From Arenicola marina (Eukaryota > Annelida > Polychaeta > Arenicolidae): a stretch of 64,000 nt of DNA. The notes beneath the pieces were generated by a model. It was not told the origin of the DNA, searched no databases, and saw nothing but the letters and a program-made list of their open reading frames with translations. A program made the position numbers and the translations under genes. Position 1 is the first letter of the stretch. Every line of letters begins with the position of its first letter. Shown here piece after piece: positions 1 through 64,000 of the stretch. Location: NCBI GenBank assembly GCA_964019135.1, contig OZ025253.1:5957059-6021058 (forward strand). The letters run 5' to 3'.

Positions 1-3000
1 GGGTGGAGGTATGGGTTGATAGGTGAAGGTATGGAGGAGGTAAGGGTAGGAAGAGTTGGAGGCAAGGGTAGGGAGGGTGGAGGTATGGGTTGATAGGTGA
101 AGGTATGGAGGAGGTAAGGGGAGGAAGAGTTGGAGGCAAGGGTAGGGAGGGTGGAGGTAAGGGTAGGGAGGGTGGAGGTATGGGTGGATGGGTGAAGGTA
201 TGGAGGAGGTAAGGGTAGGAAGAGTTGGAGGCAAGGGTAGGGAGGGTGGAGGTAAGGGTAGGGAGGGTGGAGGTATGGGTGGATGGGTGAAGGTATGGAG
301 GAGGTAAGGGCAGGAAGAGTTGGAGGCAAGGGTAGGGAGGGTGGAGGTAAGGGTAGGGAGGGTGGAGGTATAGGTAGGGAGGGTTGAGGTATGGGTGGAT
401 GGGTGAAGGTATGGAGGAGGTAAGGGTAGGAAGGGTTGGAGGCAAGGGTAGGGAGGGTGGAGGTAAGGGTAGGGAGGATGGAGGTATGGGTTGATAGGTG
501 AAGGTATGGAGGAGGTAAGGGGAGGAAGAGTTGGAGGCAAGGGTAGGGAGGGTGGAGGTAAGGGTAGGGAGGGTGGAGGTATAGGTGGATGGGTGAAGGT
601 ATGGAGGAGGTAAGGGTAGGAAGGGTTGGAGGCAAGGGTAGGGAGGGTGGAGGTAAGGGTAGGGAGGGTGGAGGTATGGGTTGATAGGTGAAGGTATGGA
701 GGAGGTAAGGGGAGGAAGAGTTGGAGGCAAGGGTAGGGAGGGTGGAGGCAAGGGTAGGGAGGGTGGAGGTATAGGTGGATGGGTGAAGGTATGGAGGAGG
801 TAAGGGTAGGAAGGGTTGGAGGCAAGGGTAGGGAGGGTGGAGGTAAGGGTAGGAAGGGTGGAGGTATGGGTTGATAGGTGAAGGTATGGAGGAGGTAAGG
901 GGAGGAAGAGTTGGAGGCAAGGGTAGGGAGGGTGGAGGTAAGGGTAGGGAGGGTGGAGGTATAGGTGGATGGGTGAAGGTATGGAGGAGGTAAGGGGAGG
1001 AAGAGTTGGAGGCAAGGGTAGGGAGGGTGGAGGTAAGGGTAGGGAGGGTGGAGGTATGGGTTGATAGGTGAAGGTATGGAGGAGGTAAGGGGAGGAAGAG
1101 TTGGAGGCAAGGGTAGGGAGGGTGGAGGTAAGGGTAGGGAGGGTGGAGGTATAGGTGGATGGGTGAAGGTATGGAGGAGGTAAGGGGAGGAAGAGTTGGA
1201 GGCAAGGGTAGGGAGGGTGGAGGTAAGGGTAGGGAGGGTGGAGGTATGGGTGGATGGGTGAAGGTATGGAGGAGGTAAGGGTAGGAAGAGTTGGAGACAA
1301 GGGTAGGGAGGGTGGAGGTATGGGTAGGGAGGGTTGAGGTATGGGTGGATGGGTGAAGGTATGGAGGAGGTAAGGGTAGGAAGGGTTGGAGGCAAGGGTA
1401 GGGAGGGTGGAGGTAAGGGTAGGGAGGGTGGAGGTATGGGTTGATAGGTGAAGGTATGGAGGAGGTAAGGGGAGGAAGAGTTGGAGGCAAGGGTAGGGAG
1501 GGTGGAGGTAAGGGTAGGGAGGGTGGAGGTATAGGTGGATGGGTGAAGGTATGGAGGAGGTAAGGGGAGGAAGAGTTGGAGGCAAGGGTAGGGAGGGTGG
1601 AGGTAAGGGTAGGGAGGGTGGAGGTATGGGTGGATGGGTGAAGGTATGGAGGAGGTAAGGGTAGGAAGAGTTGGAGGCAAGGGTAGGGAGGGTGGAGGTA
1701 TGGGTTGATAGGTGAAGATATGGAGGAGGTAAGGGGAAGAAGAGTTGGAGGCAAGGGTAGGGAGGGTGGAGGTAAGGGTAGGGAGGGTGGAGGTATAGGT
1801 GGATGGGTGAAGGTATGGAGGAGGTAAGGGTAGGAAGAGTTGGAGGCAAGGGTAGGGAGGGTGGAGGTAAGGGTAGGGAAGGTTGAGGTATGGGTGGATG
1901 GGTGAAGGTATGGAGGAGGTAAGGGCAGGAAGAGTTGGAGGCAAGGGTAGGGAGGGTGGAGGTAAGGGTAGGGAGGGTGGAGGTATGGGTGGATGGGTGA
2001 AGGTATGGAGGAGGTAAGGGTAGGAAGAGTTGGAGGCAAGGGTAGGGAGGGTGGAGGTAAGGGTAGGGAGGGTGGAGGTATGGGTGGATGGGTGAAGGTA
2101 TGGAGGAGGTAAGGGCAGGAAGAGTTGGAGGCAAGGGTAGGGAGGGTGGAGGTAAGGGTGGATGGGTGAAGGTATGGAGGAGGTAAGGGTAGGAAGAGTT
2201 GGAGGCAAGGGTAGGGAGGGTGGAGGTAAGGGTAGGGAGGGTGGAGGTATGGGTGGATGGGTGAAGGTATGGAGGAGGTAAGGGCAGGAAGAGTTGGAGG
2301 CAAGGTTAGGGAGGGTGGATGTAAGGGTAGGGAGGGTGGAGGTAAGGGTGGATGGGTGAAGGTATGGAGGAGGTAAGGGTAGGAAGAGTTGGAGGCAAGG
2401 GTAGGGAGGGTGGAGGTAAGGGTAGGGAGGGTGGAGGTATGGGTGGATGGGTGAAGGTATGGAGGAGGTAAGGGCAGGAAGAGTTGGGGGCAAGGGTAGG
2501 GAGGGTGGAGGTAAGGGTAGGGAGGGTGGAGGTATAGGTGGATGGGTGAAGGTATGGAGGAGGTAAGGGCAGGAAGAGTTGGAGGCAAGGGTAGGGAGGG
2601 TGGAGGTAAGGGTAGGGAGGGTGGAGGTATGGGTGGATGGGTGAAGGTATGGAGGAGGTAAGGGTAGGACGAGTTGGAGGCAAGGGTAGGGAGGGTGGAG
2701 GTAAGGGTAGGGAGGGTGGAGGTATGGGTGGATGGGTGAAGGTATGGAGGAGGTAAAGGTAGGAAGAGTTGGAGGCAAGGGTAGGCAGGGTAGCAGTAAG
2801 GAGAGGGAGGGTGGAGGTAAGGGTTGGGAGGGTGGAGGTATGGGTAGGGAGGGTTGAGGTATGGGTGGATGGGTGAAGGTATGGAGGAGGTAAGGGTAGG
2901 AATAGTTGCAGGCAAGGGTAGGGAGGGTGGAGGTAAGGGTAGAGAGGGTGGAGGTAAGGTTAGGGAGGGTGGAGGTATGGGTGGATGGGTGAAGGTATGG

Positions 3001-5535
3001 AGGAGGTAAAGGTAGGAAGAGTTGCAGGCAAGGGTAGGGAGGGTGGAGGTAAGGGTAGGGAGGGTGGAGGTAAGGTTAGGGAGGGTGGAGGTATGGGTGG
3101 ATGGGTGAAGGTATGGAGAAGGTAAGGGCAGGAAGAGTTGGAGGCAAGGGTAGGCAGGGTAGAAGTAAGGAGAGGGAGGGTGGAGGTAAGGGTTGGGAGG
3201 GTGGAGGTATGGGTAGGGAGGGTTGAGGTATGGGTGGATGGGTGAAGGTATGGAGGAGGTAAGGGTAGGAAGGGTTGGAGGCAAGGGTAGGGAGGGTGGA
3301 GGTAAGGGTAGGGAGGGTGGAGGTATGGGTTGATGGGTGAAGGTATGGAGGAGGTAAGGGGAGGAAGAGTTGGAGGCAAGGGTAGGGAGGGTGGAGGTAA
3401 GGGTAGGGAGGGTGGAGGTATAGGTGAATGGGTGAAGGTATGGAGGAGGTAAGGGCAGGAAGAGTTGGAGGCAAGGGTAGGGAGGGTGGAGGTAATGGTA
3501 GGGAGGGTGGAGGTATGGGTGGATGGGTGAAGGTATGGAGGAGGTAAGGGTAGGAAGAGTTGGAGGCAAGGGTAGGGAGGGTGGAGGTAAGGTTAGGGAG
3601 GGTGGAGGTATGGGTGGATGGGTGAAGGTATGGAGGAGGTAAGGGCAGGAAGAGTTGGAGGCAAGGGTAGGCAGGGTGGAAGTAAGGGTAGGGAGGGTGG
3701 AGGTAAGGGTAGGGAGGGTGGAGGTATGGGTAGGGAGGGTGGAGGTATGGGTGGATGGGTGAAGGTATGGGGGAGGTAAGGGTAGGAAGAGTTGGAGGCA
3801 AGGGTAAGGAGGGTGAAGGTAAGGGTATGGAGGGTGGAGGTATGGGTGGATGGGTGAAGGTATGGGTGGATGGGTGAAGGTATGGAGGAGGGAAGAGTAG
3901 GAAGAGTTGGAGGCAATGGTAGAGAGGGTGGAGGCAAGGGTAGGGATGGTGGAGGTATGGGTGGATGGGTGAAGGTATGGAGGAGGTAAGGGTGGGAAGA
4001 GTTGCAGGCAAGGGTAGGGAGGGTGGAGGCAAGGGTATGGAGGGTGGAGGTAAGGGTAGGGAGGGTGGAGGTATGGGTGGATGGGTGAAGGTATGGAGGA
4101 GGTAAGGGTAGGAAGAGTTGGAGGCAAAGGTAGGGAGGGTTAGGTAAGCGTAGGGAGGGTGGAGGTAAGGGTGGATGGGTGAAGGTATGGAGGAGGTAAG
4201 GGCAGGAAGAGTTGGAGGCAAGGGTAGGGAGGGTGGAGGTAAGGTTAGGGAGGGTGGAGGTATGGGTGGATGGGTGAAGGTATGGAGGAGGTAAGGGCAG
4301 GAAGAGTCGGAGGCAAGGGTAGGGAGGGTGGAGGTAAGGGTAGGGAGGGTGGAGGTAAGGGTAGGGAGGGTGGAGGTATGGGTAGGGAGGGAGGAGGTAA
4401 GGGTATGGAGGGTGGAGGTTTGGGTGGATGAGTGAAGGTATGGAGGAGGTAAGGGTAGGAAGAGTTGGAGGCAAGGGTAGGGAGGGTTAGGTAAGCGTAG
4501 GGAGGGTGGAGGTAAGGGTGGATGGGTGAAGGTATGGAGGAGGTAAGGGCAGGAAGAGTTGGAGGCAAGGGTAGGGAGGGTGGAGGTAAGGTTAGGGAGG
4601 GTGGAGGTATGGGTGGATGGGTGAAGGTATGGAGGAGGTAAGGGCAGGAAGAGTTGGAGGCAAGGGTAGGCAGGGTGGAAGTAAGGGTAGGGAGGGTGGA
4701 GGTAAGGGTAGGGAGGGTGGAGGTATGGGTAGGGAGGGAGGAGGTAAGGGTATGGAGGGTGGAGGTATGGGTGGATGAGTGAAGGTATGGAGGAGGTAAG
4801 GGTAGGAAGAGTTGGAGGCAAGGGTAGGGAGGGTGGAGGTAAGGTTAGGGAGGGTGGAGGTATGGGTGGATGGGTGAAGGTATGGAGGAGGTAAGGGTGG
4901 GAAGAGTTGGAGGCAAGGGTAGGGAGGGTGGAGGCAAGGGTAGGGAGGGTGGAGGTATATGTGGATGGGTGAAGGTATGGGGGAGGTAAGGGTAGGAAGA
5001 GTTGGAGGCAAGGGTAGGGAGGGTGGAGGCAAGGGTAGGGAGGGTGGAGGTAAGGGTAGGGAGGGTGGAGGTATGGGTGGATGGGTGAAGGTATGGAGGA
5101 GGTAAGGGTAGAAAGAGTTGGAGGCAAGAGTAGAAAGGGTGGAGGTAAGGGTAAGGAGGGTGAAGGTAAGGGTAGGGAGGGCGGAGGTATGGGTGGATGG
5201 GTGAAGGTATGGAGGAGGTAAAGGTAGAAAGAGTTGGAGGCAAGGGTAGGGAGGGTGGAAGTAAGGGTAGGGAGGGTGGAGGTAAGGGTAGGGAGGGTGG
5301 AGGTATGGGTAGGGAGGGAGGAGGTAAGCGTAGGGAGGGTGGAGGTAAGGGTGGATGGGTGAAGGTATGGAGGAGGTAAGGGCAGGAAGAGTTGGAGGCA
5401 AGGGTAGGGAGGGTGGAGGTAAGGTTAGGGAGGGTGGAGGTATGGGTGGATGGGTGAAGGTATGGAGGATGTAAGGGTGGGAAGAGTTGGAGGCAAGGGT
5501 AGGGAGGGTGGAGGTAAGGGTAGGGAGGGTGGAGG
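1..5535. repeat. G-rich complex satellite array
   Basis: Tandem array, purine-rich on the plus strand. It has two parts: a segment of about 53 bp containing GAAGGTATGGAGGAGGTAAG, and a variable number of 21-bp subunits of the type GGTAAGGGTAGGGAGGGTGG. Successive copies of the 53-bp segment start about 74, 95, 95 and 115 bp apart, a ladder in 21-bp steps. Runs of three G recur every few bases, so the plus strand should be able to form G-quadruplexes. The array continues past the left edge. Pro/Tyr/Leu-rich open frames on the minus strand are composition artefacts. Confidence 0.97.
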
Positions 5536-5799
5536 TACAGACATGGCCAATTCTGTGCCATAAAGGGATGGATAAAGGGAAGGGGATAGGGCACAGCATT
5601 AACCATTGCTATATTTGAAAATAATTTGTTCAAATCAAAGACATCTTCAGACACACATACCACGGTGCCCATGCGATTGGACTTCAATTGGTGTAGCAAT
5701 CTTCTGCGATAGGTATTTTGTCACTGATGGACAAGCCCAAAACGGACAGAGCTCGACCGATGTCTATACGTACATTGGATTCATCCTACGGCCATAGAC
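5536..5799. other. Unique sequence between satellite and LINE
   Basis: Short non-repetitive stretch. No exon, RNA or repeat recognised. Confidence 0.5.
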
Positions 5800-5811
5800 T
5801 GTGACTAAGTA

Positions 5812-6825
5812 TGTGTAAACTTCATTTATTTAACGAGGTTATCAACAGCGCATACACATCTTAATGACTACCTCGAGCATATAAACAATGACATATACAG
5901 AAGAATACACCGAAGTAATAATCACTAATAAGAGGAGAATGCTGCCGTAATCGAGATCGTGATGGAGATAATTCCAAAATATACATTATAGCGACGGGTG
6001 AGCTCTTATTAATAACTGTTAAGACTCAAAATCTACCAGTGCTTATGATATATGTCTGGACAGCCTTAAACAATATGATGTTTTCTTCGATGGTTGATTC
6101 GACGGATCCAAATATTAAAGTATTGCATAATCGAGCTAATTGTTGCATGATGAAATTCGTTATATTAGATAGGTTTTCATCGACTATGGGTTGAATATTG
6201 TTAAATAGTTCTTCACGGTGAATGCTAAACAGAGGACATACCAGTAAAAAATGCACACAATCTTCAGAAGTATCATTACATAAGTTACATATGGCTGAAT
6301 CTATAAATCCGTAAGCATGTCTGTGCGAGTTCAGTCCACTAAGTCCAAGACGCAATCTGCTATGGTTAATCGCCCCATCCCCAGAAAACATATCATACAA
6401 TACATTTGGCAAGCCAAAGTACCTCTGTTTGTATAAAGACTTGAAAGACGAAAAGGACGGTGATTGCTTTACATCGCGTGTTAAGAAGTTCCACGCTCGG
6501 ACAGTGATCCACAAAAAGGAGTTCTTATAATAGGTTTTCTTGGTTACAGGATGATAGAGATGGTCATTGCAACGCAGGGGGTAACGGGTAACGTTTTCTA
6601 ATCGGTCCGATTGGTGCTTAGTCAAGTTGCCATGGAACACAGGGGTAGCATACTCTAATGGTGGTCTAATATAAGCCTTATATATGCACATCTTTGTCTT
6701 CCGATCCATACGCAATGGTAGGCGTTTCAATAGGTTCACCGACTTGGAAGATTTAGCAACCATGTTGTCAACTTGGGCGCTCCAGTTCATATTGCTTGAT
6801 AGAGTGATTCCGAGATGATTCCGAG
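5812..6825 (-). mobile_element. 5'-truncated non-LTR retrotransposon (LINE) with target-site duplication
   Basis: A 1,014-bp insertion in minus orientation. The 12-mer TGTGACTAAGTA lies directly on both sides (5800-5811 and 6826-6837) and is read as the target-site duplication. The reverse-transcriptase frame is open from the 5' break to its stop. It is followed by a roughly 210-bp 3' UTR ending about 20 nt after an AATAAA. Only the C-terminal part of the polyprotein remains, as usual for LINE insertions truncated during target-primed reverse transcription. Confidence 0.88.
6026..6825 (-). pseudogene. LINE reverse transcriptase, C-terminal fragment
   Basis: Open frame of about 266 codons with no start of its own, since the insertion cut off everything upstream. 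Visible landmarks are HLGITLSSNMNWSAQVD, the RT-thumb motif YKAYIRPPLEYATPVF, and a C-terminal Cys/His cluster (CNLCNDTSEDCVHFLLVCP) typical of LINE polyproteins. The catalytic FADD/YADD box and the endonuclease are missing, so the fragment cannot mobilise itself. The frame is undamaged, so the insertion is probably fairly young. Clade not assigned. Confidence 0.85.
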
Positions 6826-6973
6826 ATGTGACTAAGTAGATCTAAGCCGATGTATGTGTGCATAAAATTTGCATTAGACGCATGGTTAAGTGATGTTATT
6901 GGACGCCCGACAGGATGCGCTTCGTGGGTTCCCAAGCGAAATTGTTCTGAGGGTTTTTCTTTTACAAAGTTGC

Positions 6974-6974
6974 T

Positions 6975-7022
<48 letters not shown>

Positions 7023-7037
7023 TCCCCCTCTCTCTCG
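6974..7037. repeat. (CT)n microsatellite
   Basis: About 60 bp of almost pure CT dinucleotide with one A and a short C-run interruption. Confidence 0.95.
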
Positions 7038-7317
7038 TCAAGCGACTGACGGTTTCACGATTCCATAATGACTGACGGGAGCAACAACTTCAGCCCCCGA
7101 CATGAGCGAAATAAGACCTCTTTACGAGTCTCCCTGGCTTCCACCCCATGTAACATGTGGCACCAACGCCTGACCGGGCCTACGAGGGTAATCTGCTGGG
7201 GCTTTTTTCATTCCCGGCACTAAGTAAGCCACTGTTCATTAAGTGATATATTTAATGAACGTATCAGACCTGGGTGGTCGTTAACTTACTGCACGATAAT
7301 GGATCAGCATCGGGTAA

Positions 7318-7635
7318 TTGGCGCTGGGGCATAGAGGGGACAAATTAGCGACGGTGTTGGAGTCTAAGGGCGTGTTCGATTTACCTGAAACAGAAGGGAA
7401 AAGGAAACCGGTTTTAAAACCGGGTTCAACGGTATGCCCACCTAAAGGTAAACGCATCGTGCCATTTGTTTACAGTTTCAGCATGTATGGAGGAAATGGC
7501 CATGTGCTTATGAAGTTATGCCAGCATACATATGCCTCATATGACTGTGTTAGGAAGCGTTTTGATCGATGTTCTGAAGAGGCAGTCAAAAATAAACATC
7601 AAATGCGGTCATGGGCAGTCAGTGGTTGCACTTAA
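7318..7635 (+). CDS. Unrecognised 105-codon open frame
   Basis: Isolated plus-strand frame without splice-site, promoter or homology support. It is not low-complexity: it contains a Lys/Pro-rich stretch (KRKPVLKPGSTVCPPKGKR) followed by FVYSF and several Cys/His. I do not recognise a family. It could be a chance frame, an exon, or a relic of a mobile element, given that LINE fragments lie on both sides. No function is proposed. Confidence 0.15.
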   Translation: MALGHRGDKLATVLESKGVFDLPETEGKRKPVLKPGSTVCPPKGKRIVPFVYSFSMYGGNGHVLMKLCQHTYASYDCVRKRFDRCSEEAVKNKHQMRSWAVSGCT

Positions 7636-9317
7636 AGTATTTGTGATTTTGTTATTTCAAAGAAATTTAATACGAGACTTGACCAAATAGACTACACTAT
7701 TATGTCCCGAAATGAAATTATATTGCTAAATATGGTCGGAAGACAGGTGTATGAAATATTTTACCAGGGAACCAGCTGGTCGAATTCTATTAGACCCTTC
7801 TCTGTGATTACTAGGTCACAACTGTCATCGGGAGGAAGCTCTATCTCGGGGTCTCTTGTGAGACAGTTTGTGGCCATTGGTCCTGCCTGCCTGTAGAGGG
7901 CTTTGAATGCCACGTAACACACGCAGTAACATGTCTCTATAAATGCTACTTCTATGCTATAATATGGATAGGTGCTACCTAAAAAATGCGAGCGTATATT
8001 TATTAATTCAGATATTCCGAGGGGATACATCTAGATTAATATTCAAAATTAATCTCACTTCGGCTTGCCATAAAGGATATCTTTGGCGGGATGACGTAAG
8101 CCATGCACGTGCTTGTGGCATATCATTCGGTTGCTTAGGAACTCCCATTGTGATGTCATATTTATAACATTTTGACGTCACAACTATTCACTATGACAGC
8201 AGCCGATGGGCGGTCACCAAGAGCGCTCTGCTTGGCAACAGACATTTAGCCCGTCGCTTATAAATTAACTTTAATTTGAAGTATACACACATACAGTTTT
8301 AACACTGAATAATTTACTCGTTAATTTTGTGGGGCAGCTGATTTAGTGATTAAAGACATGACATAATAGGCTTCGAACTCTGTTTGCTTGAATATATTTA
8401 TGTACAGCTGATATTTACTCCGAATCCGAAAACGTCTCATGGGGGTTGTTACGCGAAATGAAAGTCCTAAGTCTATGCTTGAAATGGACTTTGAATATGC
8501 ATGCATGTTACCTTAAGAGCTCGCTTGCGCTCGCTATTACTAATAAAATACCGATTATAAAGTAAAAATATTAAATACTTTCCTATGCATGTCTTTCATA
8601 ACGTCATATGAACCTAAATAATCTTTGCTTTCAAAAAGCATTTCACACACATTCTTCAATGAGAATGACCCTAACGATAGACCCGCCTGGGGGCGCTAGT
8701 GGCGTGTCAGAAGATTGAGCGTGATTAGCTGTGTTAGAGACGCTGGTGGCAGCGACCTCGCAAAGCACCTCGCGCGTGGGCTCACTTTCAAGTTCACGGA
8801 CGTTTTCGCTACGCCTCAAGTCCATTCCGTTGCCCCAGGATGGGCAATAATTTGGCGAATTAGGGAGAGAGGAAATGTTTTAATGGTTAGAGAGGCAGTG
8901 TCCGCGAGAGTCTCTGGCAGCAGCTGTGTCAAAGTACGAGAAGGCTGATGGGAAGTAGGGGTATAACGTATAACGAAAATAAGAAACTTCTTAAGATCAC
9001 TTCGAAGTACAAGCGTCTGTCCAATGGCGTCACTCATAGGAGTGTGGAAGGGGGGGGGGTCCAGTGTCCAGTGTCAATTTTTCACAATTCGCAGTGTCGA
9101 ATGTCGATATTTTGCGACATTCGTTGTCGCTTTTTATTCTAAAATGTCACTATCTGTGTCGTTGTCGCCGTTTCAGATCCTCATGCAGTATCTGCATTTG
9201 GGGGTTAATGTCGAATGTCGATTTTTCACATATGCGTGCCGTCATTGGTTTAAACATATTTTTATTTCACAATCGGAAAACAGGCCAGGCCTATCTTAAT
9301 TCCTTTTGCACATAATA
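7636..9317. other. Intergenic sequence, no gene recognised
   Basis: AT-moderate unique DNA. It contains a palindromic TGACGTCA at 8173-8180 and a small perfect inverted repeat (CGAATGTCG at 9098-9106, its complement at 9115-9123, 8-nt loop). Several GTGTCGAATGTCGAT-like repetitions lie around it at 9060-9240. Nothing else was recognised. Confidence 0.5.
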
Positions 9318-10290
9318 ATAATATATAATATAACACACACACACACACCAGTAAATACAGATTCAAAGAATTAACACTATGTTTGCCATTAGTTCGATGA
9401 TTTAACCACGCAGCAATAGGTACACTTGATGTCTATTTAAAGCGTTTACTATTTTCAATATATTTATGTACAGTTGTGAAGATTTCAAAATTTGTATCGT
9501 AAGACAAGAATGGGTTACCAAAAAGAAGTGTGCCTAGTGACATGTGGGTATGAGTAACTATTTTTCCCATCAGTACTTCGCGCTCATTTGTGTATGTTGG
9601 ACAATAATAGAAAAATTGAACGCTATCCCCGCTAGCAGCACCGCAGTTGCACCGCGGGCTGTCGACAATATGCATATGAAATAGATGAGCATTTAAAGTA
9701 CTGCAATTCATCCTTAGACGCGCGTGAATGACATTCGTCTTCCGACTTCCTAGATATTAAAGCTTCCTTAAACTGTGGACGTCTGTTTTCTTACAGAGTT
9801 GTCTTTTAAACTCATTGAAATCGGTAGTTGTTCGAATTTGAACGGGCAGTTCGTTCCACCTTCTGATTGTACTGGGAGCAAAGGAATTTTAAAACGTAGT
9901 TAATCTTGCCCTGATAGGTGTGACACTGTTTGTATTAGAGTTTCGTAGAGCATAGAAAGTTCTAGAATCGACCGTTGGAGGAATTAAATTAAGCAGATAT
10001 TCTGGAACTCTAGTATACAATAGTTTGTGAAAAAGCAATAGTTTAAACCTCTCCCTTCGCGTGGCCAGTGTCTCCCATCCCAGTTCATTGTAAATATGGA
10101 GATGGCTTGTATATCTAATAGCTCCACAAACCTACCTACCCGCCCTCAGCTGCACCGATTCTAATCGAGCCGAGTCTGATTGCGAAAAGCCGTCCCATAC
10201 CACACAAGCATACTCCATTGACGGTCTAATGAAGCTTTTGTACATGCCGTCATTAACCCGCTCCAGACCCCTGCCCCATTCGTTTCGACA
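9318..10290 (-). mobile_element. Degenerate LINE relic ending in a (TG)n tail
   Basis: Minus-strand non-LTR element fragment with stops. The 3' end is a short UTR followed by a TG/AT microsatellite (9318-9347), a common 3' tail in several LINE clades. The 5' end fades out near 10290, so the element is 5'-truncated. It is clearly different in sequence from the LINE at 5.8-6.8 kb and more decayed. Confidence 0.75.
9433..10252 (-). pseudogene. LINE reverse transcriptase C-terminal pseudogene
   Basis: Translation of the minus strand gives MYKSFIRPSMEYACVVWDG, then an in-frame stop, then further collinear RT thumb/connection sequence (NELGWETLATRRERFKLLLF, WNELPVQIRTTTDFNEFKRQ) with two more in-frame stops. 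It ends in a C-terminal segment with a Cys cluster (CNCGAASGDSVQFFYYCP). Order and spacing match the C-terminal third of LINE polyproteins. At least three premature stops make it non-functional. Confidence 0.8.
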
Positions 10291-10838
10291 TAACTATAGC
10301 TGCAGCTCAAACCAAAGGAGACTATTTTTATTCCGTTCCTTTGTTCAGAGTATCAGTCCCGACCCGGGACCCGGTGCTATGCGGCCCCCGGGGTGGCCCC
10401 TGCGGTCTTGTTAAGGTTATATTGGTTGGACAATAGATTCTGACCCCGACGCCTCGAAGGGTTTAACCATCTGTCTTTGTCTTCCCTGGTGGGTCCCCCG
10501 CTACAACACCCCCACACATTATATCAAACGAAGGCGTTATTTCCGTCACCGCTACGAAAGGAAGGTCTATCATCTCCAGCCCAGCCTGTGCGGGCACCGG
10601 AAGTGCTTGATTGTCACACAGAACCGGCCCGAAATTGCGGGACATCGAGCGGAGAAGTAATTGTCTAATGGTATGGGACTCGGCGGTCGACTTTGAAGCA
10701 GGTTTATGACGATATATGTCCGAGGCCGCCCCACCAACGAATTGGCACCAATGGGACTCCGTATGGGAGCGAAAGGTGTCACTTGAAAGTGCTACTGAGT
10801 GTCACGAGATATAGGCTACGCGGAGAGAGAATGGTGCA
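10291..10838. other. Intergenic, nothing recognised
   Basis: Unique GC-moderate DNA with short chance frames on both strands. No splice-flanked exon or repeat seen. Confidence 0.5.
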
Positions 10839-12475
10839 GGAAGGGTTGGAGGTTAGGGTAGGGAGGGTGGAGGGATTGGGAAAGGGGTGAAGGTATGGAG
10901 AAGGTCAGGGCAGGAAGGGTTGGAGGCAAGGGTAGGGAGCGTGGAGGTAAGGGTAGGGAGGATGAAGGTAATGGGGGTAAAGGCAAGGGGGGAAGGGCAA
11001 CACGAGGCGGAGGCCAGGGATGAGGCGAAGGTAAGGGCGGGAGGGCTGGTGGTAAGGGCAGGGAGGGCTGGTGGTAAGGGCAGGGAGGGCTGGTGGTAAG
11101 GGCAGGGAGGGCTTGTGGTAAGGGCAGGGAGGGCTGGAGGTAAGGGCAGGGAGGGCTTGTGGTAAGGGCAGGGAGGGCTGGAGGTAAGGGCGGGAGGCCT
11201 GCATGTAAGGGCAGGGAGGGCTGGAGGTGAGGTCGGAAATGGGTAAGGGCAGGAAGGGCTGGTGGTAAGGGCAGGAAGGGCTGGTGGTAAGGACAGGGAG
11301 GGCTGGTGGTAAGGGCAGGGAGGGCTGGTGGTAAGGGCAGGGAGGGCTGGTGGTAAGGGCAGGGAGGGCTGGTGGTAAGAGCAGGGAGGGCTGGAGGTAA
11401 GGGCAGGGAGGGCTAGAGGTAAGGGCAGGGAGGGCTGGAGGTAAGGGCATGCTGGGCTGGTGGTAAGGGCATGCAGGGCTGGAGGTAAGGGCAGGGAGGG
11501 CTGGAGGTAAGGGCATGGAGGGCTGGAGGTAAGGGCATGCAGGGCTGGTGGTAAGGGCATGCAGAGCTGGAGGTAAGGGCAGGGAGGGCTGGTGGTAAGG
11601 GCAGGGAGGGCTGGTGGTAAGGACAGGGAGAACTGGTGGTAAGGGAAGGGAGGGCTGGTGGTAAGGGCAGGGAGGGCTGGAGGTAAGGGCAGGGAGGGCT
11701 GGAGGTAAGGGCGGGAGGGCTGGTGGTTAGGACGGGGAGGGCTGGTGGTAAGGGCAGGGAGGGCTGGAGGTAAGGGCAGGGAGGGCTGGAGGTAAGGGCA
11801 GGGAGGGCTGGTGGTAAGGGCAGGGAGGGCTGGAGGTAAGGGCAGGGAGGGCTGGAGGTAAGGGCAGGGAGGGCTGGAGGTAAGGGCATGCTGGGCTGGT
11901 GGTAAGGGCATGCAGGGCTGGAGGTAAGGGCAGGGAGGGCTGGAGGTAAGGGCATGGAGGGCTGGAGGTAAGGGCATGCAGGGCTGGTGGTAAGGGCATG
12001 CAGAGCTGGTGGTAAGGGCAGGGAGGGCTGGTGGTAAGGGCGGGAGGGCTGGTGGTAAGGACAGGGAGGGCTGGTGGTAAGGGCAGGGAGGGCTGGAGGT
12101 AAGGGCAGGGAGGGTTTGTGGTAAGGGCAGGGAGGGCTGGAGGTAAGGGCAGGGAGGGCTGAAGGTAAGGGCAGGGAGGGCTGGAGGTAAGGGCGGGAGG
12201 GCTAGTGGTAAGGACAGGGAGGGCTGGAGGTAAGGGAAGGGAGGGCTGGAGGTAAGGGCAGGGAGGGCTGGAGGTAAGGGCAGGGAGGGCTTGTGGTAAG
12301 GGCAGGGAGGGCTGGAGGTAAGGGCGGGAGGGCTGGTGGTAAGGACAGGGAGGGCTGGAGGTAAGGGCAGGGAGGGCTTGTGGGAAGGGCAGGGAGGGCT
12401 GGAGGTAAGGGCAGGGAGGGCTTGTGGTAAGGGCAGGGAGGGCTAGAGGTTGGTTCGGAAATTGGTAAGGGCAGG
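10839..12475. repeat. 21-bp G-rich minisatellite array
   Basis: About 75 units of a 21-mer close to GGTAAGGGCAGGGAGGGCTG plus G, with GTGG/GAGG variants. The first ~130 bp are transitional and contain satellite segments (GGTGAAGGTATGG, GGAAGGGTTGGAGG) of the type seen at 1-5535, so the two arrays share a 21-bp ancestor. Because 21 is divisible by three, all frames stay open and give spurious Pro/Leu-rich frames of up to 374 codons on the minus strand. Regular GGG tracts give G-quadruplex potential. Confidence 0.97.
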
Positions 12476-12994
12476 AAGGGAATTATAGCGGAAGCAGAGC
12501 CATAAGCCTGATTGACGACAGGGGACTGCACCAAACGACATCTTCTCGTCGCACTGTTGGTAATGCTGTAACCTCACTACACGGATGCACAATTCAGCAG
12601 TTAACTGCGAAATGACTCACTAGAGGGCGGCACTAAATTTGGGCTGGCTTGGTGGGTAGCACCCTACGTAGCACGCAACAACCCCCCCCCCCCCCGCGGG
12701 TCATGTGAGGTAATGATGGCGCCGAGCCATGTCCCGGGGGTGAATCCCTCCTCTAGCAGGCGGCAGAGTGACTGAGAGCAGTGACCGTCGGTCAGCATTC
12801 TGCTGGAACAGAGCTGGTGGCAGAGTGGCAGAGAGTGCAACAGATTGGGGCGGACAGAGACAACAGGCGATAAATACTGAAGGAAGGATAGAGCGCCGTT
12901 TGCATTAGCCAGAGCGAAACCCAGATGGGCAAAAAGACAAGGAAAGGCCATGAGATCTGTATTCTGAAGGGGGTGGGGGAGAGGGATAAGGACG
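12476..12994. other. Intergenic with poly-C tract
   Basis: Unique DNA with a homopolymeric C run of about 14 at 12680-12694. No gene recognised. Confidence 0.5.
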
Positions 12995-13717
12995 ATGGTA
13001 CATGTAGATGATAAGGCTCCACTCGCGCCTCACTGCGCACGGGCCGCCAGCCACGAGTCAGCCAAGTCGCGGGGCCCCCAATTGTTGACTCCTCTTCCGG
13101 TTGCGGGACGGTCGGTCCGTGCCTGGCTGACAGTGGCCGATGGCGGTGGCGTTTCCCATGCAGCCTGTCTATCTTTCCGCGGCACGTTCCTTGCTGGCGT
13201 GCGTACCGCGCCCTACGGACTCCTCAGGGTGAGTTTTGTCAGTGTTTCGAGTGGCGGGCTGGCGGAGGCGGACGCGGACGCGGAGGCGGAGGCGGAGGCG
13301 GAGGCGGAGACAGAAGGAGAACATTGCGAGCTTGGCTTCCTCCTCCTGCTGCCACCAGCGGCACGGCCACTCCGCAGCCTTGAGGGGTGTGAGCTGCCGA
13401 GTTCACTGACGCACCGCTACTCTCAGCGCATGGGATATTTACCCTTGCTTCGTCTTCTCCGCGCACTGCCACGCTGGTGGCGGGTCACTGCTGGGCCGTC
13501 GGCCTGCCCCCTGCCGCTCCGGCCGCCGTCGCTGCTGCTGCTGCTGCTGCGGCTGCTGCTGCCGCTGCTGCCGCTGCTGCCGCCGGTGGTGCTGGTAACA
13601 AAGACCTATCCAACTGTCTTGCAAGCAACCAAACTATCGGCCACTCGCGTAGCGGCGCACCGCCTCGCCGGTTTGTATACACGGAATAGGCACACGTACA
13701 AGAAGTCGCTCACGTAA
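12995..13717 (+). other. GC- and CpG-rich segment with GCGGAG and CTG triplet runs
   Basis: GC-rich interval holding an imperfect (GCGGAG/GCGGAC)n run at about 13260-13310 and CTG/CCG triplets at about 13530-13585. It is open for 240 codons on the plus strand, with poly-Leu and Ala-Glu runs. It is also open in other frames and on the opposite strand, as expected from base composition, so I do not call it a protein. It could be a CpG-island promoter or 5' UTR for the possible exon at 13805. Confidence 0.35.
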
Positions 13718-13804
13718 TACTCTCACGTGACCGTTGTGGATTAATGCCACGATTTTGTTATTTTGTGTAGCGCAGTGTTGTCAGTAATTAATGAATTCAT
13801 TTGG

Positions 13805-13855
13805 ATGAAACACGAATCGAATTGGATCCAAGACGGATTCTACGACGCAGCAAAG
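13805..13855 (+). other. Candidate short first coding exon
   Basis: An ATG opens 17 codons (MKHESNWIQDGFYDAAK) ending exactly at a plausible 5' splice site (AAAG then GTGAGG), just downstream of the GC-rich, CTG-containing segment. The residues are not low-complexity. The start context is weak (T at -3). No acceptor-flanked continuation was found downstream and I recognise no family, so this is a hint only. Confidence 0.2.
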
Positions 13856-13964
13856 GTGAGGGTGTGTCTTAGCGCGATACAAGTGTTAGTGCAATTATCG
13901 ATTAGACTGTTGGCGTCCAGTGTCTCGTGTCGTGTCCATTAGGACACGGGTCAGACCAGCCAGG

Positions 13965-14345
13965 TTTCACCACACACGGTTTAGATGAGATAGAGGTTTG
14001 ACCACAAACGGTTTAGACCAGATAGAGGTTTGACAACACACGGTTTAGACCAGACACCTGACACGGTTTTGACCAGACAGTTTTGACCTGACACGGTTTT
14101 GACCACACAGTTTTGACCTGACACAGGTTTGACCAGACAGTTTTCACCACCCACGGTTTTGATCAGATAGAGGTTTGACTACAAACGGTTTAGACCAGAG
14201 AGGTTTGACGACACACGGTTTAGACCAGACAGAGGTTTGACCTGACACGGTTTTGACCACACAGTTTTGACCTGACACGGTTTTGACCACACAGTTTTGA
14301 CCTGACCCGATTTGGCCCAGACAGATATGACCAGCTGAGAACAAA
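13965..14345. repeat. Irregular tandem repeat of CACGGTTTTGACC-type units
   Basis: Alternating variants of ACACGGTTTTGACC, ACAGTTTTGACC and AGATAGAGGTTTGACC. The array is irregular, with units of about 22-32 bp and roughly a dozen copies. Confidence 0.85.
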
Positions 14346-15075
14346 CATGGTTTGGAGCAGGTGGGGCACCGCACCACGGTCGGGGATCTGGTGGATTGAG
14401 TACGATCCGAGACTGCGAATCCCTTGTTGATTGGTACACAACAATCCGCCGTCATTCTCCACACTGCATGGCCGGCTGCTTCGCTGGGTCGGTGGGTTCG
14501 TGAGGTGAGTTGACATGTAACGGCATACGGCGTCAAGGGGGGCGGACTGAGGTGGGCGGAGCCATGTCTCATGGGCTTTTACTGTGTAAGGAGGCCATGG
14601 GGTGTTAATCCTGCGCACACAGACATTTACTCACTCACTCGGGGTGCAAACCCCAAGTCCCCAGTGATGGTCGGTCTGGTGGCCAGGGGCTCAGAGCCCG
14701 GCGCTGTGAATAGTAAAAGGGCCGGACTGTGCCTGTCCCCCCCCCCACCACCACCACCAGTCTCCGGCCCCTAAGGGTCACAAAGATATCCTTCGTCCCC
14801 ATGCGGGAGGGGGAACGGGTGGTTTCTCAAGGATCATGGGAATTTTATGTCTAATGTTTAAAGTGCCACAATGCGATCTTCAGATCGTGATCTGAAATGT
14901 TTACTTTTTCTCCTAAATATATCCCAATGATTTACTTTAAAAGAATGTAATTAACTTGATTAATTCCACGTGTTAGGGTATTAACAACTTCTCCGCTGTC
15001 AGATACATCGATAATCGGCTGTCAGATACATCGATAATCGTCTGTCAAACCTGTCAAAGACTCCAGACTCACATA
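14346..15075. other. Intergenic, nothing recognised
   Basis: Unique DNA with a short C run at about 14740 and two close copies of GCTGTCAGATACATCGATAA near 15000-15035. No gene seen. Confidence 0.45.
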
Positions 15076-15560
15076 TAATCATTCGTCAGACCACCATAGC
15101 CACAAATAATCCACCATCATAACCGCAGATAATCTGTCTCCAGCCTCGTGGATAATCCTCTACCTGACCCACAGATAATCCTTCTCCAGACCGACAGATA
15201 ATTCTCTTCCAGATCCATAAATACTCCCCCAGACCCACAGATAATCTTCCTCCAGACCCACAGATAATTCTCTTCCAGACCCAGTGAAAATCCTCCTCTA
15301 GACTCACAGATAATCCTCCTCCAGACCCACAGATAATCCTTCTCCAGATCCACAAATAATCCTCCTCCCGACCCATAGACAATCCTCTTCCAACCCCACA
15401 GATAATCCTCCTCCATACCCACAGATAATCCTCCTCCAGACCCACAGATAATCCTCCTCGAGACCCACAAATAATCCTCCTCCAGACCCACAGATAATCT
15501 GCCTCCAGCCTGACAGATAATCCTCCAGCCAGCCCCACAGATAATCTTCCAGACGTAATC
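15076..15560. repeat. 23-bp minisatellite
   Basis: About 20 units of AGACCCACAGATAATCCTCC plus TCC with scattered substitutions. The period of 23 was counted from successive AGACCCACA starts. Open frames on the minus strand are repeat artefacts. Confidence 0.93.
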
Positions 15561-15828
15561 GGCTAATCGCGGAGAAGCGGATGTTAACAATGGTATGTGG
15601 CTGGTCTACGGGCTCCAGTGTTTGCTAAGGATATCCATGGAACGAAGAACACAGAGTGTAGCCTGCAAGAGACGGATTAGTGGGCCTAACGCGAGCCACC
15701 TATCTGACGTCATAGTGTGTCTAGTAGGCACAATGGCGAGCGGGCATCAGCAGCAACAAGAGGAACCTATTAGTTTGGTGAGAACCATGGCGGACGGGAT
15801 CACCACACGTTGTCCTTATCAAGTAGAC
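15561..15828. other. Unique spacer before SINE
   Basis: No gene recognised. It contains a TGACGTCA palindrome at 15705-15712. Confidence 0.45.
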
Positions 15829-16084
15829 GGCCGCCCCGATAGCTCAGTGGGTTGAGCGACCTGGGGCGCTCTGGCCACCTGAGAGCCTAACGACACCTGG
15901 ATCGGTGGTTCGCGCCCCACTGTGGCCATATCTGTGTGGTCGCAGGATAAAGATCCCATGACTTCTTCGCCAAGAGTAGGGGGTTGCCCGGGAGACATGG
16001 CTCCACTCTTCCCTTCATTCTCCCATTGACGCGATATGATCAGAATTTGTTAAAGCGTCCTGGATACACAAGCAACCAATCCTG
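15829..16084 (+). mobile_element. tRNA-derived SINE, copy 1
   Basis: About 256 bp. The head carries RNA polymerase III internal promoter boxes: an A box (TAGCTCAGTGGG) and a B box (GGTTCGCGCCCC, 15907-15918, one change from consensus). The body is unrelated to tRNA and the 3' end is an AACCAA-type tail. It aligns over its full length with the copy at 49138. ATCAAGT flanks both ends (15818-15824 and 16085-16091) as a possible 7-bp target-site duplication. Confidence 0.85.
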
Positions 16085-16885
16085 ATCAAGTGGTCGGACT
16101 CTCTCGTCCAGACTGACCCAACATTGTGGGTTCTTCCCAATGTTTATAATACCGTAACCCGAGCGGCGCTGGGGGACAATGGACACAGATCTACTTGGCA
16201 CCCAGCCAGTTGGCTGAGATCGGAAATTACTTTGGGATCCAGAAGATTGAATCTCACATAAAACACAACATCCTCCTGTATGAAATCGCCAATTATCTGG
16301 CATTAGTCATCTAACATATCAGACGGAAATCTCTTTTCCAGATTCAAACGTTTTTCTGTTTGTTATAAACCTGTTCACGCTCAGTATGTAATTATGTGGT
16401 CTGTGTTCGTCGTCCCACATACCGGCCGTTGTAGCAGGCGCTTCCAACAACCCCCGAGCCACTTTCTTCGCATAATCCCCACTTCCTCTCCGCTGTAGTC
16501 CCAGATTCAAATGCTCGTTAACACAGATAGCCGTGCATTGACTACTGCTCAGCTGGCCCCTGGGACCAAGCTGCATCAGTGAACACACGGCCTCGCAAGT
16601 ATCCACCCCCCGACCCCCCCCCCCCACCCTCCTTCCAGCCTCCACCCGTCACCACATCTTACGTGACCTGTTCTGGGTGTTGTCCCTGCCCCCCCCCCAA
16701 CCCCAGCCCCTGCCGCCGTCTCCACGACCCTCATGGTGATCGCAGCCATCCATCAGCCGCAAAATGCCGACTACTTGGCAGCTTCGGGCCTTAATGGTTA
16801 GGGGGGTTACAGTCTTGAGCCCATACCGGTGGGAGGGTGGGGACTATGAGGCAGGCTGTTGTGGGACCGTGGGCCCCCGGGAGCC
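16085..16885. other. Intergenic, C-rich in part
   Basis: No gene recognised. C-rich runs at about 16605-16700. Confidence 0.45.
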
Positions 16886-17095
16886 GGATGAAACGGGCAT
16901 TGACTTGTGGGTTGGGTTTGGGGGGAGTGGGTATTGACCTGTTGGTGGAGTGGGGGGGGAGCATTGACCTTTGGGTGCGGGGGGGGCATTGGTCTGGTAG
17001 TGGGGTACCCAGGGGGCGGGACGGGACAGGCACTGACCTGTAGGTTGGGTGGGGGGTGGGGGGGGGGTGGTAGGGGAGGCACTGGCCTCTCGGCG
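16886..17095. repeat. Degenerate G-rich tandem repeat
   Basis: Five or six imperfect units of about 35-45 bp, each with a GCATTGACCTGT-like core followed by TTGGGTGGGGGG-type G runs. Confidence 0.7.
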
Positions 17096-17495
17096 GTTCC
17101 ACGATGTGGCCCACCTATCTCTCCAGCCTACCACAGCAAAGCGAAACAAAGGTACAGCCAGCTCGTCACATAGACAAATAACCAGATGGCAGGATGGCCA
17201 GATGGCCAGCCAGCCAACCTCAGACGCTTGTAGGCTTGTCAACGAAATGATGTTGACAGAACGTGATGCGTACAATACTACAGGCGGTGCGCATGCGCGC
17301 TCAGTCCCACCGTTCAATAACGTACTACACATATGCATATGTTGTTCACATACCGTCACCATCTCTGGGTTACCATCAACCCCACATCCCCCTGCCCAAA
17401 AATCTGCGTTAGATCGGAGCCTGGGCAGGGGTCGTTATGCCAGCGTTATGCGAAAGGAGCGTCTGGAACCTGCCATCACCATTGACACTAACATC
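17096..17495. other. Intergenic, nothing recognised
   Basis: Unique DNA. No exon or repeat identified. Confidence 0.4.
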
Positions 17496-19922
17496 CTTAA
17501 CACAACCATCTGCTCCCACCCTTAACACAACCATCTGCTCCCACCCTTGACACTACCATCTGCTCCCACCCTTGACACTGCCATCTGCTCCCACCCTTGA
17601 CACTACCATCTGCTCCCACCCTTGACACTGCCATCTGCTCCTACCTCTGACACTGCCATCTGCTCCCACCCTTGACACTGCCATCTGCTCCCACCCTTGG
17701 CACAACCATTTGCTCCCACCCTTGACACTACCATCTGCTCCCACCCTTGACACTGCCATCTGCTCCCACCCTTGACACTGCCATCTGCTCCCACCCTTGA
17801 CACTGCCATCTGCTCCTACCCATGACACTGCCATCTGCTCCAACCCTTGACACTACCATCTGCTCCCAGCCTTCACACTGCCATCTGCTCCCACCCTCGA
17901 CACTGCCTTCTGCTCCCAACCTTGACACTACCATCTGCTCCAACCCTTGACACTGCCATCTGCTCCCACCCTCGACACCGCCATCTGCTCCCACCCTTGA
18001 CACTGCCATCTGCTCCCACCCTTGACACTACCATCTGCTCCCACCCTTGACACTGCCATCTGCTCCCACCCTTGACACTGCCATCTGCTACCACTCTTGA
18101 CACTGCCATCTGCTCCAACCCTTGACACTACCATCTGCTCCCAGCCTTGACACTGCCATCTGCTCCCACCCTCGACACTGCCATCTGCTCCCACACTTGA
18201 CACTACCATCTGCTCCAACCCTTGACACTGCCATCTGCTCCCACCCTTGACACTACCATCTGCTCCCACCCTTGACACTGCCATCCTCCCCCACCTCTGA
18301 CACTACCATCTGCTCCAACCTCTGACACTGCCATCTGCTCCCACCCTTGACACTGCCATCTGCTCCCACCCTTCACACTACCATCTGCTCCAACCTCTGA
18401 CACTGCCATCTGCTCCCACCTTTGACACTACCATCTGCTCCAACCTGACACTGTCATCTGCTCCCACCCTTGACACTGCCATCTGCTCCCACCCTTGACA
18501 CTACCATCTGCTCCAACCTCTGACACTGCCATCTGCTCCCACCCTTGACACCGCCATCTGCTCCCACCCTTGACACTGCCATCTGCTCCCACCCTTGACA
18601 CTACCATCTGCTCCCACCCTTGACACTGCCATCTGCTCCCACCCTTGACACTGCCATCTGCTCCCACCCTTCACACTACCATCTGCTCCCACCCTTGACA
18701 CTGCCATCTGCTCCCACCCTTCACACTACCATCTGCTCCCACCCTTGACACTACCATCTGCTCCAACCTCTGACACTGCCATCTGCTCCCACCTTTGACA
18801 CTACCATCTGCTCCAACCTGACACTGCCATCTGCTCCCACCCTTGACACTGCCATCTGCTCCCACCCTTGACACTACCATCTGCTCCAACCTCTGACACT
18901 GCCATCTGCTCCCACCCTTGACACCGCCATCTGCTCCCACCCTTGACACTACTATCTGCTCCAACCTCTGACACTGCCATCTGCTCCCACCGTTGACACT
19001 GCCATCTGCTCCCACCCTTGACACTGCCATCTGCTCCCACCCTTGCCACTACCATCTGCTCCCACCCTTGACACTGCCATCTGCTCCCACCCCTGAGAGT
19101 ACCAGCTGCTCCCACCCTTGACACTGCCATCTGCTCCCACCCTCGACACTGCCATCTGCTCCAACCCTTGACACTGCCATCTGCTCCCACCCCTGACACT
19201 ACCATCTGCTCCCACCCTTGACACTACCATCTGCTCCCACCCTTGACACTACCATCTGCTCCCACCCTTGACACTGCCATCTGCTCCCACCCTTGGCACT
19301 GCCATCTGCTCTCACCCCTGACACTAACATCTGCTCCCACCCTTGACACTACCATCTGCTCCCACCCTTGACACTGCCATCTGCTCCCACCCTTGACACT
19401 CCCATCTGCTCCCACCCTTGACACTGTCATCTGCTCCCACCCTTGACACTATCATCTGCTCTCACCCTTGACACTACCATCTGCTCCCACCCTTGACACT
19501 ACCATCTGCTCCCACCCTTGACACTGCCATCTGCTCCCACCCTTGACACTGCCATCTGCTCCCACCCTTGACACTGTCATCTGCTCCCACCCTTGACACT
19601 ATCATCTGCTCCCACCCTTGACACTACCATCTGCTCCCACCCTTGACACTACCATCTGCTCCCACCCTTGACACTGCCATCTGCTCCCACCCTTGACACT
19701 GCCATCTGCTCTCAACCCTGACACTGCCATCTGCTCCCACCCCTGACACTACCATCTGCTCCCACCCTCGACACTGCCATCTGCTCCCACCCTTGACACT
19801 GCCATCTGCTCCCACCCTTGACACTACCATCTGATCCAACCTCTGACACTGCCATCTACTCCCACCCTTGACACTACCATCTGATCCAACCTCTGACACT
19901 GCCATCTACTCCCACCCTTGTA
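17496..19922. repeat. 25-bp minisatellite array
   Basis: About 96 units of the 25-mer CCCACCCTTGACACTGCCAT plus CTGCT. The main variants are ACTACC for ACTGCC, CAACC for CCACC, and CTCTGAC or CTCGAC for CTTGAC. Since 25 is not divisible by three, frames rotate, and the Trp/Gln/Val-rich frames on the minus strand (WEQMAVSRVGADGSVKGGSR) are artefacts. Confidence 0.98.
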
Positions 19923-21825
19923 GCCTTGTAGCCACCTCCTATGTAGCCTTCACGTGCACAAAAGTGGCGCAAAACATGCCCGCCAAGAGAGATCTCCCTC
20001 CTTTGTCCGTTGTTACCCCACAGTTGATTTACACCCGGGTGCACTGGTACTCACCCTGACAGGCCAATATAAATCTAGCACTGCTCTGGGTTACCGCTTC
20101 GTCATTCATCTGTCAGCAGAGGCTTTCTTCATGCCCCAGTCACCATTACCGCAGTCGACATGACGGAAACCCCTTTAAACCCATTTGGTTGTTTCCGCGG
20201 CCATTTTCTCGGAACCCCGTTACCTCTGTCGGGTTGCCACTCGTGACGTCCCCCCTGGAAGGTAGCCTATATACATACGCCTGCAAAATGTGCCTTGCGA
20301 AGTTAGATAATTGACTATACTTTCACATCAACGTCACTCGATCCAGAAGCTGACAACAAATGGAACGCATTTAAATACACGGGAGATATTCCATAATGCC
20401 ACTGAAGTTGTGTTGGGTGTTACGTGTAAGTCGGCGCAGCGCAGTGGTGGATGGGGTTGGTCAAGAAAGAATGAGAAACGCTATATATGAGAAAGAAATG
20501 TATTATAGAAAAATCTCTATCATCTTCTGACTAAAGTATCATTTTAAAATGTGCTTCTTACTCTCGCGTAGCGCTTTATAATCAGCAAAATAAATATTAG
20601 AGCATTATGTTTAATGTGTGTTTTGTTTTATAATCAACAAATAAATATCAAAATATTATGTTTGACGTTTATCATATTCTGGTGACGGGGACGAACGCAA
20701 GTCATCGTGAACCCCCCCCCCCCCACACCCCACCCCCCCCCCCTCCCCCCGCGACCTTGAAACACAAAGTGATTATTCCCTGGGTTGTCCTCCTATCATG
20801 AGTCGCCCATCCGCTAAAACGGTACACATTTAGTAACGATTTGAACTGCGGGGATTTAGGGGGGCGGGGGATGCTAGAGCGTAGACATTTGACTTTGGTG
20901 CATTTTGTCTTGATAAAATGTTTCTAACAGTACTGGTGACTAGTGTACACATTGTTTTGAAAATTTTAATAATTTGCCGCATTTGAAACAGCCTAATCTA
21001 GTCTCCAATGTTTAACGTTAAGCTTATGAAATAGATTGTTACAATTAGTATCGTAAACGGTAGACGTGAGTCATAAGTGAGCTATGCTGAAACGATGGTT
21101 CGCCAGGACATGGGAGAAGGCCCCATGTCCATAATTGCAGCAGCGCTTACACAAAAGACATAATGCGAGAAACTCCTGCAGAACGGTGTGGTTATGTTCG
21201 TATATATCCACACAACCGGGGTAAAATCGCTTACACTATCTCCTTGGCATTGCAGTTCGCACATTTAAGGAGTTAGAGATGGAATAAATCGACATTACAA
21301 AGTCCCCGCTGCAGTAGCGTGAATAACACGGGATAATAATAATTCATATCCGCCATTATACTTCCAATGAATGGCGCCGTGCAGCCGGTCTGCCGAGGAT
21401 TCATACAATAATAATAATGCATTATAAATATGTATGACCTCTTCGGACTATCGTTTTTATCCCTGTGTCTACCTTCCTTCTTTGTCTTTCTCTCGACAGG
21501 CTCGGGTTGATCTGGCTGCGAGCGACAGACGACACGGAGTCTGCGTGGCGCCAACATCAATGGCCACAGGGTTAACTTAGGATCCGGAGCTGGGTGTAAA
21601 TCACACCGGGGTTAACCTGGAATCCGGATCATATTCTGTTTGCAAATATCTCGTCGCTGTGAATGAAGGTTTCGTCACCAATGCCATAAAATGTACTAAC
21701 CGTAGTGAGTTACTCATGATGTAGGAATTAAGACTACAGGGCGTGGCAACCGGGCCACAATGCAAGGGAAGATGCAGCTCTCCTGCCCGCCGTTCTGTCG
21801 TATGTATCGTCTGCTATGGGAGTAC
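19923..21825. other. Sequence upstream of the channel-subunit gene
   Basis: Unique, partly AT-rich DNA. It contains poly-C tracts at about 20711-20750. Two related motifs carrying GTTAAC, one with GGATCCGGA and one with GGAATCCGGA, lie near 21570-21625. No exon recognised. The proximal part may contain the promoter of the gene starting at 21889. Confidence 0.45.
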
Positions 21826-21833
21826 TGACGTCA
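21826..21833. promoter_or_regulatory. Palindromic CRE-like site (TGACGTCA)
   Basis: Perfect cAMP-response-element octamer 55 bp upstream of the first ATG of the channel-subunit gene, a position where CREB/ATF sites act in animal promoters. The octamer is common across this window, so a regulatory role here is inference. Confidence 0.4.
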
Positions 21834-21888
21834 CAACGGATCTATACCCGCGTCCCTCTGGTGGTGCATCACCATAGCAACCGTCACC

Positions 21889-22947
21889 ATGCCCGCCAAT
21901 TCCACGTGCACGATTAACTACTTTTGTCTGGGCGCTGTCCTCATCTTCCTGGGGAGCATCCTGCTCTGTGCTCTCGGCTTCACTGTCGTCCTACCGCACG
22001 AAGCCACACGAGAATGGCCCCAAGTGGAATGTCACGTGATCAACACCACTATGAACCGGCGGCTGTGTTCATGCGACGAGCAAATCGCTCCCGAAGATAT
22101 CTCTTGCATAGGGAAGTACCCGTGTCTGGAGATAGAGGTAAACTACTGGCGTCCAGAGGTCATCAATGTCACCACAGCCGTGGATGGGATGACGCTGCCT
22201 GCCGTTACCCTGGCGACCACCTCCGTGTCTCCGCCATCACCGACAGAGAGCACGGACAGACCCACGACCGCCAAAGGTCATGGGGTCAAACCCGAGAAGG
22301 ACACACTCAACCAAATCGATTCGAAAGAAAGCCTCATTTCCGGTAGATCTCAAAGAACCCTCCATGACACCTCTCAAAGAAAAAAAGATTTAATCTCTAT
22401 CAACGAAAAACGGGGCCTCTTGACAACGGTCCCGGCAAAGAACTCCACCATATTTGACTACCAGGATAGGCACATCACGCTCAAGACGCTGTCTGTGGCC
22501 CCGACCCCCGTCGCCGCCGCCATGAACAAAAATATAAAAGTCAATTTTAACATGACCGCAGACCCGTTTCGTATGAGGGAGCACTTTATTGACGTCACAT
22601 CATTTCCAGAGGATGTCAGAACAGTTTCTGATGACGTCACAACAGTTGTCTCGGATGACGTCGCGACAGTTTCCGCTGCTGCTGTCTCTGTGTATTCGCA
22701 TGTGAAATCGATGGCGCGCAAGCTGACGACGGTCTACGTGGGGCTGGCGTCGCCAGGTCCTATAACGCCTAGTCCGCCGCATGCCAGACGATACCATGGT
22801 TACGCTGTGGTCCAGGACTCTGGTTCCGGAAGTGATGGGGCGACAAGCACAGCGCCGGACTTCGAGGCTGGCACGGACTCTGGAGTAGTGTGGATCCTGA
22901 CCACAGCCAGACTCTTCAGGGGATGGACGGATGCCTTCTATAAACAG
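21889..22947 (+). CDS. KCNMB/TipE-like channel auxiliary subunit, N-terminal exon
   Basis: 353 codons of a two-transmembrane auxiliary subunit resembling BK-channel beta subunits (KCNMB) and arthropod TipE/Teh sodium-channel subunits, which modulate gating and surface expression of a pore-forming subunit. The ATG has a good context (ACC before it, A at -3). Residues 11-35 form the first helix (YFCLGAVLIFLGSILLCALG). Extracellular cysteines follow at 48, 60, 62, 73 and 79, the last in KYPCLEIEVNY, which matches the family's YPCL.V.VN signature. N-glycosylation sequons occur at N52 and N93. About 230 Ser/Thr/Pro-rich residues then extend the loop, ending in WILTTARLFRG, which resembles the TipE segment before the next cysteines. 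The exon ends AAACAG before GTAGAC in phase 0 and joins the exon at 50670. Family assignment is firm; which channel it serves is unknown. Confidence 0.8.
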
Positions 22948-23100
22948 GTAGACACACTAATCTCAATTGTTGCCAATGTGCTTTTTTTGTGCTTTTTTGT
23001 GTCAACACTATTCATAGCCAATGAGGTCGCCAAGGATTGGTTATGTACACATGCTGAACAGATAATTAGTCCTATGTTTGTACCCCCGGAGAAACTATAG
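22948..23100 (+). other. Read-through extension encoding an alternative membrane helix
   Basis: If the proposed donor at 22948 is not used, the frame continues 50 more codons. It passes through a strongly hydrophobic stretch (LISIVANVLFLCFFVSTLFI) and stops at 23098-23100, giving a 403-aa two-helix protein without the second cysteine cluster. ATTAAA/AATAAA poly(A) signals lie at about 23663 and 23683. This could be an intron-retention isoform or chance. Confidence 0.35.
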
Positions 23101-23175
23101 TGCATCGATCTATTTGTCTAAGGGTCAATTGCCAACCTTATGAATCACGGGCTGATTGCAAACGTTTGCAACTTA

Positions 23176-23345
23176 CAGGGGCGGATCTAGAGGAGGAGGG
23201 TGGGGGGGGGGAGGTTAGGTGAGTTGAGGCAAGCCCCCCTCCCCCCGTGGCAACTCAAGTCGGGTTCTCCGAGCCCCCCGCCCCCGGTCGCAAGTTTTCA
23301 GGGAGCCCATCCCTCCCCCTTTGCAAATTCCCAGATCCGCTCCTG
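23176..23345. mobile_element. MITE with CAGGGGCGGATC terminal inverted repeats, copy 1
   Basis: 170 bp bounded by CAGGGGCGGATCTAG on the left and CAGATCCGCTCCTG on the right, which are imperfect inverted repeats. The right internal part (CCCTCCCCCTTTGCAAATTC) resembles the same region of the element at 57795-57941. Non-autonomous, with no transposase. Superfamily not assigned. Confidence 0.7.
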
Positions 23346-24185
23346 ACTTGTATTCTGAATTAGACAGGGGCCTAGACATGGTAGAATTCGATATATTGTG
23401 TGGTAACCATGCATGGACGCTTGATAAAGGCATGTTATATCCATTCTATATAAATCGCAGTAATTCGCTATCCAACGTCTGTCGCTTAAATAACGTAAAA
23501 ACATGGTCAATCGAAGTAAATCCTTTTGAACAGAGACAAGGAGGTGAATCCTCTCTCTTTTTTTGTTTTTTTGGCTAAAGTCAATTAGTACAACCCACGT
23601 GCATTGATACAACGCTGGTCACGTGCATTCGCTATACATGCGATAGTCATCTATACTTATACATTAAATCATTTACATTACAAATAAAAGATGCTGAAAT
23701 ATCTCGTTAAAGCCAGATTGAAGGCCATTTAATATCATTCTGTACCTTTCACACTCTAAAGTTTGTTTTAGCTCGTTGAGAAATTTAAACAGACGCCGGA
23801 TATCATTATTCTTTTTCTGAGCATAAATATGTCATTTAATATGAAATTAATTCATAACATAAACTTGCCATACTTCCTTATTCCGAACAAGACAAGACAT
23901 GTCTACCTTCATAGTTTACAACCGTTTTTTATATGAAACTTATTGGTATTTTCCTTCTGTTTGTATCGCGATATTATAACAATGAAAGTGATGAGCATGT
24001 GGTTAAATGCCTTATTGCCCGCTGCGGTGCCCTTTACAACAACACTATGGTGCTCCATCCATGATGTGCAGTGCCATCTACCAGCAAGGTCCGCCTTGAT
24101 TTGAAGGCGAGACCCAACCACGGAATGCTACAATTACATCAAGACCGTGCGTCAGGAAGCCGACCAGCTCCACCTCCTACCACCC
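23346..24185. other. Intron sequence, nothing recognised
   Basis: AT-rich unique DNA inside the proposed large intron. It includes AATAAA at 23683-23688. Confidence 0.4.
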
Positions 24186-24410
24186 CCCTCCGACCCCACC
24201 TAGCCCACCCCGCCTGTGACGGATAGCACCCAACCACCCCGGGCCCCTCCCCCTGGGCCACCCCGCCTGTGAAAAATATCCCCTCTCCCCCGCCCCTCCC
24301 CTCCCCTGGGCCCACCCCGCCTGTGAAGGATACCATAACCCCCCCCCCCTCCCCCCGCCCCTTCCCTGGGGCCACCCCTCCTGTGAAGGATACCCTGCCC
24401 GACACCCTCA
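24186..24410. repeat. C-rich tandem repeat of about 55-60 bp
   Basis: About four imperfect units centred on GGGCCACCCCGCCTGTGAAG followed by GATACC and C-rich spacers. Confidence 0.75.
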
Positions 24411-24928
24411 CCCCCACAACATCCTGTGATAATAGCTTGTCGGTTACACAACCGAGCATGAGACGCCGGTTACTTAGGCGTCTGAATGCTGAAAAACCCA
24501 AAGGCCAACCCGAGCGGTGGGAATGAACTACAGGATGGGCGTGCTGGTCGGCCACCTCGATCCCATTTAGGGTAATAGCTTGTATTCCCGAGCATTAAGC
24601 TAAGCCCTCGCGGGGAGAAGGGCACGGCACACCCAGGACCCGAGCACCCCTCCCCCCCCCCACCCCCACCACGGCCCGCAAGGCCCTCAGATATACGGTA
24701 ATGTAATGCCTGGGGGTGTAACATGGACGGGGCAAGCACCCATTAGCCCCGGCGTGCTCGGCTGTAACTGTTGTATTCGGTAGATAGTCACAGCGACGAT
24801 GCAGGGTGTTTTTGTATGTGTTTTTGTGTGTCATGACGCACAGAAGAGAACTGCCATTCAGGGACAGTTACCATGGCAACCCATTCTGCTTTAATCCAGT
24901 TCGCTTGTTATTTTCCCGCGATCGACTT

Positions 24929-27900
24929 TCATATTTTTGCGATGTTTTCCCGCACAAAGTGACTGTTCTTCATCATAAGACTGTATCCAGATACCCCCAC
25001 CCCCCCAATACCTTATGTCGCCCATGGGTGCGTAAAGGTTGCCGCACTCACGAATTCAATGGCCAAAAGCTCGGCATAAGCCTAAGTGAGAGTACGACGA
25101 TATCACCGTTATCATTGCGGCAGGTCATTTACATTTCTACGACAATAGGCTGCTCTTGGTTTAGGAGATCGCAGTAACACAGGCGGGGGGGGGGGGCGTA
25201 TTGCCGAATCACGCAGAAAAAATATTTCTTTATTCCCAGGTCACGATAAATTAAATGGAGAACTCCGCGCATACAATGCAAGGGGTGGACACATGATATA
25301 AATTGGCGCTCTCCCAATTCACGGTTATTTAGAATTCTCAGCTCAAGTTTAACGAAAATGCTTCAGCACGGCGGTCGGTTAATACCCCATTCCCAGTTCA
25401 CGAAGAATTAGTTTATTCATTCCCAGTTCACGGTGAAATGAACACCCCATTCCCTAGGAACGGAGATACCCCCCCCCCCCACACACACAGCTGCACGTTA
25501 CTCTCATGGATTGGTACCATGTATGTGTACCCAGGTACCGGCTCCTGTTCTGTGCTCACTTGTCTCATTATCGAACTTGTGTTGCACCGGAATTCCAAAT
25601 CAATTAAGAATGTACTTTTCCATGGGAAGGCAGCTTATTGGTGAGCCGATGTCCGTAAGTCGTGATGTTGGATTATCAAGATGGACTCCGGTTACTAAAC
25701 CCCGGGAGTAAACAACTGCTATCGCATGCTTGGTCAACGATTAGACTCATCTATTCAAGAATGTAGCTTAACGATCCCAAACATCATGTTCAGACGAGGT
25801 TCTTTCATCTGATACCCATCGCCCTCCCTCCCCGCCCCCTGTTTTATAAAGTATGTCACCCATCGCCCTCCCTCCCCGCCCCCTGTTTTATAAAGTATGT
25901 CACCCATCGCCCTCCCTCCCCGCCCCCTGTTTTATAAAGTATGTCACCCATCGCCCTCCCTCTCCGCCCCCTGTTTTATAAAGTATGTCACCCATAGCGC
26001 TCCCTCCCCGCCCCCTGTTTTATAAAGTATGTCACCCATCGTCCTCCCTCTCCGCCCCCTGTTTTATAAAGTATGTCACCCATCGCCCTCTCTCCCCGCC
26101 CCCTGTTTTATAAAGTATGTCACCCATCGCCCTCTCTCTACGTCCCCTGCTTTATAAAGTATGTCACCCATCGCCCTCCCTCCCCGCCCTTGTTTTATAA
26201 AGTATGTCACCCATCGCCCTCCCTCCCCGCCCCCTGTTTTATAAAGTATGTCACCCATCGCCCTCCCTCTCCGCCCCCTGTTTTATATAGTATGTCACCC
26301 ATCGCCCTCCCTCTCCGCCCCCTGTTTTATAAAGTATGTCACCCATCGTCCTCCCTCTCCGCCCCCTGTTTTATAAAGTATGTCACCCATCGCCCTCTCT
26401 CCCCGCCCCCTGTTTTATAAAGTATGTCACCCATCGCCCTCTCTCCCCGCCCCCTGTTTTATAAAGTATGTCACCCATCGCCCTCTCTCCCCGCCCCCTG
26501 TTTTATAAAGTATGTCACCCATCGCCCTCTCTCCCCGCCCCCTGTTTTATAAAGTATGTCACCCATCGCCCTCTCTCCCCGCCCCCTGTTTTATAAAGTA
26601 TGTCACCCATTGCCCTCTCTCCCCGCCCCCTGTTTCATAAAGTATGTCACCCATCGCCCTCTCTCCCCGCCCCCTGTTTTATAAAGTATGTCACCCATTG
26701 CCCTCTCTCCCCGCCCCCTGTTTCATAAAGTATGTCACCCATCGCCCTCTCTCCCCGCCCCCTGTTTTATAAAGTATGTCACCCATCGCCCTCTCTCCCC
26801 GCCCCTTGTTTTATAAAATATGTCACCCATCGCCCTCTCTCCCCGCCCCCTGTTTTATAAAGTATGTCACCCATCGCCCTCTCTCCCCGCCCCCTGTTTT
26901 ATAAAGTATGTCACCCATTGCCCTCTCTCCCCGCCCCCTGTTTCATAAAGTATGTCACCCATCGCCCTCCCTCTCCGCCCCCTGTTTTATAAAGTATGTC
27001 ACCCATCGTCCTCCCTCTCCGCCCCCTGTTTTATAAAGTATGTCACCCATCGCCCTCCCTCTCCGCCCCCTGTTTTATAAAGTATGTCACCCATCGCCCT
27101 CCCTCTCCGCCCCATGTTTTATAAAGTATGTCACCCATCGCCCTCTCTCCCCGCCCCCTGTTTCATAAAGTATGTCACCCATCGCCCTCCCTCCCCGCCC
27201 CCTGTTTTATAAAGTATGTCACCCATCGCCCTCCCTCCCCGCCCCCTGTTTTATAAAGTATGTCACCCATCGCCCTCCCTCTCCGCCCCCTGTTTTATAA
27301 AGTATGTCGCCCATCGCCCTCTCTCCCCGCCCCCTGTTTTATAAAGTATGTCACCCATCGCCCTCTCTCTCCGTCCCCTGTTTTATAAAGTATGTCACCC
27401 ATCGCCCTCCCTCTCCGCCCCCTGTTTTATAAAGTATGTCACCCATCGCCCTCTCTCCCCGCCCCCTGTTTTATAAAGTATGTCACCCATCGCCCTCTCT
27501 CTCCGTCCCCTGTTTTATAAAGTATGTCACCCATCGCCCTCCCTCCCCGCCCCCTGTTTTATAAAGTATGTCACCCATCGCCCTCCCTCTCCGCCCCCTG
27601 TTTTATAGAGTATGTCACCCATCGCCCTCCCTCCCCGCCCCCTGTTTTATAAAGTATGTCACCGATCGCCCTCTCTCCCATCGCAACATATTGGACTGCT
27701 TTCCACCCATCGGTAGCCTCCTAGACTTAATAGAAATCTTCTTTGGGTGGGAGTTGTTCCCCTGGTGGGCTGCGGGGCAGTGGTGCGAGGTTGGGGGTTG
27801 TGAGGCGAGGCGAGGCCGTGTGTAGGTGGATGGTTGAGAGAGGACGGGGGGCGGGGGGGGGGGGGGGGGGCGCGGGGTACTAAGACGTAAGAACGAATTG

Positions 27901-28608
27901 CGACAGATATGATTCCTCCACCCATGAAGAAAAAGTCCACTTTTGGCGTATGAAAAAGACACCGACTTCGTGAGATCATTTGAAATGACGGCATTTCTCC
28001 GGAGAGGGCCTCTGTTTACAAGGACATGTTATACAAGGCAAGGCGGAGAGGGGCCGGCTGAGTGGATGTGGAGGGGGGGGGGGGGCATCTAGAGTCTGTG
28101 TCGGGCGGCCATCGAGGCGGTAGTATGCAGCGATTGGGATGGGCACGAGATAATCAGATCCACTTCAGAGCCATGAAAACTGCGATACGCCTGACGGGGA
28201 AATCAGATATCACGGTAGTCGATAGAGGGAGGCAAGCTCCAGACATGTGCCCCACGGCGGTGCCTCTGCCTACCGCCCTCCCCCCCTCCACCCCCTCCCC
28301 ACTCTCCCTCACCCCACCCTCCCTCACTCGGTACGGTGACTAGGTACTTTATGCAGTGGCATGATGTAGAGGATACCATTCCTCTGCCTCAGATTCGCGT
28401 GGCCTCAGGGGCTGGCGACGGCGGTTGTCCTGTTATATCGTCTGCTTGCAATGTTGATGGGGGGGGGGGGGGGGGGGTGCTGCCTGGTCCTTCCAGACAT
28501 TGCGTCCATTTCATTTCGTGCTTGTTATCACATTATCGCCATAGGATCTACGTCTTTGCTATGTTCTCATCATAACTTAAGCTGTTCCCCTTCTTTGTTG
28601 CGGCTATC
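24929..28608. repeat. Tandem segmental duplication, copy 1
   Basis: First of two head-to-tail copies. It comprises an 884-bp left flank, a 44-bp satellite array and a roughly 945-bp right flank. The left flank matches that of copy 2 at a constant offset of 3,678 bp with about 2% differences. The right flank matches at an offset of 4,918 bp. The outer and junction breakpoints share TCAT, suggesting microhomology or slippage at the origin. Confidence 0.95.
25813..27663. repeat. 44-bp satellite array, copy 1 (about 42 units)
   Basis: Units of 44 bp, made of CACCCATCGCCCTCCCTCTC followed by CGCCCCCTG and TTTTATAAAGTATGT. The period was counted from successive CACCC starts (25857 to 25901). Main variants are CTCTCTCC for CCCTCTCC, and TTTCATAAAG. 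Each unit carries an AT-rich TTTTATAAAG stretch between C-rich blocks. Confidence 0.98.
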
Positions 28609-31600
28609 ATATTTTTGCGATGTTTTCCCGCACAAAGTGACTGTTCTTCATCATAAGACTGTATCCAGATACCCCCATCCCCCCAATACCTTATGTCGCC
28701 CATGGGTGCGTAAAGGTTGCCGCACTCACGAATTCAATGGCTTAAAGTTCGGCATAAGCCTAAGTGAGAGTACGACGATATCACCGTTATCATTGCGACA
28801 GGTCATTTACATTTCTACGACAATAGGCTGCTCTTGGTTTAGGAGATCGCAGTAACACAGTAGGGGGGGGGGGGCGTATTGCCGAATCACGCAGAAAAAA
28901 TATTTCTTTATTCCCAGGTCACGATAAATTAAATGGAGAACTCCGCGCATACAATGGAAGGGGTGGATACATGATATAAATTGGCGCTTTCCCAATTCAC
29001 GGTTATTTAGAATTCTCAGCTCATGTTTAACGAAAATACTTCAGCACGGCGGTCGGTTAATACCCCATTCCCAGTTCACGAAGAATTAGTTTATTCATTC
29101 CCAGTTCACGGTGAAATGAACAACCCCTTCCCTAGGAACCCCCCCCCCCCCCCCCCACACACACACAGCTGCACGTTACTCTCATGGATTGATACCATGT
29201 ATGTGTACCCAGGTACCGGCTCCTGTTCTGTGCTCACTTGTCTCATTATCGAACTTGTGTTGCACCGGAATTCCAAATCAATTAAGAATGTACTTTTCCA
29301 TGGGAAGGCAGCTTATTGGTGAGCCGATGTCCGTAAGTCGTGATGTTGGATTATCAAGATGGACTCCGGTTACTAAACCCCGGGAGTAAACAACTGCTAT
29401 CGCATGCTTGGTCAACGATTAGACTCATCTATTCAAGAATGTAGCTTAACGATCCCAAACATCATGTTCAGACGAGGTTCTTTCATCTGATACCCATCGC
29501 CCTCCCTCTCCGCCCCCTGTTTTATAAAGTATGTCACCCATCGCCCTCCCTCTCCGCCCCCTGTTTTATAAAGTATGTCACCCATCGCCCTCTCTCCCCG
29601 CCCCCTGTTTTATAAAGTATGTCACCCATCGCCCTCTCTCCCCGCCCCTTGTTTTATAAAGTATGTCACCCATCGCCCTCCCTCTCCGCCCCCTGTTTTA
29701 TAAAGTATGTCACCCATCGCCCTCCCTCCCCGCCCCCTGTTTTATAAAGTATGTCACCCATCGCCCTCCCTCTCCGCCCCCTGTTTTATAAAGTATGTCA
29801 TCCATCGCCCTCCCTCCCCGCCCCCTGTTTTATAAAGTATGTCACCCATCGCCCTCCCTCTCCGCCCCCTGTTTTATAAAGTATGTCACCCATCGCCCTC
29901 CCTCTCCGCCCCCTGTTTTATAAAGTATGTCACCCATCGCCCTCCCTCCCCGCCCCCTGTTTTATAAAGTATGTCACCCATCGCCCTCCCTCTCCGCCCC
30001 CTGTTTTATAAAGTATGTCACCCATCGCCCTCTCTCCCCGCCCCCTGTTTTATAAAGTATGTCACCCATCGCTCTCTCCCCGCCCCCTGTTTTATAAAGT
30101 ATGTCACCCATCGCCCTCCCTCTCCGCCCCCTGTTTTATAAACTATGTCACCCATCGCCCTCCCTCTCCGCCCCCTGTTTTATAAAGTATGTCACCCATC
30201 GCTCTCTCTCCCCGCCCCCTGTTTTATAAAGTATGTCACCCATCGCCCTCCCTCTCCGCCCCCTGTTTTATAAAGTATGTCACCCATCGCCCTCCCTCTC
30301 CGCCCCCTGTTTTATAAAGTATGTCACCCATCGCCCTCTCTCCTCCCCGCCCCCTGTTTTATAAAGTATGTCACCCATCGCCCTCCCTCTCCGCCCCCTG
30401 TTTCATAAAGTATGTCACCCATCGCCCTCCCTCTCCGCCCCCTGTTTTATAAAGTATGTCACCCATCGCCCTCCCTCTCCGCCCCTTGTTTTATAAAGTA
30501 TGTCACCCATCGCCCTCCCTCCCCGCCCCCTGTTTTATAAAGTATGTCACCCATCGCCCTCCCTCTCCGCCCCCTGTTTCATAAAGTATGTCACCCATCG
30601 CCCTCCCTCTCCGCCCCCTGTTTTATAAAGTATGTCACCCATCGCTCTTTCTCCCCGCCCCCTGTTTTATAAAGTATGTCACCCATCGCCCTCTCTCCTC
30701 CCCGCCCCCTGTTTTATAAAGTATGTCACCCATCGCCCTCTCTCCCCGCCCCCTGTTTTATAAAGTATGTCACCCATCGCCCTCTCTCCCCGCCCCCTGT
30801 TTTATAAAGTATGTCACCCATCGCCCTCCCTCTCCGCCCCCTATTTTATAAAGTATGTCACCCAGCGCCCTCCCTCTCCGCCCCCTGTTTTATAAAGTAT
30901 GTCACCCATCGCCCTCCCTCTCCGCCCCCTGTTTTATAAAGTATGTCACCCATCGCCCTCCCTCTCCGCCCCCTGTTTTATAAAGTATGTCACCCATCGC
31001 CCTCCCTCTCCGCCCCCTGTTTTATAAAGTATGTCACCCATCGCCCTCCCTCTCCGCCCCCTGTTTTATAAAGTATGTCACCCATTGCCCTCCCTCTCCG
31101 CCCCCTGTTTTATAAAGTATGTCACCCATCGCCCTCTCTCCTCCCCGCCCCCTGTTTTATAAAGTATGTCACCCATCGCCCTCTCTCCCCGCCCCCTGTT
31201 TTATAAAGTATGTCACCCATCGCCCTCCCTCCCCGCCCCCTGTTTTATAAACTATGTCACCCATCGCCCTCCCTCTCCGCCCCCTGTTTTATAAAGTATG
31301 TCACCCATCACCCTCTCTCCCCGCCCCCTGTTTTATAAAGTATGTCACCCATCGCCCTCTCTCTCCGCCCCCTGTTTTATAAAGTATGTCACCCATCGCC
31401 CTCCCTCTCCGCCCCCTGTTTTATAAAGTATGTCACCCATCGCCCTCTCTCCCCGCCCCCTGTTTTATAAAGTATGTCACCCATCGCCCTCTCTCCCCGC
31501 CCCCTGTTTTATAAAGTATGTCACCCATCGCCCTCCCTCTCCGCCCCCTGTTTTATAAAGTATGTCACCCATCGCCCTCCCTCTCCGCCCCCTGTTTTAT

Positions 31601-33536
31601 AAAGTATGTCACCCATCGCCCTCCCTCTCCGCCTCCTGTTTTATAAAGTATGTCACCCATCGCTCTGTCTCCCCGCCCCCTGTTTTATAAAGTATGTCAC
31701 CCATCGCCCTCCCTCTCCGCCCCCTGTTTTATAAAGTATGTCACCCATCGCCCTCTCTCCCCGCCCCCTGTTTCATAAAGTATGTCACCCATCGCCCTCT
31801 CTCCCCGCCCCCTGTTTCATAAAGTATGTCACCCATCGCCCTCCCTCTCCGCCCCCTGTTTTATAAAGTATGTCACCCATCGCCGTCCCTCTCCGCCTCC
31901 TGTTTTATAAAGTTTGTCACCCATCGCTCTCTCTCCCCGCCCCCTGTTTTATAAAGTATGTCACCCATCGCCCTCCTTCTCCGCCCCCTGTTTTATAAAG
32001 TATGTCACCCATCGCCCTCTCTCCCCGCCCCCTGTTTTATAAAGTATGTCACCCATCGCCCTACCTCTCCGCCCCCTGTTTTATAAAGTATGTCACCCAT
32101 CGCCCTCTCTCCCCGCCCCCTCTTTTATAAAGTATGTCACCCATCGCCCTCCCTCTCCGCCCCCTGTTTTATAAAGTATGTCACCCATCGCCCTACCTCT
32201 CCGCCCCCTGTTTTATAAAGTATGTCACCCATCGCCCTCTCTCCCGGCCCCCTGTTTTATAAAGTATGTCACCCATCGCCCTCCCTCTCCGCCCCCTGTT
32301 TTATAAAGTATGTCACCCATCGCCCTCTCTCTCCGCCCCCTGTTTTATAAAGTATGTCACCCATCGCCCTCCCTCTCCGCCCCCTGTTTTATAAAGTATG
32401 TCACCCATCGCCCGCCCTCTCCGCCCCCTGTTTTATAAAGTATGTCACCCATCGCCCTCCCTCTCCGCCCCCTCTTTTATAAAGTATGTCACCCATCGCT
32501 CTCTCTCCCCGCCCCCTGTTTTATAAAGTGTGTCACCCATCGCCCTACCTCTCCGCCCCCTGTTTTATAAAGTATGTCACCGATCGCCCTCTCTCCCATC
32601 GCAACATATTGGACTGCTTTCCACCCATCGGTAGCCTCCTAGACTTAATAGAAATCTTCTTTGGGTGGGAGTTGTTCCCCTGGTGGGCTGCGGGGCAGTG
32701 GTGCGAGGTTGGGGGTTGTGAGGCGAGGCGAGGCGGGGTGTAGGTGGGTGGTTGAGAGAGGACGGGTGGCGGGGGGGGGGGCGCGGGGTACTAAGACGTA
32801 AGAACGAATTGCGACAGATATGATTCCTCCACCCATGAAGAAAAAGTCCACTTTTGGCGTATGAAAAAGACACCGACTTCGTGAGATCATTTGAAATGAC
32901 GGCATTTCTCCGGAGAGGGCCTCTGTTTATAAGGACATGTCATACAAGGCAAGGCGGAGAGGGGCCGGCTGAGTGGATGTGGAGTGGGGGGGGGGGGGGG
33001 TGCATCTAGAGTCTGTGTCCCGCGGCCATCGAGGCGGTAGTATGCAGCGATTGGGATGGGCACGAGATAATCAGATCCACTTCAGAGCCATGAAAACTGC
33101 GATACGCCTGACGGGGAAATCAGATATCACGGTAGTCGATAGAGGGAGGCAAGCTCCAGACATGTGCCCCACGGCGGTGCCTCTGCCTACCGCCCTCCCC
33201 CCCCCCCCCCCCACCCCCTCCCCACTCTCCCTCACCCCACCCTCCCTCACTCGGTACGGTGACTAGGTACTTTATGCAGTGGCATGATGTAGAGGATACC
33301 ATTCCTCTGCCTCAGATTCGCGTGGCCTCAGGGGCTGGCGACGGCGGCTGTCCTGTTATATCGTCTGCTTGCAATGTTTGGATATTGATAGGGGGGGTGG
33401 GGGTGCTGCCTGGTCCTTCCAGACATTGCGTCCATTTCATTCCGTGCTTGTTATCACATTATCGCCATAGGTTCTACGTCTTTGCTATGTTCTCATCATA
33501 ACTTAAGCTGTTCCCCTTCTGTGTTGCGGCTATCAT
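28607..33536. repeat. Tandem segmental duplication, copy 2
   Basis: Second head-to-tail copy with the same flanks as copy 1. It is about 1.25 kb longer because its satellite array has about 28 more 44-bp units. Flank divergence of about 2%, including homopolymer-length differences in the poly-G tracts, indicates a recent event. Confidence 0.95.
29491..32581. repeat. 44-bp satellite array, copy 2 (about 70 units)
   Basis: Same unit as copy 1. Some units carry small indels (for example CTCTCTCCTCCCC, adding 3 bp, and CGCTCTCTCCCC). The local order of CCCTCTCC versus CTCTCCCC variants differs from copy 1, so the two arrays expanded separately after the duplication. Confidence 0.98.
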
Positions 33537-35020
33537 CATAACTTGTTTAGTTGTTTTGTGTGGATTTCATAATATCGCTCGCCTTTGTTTCTTTTTGTTA
33601 TCTGTGCGGTGGCTCATTACATAACGCATGCCTTGGTGTCTTTTCTCTTCTTTCTTTCCGGCACACGAAGACGTCTTTTGCTATCATGGTTTGGTTCATT
33701 ATTGCTCGTTTTACTAGTTCATTATTGTTCATTTCGGTGGCTGCCGGCCTCACTGACTCAGTGCTGCAGTCCTGTTTGCCCGCGATCAGGGTGCCAATAG
33801 GTCTCTACTCCCATAGTGAGTTTATTCCGTGTCACTGGCGCCAGTGCCATTTAGCCAGACACTGACCTATTTCCCGCCAAAACTAAAGAAGTCAAAATAC
33901 AAATAAAAGTCAGTACTTGAATCATCCAAGATTTCTTTTGTCTATATTCCACGCATGCCAGACTGCCAAATGGAGTCTCTTAGCCTTGCCCGTGATATCG
34001 ATTTACCCCAGGCTTTCAAATTAGTGGTAAACGTCATCTTTTTGTGTGCTTCGCGATGCTTTCTTATAAGTAGCAGTGCCGCGACAGAGTTTGCCACATC
34101 AAAGCCGAAACGGCGATATTTTTTAGGTTTCTTAATTTATAGAATGAAACTATTCATTTTTCTGCAAATTATGATATATATATCGCCCGGGTTTAGCTTT
34201 GGCGGGAAAGAGCTCGATATGCAACTTTAATGTGTTTTTTACGGATTGTAATTCAGGTCATTAAATGTTTGCAGTCCCATCCTCGGCATGGAGAGGGCCA
34301 CGTGCTTGTCCTTTACGCTTTGGACACTTCTGCAACAGCGGCGACAAGTTCTTTGTCAGCGGTCGTACTGAGTAGTAATCAGTTGTTCGGTAGCAGCAGG
34401 TTTTCGCACATTTCTTTAAATGTTTTCATTTTATATCTGCCAGCTGCCTTGTATCTGGCGTTCCGATAATATCTCTTACAGCTTTGTCACACACCCCTCA
34501 CCACCCTCATCCCTCCTTACCTTCCTCACCGGTCGCCACCTCACTTCACTTATCCCCAGACCGGCTAGACAGCGGTGTGCCTCCGCCACTCCTGACCAAT
34601 TGGTCTCGAGCACGGAGTTATTAGCATAAAGTATAATCCCAAACGCTTCCGTTGGCACCCAGTGTTGTCCTCTTTTGTCCTCGCCACTGGTCACGTGACT
34701 AGCAGAGCAATGCCGGCGTTTGTTGACCCCCTTCCCCTCCCACTCACCCCCCCCCCCCCAAAGCCGCCCCCCTCCCAATCACCCCCCCCCCCAAGCCGCC
34801 ATGCCCCCATCGGTCGTTGCTCTATCTGTCTGCCACTTTCGCTCTCCTTTCTTTTTCTGTATGCGACAGTACTTCTTGACAAGATTTTTGTTGTTTATGC
34901 CGCTTTCGGGCAAAAACAGGAACAACAGGCGACCGGCAACACATCTGAATGGCTGACGCCTACGGCAAATTACACAGCGCTGGACGGGACCTGAATGGAC
35001 GTAGATGAACCGCCTGTATT
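33537..35020. other. Intron sequence, nothing recognised
   Basis: Unique DNA with short chance frames and C-rich runs at about 34749 and 34784. No splice-flanked exon with family similarity was seen. Confidence 0.4.
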
Positions 35021-35882
35021 CAACCAGACCGGCCGGAAGTCCGCGCCTGTCGTAACAGGCCGGCCGCGGGTCCGCGTCTGTTCTACCAGGCCGGCCGGGT
35101 GTCCGCGCATGTCCTACCAGGACGGTCGGGTGTCCGCGCCTGTCCTACTAGGCCGACCGGGTGTCCGCGCCTCTTCTAGCAGGCCGGCCGGCTGTCCGCG
35201 CCTGTTCTACCAGACCGGCCGGGTATCCGCGCCTGTTCTGCCAGGCCGGCCGGGTGTCCGCGCCTGTTCAACCAGGCCGGCCGGCTGTCCGCGCCTGGTA
35301 GGACCGCGCCTGTCCTACCAGGCTGGCCGGAAATCGGCGCCTGTTCTACCAGGCCGGCCGGGTGTCCGCGCCTGTCCTACCAGGCCGGCCGGGTGTTCGC
35401 GCCTGTTCTACCAGGCCGGCCGGGTGTCCGCGCCTGTTCTACCAGGGTGACCGGGTGTCCGCGCCTGTTCTACCAGGCCGGCCGGGTGTCTGCGCCTGTC
35501 CTACCAGGCCGGCCGGGTGTCCGCGCCTGTCCTACCAGGCTGGCCGGAAATCGGCGCCTGTTCTACCAGGCCGGCCGGGTGTCCGTGCCTGTTCTACCAG
35601 GCCGGCCGGGTGGCCGCGCCTGTTCTACCAGGCCGGCCGGGTGGCCGCGCCTGTTCTACCAGGTCGGCCGGAAGTCCGCGCCTGTTCTACCAGGCTGGCC
35701 GGGTGTCCGCGCCTGTTCTACCAGGCCGGCCGGCTGTCCGCGGCTGTTCCACCAGACCGGCCGGGTGTCCGCGCCTGTTCTCCCAGGCTGGCCGGGTGTC
35801 CGCGCCTGTGCTACCAGACTGACCGGGTGTCCGCGCCTGTCCTACCAGGCTGGACGACTGTCCGCGCCTGTTCTGCCAGGTT
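35021..35882. repeat. 31-bp GC-rich minisatellite
   Basis: About 27 units of GCCGGCCGGGTGTCCGCGCC plus TGTTCTACCAG. Variants are mainly in GGGTGT (CTGT, GAAGT, AAATC, GGTGG) and TTC/TCC. It contains overlapping palindromic GGCCGGCC-type cores. All plus-strand frames are open, which is an artefact. Confidence 0.97.
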
Positions 35883-36255
35883 TTTTGTGCAATAAGTCTC
35901 TTGTGTAATGGTTCTCTGCTAATTTATTGCCATTCATGTAAATATACAAAATAAGGTCGCTTTTAGGCATTTGGAACACTGCATATGACTTCTTATTACT
36001 TTCTTCGTCGTTCTTTGTATTTGTGTTTCATAACTTCATATATCCACCAAGGCAATGTGCCTGTTTCCTGTAAAACGGCAACATTGCATTATAATCACAT
36101 TCTCGTTGCCTGTCTGTTGTGCAATGCCATCAGTAGGTGGCCTGTGTGGCCGTTCTTCCATGTTCCACTGTTACAGCATATCTCACGTATGACTCACGGC
36201 TATCGTTTACTATAATAATCCACTTCGTGTCAGATGGACTCGTTCTGCTATGTGA
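35883..36255. other. Unique spacer
   Basis: Nothing recognised. Confidence 0.4.
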
Positions 36256-37112
36256 CTAAAAGCCAAGTCAAGTCAAGTCAAGTCAAATATCATTTATTCA
36301 AACCAAGTGTACAAGAAGAAAAAAAAATGGATCCTGCATACATCAAGTCAAAAAAACTAATAATAGTAATAAAACAGGTAAAAAAAGAAAAGAAAAAAAG
36401 TATACACTTGGATGGGGAGACTCCAACAAAGTCATGCTGAGCTCTAACGGTGTGAGCATAGTTTCCGTAGCGAGTATAATGAGTATGCCAAAATAGCCAG
36501 GTAAGTTTTTATTTGTTAATTTCTGATAAAATTTTAATTTTTGTAAATGATGTATGTCTTCTTGTTTTAGTAGATTTAGGCGCTTAAACAATGGTTCTGT
36601 ATGTGCGCTAAACCCGCTCAAAGTAACGATGCGCATGTTTTTTTTTGCAGTTTACATAGTCTGTCTGCTTGATAACCCCAGGCAAGGATACCATAGTTTA
36701 AGTGCGGTAATATTAGAGTATTATATATAGTCAATAGAATATGCTTAGGAAGGGCATATTTCATTTTGGTTAAAATTCCAATTACCGTAGATATTTTACA
36801 AGCGATTTTTCGATATGACTGTGCCACTTCATGTGTTTGTTTATGATTACACCCAGCATATCAAAATTATCTACATGCCCTAAAATAGTGTTGTTTATGT
36901 AAAGCCGGGGAATTTGCACTCCCTTGTGTGGCGTATGAAATACCATAAACTTACATTTGCAAAGACAGTCAATTTATCTTTAACCAGTCGCATATTTGAG
37001 ACAGTTCATTATTTAATATATCGCTACAGTCTAGGGCAGTGGAATCCTTCATAATGAACCCTTAGAATACTTAATAAACTGGTATCGTCCGCATAAATGA
37101 TAAATTTAAATA
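36256..37112 (-). mobile_element. L2-like LINE relic with (ACTTG)n tail
   Basis: Minus-strand, 5'-truncated non-LTR element. The 3' end has a UTR reaching AATAAATGATATTTGACTTG and a short ACTTG pentamer array (36260-36290 on the plus strand), a microsatellite tail of the kind found in L2/Nimb-type elements. Coding remnants run from the catalytic YADD box to the C-terminus. The clade label is a judgement from the motif style. Confidence 0.8.
36396..37107 (-). pseudogene. LINE reverse transcriptase pseudogene including YADD
   Basis: In order on the minus strand: FKFIIYADDTSLLSI with the catalytic Tyr-Ala-Asp-Asp (about 37084-37095), FDMLGVIINKHMKWHSHIEK, ILTKMKYALPKHILLTIYNT, and LPHLNYGILAWG. 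A run of about nine A then breaks the frame (about 36640-36650). RIVTLSGFSAHTEPLFKRLN and LPGYFG follow in another frame. Stops after YADD and the frame break make it inactive. Confidence 0.82.
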
Positions 37113-37990
37113 TTTAAAGTTTAAAGATTAAAGATATCGACACCCGGGTAAAAAAATACACCCAATCACCAGCCGAAACAAACATTATATCATATGATGC
37201 CTGCAACTTAATTCTGGATTTATAAATAGATAGAATATCAGTTATTGAAGGAGCCCTTACAACATGATATCTGACATAACGACTACCAACCCGGCGCCAG
37301 AAAGCACCAGAAATCGAACAACTTCAGAATCAGACGCTCCACCACGTGGTGGGAGTGGGGGGGGGAGGGCGTGGGGGGCTTACACGGGGGAGCGGGTGAG
37401 GCTTAAAAGGGGGGCGTGGTGGGGCTTAAAAGGGGAGCGTGGTGGGGGTCACACGGGGGCGCGGTGGGGCTGGCACGGGGGTCACATCCGGTTTGTCACT
37501 TCCGTCCTCTCGCCCCCTGTCGGCTGGAAGTGTCAAGCCTTTCCTACGCCTCAAATGGAAGGCTGGGTGGTTGGTGGTGGTGGTGGGGGGAGGAGGGGCG
37601 GTGGGAGGGGCGGCGGTGGCCAGCCGCAGCACAGACCATCTTGCCGACCTTTGCCATATATCTTGGCGGCGGTTTTTCCTTTTCTTTCTGTGGCCTCTGG
37701 CGTCCTCTTCCAGAGCTTTGCCGCGTGCTAAAACTCCAGTTTTGCTGATTACACCGTTTCTGAAGAGCTGGTTGAGTCTAGCTCCGGTGGCTGGATGAAG
37801 GAGTGGGGCATTGGAGGGAGGCGGGGAGGGGGATAGAAAGGGGGGTCGGTAAGGACTGAACAACGCCAATTTCAGGCAAACAGTGGATGACGCATCGGTG
37901 AAATAAAGATAAAACTGTCTCTCCTGGTGCGGGGGGAAGGGAGGCGTGCACGGTGGGCATAGAGCGCTGTGGCCAAGGCAAAGGTCCACC
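37113..37990. other. Intron sequence with G-rich patch
   Basis: Unique DNA. About 37340-37480 is rich in GGGG and GTGGGG motifs. No exon recognised. Confidence 0.4.
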
Positions 37991-38088
37991 GGTACATTCC
38001 CGGTACATTCCCGGTACATTCCCTGGACATTCCCGGTACATTTCCTGGACATTCCCATACATTCCCGGTAGATTCCCGGTACATTCAA
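37991..38088. repeat. Short GGTACATTCCC tandem repeat
   Basis: About eight units of 11-13 bp (CCGGTACATTCC, CTGGACATTCC). Confidence 0.85.
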
Positions 38089-38595
38089 CAATCGCCAAGA
38101 GACACTTTGCCTGTCAACCGGCATACAATCTGCGTTTGCCTTTGAGGGTTGGAGACCATTGAGGTGTGAGGGGCGGGGAGGGCGGGGGGGGGGGGGGGGC
38201 GGCGGGGCCAGCGCGGGGATGGGGTGGGGGGTAGGCTATCCTCAAAGGTAAAATCCACTCGTGACGTCACTCCATTGTTCTCTCAGGACATTATTTGTCT
38301 GTAATGTAGTGTGTTTGAGTCACAAGGACGTGGATTTGACATTAGTTAACATTCTCTGAAAAAGACATTAACGTACACTTAATCGCTGATACGTGGCATG
38401 AATATTGTTATATCGCATGGAATGCCCCACAAATTTGGGATAATTCTACCATGAACAAATTTGATCTGCTGTAAGTAACGTTGACTCCGTTAAGGCAGCA
38501 CACAAATGGAAATGTTTATGCAGCCGAATTTACTCCCCCCACACACAATCAAATGTTGCGTCAAATCAGAAGGCGCTTTCACTCAAATATTTCGT
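38089..38595. other. Intron sequence, nothing recognised
   Basis: Contains a poly-G run at about 38184-38200 and TGACGTCA at 38262-38269. Confidence 0.4.
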
Positions 38596-38905
38596 CCATT
38601 TAGACGTCTCGTCCAAGTAAATTTTGCGTCCAAGCTAATTTTGGGTCTAAGCTAATTTTTGCGTCCAAACAAATGGTGAGTTCACACAAATGGTGCGACC
38701 AAACAAATGGTGCGTCCAGACAAATGGTGCGTCCAAACAAATGGTGCGTCTAATCAAAAGGTGCGTCAAATAAAATGGTGCGTCTAATCAAAAGGTGCGT
38801 CTAATCAAAAGGTGCGTCTAATCAAAAGGTGCGTCTAATCAAAAGGTGCGTCCAAACAAATGGTGCGTCTAAACAGATGGTGCGTCTGAACAAATGGTGC
38901 GTCAA
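38596..38905. repeat. 18-bp minisatellite
   Basis: About 17 units of AATGGTGCGTCCAAACAA with TCTAATCAAAAGG variants. Confidence 0.93.
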
Positions 38906-39054
38906 ATGGCTGAGAATGGAGAAGAGGACACTTGTCCCCGATAGGCTTTCGTAGACTATTTAAACGCGTGACTTCTTCTAAGGCTTCTCGATTAGTGAAT
39001 TTTATTCCAATTTGCCGCGTCCTGAAATACCCCATGCAGTCAGTCATTGTCGAC

Positions 39055-39153
39055 AATGAAACCCTGGGCTCTTCCACAGCCTCACCTCCGCGGGCTCCGA
39101 CCGGAGTGAGCGCGCCACCTGGTGGGGGCTGTGGAAGAGACTAATGAAACCCT
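39055..39153. mobile_element. Very small foldback insertion with 11-bp flanking direct repeat
   Basis: AATGAAACCCT occurs at both ends (39055-39065 and 39143-39153). Inside lie 13-bp perfect inverted repeats, CTCTTCCACAGCC at 39069-39081 and its complement at 39127-39139, enclosing a 45-bp GC-rich loop. The layout is that of a tiny non-autonomous insertion with target-site duplication. A hairpin-generating duplication is the alternative. Confidence 0.5.
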
Positions 39154-39159
39154 ACCAAT

Positions 39160-39245
39160 GAGTGTCCGGATGGCGCCTCGAAACTTATTGCCAGCTTTGC
39201 CGGATTGCCGCCTCGAAATATGTCGCCAGCTTTGCCGGGTAGCGG
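39160..39245. repeat. Two-copy 35-bp direct repeat
   Basis: CGCCTCGAAA followed within 15-17 bp by GCCAGCTTTGCCGG appears twice in tandem. Confidence 0.7.
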
Positions 39246-39559
39246 TTAAAGCTGGAAACAAAACGAATTGTGTTCCTGAAATGTCACGCACAATATGGAG
39301 GGCAATTATTAGTCTTGTTGCGTACGGTGGGCTGTCATTTTACAGGGCAGTCGTCGCCTTGTGCTTGGTGTACGGTGTGTAAGTCCATGTTTTCATTTTG
39401 AGGGGTGACGAAAGGTTCGTGCCATTGGGAATAAACTTAAAGGTGATGTGGTGTATTGCAGTTTATGTATAAATTGTTACATGGCACGTTTACACGGTTT
39501 GCTTTTGCGGGTAACGGAGACAGACATGGACATGGCGAGATGCGGTATTTGTCAAATAA

Positions 39560-40045
39560 CGCCTCACACTGATGCACATTTATGTATAACGCGTCACGTG
39601 CGTACATTTGTATAACGTCCCACATACAATCGTTTGTATCACACATACATGTTTGTTTAACTCATCACAAAAACATTTTGTGTATAACTCGTCACAACAC
39701 ATCTGTTTGTATAACGCCTTGTGTACACACATTTCAGAATCTGTATAACGCCTCGTGTACACACATTTCAGAATCTGTGTAACGCCTCGTGTACACAGAT
39801 TTCTGTGTAACGCCTCATGTATACACATTTCAGAATCTGTATAACGCCTCGTGTACACATATTTCTGTATAACGTATCGTGTACACACATTTCAGAATCT
39901 GTATAACACCTCACGTACACACATTTCTGCATAACGCCTCACGAACACACATTTCTGTATAACGACTCACGTACACAAATTTCAGAATCTGTATAACGCC
40001 TCGTGTACAAACATTTCTGTATAACGCCTCACACACACAAATCAT
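39560..40045. repeat. Compound minisatellite of GTATAACGCCTCGTGTACAC units
   Basis: About 16 units alternating between a short form (about 22-26 bp, ending in ACACATTTCT) and a longer form (about 34-36 bp, ending in ACACATTTCAGAATCT). Confidence 0.9.
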
Positions 40046-40495
40046 GTGTCGGTCTCATTATCGGCGTTTTTCCACGGAGCTCGTGTTGAGTTTCTCCTTC
40101 ACTTTGCCGGGTATTAACATCAGGGAGATGCACACAGCAAGGCGACGGCGAGGGCCAAGAATCGTGTCCCGCATAATGTGATGTCGAGACACCGACGTGA
40201 CGAGAGGCGGGGGGGGGTGGGGCGGGAGGACATACTTTTAAAAGACGGAGGCACAAAAGGATGAGTAGACAAGGTCTCCTGACGACAAGGAGCGGGGCGA
40301 TCATGGTGGGAGGTGGGGGTGGTGGTGGTGGTGAAGGTGACAGGGGGATCTTCGGGTGGGTGCCAAGGAATATTCCCCCGCGAGTACTGGGCATTAATTA
40401 AGTATTCCGAAACCAGTGTGAAGCCAAGCCCTGAGCGTCGCGTCTCATCCTCAAACGAAACCCAGGTTTTACCTGGACAGCCAGATCTCTCACTG
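40046..40495. other. Intron sequence, nothing recognised
   Basis: GC-moderate unique DNA with a GGTGGT run at about 40315-40335. Confidence 0.4.
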
Positions 40496-40698
40496 TGCGA
40501 CGTCTCCTTTCTGGATACCCCCCCCCCCACCTCCCCCTCCATCGCTGTGCGACTTCTCCCCTTTGGATACCCCCTCCCCCTCCATCGCTGTGCGATTTCT
40601 TCCCTTTGGATACCCCCTCCCCCTCCCTCGGTGTGCGATTTCTTCCCTTTGGATACCCCCTCCCCCTCCTTGGCTGTGCGATTTCTCCCCTTTGGTGT
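40496..40698. repeat. C-rich minisatellite of about 43 bp
   Basis: Four to five units with TGTGCGATTTCTTCCCTTTG then GATACCCCCTCCCCCTCC. Confidence 0.9.
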
Positions 40699-40778
40699 CT
40701 GCTACCGGAAGTGACGTCACTACCGCTGCGTGTCATGCACAGACTGTAACGTAGAAACGTTTATTTTGAGACTTCACG

Positions 40779-43700
40779 GGCACGATATCTGTCAGGATGA
40801 CGTCACGGACACTGCACGATATCTGTCAGGATGACGGCGCGGACACTGCGCGATATCTGTCAGGATGACGGCGCGGACACTGCCCGATATCTGTCAGGAT
40901 GACGGCGCGGACACTGCCCGATATCTGTCAGGATGACGGCGCGGACACTGGGCGATATCTGTCAGGATGACGGCGCGGACACTGCGCGATATCTGTCAGG
41001 ATGACGGCGCGGACACTGGGCGATATCTGTCAGGATGACGGCGCGGACACTGGGCGATATCTGTCAGGATGACGGCGCGGACACTGGGCGATATCTGTCA
41101 GGATGACGGCGCGGACACTGGGCGATATCTGTCAGGATGACGGCGCGGACACTGGGCGATATCTGTCAGGATGACGGCGCGGACACTGGGCGATATCTGT
41201 CAGGATGACGGCGCGGACACTGGGCGATATCTGTCAGGATGACGGCGCGGACACTGGGCGATATCTGTCACAATGACGGCGCGGACACTGCCCGATATCT
41301 GTCAAGATGACGGCGCGGACACTGCGCGATATCTGTCAGGATGACGGCGCGGACACTGCCCGATATCTGTCAGGATGACGGCGCGGACACTGGGCGATAT
41401 CTGTCAGGATGACGGCGCGGACACTGGGCGATATCTGTCAGGATGACGGCGCGGACACTGGGCGATATCTGTCAGGATGACGGCGCGGACACTGCACGAT
41501 ATCTGTCAGGATGACGGCGCGGACACTGGGCGATATCTGTCAGGATGACGGCGCGGACACTGGGCGATATCTGTCAGGATGACGGCGCGGACACTGGGCG
41601 ATATCTGTCAGGATGACGGCGCGGACACTGCCCGATATCTGTCAGGATGACGGCGCGGACACTGCGCGATATCTGTCAGGATGACGGCGCGGACACTGCC
41701 CGATATCTGTCAGGATGACGGCGCGGACACTGGGCGATATCTGTCAGGATGACGACGCGGACACTGGGCGATATCTGTCAGGATGACGGCGCGGACACTG
41801 GGCGATATCTGTCAGGATGACGGCGCGGACACTGCGCGATATCTGTCAGGATGACGGCGCGGACACTGCCCGATATCTGTCAGGATGACGGCGCGGACAC
41901 TGCCCGATATCTGTCAGGATGACGGCGCGGACACTGGGCGATATCTGTCAGGATGACGGCGCGGACACTGCGCGATATCTGTCAGGATGACGGCGCGGAC
42001 ACTGGGCGATATCTGTCAGAATGACGGCGCGGACACTGGGCGATATCTGTCAGGATGACGGCGCGGACACTGGGCGATATCTGTCAGGATGACGGCGCGG
42101 ACACTGGGCGATATCTGTCAGGATGACGGCGCGGACACTGGGCGATATCTGTCAGGATGACGGCGCGGACACTGGGCGATATCTGTCAGGATGACGGCGC
42201 GGACACTGGGCGATATCTGTCAGGATGACGGCGCGGACACTGGGCGATATCTGTCAGGATGACGGCGCGGACACTGCCCGATATCTGTCAGGATGACGGC
42301 GCGGACACTGCGCGATATCTGTCAGGATGACGGCGCGGACACTGCCCGATATCTCTCAGGATGACGGCGCGGACACTGCCCGATATCTGTCAGGATGACG
42401 GCGCGGACACTGGGCGATATCTGTCAGGATGACGGCGCGGACACTGCGCGATATCTGTCAGGATGACGGCGCGGACACTGGGCGATATCTGTCAGGATGA
42501 CGGCGCGGACACTGGGCGATATCTGTCAGGATGACGGCGCGGACACTGGGCGATATCTGTCAGGATGACGGCGCGGACACTGGGCGATATCTGTCAGGAT
42601 GACGGCGCGGACACTGGGCGATATCTGTCAGGATGACGGCGCGGACACTGGGCGATATCTGTCAGGATGACGGCGCGGACACTGGGCGATATCTGTCAGG
42701 GTGACGGCGCGGACACTGCACGATATCTGTCAGGATGACGGCGCGGACACTGGGCGATATCTGTCAGGATGACGGCGCGGACACTGGGCGATATCTGTCA
42801 GGATGACGGCACGGACACTGGGCGATATCTGTCAGGATGACGGCGCGGACACTGCCCGATATCTGTCAGGATGACGGCGCGGACACTGGGCGATATCTGT
42901 CAGGATGACGGCGCGGACACTGCCCGATATCTGTCAGGATGACGGCGCGGACACAGGGCGATATCTGTCAGGATGACGACGCGGACACTGGGCGATATCT
43001 GTCAGGATGACGGCGCGGACACTGGGCGATATCTGTCAGGATGACGGCGCGGACACTGCCCGATATCTGTCAGGATGACGGCGCGGACACTGCTCGATAT
43101 CTGTCAGGATGACGGCGCGGACACTGCCCGATATCTGTCAGGATGACGGCGCGGACACTGGGCGATATCTGTCAGGATGACGGCGCGGACACTGCGCGAT
43201 ATCTGTCAGGATGACGGCGCGGACACTGCCCGATATCTGTCAGGATGACGGCGCGGACACTGGGCGATATCTGTCAGGATGACGGCGCGGACACTGCCCG
43301 ATATCTGTCAGGATGACGGCGCGGACACTGCCCGATATCTGTCAGGATGACGGCGCGGACACTGCGCGATATCTGTCAGGATGACGTCACGGACACTGCG
43401 CGATATCTGTCAGGATGACGGCGCGGACACTGGGCGATATCTGTCAGGATGACGGCGCGGACACTGGGCGATATCTGTCAGGATGACGGCGCGGACACTG
43501 GGCGATATCTGTCAGGATGACGGCGCGGACATTGGGCGATATCTGTCAGGATGACGGCGCGGATACTGCACGATATCTGTCAGGATGACGGCGCGGACAC
43601 TGCGCGATATCTGTCAGGATGACGGCGCGGACACTGCACGATATCTGTCAGGATGACGGCGCGGACACTGGGCGATATCTGTCGGGATGACGGCGCGGAC

Positions 43701-43912
43701 ACTGGGCGATATCTGTCGGGATGACGGCGCGGACACTGAGCGATATCTGTCAGGATGACGGCGCGGACACTGGGCGATATCTGTCAGGATGACGGCGCGG
43801 ACACTGCGCAATATCTGTCAGGATGACGGCGCGGACACTGGGCGATATCTGTCAGGATGACGGCGCGGACATTGGGCGATATCTGTCAGGATGACGGGCG
43901 GACACTGATAGC
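40779..43912. repeat. 34-bp satellite array with higher-order structure
   Basis: About 92 units of CGATATCTGTCAGGATGACG plus GCGCGGACACTGGG. One dinucleotide before CGATATC is variable (GG, CG, CC or CA). A 14-unit (476-bp) higher-order block with the order CG, CC, CC, GG, CG, eight GG, CC occurs at about 40845-41320 and 41831-42306. A diverging third copy starts at 42307. The first unit and one near 43382 carry TGACGTCA in place of TGACGGCG. Confidence 0.98.
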
Positions 43913-44560
43913 TTTCGCGTGGCGTTCCTCACGTATTTAAAGACGACGATATCGGCTCCAGGATCGCATCACGGGCGATGTGGTAGATACACGGTTGGTT
44001 GTGGACCTGTCAACAAGACAGATGGCAGAAGGACTTGATTGGAGCGTGTGGGGTGCGCTGCCCCGTTCGAATGTCCTGGAAAAACACGGATTGTATCCAG
44101 TCGCCCCTCCCATTCCGTCCTCCCCTGCTGCCCGCCAGCGCTCATCACTCTACCAAATGTCCACGCGGTTGTCATGGACATTTGTATGACATCTGGAGGG
44201 CAGTGGATCATTAAATAAGGAAGCCGCCATTCCGGGAGGATATAACATTTCTGCGGCGTTTGTAATTGGAGACATACTTAAGGCCGACATGTCTCCGAGG
44301 GAGGAATCGATTTTCTGATCTCTGTAGACCATGTCCTTGGCCTTGGTGACAAGTTGTTATCGTCGGGCGGGGTAGGCGGGGTGGGTGTTGGGAGTGGCCG
44401 GCGCGGGACGGGGGGGTATGGGGGATGTGTGAGGGGTGAGGGGTGAGTGGTTTGCCGGGAGCCTGGTCTGGTTCCGGTTGGAAGGGTGGAGGGCGCAGGA
44501 CGGGGTCGTAAGGAAGGGATTGCTTATATCTGGGTGCAGTCTGGTTTCTGTCTGAATGGC
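43913..44560. other. Intron sequence, nothing recognised
   Basis: Unique DNA with no exon recognised. Confidence 0.4.
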
Positions 44561-44720
44561 GGATGACGTGGTGACGGTGGTGGGGGTGGGAGTGATGGGG
44601 GTGGGGGGTGATGGTGGTGGTGGTGGTGGGGGTGATGGGGGTGGAGGATGATGGTGGTGATGGTAGTTATGGGGGTGGTGAGTGATGGCGGTGGTGGCGG
44701 TGGTGGGGGTGGTGGCAATG
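44561..44720. repeat. GGTGGTGATGGGGGT-rich simple repeat
   Basis: Irregular GGT/GAT triplet-rich stretch. Confidence 0.85.
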
Positions 44721-44844
44721 GTGAAAGGGGTGGAAGGCCACGGTTTTGCTGAAAATATTCCGGGAGTTGAAGCCATAATAATTGTGAGACTCGGCCGGGG
44801 AAGAAGACTGACTGACGGACCCCAGGACGGATGGGGTGAAGTGG

Positions 44845-46510
44845 GACCACGGTCAGGGCCGGGGCGAGGGCCAGGGTGAGGGCCAGGGTGAGGGCCAGGG
44901 TGAGGACCACGGTGAGGGCCAGGGTGAGGGCCAGGGTGAGGGCCAGGGTAAGAGCCAGGGCGAGGGCCAGGGTGAGGGCCAGGGTAAGGGCCAGGATGAG
45001 AGCCCGGGTGAGGGCCGGGGCGAGGGCCAGGGTGAGAGTCAGGGCGAGGGCCAGAGTGAGAGCCAGGGTGAGAGCCAGGGCGAGGGCCAGGGTGAGAGCC
45101 AGGGTAAGAGCCAGGGCGAGGGCCAGGGTGAGAGCCGGGGTGAGAGCCAGTGTGAGGGCCAGGGTGAGAGCCAGGGCGAGAGCCAGGGTGAGGGCCAGGG
45201 TGAGGGCCAGGGTGAGGGCCAGGCTGAGGTCCAGGGTGAGGGCCAGGGTGAGGGCCAGGGTGAGAGCCAGGGCGAGGGCCAGGGTGAGGGCCTGGGTGAG
45301 AGCCAGTGTGAGGGCCAGGGTGAGAGCCAGTGTGAGGGCCAGGGTGAGGGCCAGGGTGAGAGCCAGGGCGAGAGCCAGGGTGAGGGCCAGGGTAAGAGCC
45401 AGGGCGAGGGCCAGGGAAAGAGCCAGGGAGAGGGCCAGGGCGAGGGCCAGGGTGAGAGCCAGTGTGCGGGCCATGGTGAGAGCCAAGACGAGGGCCAGGC
45501 TGAGGTCCAGGGCGAGGGCCAGGGTGAGGGCCAGGGTGAGAGCCAGGGCGAGGGCCAGGGTGAGAGCCAGGGTGAGAGCCAGGGCGAGGGCCAGGGTGAG
45601 GGCCAGGGTAAGGGCCAGGATGAGAGCCCGGGTGAGGGCCGGGGCGAGGGCCAGGCTGAGGTCCAGGGCGAGGGCCAGGGTGAGGGCCAGGGTGAGAGCC
45701 AGGGCGAGGGCCAGGGAGAGGGCCAGGGAGAGGGCCAGGCGAGGGCCAGGGTAAGAGCCAGGGTGAGAGCCAGGGCGAGGGCCAGGGTGAGGGCCAGGGT
45801 AAGGGCCAGGATGAGAGCCCGGGTGAGGGCCGGGGCGAGGGCCAGGGTGAGAGTCAGGGCGAGGGCCAGAGTGAGAGCCAGGGTGAGAGCCAGGGCGAGG
45901 GCCAGGGTGAGAGCCAGGGCGAGGGCCAGGGTGACGGCCAGGGTGAGAGCCGGGGCGAGGGCCAGGGCGAGGGCCAGGGCGAGGGCCAGGGTGAGAGCCA
46001 GGGTGAGGGCCAGGGCGAGGGCCAGGGTGAGGGCCAGGGTGAGGGCCAGGGCGAGGGTCAGGGTGAGGGCCAGGGCGAGGGCCAGGACGAGGGCGAGGGC
46101 CAGGACGAGGGCGAGGGCCAGGGTGAGTGCCAGGGTGAGGGTCAGGGTGAGGGCCAGAGTGAGGGCCAGGGTGAGGGCCAGGGTGAGGGCCAGGGTGAGT
46201 GCCAGGGTGAGGGCCAGGGCGAGGGCCCGGGTGAGGGCCAGGGTTAGAGCCGGGGGGAGGGCCAGGGTGAGAGTCGGGGCGAGGGCCAGGGTTAGAGCCA
46301 GGGTGAGGGCCAGTGTAAGGGCTAGGGCGAGTTCCAGGGTGAGGGCCAGGGTAAGGGCCAGGGCGAGGGCGAGGGCCAGGGTGAGTGCCAGGGTTAGAGC
46401 AAGGACGAGGGCCAGGGTGAGGGCCATGGTGAGGGCCATGGTCAGGGCCAGGGTGAGAGCCAGGGCGAGGGCCAGGGTGAGGGCCAGGGTGAGGGCCAGA
46501 GATTAAGAGA
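44845..46510. repeat. 12-bp minisatellite (GGCCAGGGTGAG)
   Basis: About 138 units of 12 bp with GAG/GCG/AGAG/TAAG variants. Longer blocks recur; for example AGGGTAAGGGCCAGGATGAG starts at about 44981, 45605 and 45796, so segments of many units have been copied. Because 12 is divisible by three and the unit has no stop in most frames, both strands stay open for hundreds of codons (Glu-Gly-Gln-Gly, Ala-Arg, Pro-Gly-Pro-His, Leu-Ala-Leu-Thr). None of these is called a gene. Confidence 0.97.
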
Positions 46511-47004
46511 TGGGTAGGGGGCCAGGCGATAAGAGAAGAGTAGGGGGGCGGGTAGATCTCAAGAAAGGGGGAGTGGGCGTTTGGCTGTACACGATTTGGG
46601 ACAAGAGGTGAAAGGAAGGTCATGCCAACATCTCCCGGGGCGAGCAGTGAACCCGGCAGACGCTGGCGGACAAGGGGTGCCGGGAGAGGGTGGGACTACG
46701 GGGTGGGGGGGGGGTGAGCGGGAGGGGTGAGGGGGGGGGGGGGTGAGCGGGAGGGGTGAGGGGGGGGGGTGAGGGGTGGGGGGTCGCTGCGGCGTCTGGA
46801 GGGAGGAAGGGTTGTCAAAAGGGCCTTGGGGCTCGGGGCCAAAGTAAAGAAAGCAAATGGAGGATATAATGAAAGCAAATATCAGCCGGCGTTGGCGACG
46901 TGCCCCCTCCCACCCATCCCTCATGTCACAGTTGACAGATGGAGTGGAGCAACAAACCCACCATCCGGCCTTTATTGGATGGCGTGTCTCCGCTGAGGCT
47001 GGGG
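46511..47004. other. Intron sequence with poly-G runs
   Basis: GAGGGGTGAGGGGGGGG motifs at about 46705-46780. No exon recognised. Confidence 0.45.
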
Positions 47005-48490
47005 CGGTGGCTGCTGGTTGGCCGGTGGTCGGTGGCTGCTGGTTCGTGGTCGGTGGCTGCTGGTTGGTGTTCGGTGGCTGCTAGTTGGTAGCTGCTGGTT
47101 GGTGGCTGGGTGGCCGGTGGCTGATGGCTGGTGGCTGATTGCTGATGGCTGGTGGCTGATGGCTGATGGCTGGTGGCTGATGGCTGATGGCTGGTGGGTG
47201 GTGGCTGGTGGCTGGTGGCTGATGGCTGGTGGCTGATGGCTGTTCGCTGGTGGGTGGTGGCTGATGGCTGGTGGCTGATGGCTGATGTCTGTGGATGGTG
47301 GGTGGTGGCTGGTGGCTGCTGGTTGGTGGCTGGGTGGCCGGTGGCTGGTGGGTGGTGGCTGGTGGCTGGTGGTCGGTGGCTGCTGGTTGGTGGTCGGTGG
47401 CTGCTGGTTGGTGGTCGGTGGCAGCTGGTTGGTGGTCGGTGGCTTCTGGTTGGTGGCTGGGTGGTCGGTGGTTGGTGGCTGATGGCTGGTGTCTGTGGGT
47501 GGTGGCTGGTGGCTGCTGGTGGTCGGTGGCTCTGGTTGATGGTCGATGGCTGCTGGTTGGTGGTCGGTGGCTGCTGATTGGTGGTCGGTGGCTGCTGGTT
47601 GGTGGTCGGTGGCTGCTGGTTGGTGGTCGGTGGCTGCTGGTTGGTGGTCGGTGGCTGCTGGTTGGTGGCTGCTGGTTGGTGGTCGGTGGCTGCTGGTTGG
47701 TGGGCGGTAGCTGCTGGTTGGTGGTTGGTGGCTGGTGGCCGATGGCTGTGGCTGTCAGTGATGATGGTTCGTGGCTGTGGCTGGTGGCAGTTAGAGACGA
47801 TGGCTGGTGGTTGTAGCTGCGTACTGGGGCTGTGAGTGTTGCTGTGTTTATGGCTGGGTCTGTGGCTGTGGCTGTGGCTGTGGCTGTGGCTGTGGCTGTG
47901 GCTGTGGCTGTGGCTGTGGCTGGGGCTGGGGCTGGTGGCTGTGGCTGGGTCTGGTGGCTGTGGTTGTGGCTGGGGCTCGTGGCTGGTGGCTGGTGGCTGG
48001 TGGCTAGTGGCTGTGGCTGTGGCTGTGGCTGTGGCTGTGGCTGGTGGCTGGTGGCTGGTGGCTGGTGGCTAGTGGCTGTGGCTGGTGGCTGGTGGTTGGT
48101 GGCTGGTGGCGGTTAGAGATGATGGCTGGTGGCTTGGTGGTTGTGGCTGGGACTGGTGGCTTTGGCTGGTGGCTTTGGCTGGTGGCTGTGGCTGGTGGCT
48201 GGTGGCTGGTGGCTGGTGGCTGTGGCTGTGGCTGGGGCTGGAGCTGGTTGCTGGGGCTGGTGGCTGTGGCTGGGGCTGGTGGCTGTGGCTGGTGGCTGAT
48301 GGCTGGTGGTTGGGGCTGGTGGCTGTGGCTGTGGCTGTGGCTGGGTGGCTGCTTGCTGCTGGCTGGTGGCAGTTAGAGATGGTGTCTGGCTGCAGTTAGA
48401 GATGGTAGCTGGTGGCGGTGGCTGTGGCTGTGGCTTGTTGGTGATGATGACTGATGCCTGGTGGCCGGTGGCTGGTGGTGGGCTGACGGC
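47005..48490. repeat. GGCTGGT/GTGGCTGCTGGTTGGTGGTCG compound repeat
   Basis: A mixture of 7-mer GGTGGCT units, a 21-bp unit (TCGGTGGCTGCTGGTTGGTG plus G) and pure (TGGCTG)n hexamers at about 47850-47930 and 48005-48045. Gly/Trp-rich frames on the plus strand are artefacts. Confidence 0.95.
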
Positions 48491-49137
48491 TGGTCGCTAG
48501 GTGGAAGAACATGATTGTTGTTGGTTGACGGCATGTGGTGAGGTATTGCCAGGCCGCTGGTTAATGGAGTGTGACACATACACCCATACAACACCCCGAT
48601 TTATTCTGACAAATATACCGTTTATTTGACGCGCTAGTGTCGCCGATGTTCCTACCTGTCTCTCTCCTGGCAAGACGAATCGTATCACACCCCCAGCCCC
48701 CATCCCCCTCTCCCTCCCCAGATCGCCGCGCCACCGGGTGGGGAAACGTGGCGACAAATGGGTACCGGACCGTCATATATCACTGGTGGCGCCGCGTGGT
48801 GGCAGTTCCCGTCAACCGAAGGCCGCGGGGTGGTGGGCGGGGGGATATGTCACCGTCACTGTCGCCATGGTGCCATGGACTGAGAACCCACGTGTTTAGA
48901 AGGGTGAGGATGGTGTAGGGTGGGCGGGGTGGGGCGGGGGGGGGGGGGGTGCCGTGATGGTCTGAGCCCCATTCAGGGGATTATGCCGCATCCACATAGA
49001 TCGTGTTTATCTCGATGGAAGTACCAGGACGTATGTCACTTTCATCACGGATTCTTTCGTCTCTTGGCGGCAGCCAGCGCCATCTAACGGCTGGAGACTA
49101 GGGAGTGGGCGTATGGCAACCCCTTGGTTAAACAAGG
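48491..49137. other. Intron sequence, nothing recognised
   Basis: Unique DNA with a poly-G run at about 48936-48950. Confidence 0.4.
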
Positions 49138-49391
49138 GGCCGACGCGATAGCTCAGTGGGCTAGTGCGCTCGCCTTGAGTGCTCTGGCCACCTGAGAGCC
49201 TAACGGCACGTGGATCGGTGGTTCGAGCCCCGCTGTGGACGTGTCGGTGTGGTCGCAGGATAAAGGTCCCATGTCTTTCTTCGCAAAGAGTAGGCGGTTA
49301 CCCTCGGGGACATGGCTCCGCTCTTCCCTTCCTTCTCCCATTGACGCGACATGAACAAAAGTGGTTAAAGCGTCCTGAATAACCAACCAAG
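49138..49391 (+). mobile_element. tRNA-derived SINE, copy 2
   Basis: Full-length relative of the element at 15829. The A box is TAGCTCAGTGGG (49149-49160) and the B box GGTTCGAGCCC (49220-49230). It has the same 3' body (TCGCAGGATAAAG, CTCTTCCCTTC, AAAGCGTCCTG) and ends in AACCAACCAA. CCCTTGGT at 49121-49128 and 49392-49399 is a possible 8-bp target-site duplication. Pol III promoter boxes are better preserved than in copy 1. Confidence 0.87.
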
Positions 49392-50669
49392 CCCTTGGTC
49401 ACGTGACTCGGGGTGACGCTTCCTGGGGTCTGGGGTGCACGCACCCTATAAGGGTCTGTAAGTGACGTCACAGACAGCGCGCGCTCACCTCTAGAAACAA
49501 CCATTCTGGGTACAACGCGTCAGAGGGTCCCTATACTTTACTATGGGCCTCAAACTAGGCTCGGAAAGCTATATGGAGTAAATGTTTGGGGGTGTACCTT
49601 CATACTCATATTAGTTTGAATCGAAAGACGCTGGTTTTCTGTGCGTTTCATGGCATTACCAAGAGGTCCCCACGTTCTGTATATGGGGCGGTGAACCGTT
49701 ATGTAACCAAAACTGGATTCGCTGGAGGTGATGTCACTTACACGCCCCATTGGTCCAACAAATACCCGTCTCATTAATTCTACACACGCTCAGTCAATAA
49801 TACGCCCCCACTGCCCTCCCCCCACCTCCACTGATTTGATTCATTTCGATATCGAGTTACGTGTTCGTCGTTAAATAGATAAATAAACCTCTCAAAAGAT
49901 TCTATGCCATTCAAATTGCTATCAATATCGTGCCAACATTAATCTATGATAATCAATATTCTGGTAACCTGATAATTAATATATCTGGCAAAACAAAAAT
50001 CTATATTTAAATGCAATTTTGTGACTGATGCCAGATGCGTGCCAGCAATAATCCCACAAATGAACGCAGGAATGAATACTGTTTACAGCTATACATAATA
50101 TATTCACATTAATGGATAACATCAGAAAATATTGCTGGTAATTTGTGAATGAATGGGACAGAATTTCATCTAGGAGGTATACATATACATTTAGGCAATA
50201 AATAGTCAACATATAAGATGCTGCTGTCATCTAGAAATTCTTCAGGCACCAAATACGGATTCATTATATGATCATGGCCAAACCACATCCGTGAAAGCTA
50301 CTTTATGGAGATGGTTTACATAGGTCATAATTAACATCCCAATCAGCGGGCCTGTCATAGTCAAAAGAAGTCAAACATTTGAAATGATGAGCAGTATTTT
50401 ATAATGAATGTTTATTGTATACACGTGTATCTGAAGGGTATATAAACCCAATACGTGTACATACATGTACATGTAGTCCGTTCTGACCCGTCAAATTCGG
50501 ATAATCGCAACTTCGGTTAAGTGCAACTTTTCGGCTGCCAAATAGCAGTTGTTATTATGCGGAGTGCGCTGTATATTGTTAGCTATCTACCAATCGTGTC
50601 TGTGCTTCCCTGTAAGTTGCCATGGCTACCTGACCCTGACCACCCCCCCCCCCCCTCCTCTCCTTGCAG
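49392..50669. other. 3' end of the proposed large intron
   Basis: Unique, AT-rich in the middle, with TGACGTCA at 49463-49470. It ends in a long pyrimidine tract (C run then TCCTCTCCTTGCAG), a strong 3' splice site. Confidence 0.55.
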
Positions 50670-50951
50670 TGTTCAATCCACGAGTGCGGCGAGGAGGAGT
50701 GGAACATCAAACAGACCTCAGAGTTCAAGGTCGGCTGGGGTAAAGTGGGAAAGACCTTCCAGTGTTACTACGACCCGACGAGTCCGAACATCGTGATTCT
50801 GAAGCGGACGACGACGACGTCCATGATCCACGCGGTCGTCTGGCCGATCGTCTGCCTTTCCAGCGGCGCGCTTCTCTGGATCTGTCTCTGCTGTGGCTGC
50901 TGCAAAGTGGGCAAGGATCCAGAGGACAGTGCGTCTTACGTGGCCGTGTGA
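50670..50951 (+). CDS. KCNMB/TipE-like channel auxiliary subunit, C-terminal exon
   Basis: 93 codons plus stop, entered in phase 0 behind a pyrimidine-rich acceptor, matching the phase-0 donor at 22948. Joined, the two exons give 446 aa. The exon starts with CSIHECG, the equivalent of the family's CSYIPxCG. FQCYYDPTSPNIVILKR follows, equivalent to F.CYYDP...VIL, then the second helix with the conserved H..xWP pattern (MIHAVVWPIVCLSSGALLWI, about residues 405-424). A short cytoplasmic, Cys-rich tail follows (CLCCGCCK). Cys354, Cys359 and Cys385 complete the extracellular cysteine set. The exon lies about 28 kb from its partner, and no transcript evidence is available here, so extra small exons cannot be excluded. 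Confidence 0.8.
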   Translation, partial: CSIHECGEEEWNIKQTSEFKVGWGKVGKTFQCYYDPTSPNIVILKRTTTTSMIHAVVWPIVCLSSGALLWICLCCGCCKVGKDPEDSASYVAV

Positions 50952-51029
50952 GGAGGCTGGGTCTGGCTGGAGCAGGAGGTCCGGAAGAGGTGTCAGGAGA
51001 CACAGAGGCGGGGGATACATACATGGATC

Positions 51030-51600
51030 TGTAGATCCGGATATCGAGCTGTAGATCCAGATTTAAAGATGTAAATCCAGATCTAAAGCTGTAGATCCAG
51101 GTCTAAAGCTATAGATCCAGATTTAAAGCTGTAGATCCAGATCTAAAGCGGTAGATCCAGATCTAAAGCTGTAGATCCAGATCTAAAGCTATAGATTCAG
51201 ATTTAAATATGTGAGATTTAAAGCTGTAGATCCAGATCTAAAGCTGTAGATCCAGATCTAAAGCTATAGATTCAGATTTAAATCTGTGAGATTTAAAGCT
51301 GTAGATCCAGATCTAAAGCTGTAGATCCAGATCTAAAGCTGTAGATCCAGGTCTAAAGTTGTAGATCCAGATCTAAAGCTATCGATTCAGATTTAAAGCT
51401 GTGAGATTTAAAGCTGTAGATCCAGATCTAAAGCTGTAGATCCAGATTTAAAGCTGTAGATCCAGGTCTAAAGTTGTAGATCCAGCTTTAAAGCTATAGA
51501 TCCAGATTTAAAGCTGTGAGATTTAAAGCTGTAGATCCAGATCTAAAGCTGTAAATCCAGATCTAAAGCTCTAGATCCAGGTCAAGATTTGTAGATCCAT
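51030..51600. repeat. 20-bp minisatellite in the 3' UTR
   Basis: About 27 units of GTAGATCCAGATCTAAAGCT with GTGAGATTTAAAGCT inserts recurring about every 100 bp. It starts about 80 bp after the stop codon and precedes the likely poly(A) signal, so it should be transcribed. Most units contain AGATCT and are close to self-complementary, giving hairpin potential. Confidence 0.93.
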
Positions 51601-51671
51601 AAATCGTGACCCGAACCTCGCGGGAAGGAAATCAGAGCCCACCGATCTGTCTTTCTCGTTTCTTGTTAACA

Positions 51672-51677
51672 ATTAAA
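51672..51677 (+). terminator. Possible poly(A) signal ATTAAA
   Basis: First canonical-variant hexamer downstream of the channel-subunit stop codon, beyond the 20-bp repeats. Confidence 0.4.
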
Positions 51678-52495
51678 AGTGATTGTGTTGCCATGGTTAT
51701 GATTATGCCAGCGATGCTGTATAAAGATTATATTTTTGTCGCGGTGTGAATCTAAAGTAGGGATACCAGTTCACGCGCCGAATACCACCGCCGCGAGGTG
51801 GCGCTCTATGAGATCCACATCGCGCCAGTCTCATGTCATGTGGGGGCGCTGCATATCGTCCAGATTAGTTATATTCCCGGGAGTGATTTCAAACGAGAGT
51901 GATACACCCCATCCGGCAGACCCCTGACGTCACACTGGCGACCCGGCCGTTAACAGGAGGCACAGCGTTAACAGGAGTAAAGCGAGGAGGGTGGCTATGA
52001 TTGGGCCGGAAATGAGTCCGCCGTGTGACCCCCTTCTCCTCGCTGAGATATTCCTCCGCGCACACGGTGGCTAAGCAATAACCGAATCACCCACCCGGGA
52101 GGGTAAGCTGATTATCGAGTTAATGTTCGTTGCGTAATCCCATTCCAGCCTTCACCCCCAGCATCCAGAACATGGAGGCACTAAATCTGATGGATGTATT
52201 GGTCAATTCAATACTCAGGAAGCCGCGGGGACCATCAGAAGGGGGTAGGGGAGGGGAGGAGCGAGGGGGGAGGAGTAGGAAGAAAAAAGGGGGCAAGGGG
52301 GAGGGAGGGGCGGGGTGCGAGAGGAGGGAGGGTGGGGGGGGGGGGGGGGGCGGGTACCCAGCTCCCGTGGCGCGGTATCGAACGCTTTGCCGACATAAAG
52401 GCCGGGATATTGAATTTGTCAAATGAAAACTGCAGTATCCGACAACATATTGAGTGTGCGATGGCCTGGTGGGTAGTAACTGGGGCAGTCTTTAG
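51678..52495. other. Intergenic, nothing recognised
   Basis: Contains TGACGTCA at 51925-51932 and an 18-base G run near 52333-52350. Confidence 0.4.
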
Positions 52496-52640
52496 CATTA
52501 GATACAGTCGCCTAGGCCAGATAGTCACCCAGGCCAGATACAGTCACCCAGGCCAGATAGTCACCCAGGCTAGATAGTAGTCACCCAGGCCAGATACAGT
52601 CTCCCAGGCCGGATACAGTGGCCCAGGCCCGATACAGTCA
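52496..52640. repeat. Short CCAGGCCAGATAGTCAC repeat
   Basis: Seven or eight imperfect units of about 17-20 bp. Confidence 0.85.
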
Positions 52641-53300
52641 GCGTAATGGCTCTGTTCAGATGACTTTTGCACTCAAATGTGCGAAGTACTCTCTCCATAT
52701 AATATATATATATCTGATGTATTATGTTAAGCAAAAGGAATTTGTATAGGAAATGCCTGCTTTCCGATTGCTTTACGATTGCGTAAATAAAAATATGTTT
52801 AAACACTCTCCATATATATAACATGCATGCCATTCTGTACTGCCAACTGTGCAATTTGCTTATAGGTATTTCAACAATATTTATATCTAAGTATACCTTT
52901 TTGTATGTTTACCCCGGATTCAACCCAACGACACCATTGAATAAGCATCGTGTTGAGACCAAGGAGCACATTCCAAAATAATAACCCCGTTGTGTTCGTC
53001 GTGTGTGTGATGTTCTGGTGAAATAAAGTGTGTTTGGCCTCAAGTTTGAGTCCGTGCCTTATCGTTGCACCGTGGCGCCCCCTGGGTCGTGCGTGGAAGG
53101 GGCGTGCAGGTTTAGAACAGTACATTTCCCAATAATAGTTCGCACTATCGCAGAACGTAACTCCTTTATAGTCTGATGCCACATGCAGGTATTATCATAA
53201 TGTCATCATGGAAGGCTTTACTATATAATCATGACGTCATAATGCGACCTTCCATTGTGGGGGCGCCCGTACCAGCACGGCATGACGTCATAATGCAAAA
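52641..53300. other. Intergenic with two CATGACGTCATAATGC sites
   Basis: No gene recognised. The two CRE palindromes at 53232-53239 and 53283-53290 lie in the same 16-bp context. Confidence 0.45.
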
Positions 53301-53656
53301 CTCCTTTACGCGGGCGTTAAAGCTGAAGGCCGCTAAAATGAAACTGACCCAAACCGCCCTGTGGACCCTTCAATAAACAATCATTGCCATAGTTACATGG
53401 CGTAGAACAATGAATCATGACGTCACACAAAATCGTGGTTATTGATTTAAATGGCCCGTCTAGCCGCCTAGTTGCCTAGCTACGCGTGCCGTTTCTTGGT
53501 CACAATATATTGATATTTACTTATATGGCGCAAAGAAGGCCACTGGCTCACAAGATCGGGGAAGGTTTGTACGCGATATACATTTGACTTCGAACATTAT
53601 ATGCGAAAGAAGCAGGGAGACAGGACATATGTGAGGTAAATTAGAACTTAAATTCT
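53301..53656. repeat. Old dispersed block, copy 1
   Basis: Similar to 53880-54065 (shared GGCGGCTAAAAT / GGCCGCTAAAAT, CAACCGCCCTG / AACCGCCCTG, GGCACGT-type and GTTTCTTGG segments). Also similar to 54700-54808 (TTTACTTTGAGCGTTGTATG against TTTGACTTCGAACATTATAT). The two blocks look like diverged duplicates, the second with extra sequence in its middle. Confidence 0.6.
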
Positions 53657-53844
53657 ACTCGTAATAATAGCAAAAGCGCGAGTTTTGCATGGCGTTAGAT
53701 ATTTTATTAGCACTTCATCAAGCTGTAGCAGCCCTTCATTTTCATTATTCGCCCTCGGCTGGCGGGCTGATACAACTTGATGTCTGGCCAATAAAATTGC
53801 CAAACGCCCCCGGTAACTTGCGCTATTGTTACATTATTACGAGT
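53657..53844. mobile_element. Foldback MITE, copy 1
   Basis: 188 bp forming an almost complete inverted repeat. The left arm starts ACTCGTAATAATAGC and runs to CAAGCTGTAGCAGCCC. The right arm is its imperfect complement, starting GGGCTGATACAACTTG and ending CATTATTACGAGT. Arms are about 80 bp around a 30-bp loop. No coding capacity. Confidence 0.75.
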
Positions 53845-53879
53845 CGATGACCGTGTTAACTAGTACAATATGATTAAAT

Positions 53880-54808
53880 CTGGAGGCGGCTAAAATACTG
53901 TAGCCTGACTGCAACCGCCCTGCTGTTCCTTCAATCGACAATCGATGCCATAGTGACATTATATAGAACAATGAAACATTACGGCACGCAAACATAATTG
54001 TGGCTATAGATTTAAACGGCCCGCCTAGTTTGCACGTGCCACGTTTCTTGGCCTTCTGGTCAGGGATAGGTTGGTTCTATGGCATTGTTATCTACAGAAC
54101 AAACACGTAAGATAAATTTTTTTGCAAGTATTATATATCATGTATATAATGCAATCACAGCTTATATTTCACTTAATTAAACAGATTTTAACAGTCCTAT
54201 CTGTTAGACTTCCGGTTCGACATACCTGGTTGCTACGCAGCAAGGCTCGTGTCACTCGAGCGCATGCATTCAGATTCGCATAGTGTATCTGTGTATATAT
54301 ACCGGTCCATATCGTCGCTTTATAACCAGTTATAAATGGTACACATCGGGTAACAAGGTATGTATTTTGTAAAAAATCTATTTCTAAATTTGATTTTCAA
54401 TATATCGAGACAAAATAGACGCCAGAACGATCATTATTTCCGCACTGAAGAACGCCACTAAGCCGTGAATATGACCGCTTTCATGCTTTCACGCACAGGC
54501 AACAGCGTAGTGATTGTCATTACATTCACCGGTTGGCATTTATATCAGCTGTTTTCTCGTTCTTAAAATTGTATCATCTAATAGTCAAGATATTTTTCTG
54601 TACAAAAGTGGGTTTTTGATTTTTGAAAACACCCTGCTAGAGTTCACCCGAAACACGCCTGCTAGAATTTCCCCTGGAACGGTCTATAAGCTTGCGATTT
54701 GCGCGCCCTCTGGAGTCAGTCGCTAAACTATTTACTTTGAGCGTTGTATGCGGAAGTTAAACCAAAGAAGAAGATACTTGTTAACGTATTAAATTTCAAT
54801 TCGAGATT
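53880..54808. repeat. Old dispersed block, copy 2
   Basis: Diverged partner of 53301-53656 with about 600 bp of additional AT-rich sequence between the shared parts. No gene recognised. Confidence 0.5.
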
Positions 54809-54950
54809 CAACTCGTAATAACAGTAATCGCGAGGGGCGTTAGGCATTTTAGTGGCCCGACATCAAGCTGCAGCCGCCCGCCAAATATTCTATAACTGCC
54901 GAGGCCACGAGGCTGACTCGCTTTATTGTTAATTTAGCTTAAAAATTATT
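54809..54950. mobile_element. Foldback MITE, copy 2 (decayed)
   Basis: The left arm is well kept (AACTCGTAATAACAG, GGGGCGTTAGGCATTTTAGT, CATCAAGCTGCAGCCGCCC). The right arm is recognisable only in part. Confidence 0.6.
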
Positions 54951-55370
54951 AATTCATGCAAAGCGTGACAGAATCTTGAATCCTAAGAGAATCAAATACT
55001 GACAATCAAAGATTCAGGATTAACACTCCATGGTTAAAGATTCACTGTGGAACATCTATCACATAAAGCTGCACGATTAAAATTAAATCCAATTCATGTC
55101 ACTGCGCAAAAAAATATCTCAGCATATGACAGCATACAACATTCTGCATACAAGGGTGAGAGCACTCATGTCACATTTGGTATTTACGTGATCACGCGCA
55201 CGATGTAAATAATCATCCAGTTTAGAATTGACAGGTAAGTTGGATGGTTATTAGGATTATTAATTCGCGGTAGACAGTAAATCATATCGGGTCAACAACG
55301 CATTATAATTGTTGATCATGCGGTATTATTTCTATTCAGTTGCAGAGGAGAAGTCTAGACGTTGTGTACA
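54951..55370. other. Intergenic, nothing recognised
   Basis: AT-rich unique DNA at the 3' side of methyltransferase gene A. Confidence 0.4.
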
Positions 55371-55376
55371 TTTATT
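55371..55376 (-). terminator. Poly(A) signal AATAAA of methyltransferase gene A
   Basis: TTTATT on the plus strand, i.e. AATAAA on the minus strand, about 67 nt past the stop codon. Confidence 0.65.
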
Positions 55377-55442
55377 TGTAGGAAGCCAATTCAGTGCAAT
55401 TTGAAAAGCGCTCGCAGTAATAAGACATGTCTCCCCAAACTA

Positions 55443-55994
55443 TTATTTCTTAACGAAGATGAAGTCCATCACTGATATATCATAGCTGTAGTCCTTGTAG
55501 ACAATATCGCTGTAGGTCACGTAACCTTGACCTTCCATGAAGTCCCGGTAGGCTTGCTTTCCCAGAGCCCCGTGCTTGTACTCCACAGACAACACCCGGA
55601 TGTCCACAGTACTCCAGGGAATCGACTTCAGGATCTCCAACTCGAGACCCTCCACGTCCAGACTGAGGTAGTCCACGCGGTGCTGCCCCACGGCGGCCAA
55701 TAGAGACACTAGTGGGACACAGGGCACCAGCCTACGCGTGGGCGTGCTGACGTCACGCGCTGCCTGGGACACCGTCTCGTTGTTACTCGCTGGCCTGGGG
55801 TGAGGACCGGCCGGGCCCTGCCCAGGGGGGTGAGGACCGGCAGGGCCCTCCCCGAGGGGGTGAGGACCGGCCGGGCCCTGCCCAGGAGGGTGGGGACCGG
55901 CAGGGCCCTCCCCGCGGGGGTGAGGACCGGCCGGGGACTCCCCCTCGGTTAGCAACAGTCTCCCCATACCGCACGTCGACTCTTCAAACATCAC
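55443..55994 (-). CDS. FkbM-family methyltransferase gene A, exon 3
   Basis: Last exon, 183 codons plus stop, entered in phase 0 after CCCAACAG. It completes a Rossmann-fold, SAM-dependent methyltransferase of the FkbM (Methyltransf_21) type. VDYLSLDVEGLELEIL carries the family's hallmark DVEG (about residues 310-315 of 382). RVLSVEYKHG, KQAYRDFMEGQGY and a hydrophobic VMDFIFVKK end follow, as in animal members. Between the exon start (VMFEESTCG) and the core lie five 10-residue repeats of the form GEGPAGPHPP/GQGPAGPHPL, which gene B lacks. The substrate is unknown. FkbM enzymes are typically O-methyltransferases, and the membrane anchor in exon 1 suggests a secretory-pathway lumen location. 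Confidence 0.88.
   Translation of the reverse strand: MMFEESTCGMGRLLLTEGESPAGPHPRGEGPAGPHPPGQGPAGPHPLGEGPAGPHPPGQGPAGPHPRPASNNETVSQAARDVSTPTRRLVPCVPLVSLLAAVGQHRVDYLSLDVEGLELEILKSIPWSTVDIRVLSVEYKHGALGKQAYRDFMEGQGYVTYSDIVYKDYSYDISVMDFIFVKK
55785..55936 (-). repeat. 30-bp coding minisatellite in gene A exon 3
   Basis: Five in-frame 30-bp units encoding PAGPHP(R/P/L)G(E/Q)G. On the plus strand the core is GGTGAGGACCGGCAGGGCCC. The unit length is a multiple of three, so copy-number changes keep the enzyme in frame. Confidence 0.9.
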
Positions 55995-56015
55995 CTGTTG
56001 GGAGGTTAAATAGCA

Positions 56016-56880
56016 TCAATGCATCTGGGCAAATAAGTTCATACATTTTGGAATCAACTTGATGCAAATAAGTTCATACATCTTGGAATCAACTTGATGC
56101 AAATAAGTTCATACATCTTGGAATCAACTTGATGCAAATAAGTTCATACATCTTGGAATCAACTTGATGCAAATAAGTTCAAACATCTTGAGATCAACTT
56201 GATGCAAATAAGTTGATACATCTTGGAATCAACTTGATGCAAATAAGTTCATACATCTTGGAATCAACTTGATGCAAATAAGTTCATACATCTTGGAATC
56301 AACTTGATGCAAATAAGTTCATACATCTTGGAATCAACTTGATGCAAATAAGTTCATACATCTTGGGATCAACTTGATGCAAATAAGTTCATACATCTTG
56401 GAATCAACTTGATGCAAATAAGTTCATACATCTTGGAATCAACTTGATGCAAATAAGTTCATGCAAATAAGTTCATACATCTTGGGATCAACTTGATGCA
56501 AATAAGTTCATACATCTTGGAATCAACTTGATGCAAATAAGTTCATACATCTTGGGATCAACTTGATGCAAATAAGTTCATACATCTTGGAATCAACTTG
56601 ATGCAAATAAGTTCATACATCTTGGAATCAACTTGATGCAAATATGTTCATGCAAATAAGTTCATACATCAATTTGATGCAAATAAATTGATACATCTTG
56701 GAATCAACTTGATGCAAATAAGTTCATACATCTTGGAATCAACCTGATTCAAATAAGTTCATACATCAACTTGATACAAGTAAGTTCATACATTTTGGGA
56801 TCAATTTGATGCAAATCAGTTTATACATCTTGGAATCAACTTGATGCAAATAAGTTCATACATCTTGATGAAGCTCATGA
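56016..56880. repeat. 35-bp minisatellite in gene A intron 2
   Basis: About 24 units of AATCAACTTGATGCAAATAA plus GTTCATACATCTTGG, with a few truncated units (56460, 56640). It begins about 22 bp upstream of the exon 3 acceptor in transcript direction. Confidence 0.97.
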
Positions 56881-57271
56881 ATATCCATTGCGTGTCTATG
56901 AGTATCAAGAAATATTATTAAATGATAAATGTCAATAGATAAATTAATATCAAATGACGTGCTCATGAATATAGTGTGCATGAAGATTGAAATCTTGACA
57001 TGACGAATGTCAAATGAAGTCTTCATGAATATTCAAATCTTGACATGATGAATGTCAAATGAAGTCTTCGTGAATATTCAAACCTGGTCATGATTAAAAT
57101 AGTATAACATGACTATGTAATGAAATGAAATGAATAGCAATATAAATGTTCATGAATATCATTCCATCAATATGAACTGAGTTCAATGCCCTATATAAAG
57201 GAGTGACAGCACGCGTATTCTTGAACGCCTGTCACAGTGGATGATAAGGCAGGTTCCTCGCGAATGCCTAC
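56881..57271. other. Rest of gene A intron 2
   Basis: AT-rich. Includes two tandem copies of about 46-50 bp with GAATGTCAAATGAAGTCTTC near 57000-57080. Confidence 0.5.
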
Positions 57272-57466
57272 CTCTGTCACGTAGTCGTAAGGGCTGAGGC
57301 AGGCGTTGATGCTGTAGCAGTCCCTGTTCTTGCCCCGCAGCTGGGTGTAGAAGTAGGGGTCCATCTCGATAAGGACGCCCGTCCACCCCAGTCTCTGCTC
57401 CAGGTACAGAGTGTTGGACGACCGCTCCCCGTCCAGCGCGCCGCACTCGACGAAGAAACCACTCCT
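57272..57466 (-). CDS. FkbM-family methyltransferase gene A, exon 2
   Basis: 65 codons, phase 0 at both ends (acceptor TTTCCCAG, donor GAG before GTAGGC). It carries the SAM-binding start of the Rossmann fold, GFFVECGALDGE (motif I, residues about 137-148), then SNTLYLEQRLGWTGVLIEMD with the acidic residue after beta strand 2, then GKNRDCYSINACLS. This is the best-conserved part of the family. It is 195 bp, the same length as exon 2 of gene B, differing at about six residues. Confidence 0.92.
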
Positions 57467-57794
57467 CTGGGAAACAAGCCATACACAGTGTCACTCTCTG
57501 CCTTCGACTGACTCCGCTAGAGGGTTGTGTTATATGTTCCATATTCTCATTTGAAGTTGCCAATAAAGTTTGGGCGAAATGATGCTTCGGCTTGTTACTG
57601 TCAACGAAAAGTGATGGGGGAGCAGGAATTCATTTTTATGCCGAATGCCATGGAAACCGTAAGAAACAGTGGCTATATGTGGCGAAATTCGGGAAGGAAA
57701 TGAAATAAGTTATGATCTCGCATTAAAGATCAATGTGTATTTTAGTTCAAAGGTCTTCACTTAGTGCAAATGTGCTTTCTTATATTTCATAAAT
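57467..57794. other. Gene A intron 1, proximal part
   Basis: Nothing recognised. Confidence 0.4.
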
Positions 57795-57941
57795 CAGTGG
57801 CGGATCCAGGGGAGGGGTGGGGCTGGGGGGGGGGGGGCAAGGCGTAAAAAGACCAATTTTGTTCATTTATGGCGGTATTTAGATGTTTTTTTCAGATTGT
57901 AACTTATCCCTCTCTTTGGCAAAATCCTGGACCCGCCACTG
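57795..57941. mobile_element. MITE with CAGTGGCGGATCCAGG terminal inverted repeats, copy 2
   Basis: 147 bp bounded by CAGTGGCGGATCCAGG and CCTGGACCCGCCACTG, which are near-perfect inverted repeats. It includes a poly-G run near the left end. Same family as the element at 23176. Inserted in intron 1 of gene A. Confidence 0.8.
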
Positions 57942-58033
57942 TACATTTGGGACAACGTGCGAGGAACTTGCATTCGTAATTATATGTATGCGGAAAATAC
58001 GAAGGACTGGCTGAATTGAAACATGCATTTTAC

Positions 58034-58435
58034 CTGTTGCTTCAGAATGTTCTCCACGCATTCTGCCTGCGGGGTTCGTAGAACTCGGTGACTCAATTTG
58101 ACCATGTGATCTGACGGCGGGTCCAGCAAGGTACGGACGAATGACGTCACGTCCGGGTCAAGAGACCTCGCCTTCCGTCGCGCGAGAGTTTGCAAGGTGC
58201 GTCGAGTTTTCTCATCGTAGTCAGATAACAAAGAGTTGACCAACCGAGGCTTCGATGTAAATCCATTCACCACATTGTCTCTTTGGGATTTATTTGTATT
58301 GTTCAGACATTTTTCGTAAGTTTTCAGCGGCGGAAGCGCTAGAAAATGTAGCACAACCCACGGCACGAATGCGCACATCAAACTCAGCAACGTCAGTGGC
58401 ACGAGGCGTGGCCAATGCACGTGAAGCGCGGTCAT
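58034..58435 (-). CDS. FkbM-family methyltransferase gene A, exon 1 with signal anchor
   Basis: 134 codons ending phase 0 at AACAG before GTAAAA. This start was chosen because the ATG lies ten residues before a hydrophobic helix (LVPLTLLSLMCAFVPWVVLH), giving a type II signal anchor with the catalytic domain on the luminal side. The frame is open further upstream, but that stretch includes a microsatellite and lacks family features. A stem region follows, with NNT and NKS glycosylation sequons. It ends PQAECVENILKQQ, which matches the corresponding exon of gene B (PRQSESVEN) and leads into GFFVECGA of exon 2. Confidence 0.82.
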
Positions 58436-58635
58436 TTGTGTTTCTGTAGAAAAGGAGGCGCTCTGTAAGACGGAATTGATGGCGTTGCTCGGGAAGGAAA
58501 CAGGTCGCTGCTGGTTGTCGTAAAATCCTGGAGATACAGCGACACACAAGGCGACAGAACTATTCAGCAATTGCAATCCTGACGTGGCGCGCGCTGTGCT
58601 TACCACGTATACCGGACATAACCACATATACATTA

Positions 58636-58672
58636 TAGTCTCTCTCTCTGTCTCTGTCTGTCTGTCGGTCTG
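58636..58672. repeat. (TCTC/TGTC)n microsatellite
   Basis: Short run just upstream of gene A's start in transcript direction. Confidence 0.85.
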
Positions 58673-59214
58673 ATGCTCGCTACGTATTGACCCCTCATGT
58701 CTACCTCGGCAAGAACGTGTCTTAAACCGGCCAACAGCAGCTGGTCGAACGTGACACAACAAAGGCCTTCACTCGCTCGCTTCAGTATGTCGTCGAACCT
58801 GCCTCGTAGTAGTACCAGACTGTGTGTAATTCAGGTTTGTTGTAATGCCAGATACAGACCGAATTATTATTTCTGCATAACCAGCACAACAACACACTGC
58901 TCCGATTGGTTGGCCAATGGTCACCATAATACAGGCACACATATATATGGGTCTGTAGTGGGCTGTATTGCTGAAGAGTGACTGTATTATACACCAGTAC
59001 ATCGTGCATGGATGACTACTGCTCATGCCGCTACGCTTCATCACATTCTGTCCACAGACCTGTGGACGACATGTGACAACCCATCTCATACATATGCCAT
59101 TTAACTTCTGATTAAAGTCTTATCACGGATACATTTCAGACTACATGTATAGTGATTACGACCGTTTTTGCGGGTTTAGCTAAGCACTTGATAAAAGTGA
59201 AATGAATTGGTACT
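58673..59214. other. Upstream region of gene A
   Basis: Promoter-side sequence. No clear TATA or other motif recognised. Confidence 0.35.
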
Positions 59215-59440
59215 TTAGGTCGTAGATTTGAACCCAAGACCTAGTGGTCTGAAGGCCTCGGGCCTAGTGCGCTCACCACTACAACAGGGATGCCCCCGGG
59301 CTAGTGGGCTAACCACTACACCAGAGAGGCCCCCGGGCTAGTGGGCTAACCACTACACCAGGGAGGCCCCCGGGCTAGTGCGCTAACGACTGCACCAGGG
59401 AGGCCCCCTGGCTGGTGGGCTAACCACTACACCAGAGAGG
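59215..59440 (-). mobile_element. tRNA-like SINE head with tandemly amplified A box
   Basis: On the minus strand the segment reads like a tRNA: a TAGTGGTGAGCGCACTAGG A-box region and, about 50 nt later, GGGTTCAAATCTA as B box. Upstream of it the A-box half (GGTGTAGTGGTTAGCCCACT within 37 bp) is repeated four more times. GCCCCCGGG starts at 59292, 59329 and 59366, and the next unit starts at 59403. Confidence 0.65.
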
Positions 59441-59469
59441 CCCCAGCACTTAATAGCAGCAAAATATCT

Positions 59470-59645
59470 TGAGCCTCGCTGATTCAGTTGGTAAGAAGGT
59501 TGAGCATTCGCGCCCAGGCCTTTTGCTTCTGGGACATCATTAATTCAACCCCACTTCATTTTTCAAGAAGGCTTCTTGGCCCAATGTAGCATTCGTATTG
59601 ACCAAAGTGGGGTGAAGATAATGACTAGCGGACTTTATTTGTTAC
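59470..59645 (+). mobile_element. Possible second tRNA-like element
   Basis: GCTGATTCAGTTGGTAAG resembles an A box and AATTCAACCCC, about 60 nt later, a degraded B box. No terminal tail or duplication was found. Confidence 0.25.
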
Positions 59646-60427
59646 TCTTCTTATTAATTTTGTTATTACTTAAAGTTCTTCATGCAGCAATTTTCCACAG
59701 ATAATAATTGTTAAGTTTGTAACACAAATTTTACGTCATTGTGGCATACATACAATATGTAATGTGCAATAAATAAAAAGGCGTGTTTCTGGCCAGAATA
59801 TGGGAAACTATGGCTTTCTTGTGTGCTGCGTCATGTGTGCTGTCGCATTTTGCCATGCAACTTGAAGATACGCTGCATGATTATGCATTTCTTTATTTTC
59901 TTTAGTTCTTTAATTCCTTTTAACATTTTTTTAGCGGCTAGTGCTTCAATAGCAGACAATAAGTCAGCATATCGTTAAAAAATATTGTGTAAGTCATGAT
60001 ATATAGGTGAACAATGACTGTATGAGCCACTGTAATCACCCCCCAGACGACACTGTCCAGGCCACAGGATCTAGCCACTCGTTACAGTCCGAAAATGACG
60101 TCATTTCCAATGAAGAAATGATCATAATGCCCTCCAAAAGTGAAGTCATCTTGGTTACGTCATAACAACCAGTCGCGTAAATAACGACGTCCTTTTTCGG
60201 AATGGAACAATTGGCGAGATCCTGTGGTCCAAGCGGAACAGTGGGTCGTTATGACAACGGGAGGGCCACGTCATGATATATGGATTCAGCGTGTCGACCG
60301 ATATTGTCCCGTGTACAGTGATTGTCCACTTGCACTAATGTCTGCACTTATCGCTTACATTTGAGCAAAATATTAATGTGAATGCAAAAATACATTCAGT
60401 TCATGATGTATCATTGATTTATCATTG
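59646..60427. other. Intergenic between the methyltransferases
   Basis: AT-rich. TGACGTCA at 60096-60103. No gene recognised. Confidence 0.4.
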
Positions 60428-60433
60428 TTTATT
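60428..60433 (-). terminator. Possible poly(A) signal of gene B
   Basis: TTTATT on the plus strand (AATAAA on the minus), about 265 nt past the stop of gene B. It is the first clear AATAAA found. Confidence 0.35.
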
Positions 60434-60695
60434 GGAGTTATCACAAATTAATAAAAACTGCACAAAAACATAATATATATATATACATATATATGATACA
60501 ATAATATATTATATAATGACTTTATATTCATTAATTAACCTGGGAAAATAATTACACTACCAGATCCTAGCAGTTCCTTGGTTTATGTCCTTCACCGAAT
60601 ATTTCTGTCAGGATAATCTTTATACAATCCTCAACATCAAAAAATTAAATAATAAAAAGGTAATAAAAAGAAACCTAAGCACAAATGAAATGATA

Positions 60696-61091
60696 TCACT
60701 TCGCGCCCAACAATAAATCCTGTTTAAAGAAGATGAAGTCGTCGACAAAGAGCGCGATGTCTGGGTCGTGGTGGTGTATGTCCCTGTGCGTCACGTATCC
60801 CTGGGCCTCCATGAAGTCCCTGTAGGCCTGCTTGCCCGAGCGGCCGTGCGCGTACTCCACCGACAGCACACCGATCTCCAGGCGCTCGAAGGGCACGGTC
60901 CGCAGGATGTCCAGCTCAAACCCCTCCACGTCCAGACTGAAGTAATCCACGCGAGTCCGGCCCAGAGCCAGAAGGATGGACTCCAGCGGCAGGCACGGCA
61001 CCCGTCGGCGGACAGCCCCCGTCGCCATGGTGACGCCAGACCCCGTGTCCGCCAGCTGGCCGCCACCCCCCGACGATTCCTTGAACTCCAT
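60696..61091 (-). CDS. FkbM-family methyltransferase gene B, exon 3
   Basis: 131 codons plus stop, phase 0 after TTTCGCAG. It starts MEFKESSGGGG, equivalent to MFEES in gene A, but has no GPAGPHP repeats. The core RVDYFSLDVEGFELDILRTV, IGVLSVEYAHG, GKQAYRDFMEAQGYVT and VDDFIFFKQ aligns throughout with gene A, with many substitutions (roughly 55-60% identical by eye). The tail is slightly longer. All hallmark residues, including DVEG, are kept, so the enzyme is probably active if exon 1 is intact beyond the window. Confidence 0.87.
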   Translation of the reverse strand: MEFKESSGGGGQLADTGSGVTMATGAVRRRVPCLPLESILLALGRTRVDYFSLDVEGFELDILRTVPFERLEIGVLSVEYAHGRSGKQAYRDFMEAQGYVTHRDIHHHDPDIALFVDDFIFFKQDLLLGAK

Positions 61092-61424
61092 CTGCGAAAT
61101 GTGTCATCCTTTACAAGGTGTCGTTCAATGGTGTCAAATGCCTTATTGCGTCAATAAATGAAGTAAGCGTGTTTCAGGAAAAAAACACGTGAACAAACTG
61201 TGAAATCTAATGCGCAAACAATGACCACATAGTTAGCAAATATTATATCAATTAAAGAGAAAGCTTAAAGTAATAGGCTTTTGCTTTTATATTTCCCAAT
61301 GATGAATGTATTACATTTCGGTGAAACATCGCTAGTTGTTCAGGATTTTGATGCTTTAACTCCCATAAATCATTGTGGTATTCCGATAGAACTGTTTCCC
61401 ACATTACTTTCACCAACGAATCCA
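61092..61424. other. 3' part of gene B intron 2
   Basis: Unique AT-rich DNA without recognised features. Confidence 0.4.
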
Positions 61425-63620
61425 CATGACAGTTTACCACAGTGATATAGTTGTGAGGACATGACAGTTTACCACAGTGATATAGTGATGAGGACATGAC
61501 AGTTTACCACAGTGATATAGTGATGAGGATACGACAGTTGACAGCAGTGATATAGTAATGAGGATAGGACAGTTTACCACAGTGATATAGTAATGAGGAT
61601 AGGACAGTTTACCACAGTGATATAGTGGTGAGGAGAGGACAGTTTATCACAGTGATATAGTGGTGAGGAGAGGACAGTTTACCGCAGTGATATAGTGGTG
61701 AGGAGAGGACAGTTTACCACAGTGATATAGTGGTGAGGAGAGGACAGTTTACCACAGTGATATAGTGGTGAGGAGAGGACAGTTTACCACAGTGATATAG
61801 TGATGAGGATAGGACAGTTTACCGCAGTGATATAGTGGTGAGGAGAGGACAGTTTACCACAGTGATATAGTGGTGAGGAGAGGACAGTTTACAACAGTGA
61901 TATAGTGGTGAGGATACGACAGTTTACAGCAGTGATATAGTAATGAGGATAGGACAGTTTACCACAGTGATATAGTGGTGAGGAGAGGACAGTTTACCAC
62001 AGTGATATAGTGGTGAGGAGAGGACTATTTACCGCAGTGATATAGTGGTGAGGAGAGGACAGTTTACCACAGTGATATAGTGGTGAGGAGAGGACAGTTT
62101 ACCACAGTGATATAGTAGTGAGGAGAGGACAGTTTACCACAGTGATATAGTGATGAGGACATGACAGTTTACCACAGTGATATAGTGATGAGGATAGGGC
62201 AGTTTACCGCAGTGATATAGTGGTGAGGAGAGGACAGTTTACCACAGTGATATAGTGGTGAGGAGAGGACAGTTTGCCACAGTGATATAGTGGTGAGGAG
62301 AGAACAGTTTGCCACAGTGATATAGTGATGAGGACATGACGGTTTACCACAGTGATATAATGGTGACGAGAGGACAGTTTACCACAGTGATATAGTAATG
62401 AGGATAGGACAGTTTACCACAGTGATATAGTGGTGAGGAGAGGACAGTTTACCACAGTGACATAGTGGTGAGGAGAGGACAGTTTGCCACAGTGATATAG
62501 TGGTGACGAGAGGACAGTTTACCACAGTGATATAGTGGTGAGGAGAGGACAGTTTACCACAGTGATATAGTGGTGAGGAGAGGACAGTTTACCACAGTGA
62601 TATAGTGGTGAGGATACGATAGTTTACAGCAGTGATATAGTAATGAGGATAGGACAGTTTACCACAGTGATATAGTGGTGAGGAGAGGACAGTTTACCAC
62701 AGTGATATAGTGGTGAGGAGAGGACAGTTTACCGCAGTGATATAGTGGTGAGGAGAGGACAGTTTACCACAGTGATATAGTGGTGAGGAGAGGACAGTTT
62801 ACCACAGTGATATAGTAGTGAGGAGAGGACAGTTTACCACAGTGATATAGTGATGAGGACATGACAGTTTACCACAGTGATATAGTGATGAGGATAGGGC
62901 AGTTTACCGCAGTGATATAGTGGTGAGGAGAGGACAGTTTACCACAGTGATATAGTGGTGAGGAGAGGACAGTTTGCCACAGTGATATAGTGGTGAGGAG
63001 AGAACAGTTTGCCACAGTGATATAGTGATGAGGACATGACGGTTTACCACAGTGATATAATGGTGACGAGAGGACAGTTTACCACAGTGATATAGTAATG
63101 AGGATAGGACAGTTTACCAGTGATATAGTGGTGAGGAGAGGACAGTTTACCACAGTGACATAGTGGTGAGGAGAGGACAGTTTGCCACAGTGATATAGTG
63201 GTGACGAGAGGACAGTTTACCACAGTGATATAGTGGTGAGGAGAGGACAGTTTGCCACAGTGGTATAGTGATGAGAACATGACAGTTTACCACAGTGATA
63301 TAGTGATGAAGACATGACGGTTTACCACAGTGATATAGTGATGAGGATACGACAGTTTACCACAGTGATATAGTAATGAGGATAGGACAGTTTACCACAG
63401 TGATATAGTGGTGAGGAGAGGAGAGTGATATAGTGGTGAGGAGAGGACAGTGTGCCACAGTGATATAGTGGTGAGGAGAGGACAGTGTGCCACAGTGATA
63501 TAGTGGTGAGGAGAGGAGAGCGATATAGTGGTGAGGAGAGGACAGTGTGCCACAGTGATATAGTGGTGAGGAGAGGACAGTTTACCACAGTGATATAGTG
63601 GTGAAGAGAGGACGGTTTAC
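61425..63620. repeat. 35-bp minisatellite in gene B intron 2, abutting exon 2
   Basis: About 62 units of GACAGTTTACCACAGTGATA plus TAGTGGTGAGGAGAG. On the transcribed (minus) strand each unit reads ACTATATCACTGTG followed by GTAAAC, i.e. a copy of the exon 2 end and its splice donor. Truncated units occur near 63420-63530. A 20-unit (700-bp) block is duplicated: AGGATACGAC at 61911 and its match at 62611, AGGATAGGGC at 62191 and 62891, AGGACATGAC at 62331 and 63031. Confidence 0.97.
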
Positions 63621-63815
63621 CACAGTAATATAGTCGTGCGGGCTGAGGCAGGCGTTGATGCTGTAGCAGGCCCTGTTCTTGCCCCGCAGCTGGGTGTAGA
63701 AGTAGGGGTCCATCTCGATGAGAACGCCCGTCCACCCCAGTCTCTGCTCCAGGTAGAGAGTGTTGGACGACCGCTCCCCGTCCAGCGCGCCGCACTCGAT
63801 GAAGAAGCCCGGTCT
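63621..63815 (-). CDS. FkbM-family methyltransferase gene B, exon 2
   Basis: 65 codons, phase 0 at both ends (acceptor TTGGCAG, donor GTG before GTAAAC). It carries motif I GFFIECGALDGE and WTGVLIEMD, and differs from gene A exon 2 at about six residues with very few synonymous changes. The last residues (DYITV) depart from gene A (DYVTE) and are what the flanking minisatellite unit would encode. The 195-bp length, identical to gene A, fixes this donor rather than any of the copies downstream. Confidence 0.9.
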
Positions 63816-63910
63816 CTGCCAACATAAACACCCGTGGCTGGTAAATAACGAACACACGGCAAGTCACATAAAGACAATGAGATCACGGTGATTGTGAATC
63901 ACTTTCGTAC

Positions 63911-63982
63911 CTCCGTCCTCAACCAAATACCGATGAGACAATTCTCCACAGATTCGGATTGACGTGGGGCCTCATCCACATC
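63911..63982 (-). CDS. FkbM-family methyltransferase gene B, 3' part of the preceding exon
   Basis: 24 open codons ending ACGGAG before GTACGA in phase 0. The translation includes PRQSESVEN, collinear with PQAECVEN at the end of gene A exon 1. Four or five extra residues (about IGIWLRTE) precede the donor. An in-frame stop just upstream means either an acceptor lies within the last bases of the window (an extra intron relative to gene A) or the gene is damaged here. The signal-anchor exon would lie beyond the right edge. Confidence 0.55.
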
Positions 63983-64000
63983 TCATTGTCACCAAAAACA

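Follow-up and report, generated by a model that had tools for sequence, protein, structure and literature searches.

A 35-bp minisatellite that copies an exon end and its 5' splice site in an intron of an FkbM methyltransferase gene

Introduction

The original account of the amphioxus "mirages" is reportedly that of Canestro in 2002. In PMC3087553, the term is applied to exon-intron boundaries that have been duplicated in tandem in the manner of a minisatellite, the units being 10-160 bp long, in Adh3 and in the globin genes BflGb6 and BflGb9; PGBD5 and TnC are added in PMC3902484, and regular splicing is reported as undisturbed in both papers. A second such system is the human IFI6 (6-16) minisatellite, which carries several donor sites (Turri 1995, as cited in PMC4526556). 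The part of an earthworm metallothionein paper that was available describes minisatellites in an intron and contains no statement on junction copies. No annelid report and no genome-wide count of such arrays was found in the open literature searched.

The array described here lies in gene B, a Star-like FkbM methyltransferase gene on the minus strand of the window (the whole 64,000-nt stretch that was analysed, C6:5957059-6021058 of an 867-Mb assembly). Like the amphioxus mirages, it consists of tandem boundary copies beside the real boundary, with splice signals in many units. The amphioxus mirages show length instability; arrays at several genes are found in both genomes. What differs here is the setting, an annelid-like genome with 64 units at one donor and, within a small sample, an array across about every fifth or sixth donor. 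In IFI6, as in gene B, repeat units downstream of the exon supply several donor sites; however, according to the same source, two downstream units of IFI6 are used as donors and three mRNAs result, whereas every exact downstream copy in gene B would lead to a stop if used. Thus, the statement of the first-pass annotation that no case arranged like this has been described does not hold, since amphioxus mirages and IFI6 are the same kind of arrangement. The Rogers model of intron gain by AG/GT tandem duplication (discussed in PMC3087553) resembles gene B in that the duplication carries splice signals, but the gene B intron is not new, its position being common to paralogues without the gene B array. 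Human duplicated genes with internal tandem repeats, described in PMC2812944, include minisatellites of ~30 bp in recent paralogues, some of them at exon-intron boundaries; those repeats alter transcripts or make introns, whereas arrays of the gene B type seem confined to an existing intron.

Gene B and the position of its exon 2 donor

Exons 2 and 3 of gene B (Table 1) code for a protein of the Star-like family, assigned to Methyltransf_21 (FkbM) by Pfam (E = 1.2e-15), the closest named homologues of which are those of Capitella and Helobdella, with arthropods next; exon 1 lies outside the window (L041). A search for the erythrocruorin-linker family PF16915, which is not known outside annelids, yielded four matches. 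The end of exon 2 is fixed by homology. In the protein alignment, P0001 reads ...LSPQPYVTQ-MEYKESSGG against ...LSPHDYITV-MEFKESSGG in gene B, and since protein relatives align exactly at this point, the exon should end right before GTAAAC, where the first-pass annotation had placed its end. The terminus (63621) reads ...GACTATATTACTGTG and is followed by GTAAACC; it is also written ...TATATTACTGTG, with the donor from 63620. The phase-0 junction between exons 2 and 3 is the same in a ten-member cluster of paralogues (PIE/MEFKES; here and below, the slash marks the splice point) and in the paralogue gene A (VTE/VMFEES), and because relatives, cluster and gene A have it in common, the gene B donor lies inside unit 1 of the array. 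Judged from sequence, use of this donor is plausible. With GTG/GTAAAC, which has no A at -2 and no G at +5, gene B stands alone among 30 paralogous exon-2 donors; the other 29 read GAG/GTRRG (18), GCG/GTGAG (9) or GCG/ATGAG (2, without GT).

Table 1. Features of gene B and of the paralogue gene A in window coordinates
Feature	Position	Strand	Remarks
Exon 2, gene B	63621..63815	-	Methyltransf_21; final 14 nt are the exonic share of repeat unit 1; start read from AG at 63816-63817
Authentic donor GTAAAC of exon 2, gene B	63615..63620	-	place set by protein relatives
Intron 2, gene B	61092..63620	-	2,529 nt, mainly array; 48 exact GTAAAC besides the real donor
Exon 3, gene B	60696..61091	-	coding part and stop
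35-bp minisatellite, 64 units including the genic one	61428..63638	-	unit ACTATATCACTGTG/GTAAACTGTCCTCTCCTCACC
Exon 2, gene A, matched part (paralogue, for comparison)	57272..57463	-	donor GAG/GTAGGC; no array at donor
Unrelated 35-bp array, intron 2 of gene A	56029..56867	-	stops ~34 nt short of the exon-3 acceptor

Some other family members have unusual exon 2 ends. L007 and L030 read GCG/ATGAGA where their relatives have GCG/GTGAGA, i.e., the usual GT is absent, and L030 also contains an in-frame TAG; these are possibly decayed copies. In L025, the donor GAG/GTGGGTGGGTGGGTG shows a short GGGT repeat that begins at the splice site itself.

The array in intron 2 of gene B

Tandem Repeats Finder (TRF) returns a single 35-bp array (63.8 copies, 90% matches), in agreement with the roughly 60-fold array on the transcribed strand given in the first-pass annotation. 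When it is cut unit by unit, 64 units are obtained (61 of 35 nt, two of 25 and one of 33), the last of which was cut at 35 nt by the script and is repeat only in part. Unit 1 is the genic junction and has private bases that are absent from the array consensus. The unit does copy the exon end together with the 5' splice site, as had been proposed, with dozens of almost identical decoys downstream of the real donor: GTAAA is kept in 50 of the 64 units, while GCAAA occurs in seven, GCACA in three, ATAAA in one and other variants in three. All five units after unit 2 lack GTAAA, a possible sign that decoys are selected against and that the array is not neutral; as variants are spread by whole blocks, however, this was not counted as a test. 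Units 15-30 reappear nearly unchanged as units 35-50, which indicates that the array was enlarged block-wise in addition to unit by unit.

With up to 3 mismatches allowed, a 20-nt core of the junction has 61 matches in the window, all within the array and all on the transcribed strand, and none in five dinucleotide shuffles of the first 60 kb of the window; a chance origin of the repeated core is excluded. Across the complete 867-Mb assembly, the core is matched 53 times with 0 or 1 mismatch, always at C6:6018490-6020692, which is the gene B array. Because every such match sits in it, the array was born locally. At 2 mismatches, 20 matches are found, seven in the array and 13 scattered, the latter being at chance level (a reversed control pattern gives 32). 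A foreign satellite inserted at the junction was considered as well and rejected, the unit being found nowhere else in the assembly at 0-1 mismatch.

Compared with the amphioxus definition of a mirage, the gene B unit spans an exon-intron boundary, with 14 nt of exon, the donor and intron sequence, and the array adjoins the authentic boundary, unit 1 being the real junction in the place set by homologues. As for length instability, gene B was seen in one haplotype only, in which the block repetition is internal to the array, and variable unit numbers are found in the paralogue cluster described below. Intron 2 itself was not made by duplication, because the same phase-0 position is used in gene A, which has no donor array, and in the cluster, which has another unit.

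All 48 exact downstream copies of GTAAAC would lead to a premature stop if used, after 11 extra codons with the first exact copy and after 12 with the following ones printed. Wrong donor choice in gene B would thus be unproductive, since every exact decoy would lead to a stop.

A second donor array in a cluster of paralogues

A search of the genome with its own protein yielded 96 matches of the gene B family. Ten of these paralogues (L008-L014, L016, L022 and L024, at C6:6.07-6.29 Mb) carry a different, 39-bp array next to this exon-2 donor; in L022 and L024, the match contains a TGA. The 39-bp unit contains GACAGAG/GTAAGGG, and the real donor of L008 reads ATAGAG/GTAAGTACATTCCCGGCTGATCG. According to TRF, the cluster array starts ~12 nt inside the intron and, by that measure, does not span the exon end; the real donor fits the 39-bp unit with a small gap, the exonic share being just about four bases. 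The ten paralogues have 15-24 unit matches although their upstream flanks share 96.6-99.7% identity in the 14 pairs listed, a spread that shows apparent turnover of array length. Donor-bearing arrays are not peculiar to gene B in this genome. The consensus 39-bp unit also contains the palindrome TGACGTCA, which is CRE-like.

Donors and acceptors in myosin and kinesin genes

Splice sites were further surveyed with 250-bp flanks in 60 of the 77 myosin-head matches listed. Donors and acceptors were located by a score based on consensus frequencies, and a site was called spanned when an array extended 3 nt or more into the exon and 20 nt or more into the intron. Five of the 60 donors and 11 of the 60 acceptors were left out as unclear, and the donors of L054 and L085 were set by hand. 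Arrays span 11 of the 55 usable donors vs. one of the 49 usable acceptors (Fisher p ~0.005), the spanning donor arrays having units of 19 to 128 bp in 2.0 to 9.6 copies within the fetched flank. Array edges that lie 30 nt or less from the splice site but do not cross it have similar numbers at donors (seven) and acceptors (six). Two of the 11 spanned donors are doubtful, namely L095 (3 exonic bases, two copies) and L106 (a weak donor), and L111, an apparent acceptor-spanning array, was dropped at first and restored in the stricter count, which gives 9/53 donors vs. 2/50 acceptors (p ~0.053).

Among ten of the 133 kinesin matches listed, the myosin score threshold leaves eight donors (otherwise nine), and of the nine acceptors, that of L115 is found only in a widened range. 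One donor of these eight or nine is spanned, that of L118, by 3.8 copies of a 71-bp unit that includes NLVDLAGSERQGKTG; none of the acceptors is. For myosins and kinesins together, 12 of 63-64 donors and one or two of 58-59 acceptors are spanned (12/63 vs. 1/58, p ~0.002), and the strictest combined count is 10/61 vs. 2/59 (p ~0.03); the asymmetry weakens under the stricter counts. Repeat coverage rises from the exon into the intron at donors and falls within 40 nt of acceptors, and array-edge densities, which are biased by the 250-bp flanks, are highest at both splice sites. Repeats with a period of 10 or more make up 44% of the window, and in twelve 10-kb stretches around family genes their share ranges over 3-69%, so that much of the effect is simply that of a minisatellite-crowded genome that tolerates the crossing of donors. 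The window arrays with GGTAAGGG (1-5537 and 11030-12444) showed no clear exon alongside on reading 5400-12600.

Two further observations concern these searches. The short myosin exon matches at C7:32812561-32814321 and C1:64332097-64332207 lie within open frames of 1401 and 1760 codons; these frames are perhaps stop-free intron arrays that are able to mislead gene prediction. Five kinesin matches on the contigs C390, C536 and C504, which were passed over in the sample as apparently belonging to another organism, contain no in-frame stops other than TAA/TAG. This is the pattern of ciliates in which UAR codes for glutamine, and the three contigs are probably those of a contaminant or symbiont.

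Origin of the exon end and competing explanations

Along exon 2, genes B and A differ at 2, 1, 2 and 1 of 42 bases in successive segments and then at 7 of 21, i.e., at 7/21 of the last vs. 6/168 of the first exon bases (Fisher p ~9e-5). Between B and the cluster, the counts are 2, 15, 1 and 8 of 42 bases and then 10/21, and between A and the cluster 4, 14, 1 and 7 of 42 and then 5/21, whereas pairs from remoter lineages differ all along the exon. The likeness of exon 2 among A, B and the cluster (compared in L001, L002 and L008) is thus patchy, a mosaic for which conversion between the paralogous genes is the best explanation. Apart from two close sister pairs (0 and 1), other family pairs have 4-11 differences in the last 21 bases; in gene B, these bases fall beyond the tract that it has in common with A, and their divergence is of the usual size for the family. 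Hence, the sharp A/B contrast at the exon end is better explained by a conversion tract that stopped short of the junction. The first-pass annotation had the exon end differing from gene A exactly where the array unit dictates; this is true of five of the seven differences, at which the array consensus equals B, while it equals A at one and neither gene at one.

Two origins had been offered in the first-pass annotation, growth of the array from the junction or overwriting of the exon end, and growth is favoured because the unit is unique at 0-1 mismatch, exon 2 is a mosaic and unit 1 has private bases. That the array arose within the intron and later overwrote the last exon 2 bases by conversion is unlikely: the concentration of A/B differences at the exon end, and the agreement of the array with B at most of them, speak for it, but the similarity of A and B further upstream is confined to patches, which is the mark of paralogue conversion, the divergence of the exon end is ordinary for the family, and no other source of the unit was found in the assembly at 0-1 mismatch. 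Nor is the array overwriting unit 1 now, since unit 1 retains its private bases. It is very improbable that the true exon 2 donor lies elsewhere and that the resemblance is incidental. By the rules of U1 pairing, the gene B donor is weak, and this, together with its unlikeness to the donors of the other paralogues, was counted in favour of another donor; against it, exon 3 begins with MEFKES in phase 0, P0001 has exactly one residue for the V before MEYKES, and the same phase-0 position is used in gene A and the cluster.

Regulation of gene B splicing by the array, in which decoy donors would sequester U1 or slow splicing and thereby yield retained introns or unproductive transcripts, is unlikely. 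The 48 exact decoys, each leading to an early stop, would suit such a role, as would donors crossed or abutted by arrays at many genes, but the units differ from gene to gene, the unit numbers of the ten young paralogues do not suggest constraint, and amphioxus mirages are reported, in PMC3087553 and PMC3902484, without interference in splicing.

The reading to which we assign a probability of about 0.85 is that the gene B array is a mirage minisatellite, a tandemly duplicated donor-spanning 35-bp segment whose later copies are intron filler. A 35-bp stretch over the exon-2 donor (~14-18 nt of exon and ~17-21 nt of intron) would have been duplicated in tandem and expanded by unequal exchange, in single units and blocks, to 64 units. 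We infer that the upstream-most copy alone serves as exon end and donor and that the array is neutral, selection seeing the first copy only; splicing errors at decoys would be lost and would not yield variant proteins. Most likely, these arrays are neutral duplications in which splicing uses the first copy alone. The same process may have hit many genes in this genome, with donors crossed more often than acceptors, perhaps because additional acceptor copies ahead of an exon would take precedence in splicing, to the detriment of the gene. That mirages are genome-wide, i.e., that in at least a tenth of internal exons the 5' splice site has been multiplied in tandem within the next intron, with a donor bias and a spliceosome that routinely chooses the first of several to dozens of sites, has in our view slightly better than even odds.

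Implications

Gene B is a real, extreme mirage of a kind that is already known. What is possibly new is the frequency of mirages in this genome and their bias towards donors, both resting on a small sample. For annotators, it is a warning not to take the exon-like repeats of such introns for exons. If the genome-wide rate is true, these genes would form a natural experiment on the choice of a 5' splice site among identical copies every few dozen bases. Such a rate would also show that minisatellites can enter gene edges harmlessly, and it would raise the question of why donors seem more tolerant of them than acceptors.
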